Source of the DNA: Rhodospirillaceae bacterium
GTDB taxonomy: Bacteria; Pseudomonadota; Alphaproteobacteria; GCA-2731375
NCBI GenBank assembly: GCA_018660265.1
Contig: JABJKS010000045.1
Coordinates: 1-64,000, forward strand
Length of the DNA stretch: 64,000 nucleotides
Reading direction: 5' to 3'
The notes beneath the pieces are model-generated. The model saw only the letters and a list, made by a program, of their open reading frames with translations, did no database searches and was not told where the DNA came from. Shown here piece after piece: positions 1 to 64,000 of the stretch. Positions within the stretch are counted from its first letter, which is position 1, and the number at the start of each line of letters is the position of its first letter. Both the position numbers and the translations under genes were made by a program.

Positions 1-119
1 ATATCGAGATGTCGGTTGAGCTGATCGCGCCCATCGCCATGGACGAAGGCCTGCGCTTCGCGATCCGCGAAGGTGGCCGTACGGTCGGTGCCGGCGTCGT
101 TGCCGCCATCGATGAATAG
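1..119 (+). CDS. tuf: Elongation factor Tu, 3' end of first copy (partial)
   Basis: Only the last 38 codons are in the window, in the frame that starts at base 3 and ends at the TAG at 117-119. EF-Tu is the GTPase that carries aminoacyl-tRNA to the ribosome, and this piece is the end of its beta-barrel domain 3. Bases 1-116 are identical to 17262-17377 of the complete tuf gene further on. The two copies differ at the stop codon (TAG here, TAA there) and diverge after it. Two tuf genes, one before tRNA-Trp-secE-nusG and one in the str operon, are common in proteobacteria. Confidence 0.97.
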
Positions 120-128
120 GACAAAATT

Positions 129-204
129 AGGAGTGTAGCTCAATTGGCAGAGCACCGGTCTCCAAAACCGGGGGTTGTGGGTTCGAGTCCCTCCACTCCT
201 GCCA
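129..204 (+). tRNA. trnW: tRNA-Trp (anticodon CCA)
   Basis: A 76-nt cloverleaf with encoded CCA end. The acceptor stem AGGAGTG (129-135) pairs with CACTCCT (194-200), followed by discriminator G and CCA. The anticodon stem CCGGT/ACCGG encloses the loop CTCCAAA with anticodon CCA at 162-164, and the T-arm contains GTTCGAGTCC. It lies between tuf and secE, its usual place in proteobacteria, and is probably cotranscribed with tuf and processed out. Confidence 0.97.
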
Positions 205-280
205 GCGAAATAGAGCAGCAGTCATCAGTAGATAGAATTTGGCAATCGTAGTGAGCCGAAAGATTTAGGCGGAAGAAACA

Positions 281-478
281 ATGGCAAAGGCAAATCCAGC
301 GGAATTTGTCAGACAGGTACGCCAGGAGACCACAAAGGTCACTTGGCCGTCACGTAAGGAAACAGGGCTGACAACAGCCATGGTCTTTGTCATGGCTGCC
401 TTGGCTGCGATTTTCTTCCTCCTCGCCGATAAACTAATAACCTTTGGCGTGGAATTGCTCCTCGGCCTGGGAGGCTGA
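281..478 (+). CDS. secE: Preprotein translocase subunit SecE
   Basis: A 65-residue single-span SecE of the short alphaproteobacterial form. SecE clamps the SecY channel in the inner membrane. The N-terminal amphipathic part carries the conserved VRQETTKVTWPSRKET stretch (residues 13-28), followed by one transmembrane helix (about 33-58). A purine-rich GGCGGAAG lies just upstream of the ATG. nusG starts 4 bases after the stop, so the two genes are cotranscribed. Confidence 0.97.
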   Translation: MAKANPAEFVRQVRQETTKVTWPSRKETGLTTAMVFVMAALAAIFFLLADKLITFGVELLLGLGG

Positions 479-482
479 ATAA

Positions 483-1013
483 ATGGCGGCGCGTTGGTAC
501 ATCGTTCATGTCTATTCCGGCTTTGAAGCCAAAGTCGCGGCCTCGGTGCGTGAGCAGGCCGAATTGCAGGGCCTAGACGACGATATTCTGGAGATCATGG
601 TGCCGACAGAGGAAGTGGTGCAAATGCGCCGCGGCCAGAAAGTCAGTGCCGAGCGGAAGTTCTTCCCAGGCTATATGCTGGTCCAGATGGAGCTGTCCGA
701 TGAAGCCTATCACCTGATCAAGGACACGCCGAAAGTGACCGGCTTTCTGGGTACGGGCGGCAAACCTTCGCCGATCCGGGATTCGGAGGCGCAACGTGTC
801 ATGCGTCAGGTTCAGGAAGGCATCGAACGGCCAAAACCATCCATCACCTTCGAGGTGGGCGAGCAGGTCCGGGTTTCCGACGGACCGTTTGCTTCCTTCA
901 ACGGATTGGTGGAAGAAGTTGATGAAGAACGGGCGCGCCTGAAAGTCTCGGTTTCGATCTTTGGCCGGGCAACGCCTGTTGAATTGGAATACGGCCAGGT
1001 CGAAAAAACCTGA
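483..1013 (+). CDS. nusG: Transcription termination/antitermination factor NusG
   Basis: 176 residues, the normal length. The N-terminal NGN domain begins with [15 protein letters not shown] and contains [10 protein letters not shown]. The C-terminal KOW domain contains [13 protein letters not shown] (about 124-136). NusG binds RNA polymerase, suppresses pausing, links to Rho and couples transcription to the ribosome through S10. It sits directly after secE, the conserved arrangement. No insertion or truncation is seen. Confidence 0.98.
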
Positions 1014-1224
1014 CCTGGAGCAATTTTCAATTTATGGGTCATTTGTGCGACCGGTAAATTGGTTCAATTGCACCGCCTTAAGAAATTGAGTGCATTTTCT
1101 TCAAATGTCCTCTAGAAGATTTTTTCCGTGTGGGAGGCCCGCCATGGCCGTACCACGCACCCTTCGATGACCGGCTCGCGTTCTTTCATGCGGACGGCAT
1201 CAATAGAGATAGAAGGACAGATCA
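1014..1224. other. nusG-rplK spacer with imperfect AT-rich inverted repeat
   Basis: A 211-base gap without a convincing gene. It contains GAGCAATTTTCAAT (1018-1031) and TTGGTTCAATTGC (1059-1071), which are imperfect inverted copies of each other. The same pair of sequences occurs after rplA, and the first is repeated at 52192, so this looks like a dispersed intergenic repeat. Short open frames here do not resemble known proteins. The leader nearer rplK may hold an L11/L1 control site, but I cannot define one. Confidence 0.5.
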
Positions 1225-1653
1225 ATGGCAAAGAAGATCGGCGGGTACATCCGTCTGCAAATCCCGGCTGGACAAGCCAACCCTTCACCACCCGTGGGCC
1301 CCGCATTGGGCCAGCAGGGCGTGAACATCATGGAATTCTGCAAAGCGTTCAACGCGGATACCCAAAGCCTCGAAGGCGGCATGCCGATCCCTGTTGTGAT
1401 CACTGTGTATGCCGATAAAACCTTCAGCTTCATCACCAAAACACCGCCTGCCAGCTTTTTTATCAAGAAAGCTGCCAAGCTGCCCAAGGGTTCGACCGCG
1501 CCGGGACGTGAAGTTGCCGGTTCGATCACCATGGCCCAGGTACGCGATATCGCAGAGCAGAAGATGGTTGATTTGAATGCCAACGATCTGGATCAGGCCA
1601 GCAAGATGATTGCCGGTTCGGCCCGGTCCATGGGTATCGAGGTGAAGGGATAA
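1225..1653 (+). CDS. rplK: 50S ribosomal protein L11
   Basis: 142 residues. L11 forms the base of the GTPase-associated stalk with 23S rRNA. The N-terminal domain starts [20 protein letters not shown] and continues with [19 protein letters not shown], the proline-rich thiostrepton-binding face. The C-terminal RNA-binding domain ends [23 protein letters not shown] upstream provides the ribosome-binding site. rplA follows after 4 bases. Confidence 0.98.
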
Positions 1654-1657
1654 TCTG

Positions 1658-2353
1658 ATGGCAAAAGACACAAAACGTACCAAAGGCGCCCGTGAAGCCA
1701 TTGACCGGAATGCAGAATACGAACTGACCGCAGCTGTAAAGATGGTCAAAGACGCGGCCACGGCCAAATTTGATGAAACCATCGAAGTTGCCATGAGCCT
1801 GAACGTCGATCCCCGCCATGCGGACCAGATGGTGCGCGGCGTTGTGCAGCTGCCGAACGGCACGGGCAAGAACGTGCGTGTCGCGGTTTTTGCCAAGGAT
1901 GCCAAGGCTGATGAGGCCCGCGCCGCAGGTGCTGATCTTGTTGGTGCGGAGGATCTGGCGGAAAAAATCCAGGCCGGCGAGATGGACTTCGACCGTTGCA
2001 TTGCAACCCCGGACATGATGGCCGTTGTCGGTCGTCTGGGTAAGGTTCTTGGCCCCCGCGGTCTGATGCCGAACCCGAAACTCGGTACGGTTACGCCGGA
2101 TGTGGCCGGTGCGATCGCCGCACAAAAGGGCGGTCAGGTGGAATTCCGGGTGGAAAAAGCCGGTGTGATCCATGCCGGTGTGGGCAAAGCAAGTTTTGCC
2201 GAAGACGCCCTGGAAGCCAACGTGAGTGCTTTTATCAATGCTGTCTTGCGGGCCAAGCCGGCGGGTGCCAAAGGTACATTCGTCAAGAAAGTCGCCGTCA
2301 GCTCAACTATGGGCCCAGGCGTCAAAGTCGATGTCGGTACGGTTTCTTCATAA
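1658..2353 (+). CDS. rplA: 50S ribosomal protein L1
   Basis: 231 residues, standard length. L1 forms the mobile stalk at the E site and in many bacteria represses its own rplKA message. The family signature is seen as [20 protein letters not shown] (about 126-145). It follows rplK by 4 bases, so the two form one translational unit. The next gene is almost 500 bases away. Confidence 0.98.
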
Positions 2354-2599
2354 GCCGTCCACATCGTTTGCGAATTTGTTGAGTAGAGTTTAAGCGCAAT
2401 TTTCAAATAATTGAGACCGCTTTGGCGATCCAAGTTGTTGGTTCAATTGCTCTATTGTTAAGAATTCGAGCATGTTTCATGAAGACATGCTCAACGAGGT
2501 TGGCCGCCAGGCATATCGTTTTGGCGGCCCAACGCCGGAAAGCGGCGGCGGTTTGTGCCAATGCTTTCCACCTGTCCGAGACTGCAGGCACCAATCGTC
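2354..2599. repeat. rplA-rplJ spacer, upstream half: AT-rich repeat and hairpins
   Basis: No gene is supported. It carries a second copy of the dispersed repeat: GCAATTTTCAA (2396-2406) and TTGGTTCAATTGC (2438-2450). Two 8-bp-stem hairpins follow: GAGCATGT (2468-2475) with ACATGCTC (2485-2492), and GGCCGCCA (2502-2509) with TGGCGGCC (2522-2529). Neither has a U-tract, so they look more like folded-leader or processing elements than terminators. Confidence 0.5.
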
Positions 2600-2850
2600 C
2601 ATGGTTCAATCCAGAGGCGGTCGGCCTAAGGGGCCTAGCGATAGGGCCACCTGTATAGACGGGGGTAGAGGCGGATTTTTACAGGCCATTTTGGTGGCCC
2701 TGTGGAGCCAGTTCGAACCCTGGGGCAGGCAAACCGGATCGTTAAGACGCGGTGCCAGTGTTGTGCCGGCAAAACGTCAAAATGGTTCAGATAGCAACCG
2801 GTCATGGGCGGAAAGGTATCCGTACATGGCCACCGTTAGGGAGCGACAAA
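2600..2850 (+). promoter_or_regulatory. Candidate L10 (rplJ) leader RNA
   Basis: In many bacteria the L10-(L12)4 complex binds an mRNA leader before rplJ and represses rplJL. Here a long untranslated stretch precedes rplJ and is rich in pairing segments, for example an imperfect hairpin with loop TTTTGG at 2681-2703, and the GACGGGGGTAGAGG stretch at 2658-2671. Position and size fit an L10 leader. I did not verify the specific consensus fold, so the assignment rests mainly on context. Confidence 0.45.
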
Positions 2851-3369
2851 GTGGACCGAGCGCAAAAGCGTGAGGCGGTGTCAGAGCTGAATGAAGTGTT
2901 TTCCAACACCTCATCGGTTGTGGTCACCCACTACAGCGGCTTGAACGTGGCTGAGATCAGTGATCTTCGGCGACAAATGCGGGCGGCTGGCGCTACTTTT
3001 AAGGTCACCAAAAACCGGCTGACCAAGATTGCCCTTGATGGAACCCAATATGCCCCGATCAGCGATCTTTTTGCTGGGCCGACGGCGATCGCCTATTCAG
3101 ACGATCCGGTCGCACCAGCTAAGGTAGCTGTCGATTTTGCCAAAAAGAACGAAAAGTTGATCGTTCTTGGCGGTGCCATGGGCGACAGTCAGTTGGATGT
3201 TGCGGGTGTCAAAGCCCTCGCTTCCCTGCCGTCCCTGGATGAATTGAGGGGTAAAATCGTCGGGCTGTTGCAAGCCCCCGCGACCAAGCTGGCTGGTGTT
3301 ATTCAGGCACCAGCTTCGCAATTGGCCCGGGTGCTTTCAGCCCAGGGTTCCAAAGATGAGGCGGCTTGA
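2851..3369 (+). CDS. rplJ: 50S ribosomal protein L10
   Basis: 172 residues from the GTG at 2851, which follows AGGGAG (2838-2843) at good spacing and gives the standard N-terminus [17 protein letters not shown]. An upstream ATG at 2752 would add 33 residues unlike any L10, so I reject it. L10 anchors the L7/L12 dimers to the ribosome. Typical features are [18 protein letters not shown] and [12 protein letters not shown] near the N-terminus, and a C-terminal alpha helix that binds L12. rplL follows after 38 bases. Confidence 0.96.
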
Positions 3370-3407
3370 GCTGTCACAATTTAGGTTCGAACTAGGAGCT
3401 ACGAAAA

Positions 3408-3782
3408 ATGGCTGATTTAGATAAGATTGCAGAAGATCTGTCAGCGTTGACCGTCATTGAGGCGGCTGACCTGGCCAAATTGTTGGAAGAAAAATGGGGC
3501 GTCTCTGCGGCTGCCCCGGTTGCAATGGCGGCGGCGGCACCAGCCGACGGCGGCGGCGCGGCGGAAGAGAAGACGGAATTTGATGTTATCCTGGCCTCAT
3601 TCGGCGAGAAAAAGATCAACGTCATTAAGGAAATCCGGGCGATCACCGGTCTTGGCCTGAAAGAAGCCAAGGATTTGGTCGAATCCGCACCGAAAGAGAT
3701 CAAGGAAGGCGTCGCGAAAGACGAGGCCGACAAGATCAAGGAACAGCTCGAAGGCGCAGGCGCGACCGTCGAGATCAAATAA
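3408..3782 (+). CDS. rplL: 50S ribosomal protein L7/L12
   Basis: 124 residues. The N-terminal dimerisation helix is followed by an Ala/Gly-rich hinge (about 37-52, [14 protein letters not shown]) and a C-terminal factor-binding domain with [19 protein letters not shown]7/L12 recruits and activates translational GTPases. AGGAG ahead of the ATG is a strong ribosome-binding site, as expected for the multicopy stalk protein. A large hairpin follows the stop. Confidence 0.98.
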
Positions 3783-3804
3783 CGTTCCATTCCTTTTCGC
3801 TGTA

Positions 3805-3848
3805 CCGGTCGGTTGATGGCGCGCCTCGGCGCTGCATCAACCGACCGG
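3805..3848 (+). promoter_or_regulatory. Hairpin between rplL and rpoB (attenuator or processing site)
   Basis: CCGGTCGGTTGATG (3805-3818) is perfectly complementary to CATCAACCGACCGG (3835-3848), giving a 14-bp stem with a 16-nt GC-rich loop. No U-run follows, so it is not a simple intrinsic terminator. In E. coli the same gap holds a partial attenuator and an RNase III site that set the L12:beta ratio. An equivalent role here is an inference from position. Confidence 0.6.
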
Positions 3849-4229
3849 ACAGGGATCAGAGAAGTTATCTGGTTTGGCGCTGCAATTGGTTGTTTCGTTT
3901 GTTTATATTGACTTACCAGAATTATTCGTTATCAACTCATTCGTTAGTGTCTGAGAAATTTTTAACGGGAGAAAAGCTGGCGGACCTCTATGGTGGTCGC
4001 GCCCGTTTTCGCGTGGATTTACCGATTGACCTATCTCTTTGAATTTATTGCTTGAATTCAACTCCGCAGGGCGTGAATACGTGACGCCATGTAGGGGCAA
4101 GGGTAGGCAGATCGGCAAGTTCAACAATGATCCCGAATGGTCATCGCTCTCCGTCGGAGGGCGCAATGGTGCAACGGACGTTCAGGGACAGTTCCTGGGG
4201 ACGCCGCGGCAGAAGCATGAGGAAGACGC
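3849..4229. other. rplL-rpoB spacer, remainder
   Basis: About 380 bases without a supported gene. One weak promoter-like pair is TTGACT with TATCAA 16 bases downstream, near 3909-3936. A purine-rich AGCATGAGGAAG lies just before the rpoB ATG and supplies the ribosome-binding site. Short open frames here have no recognisable product. Confidence 0.4.
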
Positions 4230-7200
4230 ATGTCACTGACATTTACCGGTCGTAAACGCATCCGCAAATCATTTGGACGTATCGCAGAAGTTGCCGCGAT
4301 GCCGAATTTGATCGAAGTGCAGAAAAGCTCGTACGACAAATTCCTGCTGGCCGATATTCCGGTCGAAGAGCGGGGTGACACCGGCATGAACGGCGTCTTC
4401 CAATCGGTTTTCCCGATCAAGGATTTCGCCGAGACGGCGGAGCTTCATTATGTGAAGTTCAATCTGGAAGACCCGAAACACGATGTGGAGGAATGCCAGC
4501 AACGTGGCATGACCTATGCCGCTCCGTTGAAGGTCACCTTGCACCTGATCGTATTTGAGGTGGATGAGGATACCCAAGCCAGGTCCGTACTGGATATCAA
4601 GGAGCAGGAAGTCTACATGGGCGACATGCCCATGATGACGAATAACGGCACCTTCGTTATCAACGGCACGGAACGGGTGATCGTCAGCCAGATGCATCGT
4701 TCGCCGGGCGTCTTTTTCGATCACGATAAGGGCAAGACCCATTCTTCGGGCAAATTGCTGTTCGCGGCTCGTATCATTCCCTATCGTGGTTCCTGGCTGG
4801 ATTTCGAATTCGATGCCAAGGATATCGTCTTTGTCCGCATTGACCGCCGGCGGAAATTGCCGGTCACGACCCTGTTGCAGGGCATCGGCTTGAGCGCCGA
4901 GGAAATTCTGAGCTATTTCTACCGCACCGTTGACTACAAATTCGATGCCAAAAAGGGCGGCTGGCGCACACCATTTGACGCCGAGCGGCTGCGCGGCCTG
5001 CGTGCGATGCGCGACTTGATTAATGCCAAAAACGGCGATGTCATGGTTGAGGCGGGAGAGAAAATTACGCCCCGCAAAACCCGCAAGCTGGTTGAAGACG
5101 GCGTCAAGGAATTGCTGGTCACGGACGAAGACCTGGTGGCCCGTTATGTGGCCGTCGATCTGGTCGACGAAAAAACCGGTCTGGTCCTGGCGGAAGCGGG
5201 CGAAGAATTGACGGAGGAATTGGTCACGTCCCTACGGGAGGCTAAGGTGACCTTGATTCCGACCCTGGACATCGACCATGTGACTGTCGGTGCCTATATT
5301 CGCAACACTTTGACGGCGGACAAGAACTCCTCACGGGAACAGGCGCTGATTGATATTTACCGGGTGATGCGTCCCGGTGAGCCGCCAACGGTGGAAGCGG
5401 CCCAGAACCTGTTTAATTCCATGTTCTTTGATTCCGAGCGTTATGATCTGTCCTCCGTGGGCCGGGTAAAGTTGAATGCCCGCCTGGGCCTGGATGCCGA
5501 AGATACGGTGCGGGTGCTGCGCATCGAAGATATCATGGCGGTGGTCAAGACCCTGGTGGACCTGAAAGATGGCCGTGGCGATATCGATGATATCGATCAT
5601 CTGGGCAATCGCCGGGTCCGCTCGGTCGGTGAGTTGATGGAGAACCAATACCGTATCGGTCTGCTGCGCATGGAGCGGGCGATCCGGGAGCGGATGAGCT
5701 CTGTCGAGATCGACAGCGTCATGCCTCATGATTTGATCAATGCCAAGCCGGCTGCGGCGGCGGTGCGGGAATTCTTCGGCTCCTCACAGCTTAGTCAGTT
5801 TATGGATCAGACCAATCCATTGTCTGAAATCACCCATAAGCGTCGCCTGTCGGCCCTTGGGCCGGGTGGCCTGACGCGAGAGCGGGCCGGCTTTGAGGTG
5901 CGCGATGTGCATCCCACCCATTACGGTCGGATTTGCCCCATTGAAACACCTGAAGGGCCCAATATCGGCCTGATCAATTCCTTGGCGACATTTGCCCGCA
6001 TCAATCGTTACGGTTTCATCGAAACGCCGTATCGTAAAGTAACCGGCGGCCGTGTCGGGGAAGAGGTGCTGTATCTCTCCGCAATGGAAGAAGGCAAGTA
6101 CACCATTGCCCAGGCCAATGCGGAGTTGGACAAAAAAGGCAAATTCGTTGCCGATCTGATTTCCTGTCGGGTTGGTGACGATTTCCAGATGACGGCACCG
6201 GAAAACATCGAATACATGGATGTTTCGCCGAAACAGCTGGTCTCTGTCGCTGCGGCATTGATCCCGTTCCTGGAAAACGATGACGCCAACCGGGCTTTGA
6301 TGGGCTCCAACATGCAACGCCAGGCCGTGCCTCTGTTGCAGGCCGAAGCGCCCTTGGTGGGCACCGGTATGGAATCCGTTGTGGCGCGTGACTCTGGTGT
6401 TTCCATTGTTGCCCGGCGCACCGGCGTCGTCGATCAGATCGATGCCACGCGTATCGTTATCCGGGCCTCGGAAGAGACGGATTTGTCGGTCAGCGGCGTG
6501 GATATCTACAATCTGTTGAAGTTCCAGCGTTCGAACCAGAACACCTGTATCAACCAACGGCCCTTGGTGAAGGTTGGTGATGAAGTAACCGGCGGTGATA
6601 TCATTGCCGATGGCCCCTCGACAGAGCTGGGTGAATTGGCTTTGGGCCGAAATGTCCTGGTCGCCTTCATGCCGTGGATGGGCTACAACTTTGAAGATTC
6701 CATCCTGATCTCCGAACGTATCGTGCGCGATGACGTCTTCACCTCGATCCATATTGAGGAATTTGAAGTCATGGCCCGTGATACCAAATTGGGGCCGGAG
6801 GAAATTACCCGGGATATTCCCAACGTGGGTGAAGAGGCCCTGCGTAATCTGGACGAGGCGGGCATTGTCTATATCGGTGCGGAAGTGCACCCGGGCGACA
6901 TTTTGTGCGGCAAGATCACCCCGAAGGGGGAAAGCCCGATTACGCCGGAAGAAAAGCTGCTGCGGGCTATCTTTGGTGAAAAAGCCTCCGATGTGCGGGA
7001 TACTTCGTTGAAGCTGCCGCCTGGTGTGTCGGGTACTGTCGTCGAGGTGCGGGTATTCTCACGCCACGGTGTGGACAAGGACGAACGCGCCCTGGCGATT
7101 GAGCGGGACGAGATTGAACGTCTGGCCAAGGATCGCGACGACGAAATGGAAATTCTGGAGCGTAATACCTATGCGCGCCTGCATGAATACCTGATGGGCA

Positions 7201-8330
7201 AGACAGCGTCGGGCGGTCCCAAGGGCCTGAAGGCAGATACCCGCATCACGGAAGCGGTGTTGTCAGACATGAGCCGTGGGCAATGGTGGCAGATTACCCT
7301 ATCGAACCAAAAGGCCATGGATGAAATTGAGCAGTTGAACAAGCAGTTTGATCTGGCCCGCAAGGAGCTTGAAGACCGCTTCGATAACAAGCTTGATAAA
7401 TTGCAGCGTGGCGATGAATTGTTGCCGGGCGTGATGAAGATGGCGAAAGTCTTCGTGGCGGTGAAACGCAAATTGCAGCCGGGCGATAAGATGGCCGGGC
7501 GTCACGGCAACAAGGGCGTGATTTCCAACATCGTTCCGATCGAGGATATGCCTTATCTGGCTGACGGCACCAATGTGGACATTGTCCTCAATCCTCTGGG
7601 TGTGCCCAGCCGGATGAACGTGGGCCAGATCCTGGAGACCCATCTAGGCTGGGCCTCTGCCGGACTGGGCATCCAAATTGGCGATATGGTTGACAATATT
7701 CGCCGCGGTAACAAGTCGGATGATCTGAAAAAACATCTGAAGACGGTTTATGGCGATGATCAGTATAAAGACGGCATCGCCGATATGGATGATGACCAGC
7801 TTTTGGAACTGGGCGACAATCTGCGCCGTGGTGTGCCCATGGCCACACCGGTGTTCGATGGTGCCCACGAGGCCGATATCGTGACCATGTTGGGCCATGC
7901 CGGGTTGGATACGTCCGGGCAGGTTACGCTGCATGATGGCCGTACGGGTGAAGCCTTCGTTCGTAAGGTTACGGTCGGCTACATTTATATGTTGAAACTG
8001 CATCATCTGGTGGACGACAAAATCCATGCTCGTTCCATCGGCCCGTACTCTCTGGTCACCCAGCAACCGTTGGGCGGTAAGGCACAGTTCGGCGGCCAAC
8101 GCTTTGGCGAGATGGAGGTCTGGGCCCTGCAAGCGTACGGCGCAGCCTATACGTTGCAGGAAATGCTGACGGTAAAGTCTGATGACGTGGCCGGTCGTAC
8201 AAAGGTCTATGAGGCCATTGTGCGCGGTGATGACGCCTTCGAAGCCGGCATTCCGGAATCCTTCAATGTGTTGGTGAAGGAAATGCGCTCACTCTGCCTG
8301 AATGTAGAGCTGTCGCAAAAGAGTAATTAA
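4230..8330 (+). CDS. rpoB: DNA-directed RNA polymerase subunit beta
   Basis: 1366 residues, the usual alphaproteobacterial length. The rifampicin-pocket region [20 protein letters not shown] is near residue 515 and has the sensitive-type Asp, His and Ser residues. The C-terminal part has [15 protein letters not shown] and ends in the conserved [20 protein letters not shown] region that contacts beta-prime. It is cotranscribed with rpoC after a 112-base gap containing a hairpin. Confidence 0.99.
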
Positions 8331-8335
8331 GTCCT

Positions 8336-8361
8336 GGGGTGGAGAGGCAACCCTCCACCCC
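8336..8361 (+). promoter_or_regulatory. Hairpin between rpoB and rpoC
   Basis: GGGGTGGAG (8336-8344) pairs with CTCCACCCC (8353-8361) around an 8-nt loop. The following sequence GGTATTTGG lacks a proper U-tract, so full termination is unlikely. It may stabilise the rpoB 3' end or cause pausing. Confidence 0.5.
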
Positions 8362-8442
8362 GGTATTTGGTTGTATTTCGCTCGTTACTATTTGGTTTCA
8401 CAAGGTGGCCTTAGATTGGCCACCGATAATGGGAGATAACCC

Positions 8443-12618
<4,176 letters not shown>

Positions 12619-12644
12619 AAATATCGCCGGAGCCTAAAGAAAAC

Positions 12645-12688
12645 ATGGCCGGTGCCTGCGTAAAGTGGGCACCGGCCATTTATTTGTC
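12645..12688 (+). terminator. Intrinsic terminator after rpoC
   Basis: ATGGCCGGTGCC (12645-12656) pairs perfectly with GGCACCGGCCAT (12668-12679) around an 11-nt loop, followed by TTATTTGTCT. This would end the rpoBC transcript and separates it from the str operon. Confidence 0.85.
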
Positions 12689-12788
12689 TGCCTGTTTGGT
12701 AAAGCGGTCATAAAAATGCGCAAAAAACTGCAAAAAAGCGAATATTGCTGCGCTGCAAAAAAAGCCGTTGATTTGGGTAAAATATCAG

Positions 12789-12817
12789 TTGACGTAGGGG
12801 GGGTGCATACATAGTAT
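12789..12817 (+). promoter_or_regulatory. Candidate sigma70-type promoter of the str operon
   Basis: TTGACG (12789-12794) and TAGTAT (12812-12817) are separated by 17 bases, a good housekeeping-promoter match. It lies between the rpoC terminator and rpsL and would give a leader of roughly 360 nt. The assignment comes from sequence only. Confidence 0.55.
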
Positions 12818-13182
12818 CCGCCAACCAATTAGCGGCAGGTGGTAGCCGGTTTATGCAATGGTTTCGCGCCCAAATATGCGACGTCATTGGCGGTTAAACA
12901 CTGCGGCAGGTATCTAAAGAAGACATCGTCACGGCGGTTGCGTATTTGGGCCGAAAGGTCTGTGCAGAGCCGGTTTTCGTGGCAATTAAATTGGTTGCGC
13001 CAAACCGTGGATACGGGACCTGGTTCGACCAGTATTTTTTGTTTTCTTAACTAAGAATTTTGTGCGTCATGTTGTTCGCAGCTTATCCCGCAGGGCCGTA
13101 AAGGGCTGATTTCAGGGATTTTACAGCGAAGAACGGGGCGGTAATGACAACGACCTAGACACAGGTAGAGGATCGAGCAAGC
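12818..13182 (+). promoter_or_regulatory. Long leader of rpsL with attenuator-like hairpin
   Basis: About 365 bases with no supported gene. CTGGT-TCG-ACCAG at 13020-13032 is followed directly by TATTTTTTGTTTTCTT (13033-13048), a small stem with an excellent U-tract. The flanking ATA (13011-13013) can pair with TAT (13033-13035) to lengthen the stem. It stands before the first gene of the operon, so it could act as an attenuator. GAGGA at 13168-13172 is the rpsL ribosome-binding site. Confidence 0.5.
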
Positions 13183-13554
13183 ATGCCGACGATCAACCAA
13201 CTGATCCGCAATCCGCGGCAAAAGCCGAAAAGCCGCAACAAAGTTCCGGCCCTTGAGGCATGTCCGCAAAAACGCGGCGTTTGCACGCGGGTTTATACGA
13301 CCACGCCAAAGAAGCCTAACTCCGCCCTGCGGAAGGTGGCTCGTGTGCGTTTGACCAACGGTTTTGAGGTCACTTCGTACATTCCAGGTGAAGGTCATAA
13401 CTTGCAGGAACATTCCGTGGTGATGATCCGCGGCGGCCGGGTAAAGGATTTGCCCGGCGTTCGCTATCACATCATTCGCGGCGTCCTTGATACCCAAGGC
13501 GTTAAGGATCGTCGCCAGCGCCGTTCGAAATACGGCGCGAAACGTCCCAAGTAG
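13183..13554 (+). CDS. rpsL: 30S ribosomal protein S12
   Basis: 123 residues, beginning [15 protein letters not shown]12 sits at the decoding centre and helps control accuracy. The streptomycin-relevant stretches [18 protein letters not shown] (near Lys43) and [13 protein letters not shown] (near Lys88) have the wild-type lysines, predicting a sensitive ribosome. First gene of the rpsL-rpsG-fusA-tuf operon. Confidence 0.98.
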
Positions 13555-13578
13555 TGGCCGAAGTAAGGGAAATATAAT

Positions 13579-14049
13579 ATGTCACGTCGGCATCGCGCGG
13601 AAAAACGGGATATTTTACCAGACGCCAAGTTTGGTGATCAGGTCCTGACCAAGTTCATGAACAGCTTGATGGTTCATGGCAAGAAATCCATAGCAGAAGG
13701 TATCCTTTATGGTGCTCTCGACCGGGTCGAGGAAAAGGCACATCAGGATCCGGTGCAGGTTTTTCATCAAGCTCTGGAGAATGTTAAGCCCGCGATTGAG
13801 GTGCGTTCACGCCGGGTCGGTGGTGCAACCTATCAGGTTCCCATTGAAGTGCGGTCGGATCGCAGCCAGGCATTAGCCATTCGTTGGGTGATCTCAGCTG
13901 CGCGCAGCCGGTCGGAAAATACTATGGTGGAGCGCCTTTCGGGCGAATTGCTCGATGCCGCGAACGCCCGTGGCTCATCCGTGAAGAAGCGTGAAGACAC
14001 TCACCGCATGGCGGAGGCCAACCGGGCCTTCTCCCATTATCGCTGGTAA
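13579..14049 (+). CDS. rpsG: 30S ribosomal protein S7
   Basis: 156 residues, the standard length without the E. coli K-12 type extension. S7 nucleates assembly of the 30S head and lies at the E site. Typical motifs are [20 protein letters not shown] at the start and [14 protein letters not shown] in the middle. It follows rpsL by 24 bases. In E. coli S7 represses this operon. I see no defined equivalent site here. Confidence 0.98.
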
Positions 14050-14095
14050 GCGGTAATTCGGGCAGCACGAGAGCGGCAATAAGGACGATTTGAAG

Positions 14096-16171
<2,076 letters not shown>

Positions 16172-16189
16172 CTGTGAAGGACTAGGCGA

Positions 16190-17380
16190 ATGGCGAAGGC
16201 AAAATTTGAGCGTACGAAACCCCATTGCAACGTTGGCACGGTTGGCCATGTTGACCACGGGAAGACGACGTTGACGGCGGCGATTACGAAGGTTTTGGCG
16301 GAAGACGGCGGTGCTGAGTACACAGCCTATGACGCGATTGACAAGGCGCCTGAAGAGCGCGCCCGCGGCATCACGATCTCGACGGCTCATGTTGAGTACG
16401 AGACGGCGAACCGCCATTACGCCCACGTTGATTGCCCCGGCCATGCTGACTATGTGAAGAACATGATCACGGGTGCGGCACAGATGGACGGCGCGATTTT
16501 GGTCGTCTCGGCCACGGACGGTCCCATGCCGCAGACGCGGGAGCACATTTTGCTGGCCCGTCAGGTTGGTGTGCCGGCGCTGGTCGTGTACATGAACAAA
16601 TGCGACCAGGTCGACGACGAAGAGATTTTGGAACTGGTTGAGATGGAAGTGCGTGAGCTTCTCTCCTCCTATGAATTCCCCGGCGATGATATCCCGGTTA
16701 TCCGTGGTTCCGCTTTGGTGGCCCTGGAAGACGGTGACGCGACCTTGGGCAGGGACTCCATTACGGCGCTGATGGCGGCTGTTGATGAATTCATTCCCCA
16801 GCCGGATCGTCCGAAAGACATGCCTTTCCTGATGCCGATTGAGGATGTGTTTTCGATCTCCGGTCGGGGCACGGTTGTCACGGGTCGGATTGAGCGGGGC
16901 GTTGTGAAGGTCGGCGAAGAGATTGAGATCGTCGGCATCAAGGAAACCTCGAAGACCACGGTGACGGGCGTCGAGATGTTCCGCAAGCTGCTGGACCAGG
17001 GCGAGGCCGGCGACAATGTTGGTTGCCTGTTGCGTGGTGTTGGCCGTGAGGATGTTGAGCGCGGCCAGGTTCTGGCGCATTCGGGCACGATCACGCCGCA
17101 CACGAAGTTCCAGGCCAGTGCTTATATTCTGACCAAGGACGAGGGTGGCCGACATACGCCGTTCTTCACCAACTACCGGCCGCAGTTTTACTTCCGGACG
17201 ACGGATGTGACCGGTGTTGTGAGCCTGCCCGAGGGCACGGAGATGGTTATGCCGGGCGACAATATCGAGATGTCGGTTGAGCTGATCGCGCCCATCGCCA
17301 TGGACGAAGGCCTGCGCTTCGCGATCCGCGAAGGTGGCCGTACGGTCGGTGCCGGCGTCGTTGCCGCCATCGATGAATAA
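16190..17380 (+). CDS. tuf: Elongation factor Tu (second, complete copy)
   Basis: 396 residues. The G-domain motifs are [16 protein letters not shown] (about 18-33), DCPGHADY, and [10 protein letters not shown] (136-145). Domains 2 and 3 follow and end [11 protein letters not shown]. It delivers aminoacyl-tRNA to the ribosome. Its last 116 coding bases match the partial copy at the start of the window exactly, which points to gene conversion between the two. It lies 18 bases after fusA and 43 before rpsJ. Confidence 0.99.
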
Positions 17381-17423
17381 TTGGCAGCTAGACCTTAAAT
17401 AACGCGTAGCCAGGAATAAAGAC

Positions 17424-17732
17424 ATGGAAAGCCAAAATATCCGCATTCGCCTGAAAGCATTCGAGCATCGTGTGCTCGATCAGGCAACATCGGAAATTGC
17501 CAATACGGCAAAACGAACCGGTGCACGGGTGCGCGGACCCATTCCTCTGCCGACGCGTATTGAGAAGTTCACCGTTCTGCGCTCGCCTCACGTCAATAAG
17601 AAGTCGCGCGAACAATTTGAAATCCGCACCCACAAACGGCTGCTGGATATCATCGATCCCACACCACAGACTGTCGATGCTTTGATGAAGCTCGATTTGG
17701 CTGCCGGTGTGGACGTGGAAATTAAACTTTAG
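17424..17732 (+). CDS. rpsJ: 30S ribosomal protein S10
   Basis: 102 residues with the standard [20 protein letters not shown] start and the [20 protein letters not shown] motif. S10 is part of the 30S head and also partners NusB and NusG in antitermination. First gene of the S10 cluster, but it follows tuf with only 43 bases and no terminator, so transcription from the str operon probably continues into it. Confidence 0.98.
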
Positions 17733-17735
17733 GAT

Positions 17736-18539
17736 TTGGCAATGAGGCGTTCCGGTTTGATAGCGCAGAAACTCGGTATGACCCGGGTTTTTCAAGAGGA
17801 TGGCAGCCATGTGCCGGTCACTGTGTTACACATTGACCAGTGTCAGGTCGTTGCCCAGCGCACCCTCGATACTGATGGATACACGGCTGTGCAATTGGGC
17901 GCGGGCAAGGGTAAGGTCAGGCGTGTTGGCCAGGCCATGCGCGGACATTTCGCCAAGGCCGAGGTTGAGCCCAAACAGCGGGTCGCTGAATTCCGGGTTT
18001 CCGAAGATGCCCTGATCGATGTTGGCGCACAGTTGAGCCCGGCGCATTTCGCCAAGGGTCAATTTGTGGACGTCGCCGGCACCTCGATCGGCAAGGGTTT
18101 CGCCGGTGCCATGAAGCGTTGGGGCTTTGCTGGTTTGCGGGCTTCGCATGGTGTCTCCATCTCCCATCGTTCCCACGGCTCTACTGGTCAGTGTCAGGAT
18201 CCGGGCAAGGTCTTCAAAGGTAAGAAGATGGCCGGTCACATGGGCGCAGGCCGGGTCACCATGCAAAACCTGGAAGTGGTTGATGCGGACGTGGAAGCCG
18301 GATTGTTGTTGGTCAAGGGCTCTGTCCCTGGTCCGAAAAGCGGCTGGCTGATGGTTCAGGACGCGGTTAAACGCGCCCTTCATGCTGATGCGCCGATCCC
18401 GGCTGGTTTGATTGAGCTGCCTGCAGCCGAAGAAACAGTTGTCGTAGAGGATGCGCCGGATGAAGCCGCTTCGGAGGCTGCTGCGGAATATACAGCGGCT
18501 GATGCTGCCGAAGCATCCGACGCCGGCGAGAAGGAATAA
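17736..18539 (+). CDS. rplC: 50S ribosomal protein L3
   Basis: 267 residues. L3 is an early assembly protein near the peptidyl transferase centre. The signature [20 protein letters not shown] is near residues 130-149, followed by [18 protein letters not shown]. Beyond about residue 225 it carries an acidic, Ala-rich tail (ends [11 protein letters not shown]) common in alphaproteobacterial L3. The stop overlaps the rplD start as TAATG. Confidence 0.97.
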
Positions 18540-19165
18540 TGGCCATGAAGGCGGACGTTAAAACTCTCGACAACAAAAAAGCCGGCAGTGTTGACCTGGC
18601 CGAGGAAGTCTTTGGCGTGACACCGCGCAAGGATATTCTGCATCGTGTCGTCACCTGGCAGCTGGCTAAGCGCCGCTCCGGCAACCACGCGGTTAAGGAA
18701 CGGAATGCGATCCGTGGTTCCACGGCTAAGATCTATAAGCAAAAGGGCACAGGCCGGGCCCGGCATTCGACAACCAAGGCACCGCAGTTTCGTGGTGGCG
18801 GCGTTGCCCACGGCCCGCGCGTTCATAGTCACGAGCACAAGCTGACCAAAAAGGTCCGTGCTTTGGGCCTGCGCTCGGCGCTCTCTGCCAAACAGGCAGA
18901 CGGTAAGCTGGTGATATTGGAGCAGGCTGCTCTTGATGAGGCCAAGACCAAAACCCTGACGGCTAAAATGGCTGCTTTGGGTTGGGGCGATGTCCTGATC
19001 ATTGATGGCGGTGAGCTGGATGAAAACTTGGTCCGTGCTGCGGGTAACCTGCCTGAAGTACAGGTCATGGCATCTGCGGGCGCGAATGTTTACGACATCC
19101 TTCGGCGGGATACCCTGGTGCTGACAAAAAGCGCCCTTGAAGTATTGGAGGCGCGGCTAAAATGA
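18539..19165 (+). CDS. rplD: 50S ribosomal protein L4
   Basis: 208 residues. L4 lines the exit tunnel with its basic loop, seen as [20 protein letters not shown] followed by [10 protein letters not shown]. In enterobacteria it also represses the S10 operon. The start overlaps the rplC stop by one base, and the end overlaps rplW by 4 bases, so translation of the three is likely coupled. Confidence 0.97.
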
Positions 19166-19455
19166 ACCGCGAACAAGTATATACAACCGTCCTAGGCCCG
19201 GTGGTGACTGAAAAAGCCACCATGGGCTCAGAGCACGGGCAAGTCACATTCCGGGTGACAATGGATTCCACCAAGCCGCGCATTAAGCAGGCAGTGGAGG
19301 AATTGTTCTCGGTCAAGGTCAAATCCGTCAACACCTTGCGTGTGAAGGGCAAGACTAAACGTTTTCGCGGCGTCAAAGGACGTCGGTCTGATTGGAAAAA
19401 AGCCATCATCACACTGGAAGACGGCCACTCCATCGACGTCATGGGCGGGGTATAG
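19162..19455 (+). CDS. rplW: 50S ribosomal protein L23
   Basis: 97 residues. L23 sits at the tunnel exit and docks trigger factor and SRP. It has the expected [17 protein letters not shown] start region and the [15 protein letters not shown] loop. The ATG lies inside the end of rplD (ATGA overlap), and rplB begins 4 bases after its stop. Confidence 0.97.
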
Positions 19456-19459
19456 ACGA

Positions 19460-20287
19460 ATGGCGTTGAAGCAATTTAAACCTACCACGCCGGGCCGCCG
19501 TGGCTTGGTTCTCGTAGACCGTTCAGAGTTGCATAAAGGCAAGCCTGTCAAGACCCTGACAAAGGGGTTAAGCAAAAGTGGCGGCCGCAACAACCATGGT
19601 CGGATTACATCACGGCGTCGTGGTGGCGGTGCCAAGCGCACTTACCGTATCGTGGATTTCAAGCGTAATCGTTTTGAGGCGGCGGTCGTTGAGCGCTTGG
19701 AATATGATCCCAACCGCTCTGCCTTTATCGCCTTGATCAAGTATCCCAATGATGATCTGTCCTACATTCTGGCGCCCCAACGTCTCGCGGCAGGTGATAC
19801 GGTTGTCGCCGGTGATCGGGTTGATGTGAAGCCTGGCAATGCCATGCCGCTTTCCGCCATGCCAATCGGCACCATCATCCATAATGTGGAGATGAAGCAG
19901 GGCAAGGGCGGTCAGCTCGCACGTTCGGCCGGTACCTATGTGCAGCTGGTGGGCCGGGATCAGGGCTATGCTATTCTGCGTCTGACCTCTGGCGAACAGC
20001 GTCTGGTCCGCTCGGAATGCATGGCCACAGTGGGGGCGGTTTCAAACCCTGACAATTCCAACATCAAACTGGCCAAGGCAGGCCGGAACCGCTGGTTGGG
20101 CAAACGCCCCTCGGTGCGTGGTGTTGCCATGAACCCGGTCGATCATCCCCACGGTGGCGGCAAAGGTCGGACATCGGGTAGTCGTCATCCGGTCACCCCG
20201 TGGGGCAAACCAACAAAGGGCAAGCGGACGCGGTCCACGAAAAAGCCCTCCAGTAAATACATTTTGCGCCGTCGGCGCTCGAAATAA
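19460..20287 (+). CDS. rplB: 50S ribosomal protein L2
   Basis: 275 residues. L2 supports peptidyl transferase activity and subunit joining. Conserved stretches include [19 protein letters not shown] and the C-terminal [20 protein letters not shown], which contains the essential histidine. The C-terminus is strongly basic. Confidence 0.98.
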
Positions 20288-20301
20288 GAGGCGGCATAGA
20301 T

Positions 20302-20580
20302 ATGACCCGTTCAGTCTGGAAAGGCCCCTTTGTCGATGGCTATCTGCTTAAAAAAGCAGAGACCGCTGCGGCATCCGGGCGCAAGGATGTCATCAAAATC
20401 TGGTCACGACGTTCGACCATTTTGCCACAGTTCGTAGGCCTGACATTTGGCGTCCATAACGGCCACAAGCATATTCCTGTGTTGGTCAACGAGGACATGG
20501 TGGGGCACAAGTTCGGTGAGTTCGCGCCGACCCGTACTTACTATGGTCATTTGGCCGACAAGAAAGCGCGTCGGGGTTAG
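20302..20580 (+). CDS. rpsS: 30S ribosomal protein S19
   Basis: 92 residues, starting [21 protein letters not shown]19 lies in the 30S head near the A site. The signature [19 protein letters not shown] and the C-terminal [19 protein letters not shown] are present. It sits between rplB and rplV with gaps of 14 and 4 bases. Confidence 0.98.
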
Positions 20581-20584
20581 AATT

Positions 20585-20965
20585 ATGGGCAAGCAAGCAC
20601 GAGAGCGGCGTTTGGCCGAAAATGAAGCAGGTGCACAGGGCCGGAACATCCGGACCTCGCCGCAAAAATTGAATTTGGTAGCGCAGGCCATCCGCGGCAA
20701 AAGCGTAGACGCGGCGCTGGCCGAATTGACCTTTTCCAAGCGACGCGTCGCCGGTCTGGTCAAAAAGGTTTTGCAGTCGGCAATTGCGAATGCTGAAAAC
20801 AATCATGATCTGGATGTGGATGCTCTTTATGTGGCGGAAGCCAGTGTCGGCAAGAACATGGTTATGAAGCGCATGCGCCCCCGGGCCCGTGGCCGCATGG
20901 CCCGTATCCTGAAACCATTCAGCGAGATTCGTATCGTCGTACGAGAGCGTGGGGAGGCCAACTAA
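20585..20965 (+). CDS. rplV: 50S ribosomal protein L22
   Basis: 126 residues from the ATG at 20585. An earlier in-frame start at 20447 would overlap rpsS by more than 130 bases and is rejected. L22 helps form the tunnel constriction. [20 protein letters not shown] and the loop [18 protein letters not shown] are diagnostic. The stop overlaps the rpsC start as TAATG. Confidence 0.97.
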
Positions 20966-21648
20966 TGGGTCAAAAAGTAAATCCAATCGGCCTGCGGCTC
21001 GGTATTAACCGGACCTGGGATTCTAGATGGTACGCCAACAAGCGCGAGTATGGTGCGCTGTTGCACGAAGACATCAAAATCCGGCGGTTCCTGCAAAAGC
21101 GTCTGCATCAGGCCGGTGTCTCGCGCATTGTTATTGAGCGTCCTGCGAAAAAGGCCCGGGTGACTATTTATACAGCCCGTCCCGGCCTGGTGATCGGCAA
21201 AAAAGGCGCGGATATCGAAAAACTGCGTCAGGCGCTGTCCACCATGACCGGCAGCGACGTGCATTTGAATATCGTTGAAATCCGCAAGCCGGAGATCGAT
21301 GCCAAACTGGTGGCGGAAAACATCTGCAATCAGTTGGAGCGGCGGATCGCTTTTCGCCGGGCCATGAAACGGGCCGTGCAATCGGCCATGCGTCTTGGTG
21401 CCCTGGGTATTCGGATCAATTGCGGCGGTCGTTTGGGCGGGGCGGAAATCGCTCGGACCGAATGGTATCGCGAGGGGCGGGTGCCTCTGCATACCTTGCG
21501 CGCCGACGTTGATTACGGCGTTGCTACGGCCTTTACGGCATATGGCACCTGCGGTGTGAAGGTTTGGGTGTTTAAGGGCGAGATCATGGATCACGATCCC
21601 ATGGCCCAGGACGACCGGAACCAGGATAATCAAGCGGCCCGAACCTAG
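20965..21648 (+). CDS. rpsC: 30S ribosomal protein S3
   Basis: 227 residues. S3 forms part of the mRNA entry channel and helicase. It starts [20 protein letters not shown], the KH domain has [17 protein letters not shown] (about 72-88), and the C-terminal domain has [20 protein letters not shown]. The start overlaps the rplV stop by one base. The next gene is 74 bases away. Confidence 0.98.
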
Positions 21649-21722
21649 TTTTTAAGGTTCTGCCAAAGTTTTAGAAATGGGCCCCCGGGCTCGGAATGAC
21701 GAAGAGATAGGTTGATTACGTT

Positions 21723-22142
21723 ATGTTGCAACCAAAAAGAACAAAGTTTCGCAAGGCCCATAAGGGCCGGATCCATGGTAAAGCCAAGGGCGGAAACAAG
21801 CTTGATTTCGGTGCTTACGGGCTGAAGGCCCAGGGCCCCGCGCGGGTCACCGCGCGTCAGATTGAGGCTGCGCGGCGTGCCATGACCCGGCACATGAAGC
21901 GTGCCGGTAAATTGTGGATCCGTGTCTTTCCTGATGTGCCTGTGTCGAAGAAGCCGACCGAAGTACGTATGGGTAAGGGTAAGGGTACGCCCGAATTCTG
22001 GATCTGCCGTGTTAAACCGGGACGGGTGATGTTTGAACTCGACGGTGTGCCGGTTGATGTGGCACGGGAAGCCTGCCGTCTGGCGGCCGCGAAACTGCCC
22101 CTGCCGACCAAGTTTGTCGCCCGTGTTGGGGAGGGGCATTGA
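21723..22142 (+). CDS. rplP: 50S ribosomal protein L16
   Basis: 139 residues, starting [21 protein letters not shown]16 organises the A-site region of 23S rRNA. The arginine region ([18 protein letters not shown]) and [19 protein letters not shown] are the family signatures. The TGA stop overlaps the rpmC ATG. Confidence 0.98.
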
Positions 22143-22348
22143 TGAAAGCCGAAGAATTACGCGGCAAGACCAAAGATCAGTTGGGTGACCAATTGATTGA
22201 TCTGCGGAAGGAACAGTTCAATCTACGTTTCCAACGCTCAAGCGGTCAGCTGGAAAATACCGCCCGTGTGCGCCAGGTGCGCCGCGACATAGCCCGCATC
22301 AAGACGGTATTGAACCGGATGCAGGCTGAAACTCAAGTGTCGGCATAG
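22142..22348 (+). CDS. rpmC: 50S ribosomal protein L29
   Basis: 68 residues from the ATG at 22142, which overlaps the rplP stop by one base. A TTG one codon earlier is possible but less likely. L29 is a two-helix protein by the exit tunnel. It starts [18 protein letters not shown] and contains [18 protein letters not shown]. Confidence 0.95.
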
Positions 22349-22364
22349 GGCCGGGGAGAACAGG

Positions 22365-22607
22365 ATGCCAAAACGTATCATGCAGGGCGTCGTGGTTAGC
22401 GACAAGGGCGACAAGACCATCGTGGTTCGGGTCGAACGTCGTTTTACACATGCGATGTACAAAAAGGTGATCCGGCGGTCCAAGCGTTTCCACGCCCACG
22501 ACCCGGAAAACAAATTCAAAGTTGGCGATCAGGTTCGTATTGAAGAATGCGCCCCGATCTCGAAACAAAAGCGTTGGATTGTCCTTGCCGCCGAAGCGGT
22601 GAGCTAG
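22365..22607 (+). CDS. rpsQ: 30S ribosomal protein S17
   Basis: 80 residues. S17 is a primary 16S rRNA binder with an OB fold. The sequence has [20 protein letters not shown] and the [20 protein letters not shown] signature. A GGGGAG ribosome-binding site precedes the ATG. Confidence 0.97.
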
Positions 22608-22635
22608 GGCATTTGAGGCATTTAGGTAAAAAGCC

Positions 22636-23004
22636 ATGATTCAGTCAGAAACCATACTCGAAGTCGCCGACAATTCCGGCGCCCGGCGGGTGCAATGCAT
22701 CAAGGTGCTCGGCGGCTCCAAACGTAGGTACGCTTCCGTTGGCGATGTCATCGTGGTCTCCATTAAGGAGGCTATTCCACGCGGCCGTGTGAAAAAAGGT
22801 GATATTCACCGCGCCGTTGTCGTACGCACCGCCAAGGACATCCATCGCACGGATGGTTCTGCGATCCGCTTTGACCGCAACGCCGCCGTGTTGATCAATG
22901 CCCAGAATGAGCCGGTCGGCACACGTATTTTTGGCCCCGTGACGCGCGAGTTACGGTCAAAAAATCACATGAAAATCATCTCGCTCGCGCCAGAGGTTAT
23001 CTAA
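22636..23004 (+). CDS. rplN: 50S ribosomal protein L14
   Basis: 122 residues, starting [21 protein letters not shown]14 forms an intersubunit bridge and is the docking site of the silencing factor RsfS. Its conserved regions ([20 protein letters not shown] and [17 protein letters not shown]) are intact. The stop overlaps the rplX start as TAATG. Confidence 0.98.
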
Positions 23005-23327
23005 TGGCGAAGAAATTCAAATTGAAGAAAGGCGATGACATTGTCGTCGTCAGTGGTCGGGATAAGGGCAAGAAGGGCTCTATCCTGCGGGTCAATCGCG
23101 AGGACGACCGCGTCCTTGTCGATGGCGTCAATATGGTCAAACGGCACACACGGCCCAGCCAAACTCAGCCGGGCGGCATCGTCCAAAAGGAAGCGGAAAT
23201 CCATATTTCGAACGTTGCATTGGCCGATCCCAAGGATGGCATGGCAACGCGGATCGGGTACCGGATCCTCGAGGATGGCCGCAAAGTTCGGTTTGCCAAG
23301 CGGTCGGGGGAAGTAATCGATGTCTGA
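23004..23327 (+). CDS. rplX: 50S ribosomal protein L24
   Basis: 107 residues. L24 starts 50S assembly. The N-terminal KOW motif is [20 protein letters not shown], followed by [18 protein letters not shown]. The last 8 bases overlap the start of rplE, which favours coupled translation. Confidence 0.97.
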
Positions 23328-23868
23328 TATACCGCGATTGAAGAAGCTCTACCGTGAAGAGCTGCATGCCAAGCTGAAGGAAGATTTCAGCTTTGGTAAC
23401 GATATGCAGGTCCCTCGGTTGGACAAGATCGTCATCAACATGGGCGTTGGTGCCGGCACGGACGACCGCAAGAAAGTTGACGCCGCTTATTCGGATTTGG
23501 TCAAGATTGCCGGTCAAAAGCCGGTTATCACCACCGCAAAGCGTTCTGTGGCTGTGTTTAAGTTGCGTGAAGGCATGCAGATCGGTTGCAAGGTCACCTT
23601 GCGCAAGGACCGTATGTTCGAATTCCTGGACCGTCTTATTACAGTGGCATTGCCGCGGGTTCGGGATTTTCGGGGCGTGTCACCTAAAAGTTTCGATGGC
23701 CGGGGCAACTATGCCATGGGCCTGACGGAGCAGCTTATCTTCCCTGAAATTAGTTATGACGAGATCGATGAGGTGCGCGGCATGGATGTGGTGATCTGTA
23801 CCACGGCTGCCAATGACGACCAGGGTCGGGCCTTGCTCGCCGGCTTCAACATGCCTTTTCAAAGCTGA
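23320..23868 (+). CDS. rplE: 50S ribosomal protein L5
   Basis: 182 residues. L5 binds 5S rRNA in the central protuberance. [20 protein letters not shown] and [12 protein letters not shown]-type N-terminal motifs are present, as is [19 protein letters not shown]. The C-terminus is [14 protein letters not shown]. The start lies inside rplX. Confidence 0.98.
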
Positions 23869-23959
23869 TCCCTAGGTAGGGTATCAACTGCGAAGTTAAT
23901 TTTTTCGGCGGATGTTTTTGAAATGTCCGCATTACTCGGGTAACCAAGGGGTTCCATGC

Positions 23960-24265
23960 ATGGCCAAGAAAAGCGCCATTGAAAAGAATAAGTCCCGCGC
24001 CAAACTGGTGGGGAAGTACAATGGTAAGCGTACGCGTCTGAAAGCGGTTGCTTCAGACAAAAGCTTAAGTCAGGAAGAGCGGTTTACCGCTCGACTGAAG
24101 TTGGCGCAGTTGCCGCGTAATTCGGCACCAAACCGTGTGCGCAATCGTTGTGAATTGACGGGTCGGTCACGTGGCTATTACCGGAAATTCAAATTGTCCA
24201 GGATCGCATTGCGCGAACTGGGTTCGCTCGGACAAATTCCGGGCCTGACAAAGTCCAGCTGGTAA
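23960..24265 (+). CDS. rpsN: 30S ribosomal protein S14 (zinc-free long form)
   Basis: 101 residues from the ATG at 23960 ([10 protein letters not shown]). An in-frame upstream extension of 16 residues is not family-like and is rejected. S14 helps assemble the 30S head. The C-terminal [20 protein letters not shown] signature is present. The zinc-binding CxxC pairs of short S14 forms are absent, as expected for the long form. 91 bases separate it from rplE. Confidence 0.97.
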
Positions 24266-24278
24266 GGAGGGCGTAACG

Positions 24279-24677
24279 ATGTCGATGACCGATCCGATCG
24301 GCGACATGCTGACGCGTATTCGCAATGGCCAGCGCGCGGGCAAGGGCAGTATTCTGTCGCCTGCATCCCGGTTGCGGGAACGTGTTCTGGAAGTGTTGCA
24401 ACGTGAAGGCTATATTCGCGGCTATTCGCGGACTGATTTTGAACGTGGTAAGGCTGAATTATCCATCGAACTCAAATATTATGAGGGCGAGCCGGTGATC
24501 CAGCAAATTAAGCGGATTTCAACGCCGGGCCGGCGGGTTTACTCCTCGGTCAAGCAGTTGCCCCGTGTGGCCAACGGCCTAGGCATTTCAATTCTGACAA
24601 CGCCGCAAGGTGTCTTGTCGGATGCTGAGGCTCGTGAAGCCAACGTGGGTGGCGAAGTCATCTGCCAGGTATTCTAG
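24279..24677 (+). CDS. rpsH: 30S ribosomal protein S8
   Basis: 132 residues, starting [21 protein letters not shown]8 binds the central domain of 16S rRNA and in E. coli represses the spc operon. The C-terminal signature [20 protein letters not shown] is intact. It follows rpsN by 13 bases with AAGGAGGG as a near-ideal ribosome-binding site. Confidence 0.98.
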
Positions 24678-24689
24678 GGAGGTTCATGG

Positions 24690-25223
24690 ATGTCCCGTAT
24701 TGGAAATAAACCGGTGATGGTGCCTGATGGCGTTACCGTCGAAGTGGTGAATAGGATACTGTCCGCCAAAGGAAAACTGGGCGAATTGTCCATGACCGTG
24801 GTTGAACAGGTGGAGATTACCCACGAGGATAACCAGCTTGTTGTTACGCCAAAGGATCAGGGCAAGACGGCCCGATCCATGTGGGGTATGCAACGCGCTT
24901 TGGCGCAGAACCTTGTGACCGGTGTGTCCGAAGGTTTCGTCAAAGAGCTGGAAATTCAGGGCGTTGGTTATCGTGCCAACCTGCAGGGTAAAATTCTGAA
25001 GCTGCAGCTGGGCCATAGTCATGATATTGATTTCCCTATCCCAGAGGGTATCAAGATCGAGTGTGAGCGTCCCACGGCCATCAAGATCACGGGGATCGAT
25101 AAGCAAAAAGTCGGTCAGGTGGCTGCGGTGATCAGATCCTATCGCCCGCCCGAGCCCTACAAGGGTAAAGGCGTGCGCTATTTGGGCGAATATATCTTCC
25201 GCAAGGAAGGTAAGAAGAAGTAG
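24690..25223 (+). CDS. rplF: 50S ribosomal protein L6
   Basis: 177 residues. L6 binds near the sarcin-ricin loop. It starts MSRIGNKPVMVPDGVTVEV and has the C-terminal signature RPPEPYKGKGVRYLGEYIFR. It lies 12 bases after rpsH and 6 bases before rplR. Confidence 0.98.
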   Translation: MSRIGNKPVMVPDGVTVEVVNRILSAKGKLGELSMTVVEQVEITHEDNQLVVTPKDQGKTARSMWGMQRALAQNLVTGVSEGFVKELEIQGVGYRANLQGKILKLQLGHSHDIDFPIPEGIKIECERPTAIKITGIDKQKVGQVAAVIRSYRPPEPYKGKGVRYLGEYIFRKEGKKK

Positions 25224-25229
25224 GCGAAC

Positions 25230-25592
25230 ATGGCTAATTCAAAAACATTATTTCTACGCCGCCAGCGGCGCAATCGCCACGCACTTGCAAAGTTGGCTAC
25301 GGGCCGGCCGCGTCTGTCCGTATTCCGGTCATCCAAGCACATCTATGCGCAAATCATTGATGATGCCGGAGGCCGCACATTGGCCGCTGCATCCAGTCTT
25401 GAGGTGGATTTGCGGAGCAGCCTTAAAACCGGTGCAGACAAGGATGCCGCCGCGAAAATTGGCGCTTTGGTCGCGGAACGGGCGAAAGCCGCCGGTGTTG
25501 AGGCGGTGGTGTTTGATCGTGGCGGATATCAATTTCATGGCCGGGTCAAGGCGCTGGCGGATGCCGCGCGTGAAGCCGGCTTGAATTTTTAA
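25230..25592 (+). CDS. rplR: 50S ribosomal protein L18
   Basis: 120 residues. L18 binds 5S rRNA with L5 and L25. The basic N-terminus [20 protein letters not shown] precedes [16 protein letters not shown]. The C-terminus contains [20 protein letters not shown], the family signature. Confidence 0.98.
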
Positions 25593-25608
25593 GAAGGGCT
25601 AGGGTCGC

Positions 25609-26193
25609 ATGGCACGTAATGATTTCAGGGATCGCGCCGACAGTGAATTTGTCGACAAGCTGGTACATATCAATCGGGTCGCCAAGGTGGTCAAGGGTGG
25701 CCGTCGGTTCGGCTTTGCCGCATTGGTCGTCGTCGGTGACGGCAAGGGCCGGGTGGGTTTTGGACATGGTAAGGCGCGGGAAGTTCCCGAGGCTATTCGT
25801 AAGGCAACAGAGACGGCCAAAAAGGGCATGATCCGGGTTCCCTTGCGGGAAGGCCGCACTTTGCATCATGATATTACGGGCCGTCATGGCGCGGGCAAGG
25901 TCCTGCTGCGCGCGGCCCCTCCAGGTACGGGCATCATCGCCGGTGGTCCCATGCGCGCCGTTTTCGAATGTATCGGTGTCCAGGATGTCGTGACGAAATC
26001 TCAGGGCTCTTCAAACCCTTATAACATGGTGCGCGCTACCTTTGAGGCCCTGAAAAACCAGGTATCACCTCGTACGGTTGCTGCAAAGCGTGGCAAGAAA
26101 GTTGCTGAAATCATTGGTCGCCGCTCACGGGATCGTGGCGCGGACAAGGAGGCTGTGGAAGCAGCTGACGCGGCTGAAGTGGCGGACGCGTAA
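25609..26193 (+). CDS. rpsE: 30S ribosomal protein S5
   Basis: 194 residues. S5 is an accuracy protein at the mRNA entrance. The dsRNA-binding-like part has [13 protein letters not shown]-type sequence ([20 protein letters not shown]) and [17 protein letters not shown]. The last 20 or so residues are an Ala/Asp/Glu tail ([11 protein letters not shown]), common in this class. It is followed by an unusually long 133-base gap. Confidence 0.98.
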
Positions 26194-26326
26194 GTCGTCT
26201 CTATAATTTGGCGTTCTGATGCCTATATAAGAGACTGCGAACTGACGATTAAGATCTGACGATAACGACCCGACTATTTAGTAGCCATCAGTATGGTGGT
26301 CAGGAAAAGTGAACCGGATAAGAACC
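26194..26326. other. rpsE-rpmD spacer with short repeats
   Basis: A 133-base gap, unusual in a cluster where most genes touch. It contains GTCTCT and AGAGAC, which can pair across about 27 bases, and a direct repeat of CTGACGAT at 14-base spacing shortly after. No gene is seen. A processing or control role is possible but untested. Confidence 0.35.
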
Positions 26327-26524
26327 ATGGCGAAAGCTAAAAAGACACTGACGGTAACCCAGATCGGAAGTCCGATCGGGCGGCCGCAATGGCAGCGCCA
26401 GACCTTGATTGGTTTGGGCTTGAACAAGATGCACCGGACCCGCGAATTGGAGGATACCCCTTCCGTGCGCGGTATGATCACGAAAGTGCACCATCTTGTC
26501 CGCGTAGACGAAGCGGCGGAGTAA
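26327..26524 (+). CDS. rpmD: 50S ribosomal protein L30
   Basis: 65 residues from the ATG at 26327 ([19 protein letters not shown]). An in-frame GTG at 26309 would add six atypical residues. L30 is a small 23S-binding protein. [19 protein letters not shown] is the family signature. rplO follows after 3 bases. Confidence 0.96.
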
Positions 26525-26527
26525 GTC

Positions 26528-27019
26528 ATGAAACTGAACGAATTACGCGATAATGCCGGTGCCCGGCATAAATCAAAACGTCTGGGCCGTGGTATCGGCT
26601 CCGGTAAAGGTAAAACCGCCGGTCGCGGCCACAAGGGGCAGAAGTCACGCTCCGGTGTGGCGATCAAGGGTTTTGAGGGCGGCCAGATGCCTCTGTATCG
26701 GCGTCTGCCCAAACGTGGTTTTAATAACATTTTTGCCAAAAACTATCAGGTGATCAATCTGGGCCGGTTGCAAACCGCCATTGATGCCGAGAAGTTGGAC
26801 GCGGGCAAGCCCATCGGCCAGGCGGAATTGCTCGCCTCGGGCGTGGTGCGCCGGGCCCGTGATGGCGTACGGCTTCTGGCCAAGGGCGAATTGACCTCGA
26901 AAGTCGATATTACGGTGGCTGGTGCCTCGGCGGCGGCTGTGTCTGCGGTGGAAGCGGCAGGCGGCAAGGTCACGGTGACCGTGGCCAAGGAAGTAAGTGC
27001 TGAAGAGGCCGATAGTTAG
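26528..27019 (+). CDS. rplO: 50S ribosomal protein L15
   Basis: 163 residues. L15 is a late assembly protein with a long basic N-terminal extension: [20 protein letters not shown] followed by GQKSRSG. The globular part contains [17 protein letters not shown]. The C-terminus is slightly extended and acidic ([12 protein letters not shown]). secY lies 72 bases on. Confidence 0.98.
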
Positions 27020-27091
27020 GCGATCAGTACGGGCTGATTTTGAACAGACGGCTTCGTTTGGTAAGGCGAGGGCGTCGTAGGGACGAACAAT

Positions 27092-28438
27092 ATGGCATCC
27101 GCAGCGGAACAATTGGCGGCTAACATAAACTTCGGCGCTTTTTCGAAAGCGACGGAGCTGAAAAAGCGTCTGTGGTTCACCCTGGGCGCTTTAATTGTCT
27201 ACCGTATTGGCACCTATATTCCGATCCCGGGTATCGATCCGGCTGCGCTGGCGGACATTTTTGAACAACAGCGCGGCGGCATCCTTGGGATGTTCGATGT
27301 CTTCTCAGGCGGTGCGTTGGGGCGCATGACGATTTTTGCCCTCAACATCATGCCTTACATCTCTGCCTCCATTATTATCCAGTTGTTGACCACCGTTTCT
27401 CCGCATCTGGAAGCCTTGAAGAAAGAAGGCGAACAGGGGCGGAAGAAAATCAATCAATATACCCGTTACGGCACGGTCGTTTTGACGGCTCTGCAAGCCT
27501 ATGGCATCGCGGCGGGTTTGGAAGGCATGACAGCGGGTGGCGGCCAGGGCGTGGTTCTTGCCGGCGGTATGTTCTTTAAGGCCAGCACGGTAATCACTCT
27601 TGTGGGCGGCACGATTTTCCTGATGTGGTTGGGCGAACAAATCACTGCGCGCGGCGTCGGAAACGGTATTTCACTGATTATCTTTGCCGGCATTGTGGCA
27701 CAATTGCCCTCTGCCATCGCCTCGACCCTGGAATTGGGCCGCACCGGCGCTTTGAACACCCTGTTCATTCTGTTTCTGATCATCCTGGTGATCGCGACCA
27801 TCACCTTCATCGTCTTTATCGAGCGGGCCCAGCGCCGCATCATCGTGCAATACCCGAAACGCCAGGTTGGCCAGCGCATGTTCGGTGGCGAAAACACCCA
27901 TATGCCGCTGAAGCTGAATACGGCCGGCGTTATCCCGCCGATCTTTGCCTCATCCCTGCTGCTGCTGCCGGTTACGGTCGCTTCGTTCTCCGCCCAGGGT
28001 GGCCCGGAATGGCTGACCACCGTGACATCGTTGTTAGGGCGCGGACAGCCGTTATATCTGGCGCTGTATATCGGCGGCATTGTGTTCTTCTGTTTCTTCT
28101 ACACGGCGATTGTTTTTAATCCCGCGGATACGGCGGATAACCTTAAAAAATACGGCGGCTTTATCCCTGGCATTCGGCCCGGTAAACGGACGGCGGAATA
28201 TCTCGATTATGTGCTGACCCGATTGACGGTCGTCGGTGCCGGTTATTTGGCCCTTGTATGTCTGCTCCCCGAATTGTTGATGTCGCAGTATGCTGTACCG
28301 TTCTACTTTGGCGGTACATCGTTGTTGATTGTTGTCAGCGTGACCATGGATACGGTCTCGCAAATTCAATCCCACCTGCTGGCCCATCAATATGAAGGCC
28401 TGATTAAGAAATCAAAACTGCGGGGCCGTAACAAATGA
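27092..28438 (+). CDS. secY: Preprotein translocase channel SecY
   Basis: 448 residues with ten predicted transmembrane helices. SecY forms the protein-conducting channel of the inner membrane with SecE and SecG. Typical stretches are [17 protein letters not shown] (about 36-52), the plug region [20 protein letters not shown] and the cytoplasmic [20 protein letters not shown]. The last 4 bases overlap adk (ATGA), tying export to adk expression as in other alphaproteobacteria. Confidence 0.98.
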
Positions 28439-29085
28439 GGTTGATTTTGTTGGGTCCCCCCGGTGCCGGTAAGGGCACCCAGGCACAACGCCTGATGGAT
28501 GCTTATAACATTGTCCAACTCTCCACCGGCGATATGCTGCGTGCTGCGGTCGCGGCTGGTACGGAGGTTGGTCTGCGGGCCAGGGCGGTAATGGAGGCGG
28601 GAGATCTCGTCTCTGACGATATTGTGGTCGGCATTATTTCAGACCGCGTGGACGAGCCCGATTGCAAGAACGGCTTTATCCTTGATGGCTTTCCCCGCAC
28701 TCTGGCCCAGGCCGAGGCGTTGGAATTGATGCTGACCGAGAAGAAATTGCGCCTGGACGCGGTCATCGAAATGCAGGTTGACGATGGTTTGCTGATTGAT
28801 CGGGTTACGGGTCGTTACACCTGTGCCAATTGTGGGGCAGGCTATCATGATAAGAATTTGAAGCCGAAGGTCGACGGGGTCTGTGATAATTGCGGTCGGA
28901 CGGAGTTCAGTCGACGGGCCGATGATAACGCCGAAACTGTTGCTTCGCGGTTGCAGGCATATCACGAACAGACGGCACCGTTGCTGCCCTTTTATCGGGC
29001 AAAAGGCAATTTACAGACCGTCGACGGCATGGCGGATATAGACGACGTTACCAAGGCGATGCGAACCCTGTTGGGGGTTGGTTAA
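28435..29085 (+). CDS. adk: Adenylate kinase (zinc-type LID)
   Basis: 216 residues. It converts ATP + AMP to 2 ADP. The P-loop [14 protein letters not shown] (about 7-20) and [14 protein letters not shown] are present. The LID domain has four cysteines, in CANCGAGYH and CDNCGRTEF, which indicates a structural zinc site rather than the His/Ser/Asp network of enteric enzymes. It overlaps secY by 4 bases. infA and rpmJ, which follow secY in some bacteria, are absent. Confidence 0.97.
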
Positions 29086-29089
29086 AGCA

Positions 29090-29118
29090 TTGACTTGGCG
29101 GCAAAAAGGCATTAGATC
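29090..29118 (+). promoter_or_regulatory. Candidate sigma70-type promoter of the rpsM operon
   Basis: TTGACT (29090-29095) and TAGATC (29113-29118) are separated by exactly 17 bases, starting five bases after the adk stop codon. It would drive rpsM-rpsK-rpoA-rplQ independently of the spc cluster. Confidence 0.6.
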
Positions 29119-29283
29119 GCGGGTTCCACATTCATTGTGAGCGCGCCCGTGGGCAGGTCCCGAACCCAACAATTCGCGTTGCGGTTTGTCTTTAAAAAGA
29201 CCGGCATGACGAGTAAGTAAAGTACGGTTCCGTTGGTTTAGTTTGACGACCAAATTGGCGGAGCGGTTTAAATATGTTTAGGC

Positions 29284-29309
29284 GTCCCGTAAAATGCGAA
29301 ATACGGGAC
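29284..29309 (+). promoter_or_regulatory. Hairpin in the rpsM leader
   Basis: GTCCCGTA (29284-29291) pairs perfectly with TACGGGAC (29302-29309) around a 10-nt loop, ending about 6 bases before the GAGGAG ribosome-binding site of rpsM. In E. coli the alpha operon leader is bound by S4, but rpsD is not in this cluster. Another ribosomal protein could use this hairpin as an operator. Confidence 0.45.
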
Positions 29310-29328
29310 GAATTCGAGGAGAAACTGC

Positions 29329-29700
29329 GTGGCGCGGATAGCTGGCATAAACATTCCGACCAATAAAAGGGTCGAGATTTCATTGACGTACATCCATGGC
29401 ATTGGCAGGACCAAAGCCAAGGACATCTGTGATCAGGTTGGGATCCCGTTTGAAAGACGGGTTGCCGAATTGACGGACGCGGAAGTCATGCAAATTCGTG
29501 AAGTCATCGACCAGGATCATATGGTTGAAGGTGATTTGCGGCGTGAAGTGGCGATGAATATCAAGCGTCTGATGGACCTTGGTTGCTATCGCGGCATTCG
29601 CCATCGTAAAGGCCTGCCATTGCGTGGTCAGCGTACACACACCAATGCGCGTACGCGCAAAGGTCCGGCCCGGCCAATTGCCGGCAGAAAAAAGGCGTAG
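29329..29700 (+). CDS. rpsM: 30S ribosomal protein S13
   Basis: 123 residues with a GTG start at 29329, preceded by GAGGAG. S13 is in the 30S head and contacts L5 and t[23 protein letters not shown] is the normal N-terminus. [20 protein letters not shown] is the C-terminal signature. It starts a four-gene operon ending at rplQ. Confidence 0.98.
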
Positions 29701-29709
29701 GTTAGCCAA

Positions 29710-30099
29710 ATGGCAAAAGAACGGACACGCGTCCGCAAACGCGAGAAGAAGAACATTATTTCGGGCGTCGCACATGTTAATGCGACGTTCAACAACACCA
29801 TGATTACCATTTCGGATGTCCAGGGCAACGCAATCGCCTGGTCGTCCGCCGGTGCCCAGGGCTTCAAAGGTTCGCGGAAATCTACGCCATACGCGGCGCA
29901 GATGGCTGCGGAAGATGCTGGCCGGAAAGCACAGGAACATGGCATGAAATCCCTTGAAGTGTTTGTTAAGGGTCCTGGTTCCGGGCGTGAATCCGCGCTT
30001 CGGGCACTACAGGCGGTGGGTTTCACCATTACTTTCATCAAAGACGTAACGCCGATACCCCACAATGGTTGTCGGCCACCCAAACGGCGGCGGGTCTGA
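29710..30099 (+). CDS. rpsK: 30S ribosomal protein S11
   Basis: 129 residues. S11 lies on the 30S platform near the mRNA exit. [20 protein letters not shown] and the C-terminal signature [15 protein letters not shown] are intact. It begins 9 bases after rpsM. Confidence 0.98.
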
Positions 30100-30196
30100 T
30101 CCTGTTGGCCGGCATCTCTTTTGATGCTGGTTAGTTAGGTAAACAGAATTTTCCGGGATTCCCCGGGGTGCAGCGGTTGGTGAGCGAGGAAACGAC

Positions 30197-31213
30197 GTGA
30201 TCCAGAAGAATTGGCAAGAACTAATTAAGCCCAATAAGTTAAGCATTGAGGCCAAAGACGATCCGGAACGCAAAGCCACGTTAGTGGCCGAGCCATTGGA
30301 ACGTGGCTTCGGGCTGACCTTGGGCAATTCACTGCGGCGCATTTTATTGTCGTCGTTACATGGGGCTGCGGTCACCTCGCTACAGATTGATGGGGTTCTC
30401 CACGAATTCTCATCCGTCCCGGGTGTGCGCGAGGATGTGACGGACATTGTCCTGAACATTAAGGCGTTGGCGGTTCGGTTGCATACCGAAGGTCCTCGTC
30501 GCATGACCCTGAATGTCGAAGGGCCGGGGCCGGTTACGGGTGCCAATCTTGAGATGGGTCCCGATATCGAGGTGATGAACCCTGATTTGGTGATCTGTCA
30601 TCTTGACCAGGGTGCCAAGCTGTCCATGGAATTGACGGTTGAATCCGGCAAGGGCTATCGGGCTGCGGAACATAACCGGGTTGAAGACAGCCCGATTGGC
30701 TTGATCCCAGTGGACAGTGTCTTTTCGCCTGTGCGCCAGGTGGCCTATCGGGTTGAGAATTCCCGCGAAGGGCAGATCCTCGACTATGATAAGCTGACCC
30801 TGGATTTGGAGACGGACGGGACGGTGACGCCGGAAGACGCCATCGCCTTTGCCGCCCGCATCCTGCAGGACCAATTGCAGTTGTTCATTAATTTCGAGGA
30901 GCCCCGGGAAACACCCGTGCACCTGGAACCCGAACAGCCCCGCATCAATCGGAACCTGCTGCGCAAGGTCGACGAATTGGAATTGTCCGTGCGTTCGGCC
31001 AATTGCCTCAAGAACGACAATATCATTTACATTGGCGATCTGGTGCAAAAGACCGAGTCCGAGATGTTGCGGACACCAAACTTTGGTCGCAAATCCTTGA
31101 ATGAGATCAAGGAAGTGCTGACCCAGATGGGCCTGCATCTTGGTATGGAAGTTTCTGAATGGCCGCCCGAAAATATTGATGATCTGGCCAAACAGATGGA
31201 AACTGATTTTTAA
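30197..31213 (+). CDS. rpoA: DNA-directed RNA polymerase subunit alpha
   Basis: 338 residues with a GTG start at 30197, six bases after GAGGA. The N-terminal domain has the assembly motif [20 protein letters not shown] (about 36-55). The C-terminal domain that binds UP elements and activators contains [20 protein letters not shown]. The usual S4 gene is missing between rpsK and rpoA, as in other alphaproteobacteria. Confidence 0.98.
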
Positions 31214-31284
31214 GTCAGTTTTCTAATTGGGATTTCCGGTTGATCGATATCTACATTGTTTGACCGGTAAAAGGAGTTAAGGAT

Positions 31285-31710
31285 ATGCGGCACCGCAAAA
31301 GTGGACGCAAACTAAATCGCGATAGTTCGCACCGTAAGGCAATGTTCGCCAATATGGCAGCCGCGTTGATCAAGCATGAGCAGATCAACACGACCCTGCC
31401 CAAGGCAAAGGAATTGCGCCCCATCGTGGAAAAATTGATCACTTTGGGAAAGCGTGGCGACTTGCATGCCCGCCGCCTGGCCTTCGCCCGCATTCCTGAT
31501 CGTGCCATGGTGACGAAATTGTTTGATGTGCTGGCAACCCGTTATGCGGACCGTCAGGGGGGGTATATCCGGATCGTCCGGGCCAACTTCCGTTATGGCG
31601 ATTGCGCACCCATGGCCTATATCGAATTTGTCGACCGGGATGTGGATGCCAAAGGTCTCGACTCCGGCCCGACGGGTCTGGAGGATGAAGACGAGGACGT
31701 TGCCGCCTGA
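31285..31710 (+). CDS. rplQ: 50S ribosomal protein L17
   Basis: 141 residues, starting [21 protein letters not shown]17 lies near the tunnel exit. The family core ends around residue 120 and is followed by a short acidic tail ([10 protein letters not shown]). Last gene of the ribosomal block. A strong terminator follows. Confidence 0.98.
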
Positions 31711-31744
31711 TCATGGCGCAAATCCGGTCCGCGAAAAGCGAACT

Positions 31745-31780
31745 AACTGGGGCAGCCTTTGGGCTGCCCCAGTTATTTGT
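31745..31780 (+). terminator. Intrinsic terminator after rplQ
   Basis: AACTGGGGCAGCC (31745-31757) pairs perfectly with GGCTGCCCCAGTT (31762-31774) around the loop TTTG, followed by ATTTGT. It ends the alpha operon. The location also argues against starting the next gene at the ATG at 31713, which would place this hairpin inside its coding sequence. Confidence 0.88.
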
Positions 31781-31829
31781 GGCGAGGCGTTTTTTTGGGA
31801 AGCGTTTGTGGCAGAGGACACCTTTTTCA

Positions 31830-33272
31830 GTGAGCATAAATAAGTCCGCATTTCCGGCAATTGTGATGGCATGTTTTATCCTGGCTGCAATGGCTGTGCC
31901 GATATCCTCTGCCCTGGCCAAGAAAAAAGTGCCCGAGAACCAGGTCCAGATACAGTTGTCGTTTGCGCCCCTGGTCAAGCAGGCCGCCCCCGCGGTCGTC
32001 AACATCTATACCCGTCGTGTGGTCCAACAGGTCGTCCGTTCGCCCTTGTTTGAAGATCCGTTTTTCCGGCGTTTTTTTGGCGACCGCTTTGGCGGCAACG
32101 GTGGGGGGCGGACCCGGCGCAAACAACAAAATTCCTTGGGCTCCGGCGTATTGTTGACCTCCGGTGGCCTGATTGTGACCAATCATCACGTCATCGCCGG
32201 TGCCGATGAAATCACCGTGGCCCTGTCCGACCGACGGGAGTTCGAGGCGGAATTGGTGCTCGATGATGAGGGTACGGACCTGGCTGTTCTCAAGATCAAG
32301 GCGGAGGGGGAGGATTTACCGTATTTGAGACTACGGGACTCCGATGATTTGGAAGTGGGCGATCTGGTTTTAGCCATCGGAAATCCATTCAACGTGGGAC
32401 AGACGGTGACCTCCGGTATTGTTTCCGCCCTGGCGCGAACAGGCATTGGTGTCTCCGATTTTCAGTTTTTCATTCAAACCGATGCCGCCATCAATCCGGG
32501 CAACTCCGGTGGTGCGCTGATCACCATGGATGGCCGTTTGGTAGGTATTAACTCGGCCATATATTCCAAGACCGGCGGCTCGCACGGGATTGGCTTTGCC
32601 GTACCATCCGCCATGGTGCGGGCGGTTCTGGCCTCTGCCAAATCCGGTATGAACCGTGTGCAACGACCCTGGTTGGGGGCCGCGACGCAAACCGTCACGC
32701 CAGATATCGCCGTATCCCTATCCATGGATCGGCCACGCGGCGTAATGGTGCGGGCGATGTATGAAGGTGGCCCGGCGGATCGTGCCGGTATGGCGGTGGG
32801 CGATGTCATCCTGGACCTTGATAATCACGAGGTGGCTTCCCCCAAGGCGCTGAATTTTCGCCTCGGCACCCGCATGATCGGGAAATCCATTCCGGTCAGA
32901 ATTTGGCGGGATGGTAAAGTCCGCAATGTCAAATTGGCCCTGGTATCCGCGCCTGAAACACCCCTCAGGGATATCACCGTGCTGGCAGGCCGCCAGCCCC
33001 TCGCCGGTGCCACGGTGGCCAATCTGTCGCCGGCGTTGGGCGAGGAATTGGGCCTGGATACCCTGGCCAGCGGCGTTATCATTCTGAAAGTTGAACCGCG
33101 CAGCCCGGCGCGTCGTTTTCGTTTCCGCAAGGGTGATCTGATCCTCCAGATTAACAATGCTAGGATCAATCTTGTGGATGACCTTGGCGCAGCGTTGAAA
33201 ACACCAGTAGAAGAATGGCGCGTTACCATGCAGCGGGGTGGCAAGGTCCACACATTTCGGATTGGCCAGTGA
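31830..33272 (+). CDS. degP: Do-family periplasmic serine endopeptidase (DegP/DegQ-like)
   Basis: 480 residues from the GTG at 31830, which follows GAGGA and opens a clean signal peptide (SINKSAFPAIVMACFILAAM, cleavage near SSALA). Such enzymes degrade or hold misfolded envelope proteins. The trypsin-like catalytic triad is seen as His in TNHHVI (about 118), Asp in GTDLAVLKI (about 150) and Ser in NPGNSGGAL (about 226). Two PDZ domains follow (about 270-360 and 385-475). An ATG at 31713 would read through the rplQ terminator and is less likely. Confidence 0.92.
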   Translation: MSINKSAFPAIVMACFILAAMAVPISSALAKKKVPENQVQIQLSFAPLVKQAAPAVVNIYTRRVVQQVVRSPLFEDPFFRRFFGDRFGGNGGGRTRRKQQNSLGSGVLLTSGGLIVTNHHVIAGADEITVALSDRREFEAELVLDDEGTDLAVLKIKAEGEDLPYLRLRDSDDLEVGDLVLAIGNPFNVGQTVTSGIVSALARTGIGVSDFQFFIQTDAAINPGNSGGALITMDGRLVGINSAIYSKTGGSHGIGFAVPSAMVRAVLASAKSGMNRVQRPWLGAATQTVTPDIAVSLSMDRPRGVMVRAMYEGGPADRAGMAVGDVILDLDNHEVASPKALNFRLGTRMIGKSIPVRIWRDGKVRNVKLALVSAPETPLRDITVLAGRQPLAGATVANLSPALGEELGLDTLASGVIILKVEPRSPARRFRFRKGDLILQINNARINLVDDLGAALKTPVEEWRVTMQRGGKVHTFRIGQ

Positions 33273-33281
33273 AGATTTATC

Positions 33282-34598
33282 ATGAGCAACCTGTTTGAAG
33301 CTGCGGGACTGGACCAGGGACCTTTACGCCCCCTGGCCGAACGTTTGCGCCCCGATCAGTTGGAACAGGTTATCGGCCAGGATCATTTGCTGGCCACGGA
33401 TGGCGCGCTGCGCCGCATGTTGGCGGGGGGGCGTCTTGCATCCCTGGTCCTGTGGGGCCCACCTGGCAGCGGCAAGACAACCATTGCCCGGCTTTTGGCA
33501 GCCAATGTGGGCCTGCACTTCGAGCAGCTCTCTGCCGTCTTCTCTGGTGTGGCGGACCTGCGTAAGGCCTTTGCCGCCGCCGGTGAACGGCGGATGAGCG
33601 GCCAGGGCACATTGTTATTTGTCGATGAGATCCATCGTTTCAATCGCTCTCAACAAGATGGTTTTTTGCCCTTTGTGGAAGACGGCACCATTATTTTGGT
33701 CGGTGCGACCACGGAAAATCCCTCGTTCGAGTTAAATGCCGCCCTGTTGTCCCGCTGTCAGGTCCTGGTCCTCAATCGCCTGGATGATGATGCGTTGGAG
33801 GAACTGCTTTGCCGGGCCGAGGCAGCGTCGGATCGCCCGTTGCCCCTGGAGCCGGAGGCGCGCCTGACGCTGCGTGCCATGGCTGATGGGGATGGCCGCT
33901 TCGCCTTGAACCTGGCGGAGGAGCTGTTGGCCCTGCCCGACGTGCCACCCCTGGATGTCGCTGCGTTGAGCCAGACTTTGCAGCGCCGCGCGCCGGTCTA
34001 TGACAAGGCCCAGGAAGGCCACTACAACCTGATCAGTGCCCTGCATAAATCCCTGCGCGGCTCGGACGTGGATGCCTCGTTGTATTGGCTGGCGCGGATG
34101 TTGACGGCGGGGGAGCAACCTTTGTACATCACCCGTCGCCTGGTTCGTTTTGCAGTGGAAGATATTGGTCTGGCCGATCCCCAGGCTTTGGTCCAGGCCA
34201 ACGCGGCCAAGGAGGCCTATGATTTTCTCGGCAGCCCGGAAGGGGAATTGGCCATCGCCCAGGCCGTGATCTATCTGGCGACGGCGCCGAAATCCAATGC
34301 GGCCTACGAGGCGTTGAGCCGGGCCAACAGGGCGGCGCGGGATACCGGCTCCCTGATGCCGCCAAAACATATTCTGAACGCCCCCACCGCTTTGATGAAA
34401 GACCTGGGCTATGGCGACGGTTACGTCTATGACCACGGCACCGAAGAAGGCTTTTCCGGCCAGGATTATTTTCCCGAACAAATGACCCGGCAGAATTTTT
34501 ACCAACCCGCCGAACGCGGCTTTGAACGTGAAATCGGAAAACGTATGGCCTATTGGGGTAAACTGCGCGTGTCCGGGCAGGAGGAACCGAAGCAATGA
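33282..34598 (+). CDS. rarA: Replication-associated recombination protein A (RarA/MgsA)
   Basis: 438 residues. RarA is an AAA+ ATPase that acts at stalled replication forks and is related to clamp-loader subunits. Walker A is GPPGSGKTTIARLLA (about 59-73), Walker B is LLFVDEIHRFNRSQQD (about 109-124), and sensor 1 is GATTENPSFELN. The C-terminal tetramerisation part contains YWLARMLTAGEQPLYITRRL. It starts 10 bases after the protease gene and overlaps crcB by 4 bases. Confidence 0.96.
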   Translation: MSNLFEAAGLDQGPLRPLAERLRPDQLEQVIGQDHLLATDGALRRMLAGGRLASLVLWGPPGSGKTTIARLLAANVGLHFEQLSAVFSGVADLRKAFAAAGERRMSGQGTLLFVDEIHRFNRSQQDGFLPFVEDGTIILVGATTENPSFELNAALLSRCQVLVLNRLDDDALEELLCRAEAASDRPLPLEPEARLTLRAMADGDGRFALNLAEELLALPDVPPLDVAALSQTLQRRAPVYDKAQEGHYNLISALHKSLRGSDVDASLYWLARMLTAGEQPLYITRRLVRFAVEDIGLADPQALVQANAAKEAYDFLGSPEGELAIAQAVIYLATAPKSNAAYEALSRANRAARDTGSLMPPKHILNAPTALMKDLGYGDGYVYDHGTEEGFSGQDYFPEQMTRQNFYQPAERGFEREIGKRMAYWGKLRVSGQEEPKQ

Positions 34599-34975
34599 AC
34601 ATGTTATTGGCAGTGGCCTGCGGCGGGGCCCTGGGCGCCATGGGACGGCATTTGGTCTCGGGTCAGGTGATGCGCTGGGCGGGTAGCGGCTTCCCCTGGG
34701 GAACATTAACGGTGAATGTGTTGGGGTCTTTCGTTTTGGGGGTTCTGGTCGAATATCTGGCCCTGCGCTGGTCCACCACCCAGGAAATGCGCGGCTTTTT
34801 GGTGGTCGGTATGTTGGGCGGTTTCACGACATTCTCGGCCTTTTCCCTGGACGCTGTCTTGCTGTTGGAACGGGGTCAGCTTGGGGCGGCATTCGCCTAT
34901 ATTTCTGGTAATTTGCTGCTGTCGATCTGTGGTTTGTTTGCCGGTCTGTTATTGTTCCGGGAGATTCTGACATGA
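34595..34975 (+). CDS. crcB: Fluoride ion channel CrcB/Fluc
   Basis: 126 residues with four hydrophobic helices. It exports fluoride as a dual-topology dimer in the inner membrane. Signature sequences are GGALGAMGRHLVSG (about 10-23), GTLTVNVLGSFVLG (about 36-49) and GGFTTFSAFSLDAVLL (about 72-87). It overlaps rarA and rluC by 4 bases each, so it is expressed as part of the run. No separate leader, and so no fluoride riboswitch, is present. Confidence 0.95.
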   Translation: MNMLLAVACGGALGAMGRHLVSGQVMRWAGSGFPWGTLTVNVLGSFVLGVLVEYLALRWSTTQEMRGFLVVGMLGGFTTFSAFSLDAVLLLERGQLGAAFAYISGNLLLSICGLFAGLLLFREILT

Positions 34976-35967
34976 GCGAAATTCAAATGGTACCGGTGGG
35001 CGAGGATGAGGGGGAGGTGCGCCTGGACCGTTGGTTCAAACGCCACTACCCAACCCTTAGCCATGGCCGTCTGGAAAAGATGCTGCGCAAGGGCCAGGTG
35101 CGCGTTGACGGCGACAAGGTGAAGGCCGGTCATCGCCTAACGCCGGGACAGATGGTACGCATTCCCCCGCTGGACACCCCGCCGCCGCCGAAGAAACGCA
35201 ATCGCGATAAAGTTTCCGATCAGGACGCCAAGGAAATCCGCAATACAATATTGCATCAGGACAAATCGGTGCTGGTGATCGACAAGCCTGCCGGTCTGGC
35301 CGTGCAGGGCGGCAGCGGCACCACGCGCCACGTGGACGGTATGTTGGACGCCCTGCAGTTCGAGGCTGCGGAACGCCCCCGCCTGGTGCATCGTCTGGAT
35401 CGGGATACCACCGGCATTCTGGTGCTGGCCCGTCATGCCCGCGCGGCAACCGCCCTGACCGGGGCCTTTCGTGACCGGGATACGGAAAAGCTTTATTGGG
35501 CCATTGTCGCGGGCGTACCGCCTGAACCCCGTGGCCATATTAGCCTGCCCCTGGCGAAAACCCCGGGCCCGGATGGAGAGCGTGTGCGTGTTGACCGGAA
35601 ATTGGGCAAACAGGCGATCACCGACTATGTCGTGATCGAGCACATCGGCGATCAGGCCGCCTGGCTGGCCCTGTGGCCGCGCACGGGGCGGACCCATCAA
35701 CTGCGGGCCCATTGTGCCGCTATCGGTACGCCAATTTTAGGAGATGGCAAGTATGGCGGCGTCGATGCCACTCTGCCTGGCATGGCCCTATCCAAGGGTC
35801 TGCACCTGCACGCCCGCGCCATTACCCTGCCCCATCCCGACGGTGGTACCCTGTCGGTGGAGGCCCCTGCGCCCGCGCCGTTTCGCAAAACCATGCAGAC
35901 ACTCGGTTTCAATCCAGAGGCCGCTGCAGAACGTATGGCCGAATTGCAGGCGGAAGAGGAATGGTGA
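34972..35967 (+). CDS. rluC: RluA-family 23S rRNA pseudouridine synthase
   Basis: 331 residues. It isomerises uridines in rRNA to pseudouridine. An N-terminal S4 RNA-binding domain (about 13-65, ending near HRLTPGQMVRIPPL) precedes the catalytic domain with HRLDRDTTGILVLARHA, which holds the catalytic Asp near residue 142, and GRTHQLRAHCAAIGTPILGD. The RluC subgroup is suggested by the S4 domain, but the exact target uridines cannot be read from sequence. It overlaps crcB by 4 bases. Confidence 0.92.
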   Translation: MSEIQMVPVGEDEGEVRLDRWFKRHYPTLSHGRLEKMLRKGQVRVDGDKVKAGHRLTPGQMVRIPPLDTPPPPKKRNRDKVSDQDAKEIRNTILHQDKSVLVIDKPAGLAVQGGSGTTRHVDGMLDALQFEAAERPRLVHRLDRDTTGILVLARHARAATALTGAFRDRDTEKLYWAIVAGVPPEPRGHISLPLAKTPGPDGERVRVDRKLGKQAITDYVVIEHIGDQAAWLALWPRTGRTHQLRAHCAAIGTPILGDGKYGGVDATLPGMALSKGLHLHARAITLPHPDGGTLSVEAPAPAPFRKTMQTLGFNPEAAAERMAELQAEEEW

Positions 35968-36028
35968 ACCGTCTAAAAAGCCTTATAATCCGACCTCTCA
36001 AATAGACCTAAATATCAGGAGAACCGCC

Positions 36029-36919
36029 ATGCCCTATATCCAGGCCGAGGGTGCCAAACTGTACTACGAAGAAGCCGGCAGCGGCGATCCCATCGTTTTC
36101 GTCCACGAATTCGCCGATGACTTGCGTGGCTGGGAATTGCAGATGCGCTATTTCTCCCGCTCCTATCGTTGCATTGCCTACAATGCCCGTGGCTTTGAGC
36201 CGTCCGAGGTGCCCAGTGACCCCGCCCTCTATTCCCAGGATATTGCCACCGACGACATCGCCGCCGTGTTGCGCGGCCTGGATATTGAAAAGGCGCATAT
36301 TGTCGGCTGTTCCATGGGTGCCTTTGCGGCCCTGCATTTCGGCATGCGCTATCCCGAAATGGCCCTTAGCCTTGTGGTTGCCGGCTGCGGCTATGGCGCG
36401 GAAAAGGGCAAGGGCGATGATTTCTCGGCCGAAGTCGCACAATTCGCCACGTCCTTCATCGAAAAAGGCATGGCCGAGGTGGGTACGCCCTATTCCCTGG
36501 GCCCGACACGGGTGCAATTCCAGAACAAGGACGCCCGCGGTTTTGCCGAATTCCAGGAACGTTTTTTAGGTCATTCGGCGCAGGGTACCGGACTGACCAT
36601 GGGCGGCGTCCAGGCCAAGCGTCCCTCCCTCTACGACCTTGAAGATGAACTGCGTAAGCTGACGATACCGACGCTTTTGGTCGTTGGTGACGAGGAGGAG
36701 CCGTGCCTGGAGACGAACCTTTTCCTTAAGCGGACCATATCGTCATCGGGCCTGTTGATCATACCGCGCACGGGACATGCAGCCAATTTGGAAGAGCCCG
36801 CGATGTTCAACGGCGCCGTGGCGGAATTTCTGGCCAAGGTAGATCATGACAGCTGGGGCCTGCGCGATCCACGCTCGGTCTCGTCATCTTCCCTGGTCGC
36901 CGCACCAGCGAAATCGTAA
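36029..36919 (+). CDS. Alpha/beta-fold hydrolase
   Basis: 296 residues from the ATG at 36029, after an AGGAGA ribosome-binding site. A longer frame begins inside rluC and is rejected. The oxyanion region is FVHEFADDLRGWE (about 25-37), the nucleophile elbow GCSMGAFAALH is near residue 95, an acidic VVGDEEEP loop near 220, and the catalytic His is in RTGHAANLEEP near 252. Substrate unknown. The last 25-30 residues (from KVDHDSWG) have no family look. In related alphaproteobacteria rluC is usually next to the HAD gene, so this gene may be an insertion. A TATAAT at 35984-35989 could mark its own promoter. Confidence 0.85.
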   Translation: MPYIQAEGAKLYYEEAGSGDPIVFVHEFADDLRGWELQMRYFSRSYRCIAYNARGFEPSEVPSDPALYSQDIATDDIAAVLRGLDIEKAHIVGCSMGAFAALHFGMRYPEMALSLVVAGCGYGAEKGKGDDFSAEVAQFATSFIEKGMAEVGTPYSLGPTRVQFQNKDARGFAEFQERFLGHSAQGTGLTMGGVQAKRPSLYDLEDELRKLTIPTLLVVGDEEEPCLETNLFLKRTISSSGLLIIPRTGHAANLEEPAMFNGAVAEFLAKVDHDSWGLRDPRSVSSSSLVAAPAKS

Positions 36920-36923
36920 AGAC

Positions 36924-37643
36924 TTGGCGCTGATCGTATTTGATTGCGACGGTACGCTGGTGGATAGCCAGCATGCCATCGTTGCCACCATGACGGCGGC
37001 CTTCGCCGAAATGGGGCAGCCGGCACCCCGCGCTGGTGAAATTCGCGATTTGATAGGCCTGTCATTGGAGGAGACCGCCGCCCGCCTGTGGCCCGCGGCA
37101 GAGGCAAACCAAAGCGCCCAGTTGATTGATATCTATCGTCGCCTGTTTTTTGAACAGCGCCGCCACGCCGCAGCGCCTGATCCGCTGTATCCCCATGCCG
37201 AAACAGTATTGCGGCAATTGTCCGCGCAGGGATACCAATTGGGGGTGGCGACGGGAAAATCGCGTCGAGGCCTTGACGCGGTGCTTCACAGCCACAATCT
37301 CAAAGACCTGTTTCTAACGCTGCAGACTGCGGACGTTCATCCGGGCAAGCCCGATCCGGCGATGCTGTATCAGGCTATGGCAGACGTTGGTGCGACGGTG
37401 GAAAATACTTTGATGCTTGGCGATACCTCATTCGATATGGCGATGGCGGTCAATGCCGGGGTCAGACCTGTTGGCGTTGCCTGGGGATATCATGACGAGG
37501 AAGCCCTGGTTGCTGCCGGCGCGCAGGTCGTGCTGAATGATTTTCCTGAGTTGATGGCATGGATTGCTGAGAATTGGCCAGAGCTGAAGCCAGAGCCTAA
37601 GACCGGGCCAAAACCAGAACCAATGAGCGAGCCGGAGGCGTAA
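36924..37643 (+). CDS. HAD-family hydrolase (phosphoglycolate phosphatase-like)
   Basis: About 239 residues from the TTG at 36924, directly before the motif LALIVFDCDGTLVDSQ. An ATG at 36846 would add 26 atypical residues and overlap the previous gene by 74 bases, so the start is uncertain. HAD motif I is DCDGT, motif II is VATGKSRRG, the motif III lysine lies in HPGKPDPAM, and motif IV is GDTSFDMAMA. The C-terminal 20 residues are a Pro/Glu/Lys linker (KPEPKTGPKPEPMSEPEA) coded by a 12-bp periodic repeat. Its exact substrate is not known. Confidence 0.88.
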   Translation: MALIVFDCDGTLVDSQHAIVATMTAAFAEMGQPAPRAGEIRDLIGLSLEETAARLWPAAEANQSAQLIDIYRRLFFEQRRHAAAPDPLYPHAETVLRQLSAQGYQLGVATGKSRRGLDAVLHSHNLKDLFLTLQTADVHPGKPDPAMLYQAMADVGATVENTLMLGDTSFDMAMAVNAGVRPVGVAWGYHDEEALVAAGAQVVLNDFPELMAWIAENWPELKPEPKTGPKPEPMSEPEA

Positions 37644-37645
37644 CC

Positions 37646-40606
37646 GTGGCCGGGTCCCTAAGCCGCGGCTGGAAGGCTATCCGGATTATTTCGGGTCTGT
37701 TTCTTGGCCTGATCATCGCGATAACCGCGACGCTCTATTTCGTCGAATTTAACGAATATCGCGGCCTGCTTGCCAGACAACTGTCGCAACATCTGGGCCG
37801 GCCCCTGAAAATCGACGGCGACTTAAAACTGCATCTGGGTCTGCATACGGGGTTTTCCGTCGCGGGCCTGTCGCTGGCGGGCGCCGGTGATGGTGGGGGT
37901 GATGACGCCGGTGATGGCGGGGCGGAAAACATCGCCAAGATCGGACGAATTTCATTCGGTGTGTCCTTGCTGCCGTTGCTGCGCCGGGAAATCGTAATAG
38001 ATCAAATGCAGGTCGAGGATGCGGAAATCCTGGTGGCGCGGTTGCCTGATGGCCGTCTGAACTGGGCCGAGGTTTTCCGCTCTGCGCAGGTGGGTATGCA
38101 GGACGCCGGTGTCGGTCAATGGGCACCACCGCGCATTTCGGATTTTCGTTTGCTGAACAGCGATGTCACATATCGGGACAGCGGGGTTGAGTTCGTATTG
38201 GCGGTTCAGGAGCTAAAGGCGGATGTCGCCGCCACTGCCGCGCCAGCCGAAATCACAATGGAAGCGGTTCTGCAAGGAAACGGTACCCATCCCGTGGCCT
38301 TTACCGGGCAGATGGATAACCTGGAGGCATTTCTGGCCGGACGGGAAATTCAGCTCGATGGCACCTTTGAATTTGCCGGCGCGACTGCCCGGGCCAAGGG
38401 CCGAATATTCCACCCCCTCGAAGGCCGCGGCATGGATGTGCACGTAAATGCACAGACCGAACAGCTGCGAAGCCTGTTGCAGGTCGCCGGATTGCAGCCT
38501 CGGCTGCAGGGCCCGGCGGAACTGGCCTTTGATCTGACGGATCGGGATGGTCCGCTGTCTGTGCGAAATCTGGATGCCAAAGTTAGGCCGGCACCTGGTG
38601 TTCAGGTTCGCCTAACGGGCGTCATGGCAGACGCCCTGGCCCTGGACGGTTTGGATTTTGCCATGAAGGTTCAGGCCGGTAATACAACGCAATTGTCAGC
38701 GTTGGCGGGCGTGGAATTGCCCTCGATTGGGCCGGTTCTGCTGGCCGGGCGAATAGGGGGTTCCATGGCGCGCCCGACCCTGGCTGACGTGAATGTCGAG
38801 GCGGGCGCAGCGGGGCGGCTATTATTAACGGCGACAGGTGCCATAACGCAGCCCCTGGCGGGTACGGGACTGGATCTGGACATCCGCCTACAGGGACCGG
38901 ATAGCGAAATTCTTTCGAAGTATGCGGGCACCGCAATACCGGCCTTGGGGCGGTTTGATTTGCGTGGGCATTTGTCAGATTCCATCGATGCCCCACAATT
39001 GAGCGGTATTGCCGGGCGGTTTCACCACAGTGATGGCACGAACATCGAATTCCATGGCGCGGTGCAAAACCCAATGACCGGCGCGGACATGAATTTGGCG
39101 TTCAAGGCGACAGGACCCAGTTTGCTGGCCCTGGCGGCGCGGTCTGGTCAGGACATTGGCAATATCCACGATCCTGGTCTGTTCCAGGCAAGGGCCGTCC
39201 TGACGGGTGCCATAGATGACCCGGTCTTGCGGGACATGCATGTAACCTTTGAAACGACCAGCGGGGCCACATTGACGTTGTCAGGTGATGTTGCCCGGTT
39301 GTTCACAGGAGTGGGCATTGATATGCAATTTGCCATGGCTGGTACCGCCGATGCAGTCCTGGCGGAGCTGATGGGTCTGGACAAACTTGCCCTAACGGAA
39401 CAGCTATCGGTCAAGGGCGGGGTAACGGGCAGTCGGGATGTATTTCGCCTGGATATTTTAGATCTGCGCCTTGGCAGCAGCGATCTGGCCGGAACACTGG
39501 ATATTGATCTGCGCGGCACACGGCCCCGGGTCGACGCTGATCTGCATGCGAAAGAATTTGACCTGGATGCTTTGACGGCCCCCCCGATGGCATCGGTGGA
39601 CGGCGGCGAGGCAAAGTCAGATGGACGCTTCATTCCCGATCTGGCGACGAACCAAAGTGCCCTGACCTTGTTGGACGGTAGCTTGAAAGTTCGGACCACC
39701 CGCCTTCGCAAGAGCGACCTGGTGATGGAGAGCTTCCACCTTGAGGCCACTTTGGAGAATGGTACATTGACCATGAAGCCTTCAACCGCGCGCCTGGCAG
39801 GCGGGCAGTTGACCCTGAACGGCCATGTAAAGGATAACGAATTGGTGCTGCAGGCCTCGTTGCGCCGGGCTGCAGTTGCTGACCTGGGCGCTATGGTTGA
39901 TTTTCATGATGTTGACGGCAGCTTGGATTTTTCCGCCGACCTGCGGGCCCCTATGGCCCCGAACTTGCGCGCTATTGCGGCGGGCCTGAATGGCAAAGTC
40001 TCCCTCGTGGTGACAGATGGCCATGTGCGAAGCCAGTTGCTTGAACTCCTGGCTAAGGATCTTGTTGTCGCCCTGGTCGCCAAGAAATCATCTGAGCAAG
40101 GCGTCCGGTTGCATTGTTTTGCCAACGGTTATGTCATTAAGGACGGTCTGGCCGATAGTCAGGTTCTGCTGTTGGATACGGAAAGCATGACGGTTACAGG
40201 AGACGGCGAAACCAATTTGGCGGATGAGGCAATCCGCTATCGTTTGGCACCGAAACCGAAAGACCCCAGCCTGATTTCCCTGGCAACACCCATAAATGTC
40301 ACCGGTACGTTGACCGATCCGGGTTTCGCACCTGACAGTGTCGCTGTTGCCGGCAGCGTCGCCATCGCCGTCGTTGGAAATTTGCTGCTGCCCGGTGTGG
40401 GCCTGCTATTGCCTCTGTTGAGCGCGGGCACCGGTGAGGCGCATCCCTGCATGAATGTGATAAAGAATGGCAAGGCGGTCGCCGCACCTGGCCAGGGCGG
40501 CAAATCGGGCGCCTCGCCCGGCGTGCTGGAACAGATGGGCGGCGCGGTTAAATCTGGCGCCAAATCCCTGATGCAACTGCCCGGCAAGGTTTTGGAGGCG
40601 AAATGA
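37646..40606 (+). CDS. AsmA-family envelope protein
   Basis: 986 residues with a GTG start at 37646, two bases after the HAD stop, preceded by GGAGG. One N-terminal transmembrane helix (IISGLFLGLIIAITATLYFV, about 14-33) is followed by a very long beta-rich periplasmic region, as in AsmA/TamB-like proteins proposed to bridge inner and outer membrane in lipid transport. The start motif FNEYRGLLARQLSQHLGRPL and the C-terminal AsmA repeat are typical. A Gly/Asp-rich insert (GAGDGGGDDAGDGG) lies near residue 80. It overlaps the ATP12 gene by 4 bases. Confidence 0.88.
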   Translation: MAGSLSRGWKAIRIISGLFLGLIIAITATLYFVEFNEYRGLLARQLSQHLGRPLKIDGDLKLHLGLHTGFSVAGLSLAGAGDGGGDDAGDGGAENIAKIGRISFGVSLLPLLRREIVIDQMQVEDAEILVARLPDGRLNWAEVFRSAQVGMQDAGVGQWAPPRISDFRLLNSDVTYRDSGVEFVLAVQELKADVAATAAPAEITMEAVLQGNGTHPVAFTGQMDNLEAFLAGREIQLDGTFEFAGATARAKGRIFHPLEGRGMDVHVNAQTEQLRSLLQVAGLQPRLQGPAELAFDLTDRDGPLSVRNLDAKVRPAPGVQVRLTGVMADALALDGLDFAMKVQAGNTTQLSALAGVELPSIGPVLLAGRIGGSMARPTLADVNVEAGAAGRLLLTATGAITQPLAGTGLDLDIRLQGPDSEILSKYAGTAIPALGRFDLRGHLSDSIDAPQLSGIAGRFHHSDGTNIEFHGAVQNPMTGADMNLAFKATGPSLLALAARSGQDIGNIHDPGLFQARAVLTGAIDDPVLRDMHVTFETTSGATLTLSGDVARLFTGVGIDMQFAMAGTADAVLAELMGLDKLALTEQLSVKGGVTGSRDVFRLDILDLRLGSSDLAGTLDIDLRGTRPRVDADLHAKEFDLDALTAPPMASVDGGEAKSDGRFIPDLATNQSALTLLDGSLKVRTTRLRKSDLVMESFHLEATLENGTLTMKPSTARLAGGQLTLNGHVKDNELVLQASLRRAAVADLGAMVDFHDVDGSLDFSADLRAPMAPNLRAIAAGLNGKVSLVVTDGHVRSQLLELLAKDLVVALVAKKSSEQGVRLHCFANGYVIKDGLADSQVLLLDTESMTVTGDGETNLADEAIRYRLAPKPKDPSLISLATPINVTGTLTDPGFAPDSVAVAGSVAIAVVGNLLLPGVGLLLPLLSAGTGEAHPCMNVIKNGKAVAAPGQGGKSGASPGVLEQMGGAVKSGAKSLMQLPGKVLEAK

Positions 40607-41304
40607 AAAAGTTCTACAAAGTCGTCTCAGTCGTGACAACAGCGGCAGCAGGGCATGCGATCGAACTTGATGGCAAACCGATCCGGACGCCGAAAAAGAC
40701 CCCGTTCGTTGTGCATAGTGCCGCTCTGGCCCAGGCCATAGCCGAGGAATGGCGTTGCCAGGATGAAGATATTCGGCCCGAATCCATGCCCCTTCTGCGT
40801 TTGGCCAATACAGCCATTGATATGGTCACCGGGCAGCGTGACGCCGTGGTCGACAATTTGGCCGGTTATGGCGGTACGGATCTGCTGTGTTATCGCGCGG
40901 CGGAACCGGAGGACCTGGTCGCCCGCCAGTTACGAGATTGGTCCCCCTGGCTGGATTGGGCCAGGGATGAATATGGCGCAAGCCTCAAAACCACCGATGG
41001 CATCGTCCATATTGCCCAGAACCCAGCTGCCCTGACCGCCCTGCACGGGGCGGTGGATGGCCATGATATTATGGAACTGGCGGCTATGAACGACCTGGTA
41101 ACGATCGCGGGCTCATTGGTTCTGGCCCTGGCCGTCAGTACAGGCGCTTTAGAGGTGGCATCGGCCTGGGCGGCTGTACGATTGGAAAACGAATATCAGT
41201 CGGAGCGTTGGGGCCGGGATTGGGAGGCTGATGCCCACGCTGCACGCTTGCAGGGGGAGTTTGAAGTCGCGGCGCGCTTTCTGGCCCTCCACCGCACGGG
41301 ATAG
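40603..41304 (+). CDS. F1F0 ATP synthase assembly chaperone, ATP12 family
   Basis: 233 residues. ATP12 proteins bind the F1 alpha subunit during assembly, in mitochondria and alphaproteobacteria. The conserved stretches are IELDGKPIRTPKKTPFVV (about 20-37), AIAEEWRCQDEDIRPESMPL and LANTAIDMV. The C-terminal half contains NDLVTIAGSLVLALAV and ends ERWGRDWEADAHA. It starts inside the end of the AsmA gene. The association with HAD and RluC genes is common in this class. Confidence 0.92.
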   Translation: MKKFYKVVSVVTTAAAGHAIELDGKPIRTPKKTPFVVHSAALAQAIAEEWRCQDEDIRPESMPLLRLANTAIDMVTGQRDAVVDNLAGYGGTDLLCYRAAEPEDLVARQLRDWSPWLDWARDEYGASLKTTDGIVHIAQNPAALTALHGAVDGHDIMELAAMNDLVTIAGSLVLALAVSTGALEVASAWAAVRLENEYQSERWGRDWEADAHAARLQGEFEVAARFLALHRTG

Positions 41305-41432
41305 CAGAAAAACAACCAGCCTAATTGCAACGGATTTTTATACATTTCGGGTAATAATTCTATATTGTCCCAGGGCTGCGTCGCTGCTGTGGGGACGTGT
41401 TTTATCGCAGTTGCGTTCGCCATTTTGCATAG

Positions 41433-41933
41433 ATGCAGTACGATGTGGCGAAAATTGGAGATATCGGGCCATTGCCGACGCAAAATAGCACAGGAAAGAG
41501 TGTTGTAGCCGATAGCGAGTCGGTACGACGTCGGTTGCTGGATGTAGCGCGCGTATTCGACCAGGTTCCTGTTGGTTTTTGTATCGTGGATGCAGATCTT
41601 CGCTATGTCTATGTGAATGACGCAATTGTGGCATTTAACGGGGCGTCCAGGGAAGATCATATCGGCCATACGATAGCTGAGGTTCTGCCTCACTCTGCTG
41701 CCCGCATTGAAGAGAAAATGCGACAGGTTATGACGACTACTGCGCCGGTGGTTGGCGATAAAGTGCAATACGAAAGCAAGCCGCAGCCTGGGACCATCGT
41801 CTACGGTAAGACAACATATTCCGCGATCCTTGACGAACAGGGCCGGGCCATTGGGGCAACCGCTCTGATTACGGATCTCACTGAGCAGGAAATTGCGGAA
41901 AGCGGTGGGCGTGAGGATTGCCAGACGCGCTGA
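41433..41933 (+). CDS. PAS-domain fragment, N-terminal part of a probable split sensor kinase
   Basis: 166 residues. One PAS domain (about 40-150) begins FDQVPVGFCIVDADLRYVYV and ends in the usual linker DLTEQEIAES. The frame then stops at 41931-41933. The next frame, shifted by +1, carries on exactly where a second PAS domain would begin, so a single-base shift between about 41893 and 41933 probably splits one gene. If it is real as it stands, this would be a small stand-alone PAS protein. No membrane segment is seen. Confidence 0.6.
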   Translation: MQYDVAKIGDIGPLPTQNSTGKSVVADSESVRRRLLDVARVFDQVPVGFCIVDADLRYVYVNDAIVAFNGASREDHIGHTIAEVLPHSAARIEEKMRQVMTTTAPVVGDKVQYESKPQPGTIVYGKTTYSAILDEQGRAIGATALITDLTEQEIAESGGREDCQTR

Positions 41934-44304
41934 TCAGGTCCTGAATACACTACCAGTATTGGTCTGTTATATTGACCCGGACAAGCGTTTGATATTCGCC
42001 AATAACGCCTACAAAGATATGTTCGGATTTGCCGAAGAGGAGGTTAAGGGGCGTAAATTGCAGGACGTTCTGGGCGAAGCCGCGTTCCTCCGGGCCGAGA
42101 CCCATATTGACCTGGCTTTGCAGGGGCAACCCTCGGAGTATGAAAACGCGGAAAGAACAAAAACTGGCGAATTACGCGGTTTACTGATTTCCTATGTGCC
42201 GGATTTTGACGATGCAGGCGTTGTCAAAGGGGTCATCGTCGCAATCGTCGATATTTCGGATCAACTACGCACCCAGATCGCGCTGGAAGAAAGCGAAGAT
42301 CGCCTAAATCTGTCTCTTGATGCCGGCTCCATTGGCACCTGGACATGGAATTTGGTGGATGGCAGCCATTTTTGGGATGATCGCATGGTGGCAATGACGG
42401 GCATGGTGCCCGACGCCCTGACCGGCATAATGGAAGATGACTTTGTCAAATCCCTGCATCCGGACGATGTTGCCATGGTCGAGGAAGCTGTAAGGCGGTC
42501 CTTGGAAGAAGACGTTGAGTATAATGTCACTTATCGGATTTTGCGTAGGGACGACGGTAAGGTTCGGGATATCAACGCTCTGGCATCCGTGGTTCGCAAC
42601 GATACCGGACAAGCCATAAGAATGACGGGTGTGGCTGTCGATGTCACAAAGCAAAAACAATCGGCCGCTGAATTGCAGGCAGCCTATGCCTCGCTTGAAG
42701 AACGGGTCGCCGAACGCACGGAAGCTTTAGGTAAATCCAACCAGCGCATGCAGGAGGAGATCAAGGAACGCATGCGTTTTCAGGCCGAGAAGGCGGAAAG
42801 CGAGGCCTTCGTTAATACGGTCCTTTCCAATATGGTCGATGCCTTGATCACCATCGACAAACATGGCTTGGTTTCATCATTCAATCAGGCGGCGGAAAAT
42901 ATCTTTGGATATTCAGCCGCCCAAGTGCATGGCCAAAATATCACGATGCTTATGCCCGACCCAGATCGGACCCAGCATGATCGTTATTTGTCGGACTATG
43001 TGGCGACCGGGCGGTCGAAAATTCTGGGCAAGGGCCCTCGCGAAGTTATCGGACGGCACAAAAATGGCGGCAGCCTGTTTTTGGAACTGTCTATATCCGA
43101 GGTTGTTTTTGGCGGGCGGACATTATTCATTGGTGCGCTTCGGGATATCTCAGAGCGGAAACGTCTTCAGGCATTATTTGACCGCGTCGCCGAAAATTCG
43201 CCAAATTCGATACTGCTGAAGGACCTCGACGGCCGGGTTGTATTGGTCAATCGCCTGTTTGAGGATTGGACCGGACTTTCGGCAAGCGATGTCGTGGGAA
43301 AAACGCCGCACGAAATTTATCCCAGCGAATACGCTGAGCGTGTGATCGCCTCGGATCAGCGTGTGGTTCGCACGGGGAAGGCGGAAACGGAAGAGTGGTC
43401 TACTGTATTTGCCGACGGCGTTACGCATCATCTCATGGCGACAAGTTTTCCGGTTATGGACGCAGACAATAATATCATCGGCGTCGGCACGATCAGCGTT
43501 GATGCAACCGATCTAAGAGCGACGGAACTGCAGTTGCGTCGGGCCCAGAAGATGGAGGCGATTGGCCAATTAACGGGCGGTATCGCCCACGATTTCAATA
43601 ATCTGCTCGCCATCATGCTGGGCAATTTATCGCTGCTTGGCGAGGAATTGGGGCCAGATCATGGATCCGCCGTTCTTTTGACCCCGACCCTGCGGGCGAT
43701 TGATAAGGCCTCTGCCTTGACAGCCCGAATGCTTGCCTTTTCCCGCCAACAGCCATTGGATGTGCACGAGGTGGATGTGAATGAGTTGCTGCACAATATC
43801 CAACCGCTGATCAAACGTAGCTTGATGGAAGATATTAATATTGAGTTTGGGCCAGCGTCGGAACAATGCATCTGCATTGTCGATCCGGGTCAACTTGAAC
43901 AGGCCATCTTGAATTTATCGATCAACGCCCGGGATGCCATGCCTCGGGGTGGCCGGCTGAATTTTGCAACAACAAAGGTCACCATAGGGGCAACCGACAA
44001 CCGTCCTGATAACGTAACGCCCGGCAATTATGTGATGATAACCGTGTCGGATAACGGCCAGGGCATCTCTTCCGATAATGTAGAGCGGATTTTTGACCCC
44101 TTTTTCACCACCAAGGGTGTGGGAAAGGGGTCCGGTCTTGGTTTGAGCATGGTCTACGGCTTTGTCAAACAATCAAACGGCCATGTAACTGTTGCTTCCA
44201 GGGAAAACGAGGGTACGACGTTTAAAATATTTCTGCCCGCCGGACCTAGCGCGCTTCCGGGCAATTCTGACCCATTTGATGGCATCCACGAGCCATTCGG
44301 GTAG
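41893..44304 (+). CDS. Multi-PAS sensor histidine kinase (probably the rest of a split gene)
   Basis: 803 residues if read from the TTG at 41893, though the true start may be upstream through a frameshift. PAS 1 (about 15-130), PAS 2 (about 135-250), a coiled coil (LEERVAERTEALGKSNQRMQ, about 275-295), PAS 3 (about 310-425), PAS 4 (about 430-540), then HisKA with GGIAHDFNNLLAIMLGNL (phospho-acceptor near His566) and HATPase with SDNGQGIS, FDPFFTTK and GSGLGLSMVYGF. PAS 3 resembles the heme PAS of FixL: DPDRTQHDRYLSDYVATG aligns its His362 with the heme ligand. No receiver domain follows, and the last 18 codons lie in the palindromic element at 44247-44509. No response regulator gene is adjacent. 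Confidence 0.8.
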   Translation: MRKAVGVRIARRADQVLNTLPVLVCYIDPDKRLIFANNAYKDMFGFAEEEVKGRKLQDVLGEAAFLRAETHIDLALQGQPSEYENAERTKTGELRGLLISYVPDFDDAGVVKGVIVAIVDISDQLRTQIALEESEDRLNLSLDAGSIGTWTWNLVDGSHFWDDRMVAMTGMVPDALTGIMEDDFVKSLHPDDVAMVEEAVRRSLEEDVEYNVTYRILRRDDGKVRDINALASVVRNDTGQAIRMTGVAVDVTKQKQSAAELQAAYASLEERVAERTEALGKSNQRMQEEIKERMRFQAEKAESEAFVNTVLSNMVDALITIDKHGLVSSFNQAAENIFGYSAAQVHGQNITMLMPDPDRTQHDRYLSDYVATGRSKILGKGPREVIGRHKNGGSLFLELSISEVVFGGRTLFIGALRDISERKRLQALFDRVAENSPNSILLKDLDGRVVLVNRLFEDWTGLSASDVVGKTPHEIYPSEYAERVIASDQRVVRTGKAETEEWSTVFADGVTHHLMATSFPVMDADNNIIGVGTISVDATDLRATELQLRRAQKMEAIGQLTGGIAHDFNNLLAIMLGNLSLLGEELGPDHGSAVLLTPTLRAIDKASALTARMLAFSRQQPLDVHEVDVNELLHNIQPLIKRSLMEDINIEFGPASEQCICIVDPGQLEQAILNLSINARDAMPRGGRLNFATTKVTIGATDNRPDNVTPGNYVMITVSDNGQGISSDNVERIFDPFFTTKGVGKGSGLGLSMVYGFVKQSNGHVTVASRENEGTTFKIFLPAGPSALPGNSDPFDGIHEPFG

Positions 44305-44509
44305 GCGCGTCGCGTAGCGCGATGTGGTTCATCGGGCAAGCGGCGTAACGCATCCGAATGGCTTGTGGGTGCCACCGGAGGCCGTCTTACCAAGCCCTGT
44401 GGCTGCGTTACGGTCCTTGGGAGATGCCCCACATCGCCCGGCGAACCGCGCCTACCCACAGGGCTTGGTAAGACGGTCAAATGGGTCACAATTGTCCGGA
44501 AACGCGCTA
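44247..44509. mobile_element. Palindromic MITE-like element
   Basis: A 261-bp core (44248-44508) bounded by 32-bp inverted ends, 44248-44279 and 44477-44508, which differ at only 3 positions (start AGCGCGCTTCCGGGCAATTC). Inside lie two long hairpins: arms 44280-44300 / 44354-44374 with 2 differences, and 44382-44402 / 44456-44476, perfect. The two hairpin loops are themselves inverted relatives (GTAGGCGCG...GATGTGG...GTAACGCA). TA flanks both outer ends, as expected for IS630/mariner-type target duplications. No transposase is encoded. The sensor kinase stop codon at 44302 lies within it. Confidence 0.75.
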
Positions 44510-44530
44510 ACGCAGAGGGCACGTGAGGTT

Positions 44531-44551
44531 TGGTCGGTTAGACCATTTTTT
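44531..44551 (+). terminator. Weak intrinsic terminator after the sensor kinase
   Basis: TGGTC-GGTTA-GACCA followed by six T (44546-44551). The stem is only 5 bp, but the U-tract is good. The rest of the gap up to pccB shows no gene. A possible hairpin GCCAATGA/TCATTGGC lies at 44610-44639, and no clear promoter is seen. Confidence 0.45.
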
Positions 44552-44744
44552 AACATGCCGCCGTGTGGTTACGTCAAATCGATAATGATCAAATCGCCAG
44601 AACCTGACCGCCAATGACCAAAAAATTCATATCATTGGCGTTGGGTGTGCCGTCCTGTTGTACGCTTGCGCCCGGAACGTGCTATCTAATAATCTGGTAG
44701 ACGATCTGGTGTAACGAGATCCCGTTGGGAAGAGGTATTGGTTC

Positions 44745-46277
44745 ATGCAGGATATCCTGCGTCAGCTTGAGGCGAAGCGCGAAGCCGCGCGGGCCGGGGG
44801 CGGCGAAAAACGAATTCAAGCGCAACATAGTAAGGGCAAGCTGACAGCGAGGGAGCGGTTGGAGCTGTTGCTGGATCCGGGTTCGTTCGAAGAATACGAC
44901 ATGTTCGTCGAACATCGCAGTGAAGATTTCGGCATGGCGGACCAGCGGGTGCCGGGCGATGGTGTCGTCACGGGCTGGGGTACGATCAATGGCCGTTTGG
45001 TTTTTGTCTTCAGCCAGGATTTCACGGTCTTTGGCGGTTCGTTGTCAGAAGCGCATGCAGAAAAGATCTGCAAGATTATGGACCAGGCCATGAAGGTGGG
45101 CGCGCCGGTTATTGGTTTGAACGATTCCGGCGGGGCCCGTATTCAGGAAGGCGTCGCCTCGTTGGGGGGCTATGCGGAGGTCTTTCAGCGCAATGTCATG
45201 GCCTCAGGCGTGATACCGCAGATCTCTGTCGTGATGGGGCCGTGCGCGGGCGGCGCTGTCTATTCGCCTGCAATGACGGACTTTATCTGTATGGTCAAAG
45301 ACAGCTCGTACATGTATGTCACAGGCCCCGATGTGGTGAAGACGGTGACCCAGGAAGAGGTGACCCATGAAGAATTGGGCGGTGCCTCAACCCACAGCAA
45401 GAAATCCGGCGTCGCCGACTTGGCCTTTGAAAACGATGTGGAGGCTTTGGCGCAGGTCCGCCGGCTGTTTGATTTTCTACCTCTTTCAAACCGCGAGGCG
45501 GTGCCGCAGCGGGCGACGGACGATCCTGTTGACCGGGCGGAAAATTCTCTCGACACCTTGGTGCCGGCGAACCCGAACAAGCCTTATGACATCAAGGAAT
45601 TGCTGGGAAAAGTCGTTGATGATGGCGATTTCTATGAAATTCAGCCGGATTTCGCGGGCAATATCGTCATTGGTTTTGGCCGTATCGGTGGTGCAACAGT
45701 AGGGTTTGTGGCCAACCAGCCCATGGTGCTGGCGGGGGTGCTGGATATTGATTCGGCCCGCAAGGCGGCGCGCTTCGTACGCTTTTGCGACTGCTTTGAA
45801 ATCCCCATTGTGACATTTGTCGATGTGCCCGGATTTTTGCCCGGCACCTCCCAGGAACACGGTGCCATCATCAAACATGGTGCCAAACTGTTGTATGCCT
45901 ATGCCGAGGCGACGGTGCCCAAGGTTACCGTCATTACGCGCAAGGCCTATGGCGGGGCCTATGATGTCATGGCCTCAAAACACTTGCGGGGCGACGTCAA
46001 TTTCGCTTGGCCGGGGGCAGAGATTGCCGTCATGGGGGCCAAGGGCGCGGTCGAGATCATTTTTCGCTCGGAGCTGGATAATCCCGAACGGATAGAGGCC
46101 TTGACCCAGGAATATGCGGACACCTTCGCCAACCCGTTCATTGCCGGAAAGCGGGGCTATATCGACGATGTCATCATGCCGCACAATACCCGCCGGCGAC
46201 TGGCCAGGGCACTGACGATGCTGAAGAACAAAAAGCTCGAAAATCCTTGGAAAAAGCACGGCAACATCCCCCTCTAG
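44745..46277 (+). CDS. pccB: Acyl-CoA (propionyl-CoA) carboxylase, carboxyltransferase beta subunit
   Basis: 510 residues, the typical PccB length. It transfers CO2 from carboxybiotin to propionyl-CoA, giving methylmalonyl-CoA. The N-terminal region [20 protein letters not shown] and the acyl-CoA site [16 protein letters not shown] (about 165-180) are present. The second crotonase-like half has [20 protein letters not shown] and [12 protein letters not shown]-type sequence. Its partner pccA lies 106 bases downstream, beyond a 12-bp tandem repeat. PccB cannot be told from other acyl-CoA carboxylase beta chains with certainty by eye. Confidence 0.93.
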
Positions 46278-46285
46278 GAAGGTTT

Positions 46286-46384
46286 GTGCCAGAAGACGAA
46301 ATAGAAGACGAAATAGAAGACGAAATAGAAGACGAAATAGAAGACGAAATAGAAGACGAAATAGAAGACGAAAGTACCGATTGA
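46286..46384 (+). CDS. Possible micro-ORF of EDEI repeats, coupled to pccA
   Basis: GTG at 46286 opens 32 codons: V-P, six copies of Glu-Asp-Glu-Ile, then EDESTD and TGA at 46382-46384. The stop overlaps the pccA ATG (46384) as TGATG, a typical coupling arrangement. AGGAAGG (46276-46282), overlapping the pccB stop, provides a ribosome-binding site. The peptide would be extremely acidic. It may be a leader that couples pccA translation to pccB, or a chance reading of the repeat. No homologue is known to me. Confidence 0.35.
   Translation: MPEDEIEDEIEDEIEDEIEDEIEDEIEDESTD
46291..46374 (+). repeat. 12-bp tandem repeat between pccB and pccA
   Basis: Seven units of AGAAGACGAAAT, the last ending in G instead of T. 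The units are otherwise identical, so the array is recent or kept uniform. The 12-bp length keeps all reading frames through copy-number changes. The reverse strand would read as Phe-Arg-Leu-Leu repeats, which I regard as a shadow. Confidence 0.95.
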
Positions 46385-48369
46385 TGTTTTCAAAAATTCT
46401 CATCGCCAATCGCGGCGAAATTGCCTGTCGGGTTATCCGCTCGGCCCAGGCCATGGGCATCGCCACTGTTGCCGTCTACTCGGAAGCCGATGCCGGTGCC
46501 TTGCATGTGGAAATGGCGGATGAGGCTATTGCCATTGGCCCTGCCGCTGCCGCCGAAAGTTACCTTGTAACCGAACGCATACTCGATGCGATCAAACGCA
46601 GTGGCGCGGATGCGGTCCATCCGGGCTATGGCTTTCTTTCCGAGAACCCTGGTTTCGCGGAGGCGCTGGCCGAACGGGGCATTGCTTTCATCGGACCGCC
46701 GGTTGGTGCAATTGAGGCGATGGGAGATAAGATCGCGTCGAAAAAACTGGCCCAGGCTGCCGGGGTCAATTCCGTACCGGGCCATTTGGAAGTTTTGCTT
46801 GATGAGGATGATGCGGCCCGTATCTCTGAACAACTGGGCTATCCGGTGATGCTGAAGGCCTCGGCGGGCGGTGGCGGCAAGGGAATGCGCGTGGCCTATA
46901 CAGAGGCCGAGGCGCGGGAGGGTTTTACCTCCGCCACGAACGAGGCGATGTCCTCATTTGCAGATGACCGGGTCTTTGCCGAGAAATTTATCGAACAGCC
47001 CAGGCATATTGAAATTCAGGTGCTGGCCGATGCTCACGGCAATTGCATCTATCTGGGCGAGCGGGAATGTTCCATTCAACGACGGCATCAAAAAGTCATC
47101 GAAGAAGCCCCAAGTCCGTTCCTGGATGAGGCCACCCGTAAGGCCATGGGCGAACAGGCCGTGGCCCTGGCCCGGGCCGTTGATTATCGATCCGCGGGCA
47201 CAGTGGAATTCATCGTCGATAAGGACCGGAATTTCTATTTCCTGGAAATGAACACCCGCCTGCAGGTGGAACATCCCGTCACCGAAATGGTCTACGGCGT
47301 TGATTTGGTGGAGCAGATGATCCGCATTGCCGCCGGTGAGACCATGGGCCTGACCCAGGATGATATGCAGGCGGACGGCTGGGCCATCGAATGCCGGCTT
47401 TATGCGGAAGATCCCTATCGCAATTTCATGCCCTCCATCGGGCGTCTGACCCAGCATCGCCCACCGCCACTGAATGCTACGGTGCGGGTTGATACAGGCG
47501 TTGTCGAAGGATCAGAGATCACCATGTTCTATGACCCGATGATCGCCAAGTTGATCACCAAGGGCGCGGACCGGGCCGGTGCCATCGCGGCCATGGGCGA
47601 GGCTTTGGACGGCTATTGCGTGCGTGGCATCAACCACAATATGAGCTTTCTATCCGCCTTGATCAGCCATCCCCGTTTTGTCGAGGGACGATTGACCACG
47701 GCGTTTATTGACGAAGAATACCCGGATGGTTTTTCCGGCGCGCCACGGGCGGGCGAGGTATTGGATGCAATATTGGCCGCGGGCGTGTTGCTGCACAGAC
47801 GCACGGTTGAGCGGGCGGCGACGATCAGCGGCCAGTTGGCCCATTATCAGCCTGCGTTTGGGGCCGATTGGTCCGTCAGCCTGGATGGTGAGGGCCATCA
47901 GGTCATCGCTACTTTGGTCGAGGGCGGCATGGATGTGACGTCCGAGGGGCGGACCATCGCCGTGCGCAGTGATTGGCGGCCTGGTGCGGGATTATTCAAA
48001 GGCAGCGTAAATGGCCGCCATGTGGTCATTCAGGTGGACATGGCGGCTGATGGTTTCCGGTTGAGCCATGCCGGGGTTGAGGCGATGGTCTGCGTGCGCA
48101 GCCCCCGGGCGGCGGAACTTGCCGGCTTTATGCTGGAAAAGATTGCACCCGACACGTCTAAATATCTGCTCTGCCCCATGCCGGGATTGGTCATTTCCCT
48201 GGCGGTGGAGACAGGTGAAGAGGTTAAGGGTGGCCAGGCCCTGGCCGTGGTTGAAGCCATGAAGATGGAGAATATCCTGCGTGCCGAGCGTGACGGCATC
48301 GTTGCCATACTAAACGCTGCCCCCGGCGATAGTTTGGCGGTTGATGACATCATCATGGAATTTGAGTAG
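46384..48369 (+). CDS. pccA: Acyl-CoA (propionyl-CoA) carboxylase, biotin-containing alpha subunit
   Basis: 661 residues from the ATG at 46384. It carboxylates its own biotin using ATP and bicarbonate. The biotin carboxylase part starts FSKILIANRGEIACRVIRSA and has HPGYGFLSENPGFAEAL, the glycine-rich KASAGGGGKGMRVAYTE and the catalytic EMNTRLQVEHPVTEMVYG. The C-terminal biotinyl domain has VVEAMKMENIL, with the biotin lysine near residue 626. The in-frame TTG just before is an alternative start. Together with PccB it feeds propionyl-CoA into the methylmalonyl-CoA route. Confidence 0.94.
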   Translation: MFSKILIANRGEIACRVIRSAQAMGIATVAVYSEADAGALHVEMADEAIAIGPAAAAESYLVTERILDAIKRSGADAVHPGYGFLSENPGFAEALAERGIAFIGPPVGAIEAMGDKIASKKLAQAAGVNSVPGHLEVLLDEDDAARISEQLGYPVMLKASAGGGGKGMRVAYTEAEAREGFTSATNEAMSSFADDRVFAEKFIEQPRHIEIQVLADAHGNCIYLGERECSIQRRHQKVIEEAPSPFLDEATRKAMGEQAVALARAVDYRSAGTVEFIVDKDRNFYFLEMNTRLQVEHPVTEMVYGVDLVEQMIRIAAGETMGLTQDDMQADGWAIECRLYAEDPYRNFMPSIGRLTQHRPPPLNATVRVDTGVVEGSEITMFYDPMIAKLITKGADRAGAIAAMGEALDGYCVRGINHNMSFLSALISHPRFVEGRLTTAFIDEEYPDGFSGAPRAGEVLDAILAAGVLLHRRTVERAATISGQLAHYQPAFGADWSVSLDGEGHQVIATLVEGGMDVTSEGRTIAVRSDWRPGAGLFKGSVNGRHVVIQVDMAADGFRLSHAGVEAMVCVRSPRAAELAGFMLEKIAPDTSKYLLCPMPGLVISLAVETGEEVKGGQALAVVEAMKMENILRAERDGIVAILNAAPGDSLAVDDIIMEFE

Positions 48370-48396
48370 TCCTAGATATTGCTGCGAGGTCCAACT

Positions 48397-48690
48397 ATGC
48401 CTGACCCGGAACAAATGCTTCGGGTGGTTATTTCGGGCCGGGTCCAGGGTGTCTGGTTTCGCGGCTGGACGGTGGCGCAGGCGCAATCCTTGGGCCTGCA
48501 GGGTTGGGTGCGCAATCTATCAGATGGTAACGTCGAGGCCGTCTTCGCAGGTGCTAAGGCAGATGTGGCGGTCATGCAAGCGAGCTGTCACCAGGGCCCA
48601 CCGGCTGCCCAGGTGCGATCTGTCGCCGTAGAACCCTGGTTGGGTCCCGTACCTGCGGGCTTTCAGCAGTGGGCGACGGAACGCTGTTAA
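48397..48690 (+). CDS. acyP: Acylphosphatase
   Basis: 97 residues from the ATG at 48397, after CGAGGT. It hydrolyses acyl phosphates. The phosphate-binding loop is GRVQGVWFRGWTV, with the catalytic Arg near residue 23, and the catalytic Asn lies in GWVRNLSDGNVEAVFAG (near 41). The C-terminus is slightly diverged. It follows pccA by 27 bases and converges with the next gene, overlapping it by 4 bases. Confidence 0.93.
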   Translation: MPDPEQMLRVVISGRVQGVWFRGWTVAQAQSLGLQGWVRNLSDGNVEAVFAGAKADVAVMQASCHQGPPAAQVRSVAVEPWLGPVPAGFQQWATERC

Positions 48691-49238
48691 GGCGCTAAAG
48701 GTTCCTCGACACCGTCGGGCAGGGGCATTTCGAACACATTCAGGGTCATGGAGACCAGGGCATAGTATCCCAGCACCCCGACCAGATCGACGACACCCTG
48801 TTCACCCAGCTGCGCCGTCGTCTCGGCATAGGTGGCGTCCGTGATCCGGCTGTCGCGATAAAGTTCCGTACAGAAATTATAAATCGCGGCTTCGTCGGCC
48901 TTTTCAAACGTAGGCTGGCGGCGCTCCCGCAGATCGGCAATGACGCCCTCAGACAGGCCGCCTTTCAGGGCGAGGGGCGCGTGGGCGAACCACTCAAACT
49001 GCGCTGTCCATTGCCGTGCCGTGACCAGGATTGCCAATTCTGATTGGCGTACTTCAAGGACGCTGTTGAAGCGGCAATATTCCCCCAGCCTTTGCGCCAG
49101 ATCGGCAAACTTTGGGCTGTGGATCCAGGCTTGAAACGGCCCCCGCATGCCGCCGCGGGGCCCGGTCACGATATTGTCGTGGAATTGGCGTTGTTCGGCG
49201 GTCATGTCTGCCGTTTCAAGCGGGGCAATTCTGGGCAT
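48687..49238 (-). CDS. Carboxymuconolactone decarboxylase-like protein without cysteines
   Basis: 183 residues of the CMD/AhpD-like helical fold, with ELAILVTARQWTAQFEWFAH (about 66-85) in the position of the conserved helix. The Cys-x-x-Cys of peroxidase-type members is missing: I see no cysteine at that site, only TARQWTAQ. So it is unlikely to be an alkylhydroperoxidase. Its substrate is unknown. Start ATG after a purine-rich site. It lies 15 bases from the thioesterase gene upstream, and the two are probably an operon. Confidence 0.8.
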   Translation of the reverse strand: MPRIAPLETADMTAEQRQFHDNIVTGPRGGMRGPFQAWIHSPKFADLAQRLGEYCRFNSVLEVRQSELAILVTARQWTAQFEWFAHAPLALKGGLSEGVIADLRERRQPTFEKADEAAIYNFCTELYRDSRITDATYAETTAQLGEQGVVDLVGVLGYYALVSMTLNVFEMPLPDGVEEPLAP

Positions 49239-49253
49239 ATTCGTCGTCTCCTG

Positions 49254-49751
49254 CTATGAGGTCGTTGTCGCTTTTGATTTCAGGCCGATCAAACGGCCCG
49301 TGTAGGGATTATCTGGCAGGGCGGCGTGGGCTGATTTAATCGCGTCCAGACGTTCCAGGATTTCCGGCTGCATGTGGGTGGAGCGCCGGGTTTCCAAAGA
49401 TACATGCAGGCTCATCAACTCGTTGGTTGCCGCCAGGTAACCTTTCGTCCCGTGATACATGTGATGAATGTAGTGAAATCGCTTTTCATCAAAGTCCAAC
49501 AACTGCGTGGTGAAGCGCATGGGCTCTCCCTCGCCGATCTCCTGGTTATATGTGATATGGCCCTCAAGGGTGAATGTCGTGACCTGACGCTCTTTACGGT
49601 GCGGCCTGGTCAGGTGGACAAAATCCATGAATTCGTCTGTCGCGAAATCGAAAACCACCATGTAGTAGCCCATGTTCAGATGACCATTATGGTCGATCCA
49701 GTCAGGTTGTACCGTGGCGCGAAATTGATCAAAGGGTGTGGGGATGGACAT
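49254..49751 (-). CDS. Hotdog-fold acyl-CoA thioesterase family protein
   Basis: 165 residues. The hotdog signature WIDHNGHLNMGYYMVVFD (about 18-35) contains the active-site Asp of 4-hydroxybenzoyl-CoA-type thioesterases, followed by FTLEGHITYNQEIGEGEPMR. Such enzymes cleave acyl-CoA thioesters in the cytoplasm. The substrate is not predictable, although betainyl- or carnitinyl-type thioesterases have similar lengths. It heads a two-gene minus-strand unit with the CMD-like gene. Confidence 0.82.
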   Translation of the reverse strand: MSIPTPFDQFRATVQPDWIDHNGHLNMGYYMVVFDFATDEFMDFVHLTRPHRKERQVTTFTLEGHITYNQEIGEGEPMRFTTQLLDFDEKRFHYIHHMYHGTKGYLAATNELMSLHVSLETRRSTHMQPEILERLDAIKSAHAALPDNPYTGRLIGLKSKATTTS

Positions 49752-49981
49752 TAAGGTAAGCTACCGATGCTGTGATTTTCCACACTTTACGATAGGGCTG
49801 TCCCGGCGACAACGATCCATCAACCTTTTCCTGCCTAGAATCAGATGATTGGGTGGAAGTTGACGTTAAATGTGGACATTGCTTACTTGTGCCCGACGTC
49901 GCGACCTAAGCGATTGCTTCAATTAGTCCTTTTTTCGCAGCCGAGCATGTTCGACGAGGACACGAGAGGACGAGCCGCCAT

Positions 49982-52192
49982 ATGCTGGCATTCTATGCGG
50001 TAACCCTTGGACTGGGCGCATTATTGCTGTTCTGGGTACAACCGATGTTTTCCAAAATGGCCCTGCCACTGTTGGGTGGTTCGCCGGCGGTATGGAACAT
50101 CGCCATGGTGTTTTTCCAGGCGGCTTTGTTGGCGGGCTATCTCTATGCCCATCTGGGCCGACGCTGGTTGGGCCCGAAGCGACAGGCCTGGCTGCATTTG
50201 TTGCTGCTCGCTACGGCGTTTGCGACCCTTCCCATTGCCATTACTGCGGATGCATGGAACACCGCAGGGCCCGGCAACGGTCAGCCCGCAGGCTGGTTTC
50301 TGGCCCTGTTGACCCTGTCCGTGGGCCTGCCCTTTTTCGCCCTGGCGGCAACCGCGCCGATGTTGCAAAGCTGGTTTGCCCATAGCGGGCACAAGGACGC
50401 AGCCAACCCCTATATCCTTTACGCCGCCAGCAACGTCGGTTCCATTCTGGCCCTATTGGCCTATCCCGTGGTGCTGGAACCTTTGTTGAGCCTGGGTCAG
50501 CAAAGCCTGGCCTGGGCTTTGGGTTTCGTTTTATTGGCGTTGTTGATCGGGGCCTGCGCCTGGTTGTTACTGGGCCGCTATCAAGCTCAGGGCGCGGATG
50601 ACCGGGCCGCATTGGAAATCGGCCTCTCAAATCAAGTCAGTTGGGGGCGACGGCTGCATTGGCTGGCATTGGCATTTGTCCCGTCCATGCTGTTACTTGG
50701 CGTGACCCAACATATTTCCACCGACGTCGCCTCGGCACCGATGTTGTGGGTTGTCCCCCTGATCCTGTATCTGGGCACGTTTGTCGTGGTTTTTTCATCC
50801 CGCCCCGCCATCAGCGCCCGTCTGGCCATGTTCCTTCAGGTGCCTTTGGTGATGCTTCTGGCGTTGGTCTTTTTTTGGCAGATCCATTCTCTGCTGTTGG
50901 TTCTGCCCCTGCACCTGGGCGTGTTCTTTTTTGCCGCTCTTGTCTGTCACGGTGAATTGGCAAAGCGACGCCCCGCACCCAGCCGTTTGACGGAATTTTA
51001 TTTGTGGATGTCTCTGGGTGGGGTTCTTGGCGGGGCCTTCACCGCCTTGCTGGCACCACAAATCTTCGACACGGTGTTGGAATATCCCATTGCCCTGGTC
51101 GCGGCCTGCCTGTTGCGGCCCGATCAGGAAGTCGGGAAAGCTGGACCGATAACATGGTGGCGGGCGACACCTCTGATGGTTTTGTTGATCCTGTTGGCAC
51201 TGCCGCGCCTGGCCGGCTATAGCCCCGGCGGTCTGCCCCTGTTCTGGTTATTGCTGTACATGATCCCGGCGGCATTGCTGATCTATGGCTGTCGTGGTCG
51301 GCCCCTGCTGTTCGCTGCAGCTATAGGGACGGTGTTATTGGCCGGCGTTTATGACCAGGGTTCCCGGGACATCGCCATCGCGCGTAGTTTCTTCGGCGTT
51401 AACAAGGTCATTGCCCAGGGCAGTGGTGATGACAAGGCCCTGGTTTTCAAGCACGGCACCACCAAACACGGGCTGCAATATCTTGATCCTGAACGCCGAC
51501 GGACGCCCTTGGCCTACTATCACCGGAAGGGACCCCTGGGGCAGGTTTTTCAGGCTCTGGGCGACCGCTTGCGCCATGTCGGCGGCGTCGGCCTGGGGGT
51601 AGGGACGGCGGCCTGCTATCGCCGGGCGGGGCAGCGCTGGACATTCTATGAAATTGACCCCCTGGTGGTCTCCTTCGCCAGGGACAGGGGCTATTTCCAT
51701 TATCTGACCGATTGCGCGCCTGATGCCCGCATGGTGATCGGCGATGGCCGTTTGTCTCTTGAACGGGAGGCGAGGTTGAAGGAGGCACCCGGTTTTGATC
51801 TGTTGATCCTGGATGCCTTTTCTTCCGATGCCATTCCCCTGCATCTGGTAACCCGTGAAGCTATTGCGGTCTATCTCTCCCGCCTGGCCCCGGGCGGCTT
51901 GATGTTGTTTCACATCTCCAACCGGCACCTGGATTTGCGCCCTGTTTTAGCAGATTTGGCAGGTGACGCGGGCATAAAAGCCTATGTGCAACATGATGCT
52001 GGCAACCGTGATGAGGGGCGATACGGCTCCATCTGGGTTGCCATGGCGCGCGCGGATCGGGATATGAAGCCTGTTCTCGACAGCGGCAAATGGCGTCAGC
52101 TGATCCCGCGTCCGGCCCGCCGCATCTGGACAGATGACTATGGCAACCTGATTGGCATCATGCGCTGGTGGCTTGAACTTCAGGGCGATTAG
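49982..52192 (+). CDS. Membrane protein fused to a spermidine-synthase-like domain
   Basis: 736 residues. The first 450 or so form many hydrophobic helices (starting FYAVTLGLGALLLFWVQPMF), often annotated as fused MFS/spermidine synthase. The C-terminal Rossmann domain has VGLGVGTAACYRRAGQRWTF, the EIDP motif, GDGRLSLE and ILDAFSSDAIPLHLVTREAI, resembling SpeE-type aminopropyl transferases. The usual SpeE catalytic sites are only partly visible, so activity is unknown. ATG at 49982 after GAGAGGACGAG. It converges with pth. Confidence 0.85.
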   Translation: MLAFYAVTLGLGALLLFWVQPMFSKMALPLLGGSPAVWNIAMVFFQAALLAGYLYAHLGRRWLGPKRQAWLHLLLLATAFATLPIAITADAWNTAGPGNGQPAGWFLALLTLSVGLPFFALAATAPMLQSWFAHSGHKDAANPYILYAASNVGSILALLAYPVVLEPLLSLGQQSLAWALGFVLLALLIGACAWLLLGRYQAQGADDRAALEIGLSNQVSWGRRLHWLALAFVPSMLLLGVTQHISTDVASAPMLWVVPLILYLGTFVVVFSSRPAISARLAMFLQVPLVMLLALVFFWQIHSLLLVLPLHLGVFFFAALVCHGELAKRRPAPSRLTEFYLWMSLGGVLGGAFTALLAPQIFDTVLEYPIALVAACLLRPDQEVGKAGPITWWRATPLMVLLILLALPRLAGYSPGGLPLFWLLLYMIPAALLIYGCRGRPLLFAAAIGTVLLAGVYDQGSRDIAIARSFFGVNKVIAQGSGDDKALVFKHGTTKHGLQYLDPERRRTPLAYYHRKGPLGQVFQALGDRLRHVGGVGLGVGTAACYRRAGQRWTFYEIDPLVVSFARDRGYFHYLTDCAPDARMVIGDGRLSLEREARLKEAPGFDLLILDAFSSDAIPLHLVTREAIAVYLSRLAPGGLMLFHISNRHLDLRPVLADLAGDAGIKAYVQHDAGNRDEGRYGSIWVAMARADRDMKPVLDSGKWRQLIPRPARRIWTDDYGNLIGIMRWWLELQGD

Positions 52193-52249
52193 AGCAATTT
52201 TCAATGACTCTTTTCCGAAGAGTCCGAGAATTTCCTGGCCGGAAAGGCT
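52192..52249. other. Hairpin and dispersed repeat between convergent genes
   Basis: GAGCAATTTTCAAT (52192-52205) is identical to 1018-1031. GACTCTT (52206-52212) pairs with AAGAGTC (52218-52224), and TTTCC pairs with GGAAA just after. There is no U-tract on either strand, so bidirectional termination is possible but weakly supported. Confidence 0.4.
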
Positions 52250-52885
52250 CTAGTCAGAGGATTGACGGTCGCCTGCATCTGCCGCCTCTTTCGAACCGGG
52301 GGCCGGCTTGTGCATTGGTGGTTTCAGGATCAGGGCGACTTTCGAGGCGAAGGCTGCATCGTCATCGCGCAGCAAAAGAGGTGCCGCTTCCGCCATGGCG
52401 TCGAGCAGGGGATCCAGCCATTTATCGTCTGCTTTGGGAAAATCCCGAAGGACATGGTTCAAAACCTGTGCTTTGTCACCGGGGTGGCCAATGCCCAGGC
52501 GGATGCGGCGAAAATCCTTGCCCACATGAGCTGCCAGGCTTTTCAAGCCGTTGTGGCCGGCCAGTCCGCCGCCCTTTTTGACCCGCAGTTTGCCCGGCTC
52601 CAAATCCAGTTCGTCATGAAAGACGACGATATTGTCCGTATCGATCTTGTAAAAGCGGGCAGCCTCGCCAACACTGCGACCGGATTCGTTCATGAACGTC
52701 TGAGGCTTCAGCGCCAAGACCTTTTGCCCGGCCAATTTGCCTTCGCTGATCAAACCTTGAAAACGATGGCGTTCAGGGGCAAAGCCATGGCGGCGGACTA
52801 TTTCGTCCACCGCCATGAAGCCAATATTGTGCCGATTATCGGCATACTTGTTTCCGGGATTGCCTAACCCCACCAACAACAACAT
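52250..52885 (-). CDS. pth: Peptidyl-tRNA hydrolase
   Basis: 211 residues. It frees tRNA from prematurely released peptidyl-tRNA. It starts [20 protein letters not shown] with the catalytic His at residue 19 or nearby, and contains [20 protein letters not shown] and [13 protein letters not shown]. About 20 C-terminal residues ([19 protein letters not shown]) are an extra, polar tail. It lies 65 bases downstream of rplY, the usual partner. Confidence 0.96.
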
Positions 52886-52950
52886 GGTGTTCGCTCCCAG
52901 GCTCTATTGTCCAATCAAGCAAAAGCGGCCAGTTGGCATAGACCTCGTAC

Positions 52951-53613
52951 TTAGCCGTCTTCGCCTTCGGCTTCTTCGCCGGCGGCTTCCTCACCGTCTT
53001 CGCCGTCTTCGCCTTCTTCACCTTCTTCGATTTCTTCCTCGACCGCCTGAACCGTCGGTGCGGCCAAGGTGACGATGGTGAAGTCACGATCCGTAATGGT
53101 TGGGGCGACACCTGCGGGCAGGGTGATGGCGCTAATGTGGATGGAATCGCCGATTTGAGTACCCGTCAAATCAACCTCGAGCGAGGCCGGAATAGCACTT
53201 GCCAAACAGCGCACTTCGATCTGATGGCGCACAATATTCAGCACGGCACCCTGTTTCAGCGCTTCCGATTCCTCTTCATTGATGAAGACCACGGGGACGT
53301 TGATATTGATCTCCGTCCGATTTGAAAGGCGCAGGAAGTCCACATGCAAAGGCACATCGCGGACCACATCAAGCTGTACATCACGGGGCAGCACCTGCTG
53401 TTTCTTGTCGCCCGCATGCAATTCAAACAGGGTGTTAAACAGCCCTGGATTTTGCAGCAATTTGTCCATCTGTTTGCGGTCGACCGTAATCGGCTGGGGC
53501 GGCTTTTTGTCTCCGTAGACCACGCCGGGTATAACACCCGCACGTCTTGCCGCCCGGGCGGCCCCCTTGCCGACCCGGTCTCGTAGTTCAACTGTAATCA
53601 CGTTATCTGACAT
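52951..53613 (-). CDS. rplY: 50S ribosomal protein L25/general stress protein Ctc
   Basis: 220 residues, the long two-domain Ctc form. The N-terminal 5S rRNA-binding domain has RVGKGAARAARRAGVIPGVV, followed by the C-terminal beta-rich domain. The final 35 or so residues are a low-complexity acidic tail (EEGEEGEDGEDGEEAAGEEA) coded by a 9-bp-period repeat. Cotranscribed with pth on the minus strand. Confidence 0.96.
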   Translation of the reverse strand: MSDNVITVELRDRVGKGAARAARRAGVIPGVVYGDKKPPQPITVDRKQMDKLLQNPGLFNTLFELHAGDKKQQVLPRDVQLDVVRDVPLHVDFLRLSNRTEININVPVVFINEEESEALKQGAVLNIVRHQIEVRCLASAIPASLEVDLTGTQIGDSIHISAITLPAGVAPTITDRDFTIVTLAAPTVQAVEEEIEEGEEGEDGEDGEEAAGEEAEGEDG

Positions 53614-53839
53614 CTTAATTCGCTCCGATAAAATTCAGCACGTGCCATCGTTTTCAACGCCCGGATCAGGATCCGCAGCCTCCAGGGGTGCTGCTAGAAA
53701 TCCGACAATATATCTAAACTCTAATCTAGTTTCGGTCTTAGATTCCGGGGCCAAGGCCGCACGTGCCATTGGAAGCCGCCCATATAGCTTTATTGCGGCA
53801 AAAACTCAAACAATAAAGCGACCGAACTGCGCTGGGGAA

Positions 53840-54772
53840 TTACTCAAACAGCGAAGAAACAGAGGTCTCTTCGCTGATGCGTCGGATGGCCTCGCCCAAC
53901 AAAGGCGCAATTGGGATCGTTTTGATATTGCGGGCATGGCGCATGGCATCTGTTGAAGCAATAGAATCGGTCACCGAAAGATGTTCCAGGGCCGAAGACG
54001 TCACCCGCGCCACGGCCCCGCCGGAAAGGACCCCGTGGGTCACATAGGCAAAAACCCGTTTCGCGCCGACGTCCATTAAAGCTTCCGCAGCGTTGCACAA
54101 GGTCCCGGCGCTATCGACGATGTCATCAACCAGCACACAGGTGCGACCCTCCACATCACCAATGATATTCATCACCTCGGACATACCGGCCTTTTCCCGC
54201 CGTTTATCGACGATAGCCAGATCCGCATTCAGGCGCTTCGCCAGGGCCCGTGTGCGCACCACACCGCCCACATCGGGTGATATCATAACCAGGTTTTCGT
54301 CGCCGTAATTGGCTGCAATCTCGCGGGTGAATACCGGCCCGGCAAACAGGTTGTCCGTCGGGATATCGAAAAAGCCCTGAATTTGGCCGGCGTGCAGATC
54401 CATGGTCAGGACCCGGTTGGCCCCTGCCGTGGCAATAAGATTGGCCACCAGTTTTGCCGAAATCGGCGTGCGCGACCCTGACTTCCGGTCCTGGCGGGCA
54501 TAGCCGAAATAGGGCAGAACGGCAGTGATGCGTCGGGCCGAGGCGCGGCGCAGGGCGTCGATGCAGACAAGCAGTTCCATCAAATTGTCATTTGAAGGTG
54601 AGGACGTGGACTGAATGATGAAAACATCCTCGCCGCGCACGTTTTCATGGATCTCCACGAACACTTCCATGTCGGAAAATCGACGCACATCCGCGCTGGT
54701 CAGCGGTGTTTCCAGATAGGCGGCAATGGCTTCCGCTAATGGCCTGTTACTATTTCCCGCCAGTAACTTCAT
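53840..54772 (-). CDS. prs: Ribose-phosphate pyrophosphokinase (PRPP synthetase)
   Basis: 310 residues. It makes PRPP from ribose-5-phosphate and ATP, feeding nucleotide, histidine and tryptophan synthesis. N-terminal [19 protein letters not shown], the flexible-loop region [18 protein letters not shown], the metal site [16 protein letters not shown] and the PRPP-binding loop [18 protein letters not shown] are all present. A 9-bp repeated motif lies in the leader (54822-54857). Confidence 0.97.
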
Positions 54773-54821
54773 GGTGCCCCGCGACCTCCTCAGTCGAACT
54801 CTTACAAGAATACATCACATC

Positions 54822-54857
54822 AATGTCCATAACGTTCACAATGTCCACAATGCTAAT
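54822..54857. repeat. 9-bp repeats upstream of prs
   Basis: Four consecutive 9-bp units on the plus strand, AATGTCCAT, AACGTTCAC, AATGTCCAC and AATGCTAAT, lie 50-85 bases upstream of the prs start. AATGTCCA occurs twice at 18-base spacing, with palindromic AACGTT between. It could be an operator, but no known factor is implied. Confidence 0.45.
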
Positions 54858-54997
54858 TGCCGCAAGTCCAGCTTGGCAGCGGCGTGCCCTGTCCTAATTT
54901 GGAGTCATACGCAATCATGACCCCGGCTGCAAACGATCATGGCCCGGCGCGCTTTCGTGCCATCACAGGGCGGCCCCAGAACGGCCCCAGAACCGCC

Positions 54998-55783
54998 TTA
55001 GCGGTGTTTGAACTTGGCGGTCCGCTTCTCCAGAAAGGCTGCCATGCCCTCGGCCTTATCCTCGGTCGAGAAGGTGGAATGGAACATCCTACGCTCGAAT
55101 CGGACGCCTTCGGCAAGGGTTGTCTCATAGGCCCGGTTGACGCATTCCTTGGCGATCATTGTCATGGGCTGCGACAATTTACAGATCTTTTCCGCAACCC
55201 CGATGGCTTCTTCCAGCAGATCATCCACTGGCACCACGCGGGAGGCCAGGCCCGCCCGCTCCGCTTCCTCAGCCGACATCATGCGGCCGGTCAAAATCAT
55301 TTCCATCGCTTTCGACTTGCCGACAAATCGGGTCAGGCGCTGGGTGCCGCCGGCCCCGGGAATGACCCCAAGATTAATTTCCGGCTGGCCGAATTTGGCA
55401 TTGTCGGCGGCGATGATCATGTCGCACATCATGGCCATTTCACAGCCACCCCCCAGGGCAAAGCCGGCGACGGCGGCTATAATCGGTTTGCGGCATTGGC
55501 TGACCCGCTCCCACCCGTCGGTGATGAAATTTTCCCGATAGGCGTCCATGAAGGATTTTGGCGCCATTTCAGAGATATCGGCACCTGCGGCAAAGGCCTT
55601 GTTGCTGCCGGTCAAAATGATACAGCCGATGTTTTCGTCGGCTTCATAGCTGTCCAGGGCCTGGCCCAGATCCGTAATCAAGGCCGCGTTCAAGGCGTTC
55701 AACGCCTCGGGCCGATCCAGGGTGATAATGCCGATACCGCCCCCAGCGCCCTTGGTCTCAACCAAGATATTTTCGTATGCCAT
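54998..55783 (-). CDS. Enoyl-CoA hydratase
   Basis: 261 residues from the ATG at 55783-55781, which follows AGGAGG. An upstream in-frame start is rejected. It adds water to trans-2-enoyl-CoA in beta-oxidation. The oxyanion-hole region is [13 protein letters not shown], and the two catalytic glutamates lie in [12 protein letters not shown] and [19 protein letters not shown]. The fatty-acid role fits the acyl-CoA carboxylase and thioesterase genes nearby, but no shared operon is evident. Confidence 0.94.
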
Positions 55784-55833
55784 AACGATCCTCCTACCCA
55801 TGCAAACTGCGAGCTTGCTATCAAAGGGCCGTC

Positions 55834-56226
55834 CTACTCGGTTCCCGGCGCAATAGCAAAGCGAACTGTCAGTCGAGTATGGTTTTTTTCCACACGGATC
55901 GACAATTTTTCGCCATCCCTGACAAATTTGCCCCCCGATAGGCGTCGCCAGCCCAGTTGTGGCAATGTCCCATCATAAAATCGCCAGACGTCATCCCGAT
56001 CGATCCGGCCGGCTTCGGCGATGGCGACTGCCTGGATAATTCGGCCATTGGGTTTGTCGAAAACCAGTGTCTGTTCTGTTTGCTCCTCCAGGCCCGCCAT
56101 CAAGGGCAGGTCGGTGATGCCCGCCAGAAACCGGCCCTCGGCATGGCCAGCAATCAAACCAGAGAAAAAGGTTGTCGCGAACATGGTTGCGAATAAGGCC
56201 GCGATAATGTTTCTTTTGCCAATCAT
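55834..56226 (-). CDS. Small secreted hypothetical protein
   Basis: 130 residues with a signal peptide or anchor at the N-terminus ([20 protein letters not shown], about 5-24). The mature part includes [32 protein letters not shown] and [14 protein letters not shown]. Similar short proteins lie beside enoyl-CoA hydratase genes in other alphaproteobacteria, but I know of no function. It is 50 bases upstream of the hydratase gene and probably cotranscribed with it. Confidence 0.75.
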
Positions 56227-56259
56227 AGGCCCAATCTAGCACAATGACGTCTGTCGTCG

Positions 56260-56307
56260 AAGGTCAAGGCCAAAGTCAAAGCCAAGATCAAAGTCTGGGC
56301 CAAGGGA
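56260..56307 (+). repeat. Degenerate 12-bp-period repeat before the ankyrin gene
   Basis: Four 12-bp units, AAGGTCAAGGCC, AAAGTCAAAGCC, AAGATCAAAGTC and TGGGCCAAGGGA (each two 6-mers), occupy the gap between the divergent 55834-56226 and 56332-56913 genes. This may overlap both promoters. No gene is seen. Confidence 0.7.
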
Positions 56308-56331
56308 CAAGCGAAATAAGGATAACCAATT

Positions 56332-56913
56332 TTGCCATTTTTTAGGATGCTGCCGCAGATAGCCCTGTTGCTTTTCCTGGTCTTGTCAGCCGTGTCAGCC
56401 GTGTCACCTGGGACGGCGCAGGCTCAGTTGCTGGGCGCTGATCCCTTAATCGATGCGGTGGAGCGGGACAATTTTGATGCGGTAAAGAAAGCGTTGCTGG
56501 GCGGGTCTTCTGCCAATATTCGCGGCGGCAACCGATATACCGCTCTCATGATCGCTTCTGGGATTGGCTCCCTGGATACGGTTGAATTGCTGCTGGCCCG
56601 TGGCGCTATCGTTGATCTGGTTGAGGATGAGGGTAATACGGCATTGATGTTTGCGGCTTTGAACGACCGTGATGAGGTCATTACCATGCTGCTGGATGGG
56701 CATGCCGCCATTGACCATGCCAACAAACAAGGGGAAACCCCGTTAATGCGGGCGGCTGAAAAAGGCAGCGAGTTCGCGGTGCTGGAATTATTGGCGCGGG
56801 GGGCCGATCCGACCCTGACGGACTTTACCGGTCGTACGGCCCTTGACCGGGCCAAGGAAAACCGACGCAATCAGATCGTTCAGATATTTCGCAAGGCGGG
56901 TATTCAGCGCTAA
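56332..56913 (+). CDS. Secreted ankyrin-repeat protein
   Basis: 193 residues with a TTG start at 56332 nine bases after AAGGA. An in-frame ATG at 56347 is an alternative but is far from that site. The N-terminal signal peptide is rich in Leu/Val (IALLLFLVLSAVSAVSPGTA). Four ankyrin repeats follow (about 37-185), with consensus pieces such as NRYTALMIASGIGSLDTVEL and QGETPLMRAAEKGSEFAVLE. Such proteins bind partner proteins in the periplasm; the partner is unknown. Confidence 0.85.
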   Translation: MPFFRMLPQIALLLFLVLSAVSAVSPGTAQAQLLGADPLIDAVERDNFDAVKKALLGGSSANIRGGNRYTALMIASGIGSLDTVELLLARGAIVDLVEDEGNTALMFAALNDRDEVITMLLDGHAAIDHANKQGETPLMRAAEKGSEFAVLELLARGADPTLTDFTGRTALDRAKENRRNQIVQIFRKAGIQR

Positions 56914-56920
56914 CGTTGCG

Positions 56921-58102
56921 CTATGGCTTCAGACTGCGTTTTTTCTTTTCACTGTCCGATTTCAGCTGACCACAGGCGGCCATGATATCTCGGCCCCGTG
57001 GTGTGCGGATGGGGGCGGCAAAGCCGGCATCGTTCAGCACGGCGGCGAAGCGGTGAATGCGGTTGTTGGAACTGCATTCATAGGATGAACCGGGCCAGGG
57101 ATTGAACGGGATTAAATTGATTTTGGCCGGCAAGCCCCGAAGCAGGCGGACCAATTCGTGGGCGTCTTCCAGGCTGTCATTGATCTTTTGCAACATGACA
57201 TATTCAAAGGTGATGCGTCGGGCGTTGTTGGCGGAGGGGTAGTCGTGGCAGGCCTGGATCAATTCCGCTATAGGATGGCGGCGGTTCAGAGGCACCAGTT
57301 TGTTCCGCACCTCATCATTTACGGCATGTAGTGATACAGCCAAGTTGACCCGCAATTCGCGCCCGCAACGTTCCATCGCGGGGACCAGGCCCGCTGTTGA
57401 AAGCGTTATTGCCCGGCGGGACAGGGCGATACCCTCGCCATCCATGATAATGTTCAATGCCTTGGCCACGTTGTCGTAATTCAACAACGGCTCACCCATG
57501 CCCATCATGACAATGGTGGATATGATCCGGGCGTTTTCACGCGGGCCTTCGGACTGCTGCGGCCAATCGTTCAGGCAATCCCGCGCCAGCATGAACTGGC
57601 CCAAAATCTCCTCAGGCGTTAGATTGCGCACCAGGGGCATTGTGCCCGTATGGCAAAAATCACAATTCAGGGTACAGCCAACCTGGGAGGATATGCACAA
57701 AGCGCCATGGTCCAGATCCGGGATATAGACCATCTCAATTTCGTTCCCGTCGACCAGGCGCAATAACCACTTAATGGTGCCGTCGGTGGAATCCAGCCGG
57801 GTGGTAATGGCCGGGCGGGCGATGGAATGATTTTCGGCCAGGTGCTTGCGCAGGTCCTTGCCCAGGTCGCTCATTTCGTCAAAATTGTTGACGCCGCGAT
57901 TATAGAACCAACGCCACAACTGCTGGACCCGCATCTTGCGTTGACGCTCAGGCACGTCCAATTCAGCCATGGCCGCAACCAGTTCGGGCCGTGTCAGGCC
58001 AATAAGGTTGAAGCCATCACCCGGTTTGGGGCCCAGTTTGGGGCCAGGTCTGGAACTGGCAACGGTCAGGGGTTCTACGACATTCATCATCTCACCCGTC
58101 AT
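56921..58102 (-). CDS. rlmN: Dual-specificity RNA methyltransferase RlmN
   Basis: 393 residues. This radical-SAM enzyme methylates C2 of A2503 in 23S rRNA and A37 in some tRNAs. The iron-sulfur cysteines are in [12 protein letters not shown] (about 143-154). [14 protein letters not shown] is present, and a catalytic Cys lies in YECSSNNRI near the C-terminus. An N-terminal linker ([13 protein letters not shown]) is coded by a 12-bp repeat. Starts at 58102 or at Met5/Met6 are all possible. It overlaps the IalB-like gene by 4 bases. Confidence 0.96.
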
Positions 58103-58635
58103 TTGACTTTGCAGGCGCGGTTGATCGCCTTGTGGGCGCGGGTAAACCCTTTCAGGGAATAACTGTCCGTAGTCTTGGTGCCCCGTTTGGAGGTGCCGCG
58201 AATAACCATTTTCTTGCCGGCGCGCATGGCGGAAACCAACTTCTTCTCAACCTTGGGGTCTTCCACCCATGCGGTGTCGTCCACGGCGTAGAGTTTGAAT
58301 TTTTTCTTGTCTACATCGATGCTGACCATGCTGTTCGGCTTCAGGGGATAACCCACATAGATCCCCACCTCGCCCTTGATCTTCTTGTAGGGGCGATGGG
58401 TGATCAGAACCCAGATAGGCCCGCGCTTGACCCCTGCCGGTTTGCTGTCTTTTGGCTGGCCCGCCATATAACAGGCCTTGCCCTTGCCTTCGGTCAGGGA
58501 AAAGGCACCCCAGATGCCGGGATTGCGCAGCAAGGACTTCGGACCTTTCGCCTGCGCCGTTGCCGTAATGGCCATGGTGGCCGCGGTGGCGAACAGGATC
58601 CCAAGGGCGGTCAGAATAATGGTGATTTTTCTCAT
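58099..58635 (-). CDS. IalB-like secreted protein
   Basis: 178 residues from the ATG at 58635-58633 ([15 protein letters not shown]), giving a signal peptide cleaved near TATAQAKG. An upstream in-frame ATG at 58686 is less likely. The mature basic protein has [20 protein letters not shown] and [19 protein letters not shown], resembling the invasion-associated locus B (IalB) family. Its function is poorly known. Its last 4 bases overlap rlmN, and it precedes rlmN on the transcript. Confidence 0.8.
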
Positions 58636-58678
58636 GACGACAACATAGGCATCGAATGTGGCATTTTCCAGATTAATA

Positions 58679-58694
58679 GCACCCATTCGGGTGC
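58679..58694 (-). terminator. Possible hairpin terminator after the TrmH-family gene
   Basis: GCACCC-ATTC-GGGTGC forms a 6-bp stem, 22 bases after the TrmH-family stop on the minus strand. The following tract is only moderately T-rich, so termination is uncertain. Confidence 0.35.
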
Positions 58695-58715
58695 CTGATT
58701 CGCGCTTATAACAGG

Positions 58716-59246
58716 TTAATCCTGCTTTAGGCGGAATTTTTGTCCGCCCCGGACGTGAGGTACAGCCGCCTCACCGGGATTGCGGCTGAATGTGGCCCGC
58801 TGGCCAAACCGGCCCAGGCTGACCGTGCGGTCATACATCACAATGGCCCCCGCCGTGGCCACATTGATGCAAAAGGTGGTGGGAATTTTGATCACATGGT
58901 CGCATCGATCCAGCATTTCCGGCGATAGACTGCCCCGTTCCGGGCCCAGAATATAGGCCGCGCGGACCGGATGGCGGAAGGTGGGTAAATCCACCGCGCC
59001 GTCAGTCAATTCTATACCCACCAGTTGACAACGACTTGGCAACAGCATGTTAGGGACGCTGTCGAATTCGTAATAGGGCAATTGATTTGTCGATTGGGAG
59101 GTATCGGCGGGGGCCTGCTTGTGCCGATAGCTGCCCGCCACCGTAAACAGAAACCCGGCACCGAATGCCTGGGCGGAGCGAAACAGATTGCCCGCGTTTA
59201 CAGGTTTGGATAAGCGTTCCACGCCGATGCCGAAATAACCACGCAT
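58716..59246 (-). CDS. TrmH-family RNA 2'-O-methyltransferase
   Basis: 176 residues from the ATG at 59246-59244 (MRGYFGIGVERLSKPVNAGN), downstream of AGGAAA. A longer open frame to 59687 crosses the divergent gene region and is rejected. SpoU/TrmH motifs are seen as NAGNLFRSAQAFGA, the knot motif ILGPERGSLSPEML and IPTTFCINVATAGAIVMYDR. It probably methylates a tRNA or rRNA ribose. The exact target is unknown. Confidence 0.9.
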   Translation of the reverse strand: MRGYFGIGVERLSKPVNAGNLFRSAQAFGAGFLFTVAGSYRHKQAPADTSQSTNQLPYYEFDSVPNMLLPSRCQLVGIELTDGAVDLPTFRHPVRAAYILGPERGSLSPEMLDRCDHVIKIPTTFCINVATAGAIVMYDRTVSLGRFGQRATFSRNPGEAAVPHVRGGQKFRLKQD

Positions 59247-59366
59247 TTTCAATTTTCCTGGCCGTTTGGCTGTAATAGTAACACTCGAGCGCGACAACAG
59301 CGCACGCTTTGTGCTAATTCCGAAGCAACACGAACAAACAATCTTATGATTTTGGGGAAAATTCTG

Positions 59367-60344
59367 ATGAAAGCAATGTTGTGCAAGGAAAGCGGTCCGA
59401 TTGAAAGTCTGGTGCTGGAGGATCATATCCTGCCGCCGCCCGGTGAAGGCGAAGTGCGTATTCGGGTGCGCAGCGCGGGCGTCAATTTCCCTGATATTCT
59501 GATCACCCAGGGTATCTATCAATTCAAGCCGGAACATCCCTTCTCGCCCGGTTCGGAATGTGCCGGTGATGTGTTGGAAGTGGGCCCTGGGGTCACTGAT
59601 TTTAAACCCGGGGACCGGGTTATCGCCCTGACCGGCCATGGCGCATTTGCCGAAGAGGTCAATGCCCGGACCGTTAAATGCCTGCATCTGCCCGAAGACA
59701 TCAGCTACGAGCTGGGCTCCGCCTTCGTTTTGACCTACGGCACCTCTGCCTACGCCCTGATGCAGATGGGCAAGCTTTTACAGGATGAATGGTTGTTGGT
59801 GCACGGTGCCGCCGGTGGTGTTGGCCTCTCGGCGGTGGAGATTGGCAAGGCCATGGGGGCCAAGGTGATCGGTACCGGCAGCTCTGATGAGAAGTTGAAA
59901 ATGGTTACCGAACATGGCGCTGATCATGTCATCAACTATTCCGACGGCCCTTTCAAGGACAAGGTGAAAGAGATCTGCGGCAGTGCCGGTGCAGACGTGA
60001 TCTATGACCCGGTCGGCGGCGATGTGTTTGATGAATCCCTGCGCTGCATCAACTGGGATGGCCGGCTGCTGGTGATCGGTTTCGCCTCTGGCCGCATCCC
60101 CCAGGCACCCGCCAATCTGGCCTTGCTGAAAAACTGCCTGATCGTTGGTGTCTTTTGGGGTGCCTGGACGGAGCGTAACCCAGATCTGCACCGCAAGAAT
60201 ATGGACGTCATGTTCCAATGGCTGCGCGAAGGAAAGTTGCGGCCGAATATTTCGCACCGCTTCCCCTTGGCTGAAGTACCTGCCGCCTTGAATGTCCTGG
60301 TGGAACGTAAGGTCGTCGGAAAAGCCGTCATCGTTATTGATTAA
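59367..60344 (+). CDS. Zinc-independent NAD(P)H:quinone oxidoreductase family
   Basis: 325 residues from the ATG at 59367 (MKAMLCKESGPIESLVLEDH), after GGGGAAA. The MDR fold has PGSECAGDVLEVGPGVTDF and a Rossmann motif VHGAAGGVGLSAVEIGKAMG (about 140-159), and lacks the structural zinc cysteines. Such enzymes reduce quinones or enoyl compounds with NADPH. It is divergent from the TrmH-family gene and is followed 8 bases later by the methyltransferase. Confidence 0.9.
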   Translation: MKAMLCKESGPIESLVLEDHILPPPGEGEVRIRVRSAGVNFPDILITQGIYQFKPEHPFSPGSECAGDVLEVGPGVTDFKPGDRVIALTGHGAFAEEVNARTVKCLHLPEDISYELGSAFVLTYGTSAYALMQMGKLLQDEWLLVHGAAGGVGLSAVEIGKAMGAKVIGTGSSDEKLKMVTEHGADHVINYSDGPFKDKVKEICGSAGADVIYDPVGGDVFDESLRCINWDGRLLVIGFASGRIPQAPANLALLKNCLIVGVFWGAWTERNPDLHRKNMDVMFQWLREGKLRPNISHRFPLAEVPAALNVLVERKVVGKAVIVID

Positions 60345-60352
60345 GCCGCGCC

Positions 60353-61699
60353 ATGACCGCTGACGATGATGCTGCGGACAATGCGGTTCGGGCCCAGTAT
60401 GAGGCCTATCCCTATCCGGCCCGCGACCCAGGTGATGAGGCGCAACGCCTGATCACCGGGTCGCCGAGCCATCTGTTGGAGATTGAACATTTCGTCTTCG
60501 CCGGTGGCCGTGTTGGCGGTGCGGCGGGCGCAGGCGGCTTTCGCGCGCTTGTCGCAGGCGGCGGGACCGGCGATGGTGCGATCATGCTGGCCCAGCAATT
60601 GGCGGATCGTGATGCCGGCCCCGGTGCGGGCCCCGTTGGTGGCCCCGGTAGTGGGCCCGGCGGCGGTACTGTAACCTATCTTGATATGTCGTCGGCCTCC
60701 CTGGCTGTGGCGAAAAGCCGGGCGGCGGCGCGGGGTTTGGACAATATCACATTCCATCAGGGTTCCTTGTTGGACCTGCCGCAAATCTGCGCCGAACGTG
60801 GCTGGGCACCGTTTGACTACATCGATTGTTGCGGCGTACTGCATCATCTTGCCTCGCCGAAGGACGGCTTAGCCGCCCTTGTCTCGGTCTTGGCAGAACG
60901 GGGCGGTCTGGGCCTGATGCTCTATGGCGAACTGGGTCGTACGGGGGTCTACCCTGCGCAGCGCGCCATCGCCCGTCTGAGGGGCGATGACCCGGCGCAT
61001 GAAAGCCTGGCTTTGGCCCGACGATTGGTTGCCGCCATGCCCAACGGTAATTGGTTGCGGCGTAACGCATACCTTGCCGATCATCTGGCGGGCGATGACG
61101 CGGGTTTCCATGATCTGCTACTGCACAGCCGGGACCGGGCCTATTTGGTGGGCGAGGTCGCGGAATTGGTTGCCGGCGCCGATATGCGCATCAGCGGATT
61201 TTTACCCTCCGGGGCCTATGATCCGGCCAATTATCTGAACGACCCCGATTTGATCCAGCGCGCTGCCGCCCTGCCGGCGTTGCAGCGTTGGGCCCTGGCG
61301 GAGGAATTGTCAGGTGCCATGAAGACACACGTGTTCTATGCCGTACGCAATAGCAACGAAACAGGCGGCATACCGCGTGACCAAACCCCCGCAATGGTGC
61401 CCGTGTTGCGGGAGATGGCGGCGGACCGACTGGCGGCGTCCCTGGCCCAATCGCCCCGCTTGACGGCGACGTTGGGCGGTATAGAGCGGCAATTTGAACT
61501 GCCGCCTGGAGCGGCGGACATTGTTGCCCATATAGATGGCCGGCGCACGCTGCGGCAAATACATGGCCGTATGCGGGTCGGTGGTAGCAAGATGGGGGGC
61601 AAAAAAATGAACTGGGATCAGTTCGCTAAGGCGTTTTCCGCCCTTTACGGTATCCTCCATCCCCTCAACCTGTTGCTGTTCGCAGGCGCGGAATTATAA
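60353..61699 (+). CDS. Class I SAM-dependent methyltransferase with C-terminal extra domain
   Basis: 448 residues. The N-terminal YEAYPYPARDPGDEAQRLIT and the SAM-binding ALVAGGGTGDGAIMLAQQLA (about 65-85) are followed by FDYIDCCGVLHHLASP, a class I post-motif. A Gly/Pro linker (GPGAGPVGGPGSGPGGG) near residue 93 is coded by a 12-bp repeat and interrupts the fold. A C-terminal segment (about 385-448, ELPPGAADIVAHIDGRRTLR) looks like a small winged-helix or PqqD-like domain. Substrate unknown. It follows the quinone oxidoreductase gene by 8 bases. Confidence 0.88.
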   Translation: MTADDDAADNAVRAQYEAYPYPARDPGDEAQRLITGSPSHLLEIEHFVFAGGRVGGAAGAGGFRALVAGGGTGDGAIMLAQQLADRDAGPGAGPVGGPGSGPGGGTVTYLDMSSASLAVAKSRAAARGLDNITFHQGSLLDLPQICAERGWAPFDYIDCCGVLHHLASPKDGLAALVSVLAERGGLGLMLYGELGRTGVYPAQRAIARLRGDDPAHESLALARRLVAAMPNGNWLRRNAYLADHLAGDDAGFHDLLLHSRDRAYLVGEVAELVAGADMRISGFLPSGAYDPANYLNDPDLIQRAAALPALQRWALAEELSGAMKTHVFYAVRNSNETGGIPRDQTPAMVPVLREMAADRLAASLAQSPRLTATLGGIERQFELPPGAADIVAHIDGRRTLRQIHGRMRVGGSKMGGKKMNWDQFAKAFSALYGILHPLNLLLFAGAEL

Positions 61700-61724
61700 A
61701 TACTTATGTTAGATTGTCCCTGAA

Positions 61725-63161
61725 ATGCACACTGATGGCCTATTTGAGATTGCCCTGCTGGCAGCCGGCGCCCTGATCCTGGGCCTGGTCCTGCAACGTC
61801 TGCGGCAACCGGCCATCGTCGGTTATATCGCGGCCGGTATTGTGCTGGGTCCGTCGGGCTTTGATCTCTTTCCCAATCGCGCGCCCATTGAAACACTGGC
61901 CCAGTTGGGCGTGTTGTTGTTGTTGTTCGTCATTGGGATGGAGCTGTCCCTGCGCGCCTTTCGCCGGGTCCTGCGCCTGGCGGTGCTGGGGGCGGGAGCG
62001 CAAATCATTCTATCCATCGGTGCCATGCTGGTGGTCGCCCACGTCTTTGATTACAACATTGAAACCGCCATCGTCATGGGTTTCGTCGTGGCTTTGTCAT
62101 CCACTGCGGTGGCCATCAAGCTGTTGGAGGATATTGGCGAATTACGCACCGCCATCGGGCGTACGGCAATCGGCGTGTTGATCGCCCAGGATCTGGCCAT
62201 CGTGCCCATGTTGCTGATCGTCGATGGTTTGGCGGGCGGTGGTGGAATTCCCGTCATGGGCTATGTAAAGGTGTTTGCCGCCGTGGCCTTGCTGGCAGTC
62301 ATGATCGCGGTTCTGACCCGGCGCTCCCGCATCGGGGTGCCGTTTGCGCGGACCCTGCATGGCAATGTGGAATTGGCGGCGATCACCGCCCTGGCCTATT
62401 GTTTTGGGGCGGCCTTGGTCTCGGCACTGTTGGGTTTGTCGCCCGCATACGGCGCTTTTCTGGCAGGATTATGGATTGGCAACTCCACCGCGCGGGCACC
62501 TTTGCTGGCCGCGGCCCGGCCTATTCAAGGCGTCTTGTTGATGGTCTTTTTTGTCTCCATCGGCTTGTTGCTGGACCTGAGTTTCATCTGGGAGCATCTG
62601 GCAGAAGTATTGAGCATTTTGCTGGTGGTCACGGTATTCAAAACAGTCATGAACGTGGCTGTCCTGCGCCTGTTGCGGGAGCCCTGGCCCCGGGCCTGGA
62701 TCGTTGGGGTTTCGGTGGGCCAGATTGGGGAGTTTTCCTTTGTCCTGGTCGCAGCTGGTGTTAGTGCCGGGCTGATCCTGGATACGGGCGGCCGCATTGC
62801 CGTATCCGTTATCGCCCTTAGCTTGATGCTTTCGCCTCTGTGGTGGATTTTTACGCGCCGCCTGGAACGTCTTGTGGGCAGTAATGTGCAAACCCTGCGG
62901 GGATACTTGCGCAGTCTGTTTGCGCCTGAATCCAGGGCGGTGGCGACCATGTCGCAATATTCCGTCGGATTTTCCATTGGTATGGGGCGCATGGGGCAGC
63001 GGGGCTATCAGGCGGCCAAGGATATGTTGGACAAGGAAGCGGGCAGCGGCGACGACGACAACCCGGACAATAACGATGCCCGCTTTGAAGATGATGAAGA
63101 ACCTCAGGGTGACGGCCCAAATGAAGATGGCCCAAATGGCGGCAGTAAAGATAAAGGCTGA
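61725..63161 (+). CDS. Cation:proton antiporter, CPA2 family
   Basis: 478 residues with about 12 hydrophobic helices. The N-terminus ends QPAIVGYIAAGIVLGPSGFD, followed by FVVALSSTAVAIKLLEDIGE and the ion-site helix GVLIAQDLAIVPMLLI (Asp near 166). It lacks the C-terminal RCK/TrkA domain found in Kef-type members and instead ends in an acidic tail ([20 protein letters not shown]). So it is probably a Na+/H+ or K+/H+ exchanger of unknown control. The end overlaps rnhB. Confidence 0.9.
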   Translation: MHTDGLFEIALLAAGALILGLVLQRLRQPAIVGYIAAGIVLGPSGFDLFPNRAPIETLAQLGVLLLLFVIGMELSLRAFRRVLRLAVLGAGAQIILSIGAMLVVAHVFDYNIETAIVMGFVVALSSTAVAIKLLEDIGELRTAIGRTAIGVLIAQDLAIVPMLLIVDGLAGGGGIPVMGYVKVFAAVALLAVMIAVLTRRSRIGVPFARTLHGNVELAAITALAYCFGAALVSALLGLSPAYGAFLAGLWIGNSTARAPLLAAARPIQGVLLMVFFVSIGLLLDLSFIWEHLAEVLSILLVVTVFKTVMNVAVLRLLREPWPRAWIVGVSVGQIGEFSFVLVAAGVSAGLILDTGGRIAVSVIALSLMLSPLWWIFTRRLERLVGSNVQTLRGYLRSLFAPESRAVATMSQYSVGFSIGMGRMGQRGYQAAKDMLDKEAGSGDDDNPDNNDARFEDDEEPQGDGPNEDGPNGGSKDKG

Positions 63162-63771
63162 TTTCAGCTTTGAGCAAGCTGCCCTGGACGGCGGCCTGGG
63201 TCCTGTCTGCGGTATAGACGAGGCGGGTCGTGGGCCCTGGGCCGGGCCGGTGGTGGCCGGCGCCGTGATCCTGGAACCTGGTAATATCCCCCCCGGGCTG
63301 GCGGATTCCAAAACCCTGTCCAAAGCCCGCCGTGAAGAATTGTTTGGGCAATTGCAAGGCGTCGCCGTGATTGGTGTTGGCCGGGCCGAGGTGGCGGAGA
63401 TTGATAAATTCAACATCCTTGGCGCGACAATGCTGGCCATGGCCAGGGCAGTTGCGGATTTAGGGCAGGCACCTGCACATGCCTTGGTCGATGGCAACCG
63501 CCCCCCGGATCTGCCGTGCAGTCTGGAGTGTCTGGTCAAGGGCGATGGCCGGTGCCTGTCCATCGCTGCCGCCTCTATCATCGCCAAGGTTACCCGTGAC
63601 CGGGAAATGACGGCCCTGGCGGAGCGGTTCCCCGGCTTCGGGTGGGAGCGGAATGCCGGCTATGGCACAGCCGAACACAGGGACGGTCTGGCACGTTTAG
63701 GGCCTAATATTATGCATCGGCACAGCTTCGCACCTATAAGAAAGCTTTTAGAGTCCTCTATAAATACTTGA
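63136..63771 (+). CDS. rnhB: Ribonuclease HII
   Basis: About 211 residues from the ATG at 63136; in-frame ATGs at 63121 and 63127 are alternatives. RNase HII removes ribonucleotides from DNA. The acidic active site is in [20 protein letters not shown], with LVDGNRPP and [15 protein letters not shown]. The C-terminus includes [20 protein letters not shown]. It starts inside the antiporter gene and precedes ccrM, the conserved order in alphaproteobacteria. Confidence 0.94.
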
Positions 63772-63804
63772 CTCCAAACAAAAAAATTGGTTGACGGGCG
63801 ATTC
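63751..63804. promoter_or_regulatory. Cluster of three GANTC sites before ccrM
   Basis: GAGTC (63751-63755), GACTC (63770-63774) and GATTC (63800-63804) fit the CcrM recognition sequence GANTC. In Caulobacter, GANTC sites in the ccrM promoter let the enzyme repress its own gene. A promoter-like TTGACG is at 63791-63796. Regulation here is inferred. Confidence 0.5.
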
Positions 63805-63829
63805 GCTCTCCATCAGTATCCGCCGCCCA

Positions 63830-64000
63830 ATGAGCAAAAAAAGCAAAATAGACCGCAACACCATTCATCTCGGCGATTCCGTCGAGGTGATGGCCAGCTT
63901 GCCCGATGGATCCGTCGATATGATTTTCGCCGATCCGCCCTATAACCTGCAACTGAGTGGGGAGCTGCGCCGCCCCAACAATACCAAAGTTGCCGGTGTG
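63830..64000 (+). CDS. ccrM: CcrM-type adenine DNA methyltransferase (5' part)
   Basis: The first 57 codons are present; the gene runs off the window. It starts [20 protein letters not shown] and contains the catalytic motif [13 protein letters not shown], where DPPY is the N6-adenine methylase motif IV. CcrM methylates GANTC and acts in cell-cycle control in alphaproteobacteria. The length and C-terminus cannot be judged. Confidence 0.93.

Follow-up and report, generated by a model that had tools for sequence, protein, structure and literature searches.

RUP of Streptococcus pneumoniae, a MITE attributed to IS630-Spn1, is a short, non-coding element with IS630-like ends, a TA target and many intergenic copies; it is 107 bp long and its listed ends measure 9 bp (PMC2229807). 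IS630 of Shigella sonnei and ISY100 of Synechocystis, which encode their transposase, duplicate TA and move by cut and paste (PMC2170065), and a preference of IS630 for CTAG is stated in the title of Tenzen and Ohtsubo 1991, which is cited in that paper. The Correia or NEMIS elements of Neisseria are MITEs with ends of about 24 bp and TA at their edges, and the parts of PMC2229807 that deal with them mention no double hairpin. GTAG-tagged REPs, palindromic units of 20-40 bp that are associated with RAYT and form inverted pairs (REPINs), can supply TAG stop codons (PMC3733652), and for MITEPsy1 insertion behind CTAG or YTAA, with duplication of this target, is reported (PMC3189936).

The element described here lies in a stretch of 64,000 nucleotides that was analysed as a whole and is called the window below. 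Like RUP, it is short and non-coding, with many intergenic copies, IS630-like ends and a TA target; unlike RUP, it is 263 bp long, has 33-bp ends and two inner hairpins, resides in alphaproteobacterial hosts and prefers the CTAG of stop codons. It shares the TA duplication and, as we propose, cut-and-paste movement with IS630 and ISY100, but it encodes no transposase. Correia/NEMIS elements differ from it in sequence, size and host, whereas the REPs, with which it has GTAG palindromic units and their inverted pairing in common, are set apart by its IS630-like ends and by the absence of any association with RAYT in the loci inspected. The element is very probably a MITE of the IS630/Tc1-mariner type, presumably mobilised in trans by an IS630-family transposase and inserting at TA, preferably in CTAG. 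A sequence-only reading of this DNA had already suggested a non-autonomous IS630/mariner-like element, a proposal that is now supported by further copies, by sites with a single TA and by matching IS630 ends in the genus. No published description of the family was found in the open-access literature, and we regard it as a new family of IS630-type MITE, for whose kind the evidence is good. It adds a MITE family that is widespread in uncultured marine alphaproteobacteria.

Architecture and distribution of the element

The coordinates of the element and of the gene that runs into it are collected in Table 1. The element opens with TAGCGCG and closes with CGCGCTA, and its length of 263 bp falls to 261 bp when one of the two TAs is assigned to the target. 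The sequence-only reading had described a double-hairpin palindrome with TA at both edges, near-perfect inverted ends of 32 bp and hairpin loops that are inverted relatives of each other, and the present measurements agree with it: the terminal repeats span 33 bp, the 21-bp hairpin arms are complementary at 90% (left) and 100% (right) with 53 nt between the arms in each, and the whole forms a 119-nt inverted repeat at 73%, so that the two halves are inverted relatives. Folded as single-stranded DNA, the element reaches z = -14 against 200 dinucleotide shuffles, and the expected number of chance occurrences of its 34-bp end segment in the window is 0. Its coding content amounts to short chance ORFs. 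The further suggestion of a duplicated inner unit is plausible, as the halves are about 70% alike with one reversed; the duplication itself we only infer, since both halves are already there in every full-length relative.

Table 1. Positions in the window of the element, its parts and the adjoining kinase gene
Feature	Position	Strand	Remarks
PAS-type sensor histidine kinase	41893..44304	+	reads about 18 codons into the element; orthologues have a C-terminal receiver domain that is absent here
Whole element	44247..44509	.	263 bp with both TA edges; 259 bp between the TAs
Left TA (target duplication)	44247..44248	.	other copies have orthologous element-free sites with a single TA
Left terminal inverted repeat, GCGCGCTTCCGGGCAATTCTGACCCATTTGA	44249..44279	+	matches the right end (30/33) and IS630 ends in the genus
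Left hairpin	44280..44374	+	arms 44280-44300 / 44354-44374; compensatory changes
Conserved inner core, GCGCGATGTGGTTCATCGGGCAAGC	44317..44341	+	common to subfamilies with other ends
Spacer separating the two hairpins	44375..44381	.	
Right hairpin	44382..44476	+	arms 44382-44402 / 44456-44476; inverted relative of the left hairpin
Right terminal inverted repeat	44477..44507	-	matches the left end and IS630 ends in the genus
Right TA (target duplication)	44508..44509	.	

The element is multi-copy. A DNA search of its own genome (5.5 Mb in 121 contigs) returned nine good matches that cover most of the element and two more diverged ones; the full-length copies number eleven, with boundaries set for all of them, and partial copies and lone ends are also present. 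Matches were found in 10 of the 11 genomes of the genus, its own included, and in 16 of 96 genomes of a wider set. The pattern of the inner core occurs in 84 stretches of GTDB genomes, all of them titled as alphaproteobacterial or proteobacterial MAGs, and for several the isolate names point to marine samples; a search of viral contigs for the core gave no copies. At orthologous loci, the same sequence is not conserved as coding sequence or RNA. One genome of the genus, G010, is particularly rich in copies, and its deletion forms retain the ends and drop a hairpin or parts of one.

These deletion forms bear on whether the element could be a REPIN or BIME, that is, a pair of GTAG-tagged REP hairpins in inverted orientation that a RAYT (Y1 transposase) mobilises. 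The motif GGGTAGGCGCG does occur in both hairpins in inverted orientation, RAYT-like genes are present in nine of the 11 genus genomes, and GTAG REPs are known to provide TAG stops (PMC3733652). However, eight RAYT loci that were examined have no GTAG-type hairpins or copies of the core alongside, what moves is the full 263-bp unit with its TA edges and IS630-like ends, and it is the ends that short forms keep while a hairpin is lost, all of which makes a REPIN highly improbable.

Target site, transposases and stop codons

Among the 34 elements for which both edges are available, C precedes the left TA and G follows the right TA in 20, and C..A flanks seven; in the own genome, the outer C is present in every copy with clean ends except L009. 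Element-free sites were found by querying the joined flanks against the genus genomes, and for at least three copies the orthologous site in G006 is clean and holds a single TA: GGGGCTAT-TA-GTC (copy L003), GCGCC-TA-GCTG (L006) and GGCAGC-TA-GTTCC (L013). Since each has one TA, mostly in CTAG, the target duplication is TA, as would be predicted for an IS630/mariner-like element. For the window copy, a deletion of the left flank in comparison with the orthologues leaves no clean element-free site, and the evidence for TA thus comes from the other copies. The location of most copies in CTAG could also fit a MITE of another transposase family, for instance IS5-like with a 4-bp CTAG duplication as in MITEPsy1, but in the 14 of 34 copies whose outer bases are other than C..G a 4-bp repeat is absent and TA is usually found on both sides, the matching insertion sequences described below carry DDE_3 and HTH_Tnp_IS630 domains, and element-free sites show one TA; we consider an origin of that type exceedingly improbable.

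Several IS630 elements are present in relatives within the genus, and the matching transposase that the sequence-only reading recommended looking for was found there, in IS630-family (DDE_3) elements with matching ends, and not in the own genome. Two of these are insertion sequences of G009, both situated in C-TA...TA-G. L068 is a 1.05-kb IS with two overlapping ORFs with HTH and DDE_3 domains, and its ends (TAGAGCATTTCCGACTTACTCTGACG and TAGAGCGTTTCCGACGATGACTGA) match those of the element at 23 and 21 of 33 positions; the ends of L082 match at 25 and 23 of 33. TAGAGC-like starts, taken as background, seldom go beyond about 19 matches in 33 unless they belong to the element's own copies. L082 also carries TAGAGCGTGTCGTGGCTAATCAGATTCAG, which is nearly identical to the end seen in L009 and similar copies, and a 28-bp stretch of it is identical to L046 at 26 of 28 positions; in the genus, L087 and L093 likewise match element ends with one end each. 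Over 33 bp the end matches are partial, mostly at 64-76%, and the interiors of these insertion sequences show no resemblance to the element beyond one 16-bp match. In the draft assembly of the own genome there are two DDE_3 hits, neither with matching ends, and no intact matching IS630 transposase; the copy-rich G010, also a draft, likewise yielded no such transposase.

On this comparison of ends, we propose that an IS630-family transposase would bind the 33-bp ends in trans, cut the element out and paste it at a TA, preferably one within CTAG, duplicating the TA. As TAG opens the element on either strand, a CTAG stop codon that receives an insertion regains its TAG and the gene stays intact, which allows copies to persist at the 3' ends of genes with little harm. 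An example is the L003 site: the gene there closes with TAC TAG at the element, and its orthologue in G006 closes with TAT TAG. In 21 of the 34 elements, an open frame of at least 100 codons ends exactly in the TAG formed by the edge. When the comparison was limited to elements with flanks of at least 1 kb (n=29), 19 of 29 insertions had an ORF of at least 100 codons ending at the TAG, and of the remaining CTAG sites in these sequences 31 of 86 did (Fisher p = 0.009); at a cut-off of 60 codons the difference is not significant (p = 0.08). Insertions are enriched at stop codons on evidence that we grade as moderate, given the relatedness of the copies and a cut-off of our own choosing. CTAG itself is scarce in the window, with 25 sites, about one tenth of the expectation from composition (calculated by hand, G+C 0.56). 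The choice of CTAG as target and the TAG ends on both strands make the element a clear example of near-harmless insertion at stop codons, which recalls the supply of TAG stop codons by GTAG REPs (PMC3733652).

Conserved pairing and possible exchange of ends

Thirty-three full-length copies from the genus and from GTDB align over 263 columns with zero gaps, a set preselected at 263 bp to which copies of 262, 264 and 272 bp also exist. On the fold of the window copy, 95% of the cells are paired and 59 of 107 pairs have changed on both sides, giving 320 doubly changed cells, compared with an average of 72 in shuffles and at most 60 in slid structures. Such strong covariation, with the frequent siting at stop codons, would be in keeping with a structured RNA conserved at gene ends, such as a 3'-UTR hairpin, a terminator or a riboregulator, and so would the left hairpin, which has 60 G-U against 5 A-C cells in the genus alignment (27 against 19 in the right hairpin). 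However, this excess fades in the left hairpin of representatives of divergent subfamilies (11 versus 7 and 4 versus 4) and is absent in the ends (13 versus 18), so that there is no robust signal of an RNA strand and pairing appears to be kept alike on both strands. The insertion sites are also non-orthologous between species, Rfam models applied to the whole window matched only a tRNA at 129-201 and not the element, no promoter-like site was found for the element, and the sole terminator-like site lies outside it. A conserved RNA is very unlikely in our judgement, and the pairing is probably maintained at the DNA level in a mobile element of IS630 type, for which cruciform formation, end synapsis or palindrome-templated repair are candidate reasons.

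The architecture and the core recur with other ends (TAGCCCGCATTTCTCACC, TAGAGCACTATCCG, TAGAGCGTTCTGTGATGACC, TACCAATGATCCTTGATATTG and TAGTGGCTCGACACAG), the core GCGATGTGGNNCATCGGGCAAGC being common to elements whose ends are unrelated (TAGAGC.., TAGCCCGCATTTCTCAC.., TACCAATGATCC.. and TAGTGGCTCGACAC..). Loci L149, L178, L136 and L266 combine the same inner hairpin core with unrelated ends. The ends may have been exchanged between elements or may have diverged. A transposase was sought for the TAGCCCGCATTTCTCAC ends and none was identified; these ends either enclosed the same core or were without a partner in the stretch compared. One conjecture, which we put forward tentatively and consider rather unlikely, is that selection acts on the inner double hairpin as a module in its own right, which a protein of the host or of transposition would recognise as a DNA cruciform. 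By taking on different ends, this module would have passed from one MITE subfamily to another and could make use of several transposases; the gap-free length of 263 bp over 33 copies and the core shared across unrelated ends support it. In any case, a shared core behind different ends offers a test case for function in the interiors of MITEs.

The sensor kinase locus

The element had been placed at the 3' end of a sensor kinase, and the kinase frame does run into it. The orthologues of this kinase upstream of pccB in G006, G001 and G003 have a C-terminal receiver-like stretch, recognised from the sequence motifs ILVVEDD and LLLTDVLL rather than by profile search, and end in a TAG 138-206 bp before pccB. 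The window kinase has no receiver, the break coincides with the element, and the right edge of the element lies 235 bp before pccB, comparable to the position of the stop in the orthologues. It is likely that the element entered at the kinase stop codon and that a deletion on its left side then removed the receiver. Other sequences begin at this stop codon in two of the relatives: in G001 (L307, from 1295) a short palindrome of another kind, TAGAGC...GCTCT, and in G003 (L309 from 1363, reverse strand) a remnant, CCGCGACATGCTCTA, that corresponds to the end of another copy. The site therefore seems to have been a target repeatedly.

In six members of the genus (L301, L302, L304, L305, L306 and L308), the gene upstream of pccB encodes, instead of the kinase, a different conserved protein that may be ATP12-like, and the kinase locus is thus variable. 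Further along the window, between pccB and the next carboxylase gene, a frame on the minus strand at 45975-46466 contains a run of repeated LLFR residues (FRLLFRLLFRLLF), which suggests a short tandem repeat in the DNA.
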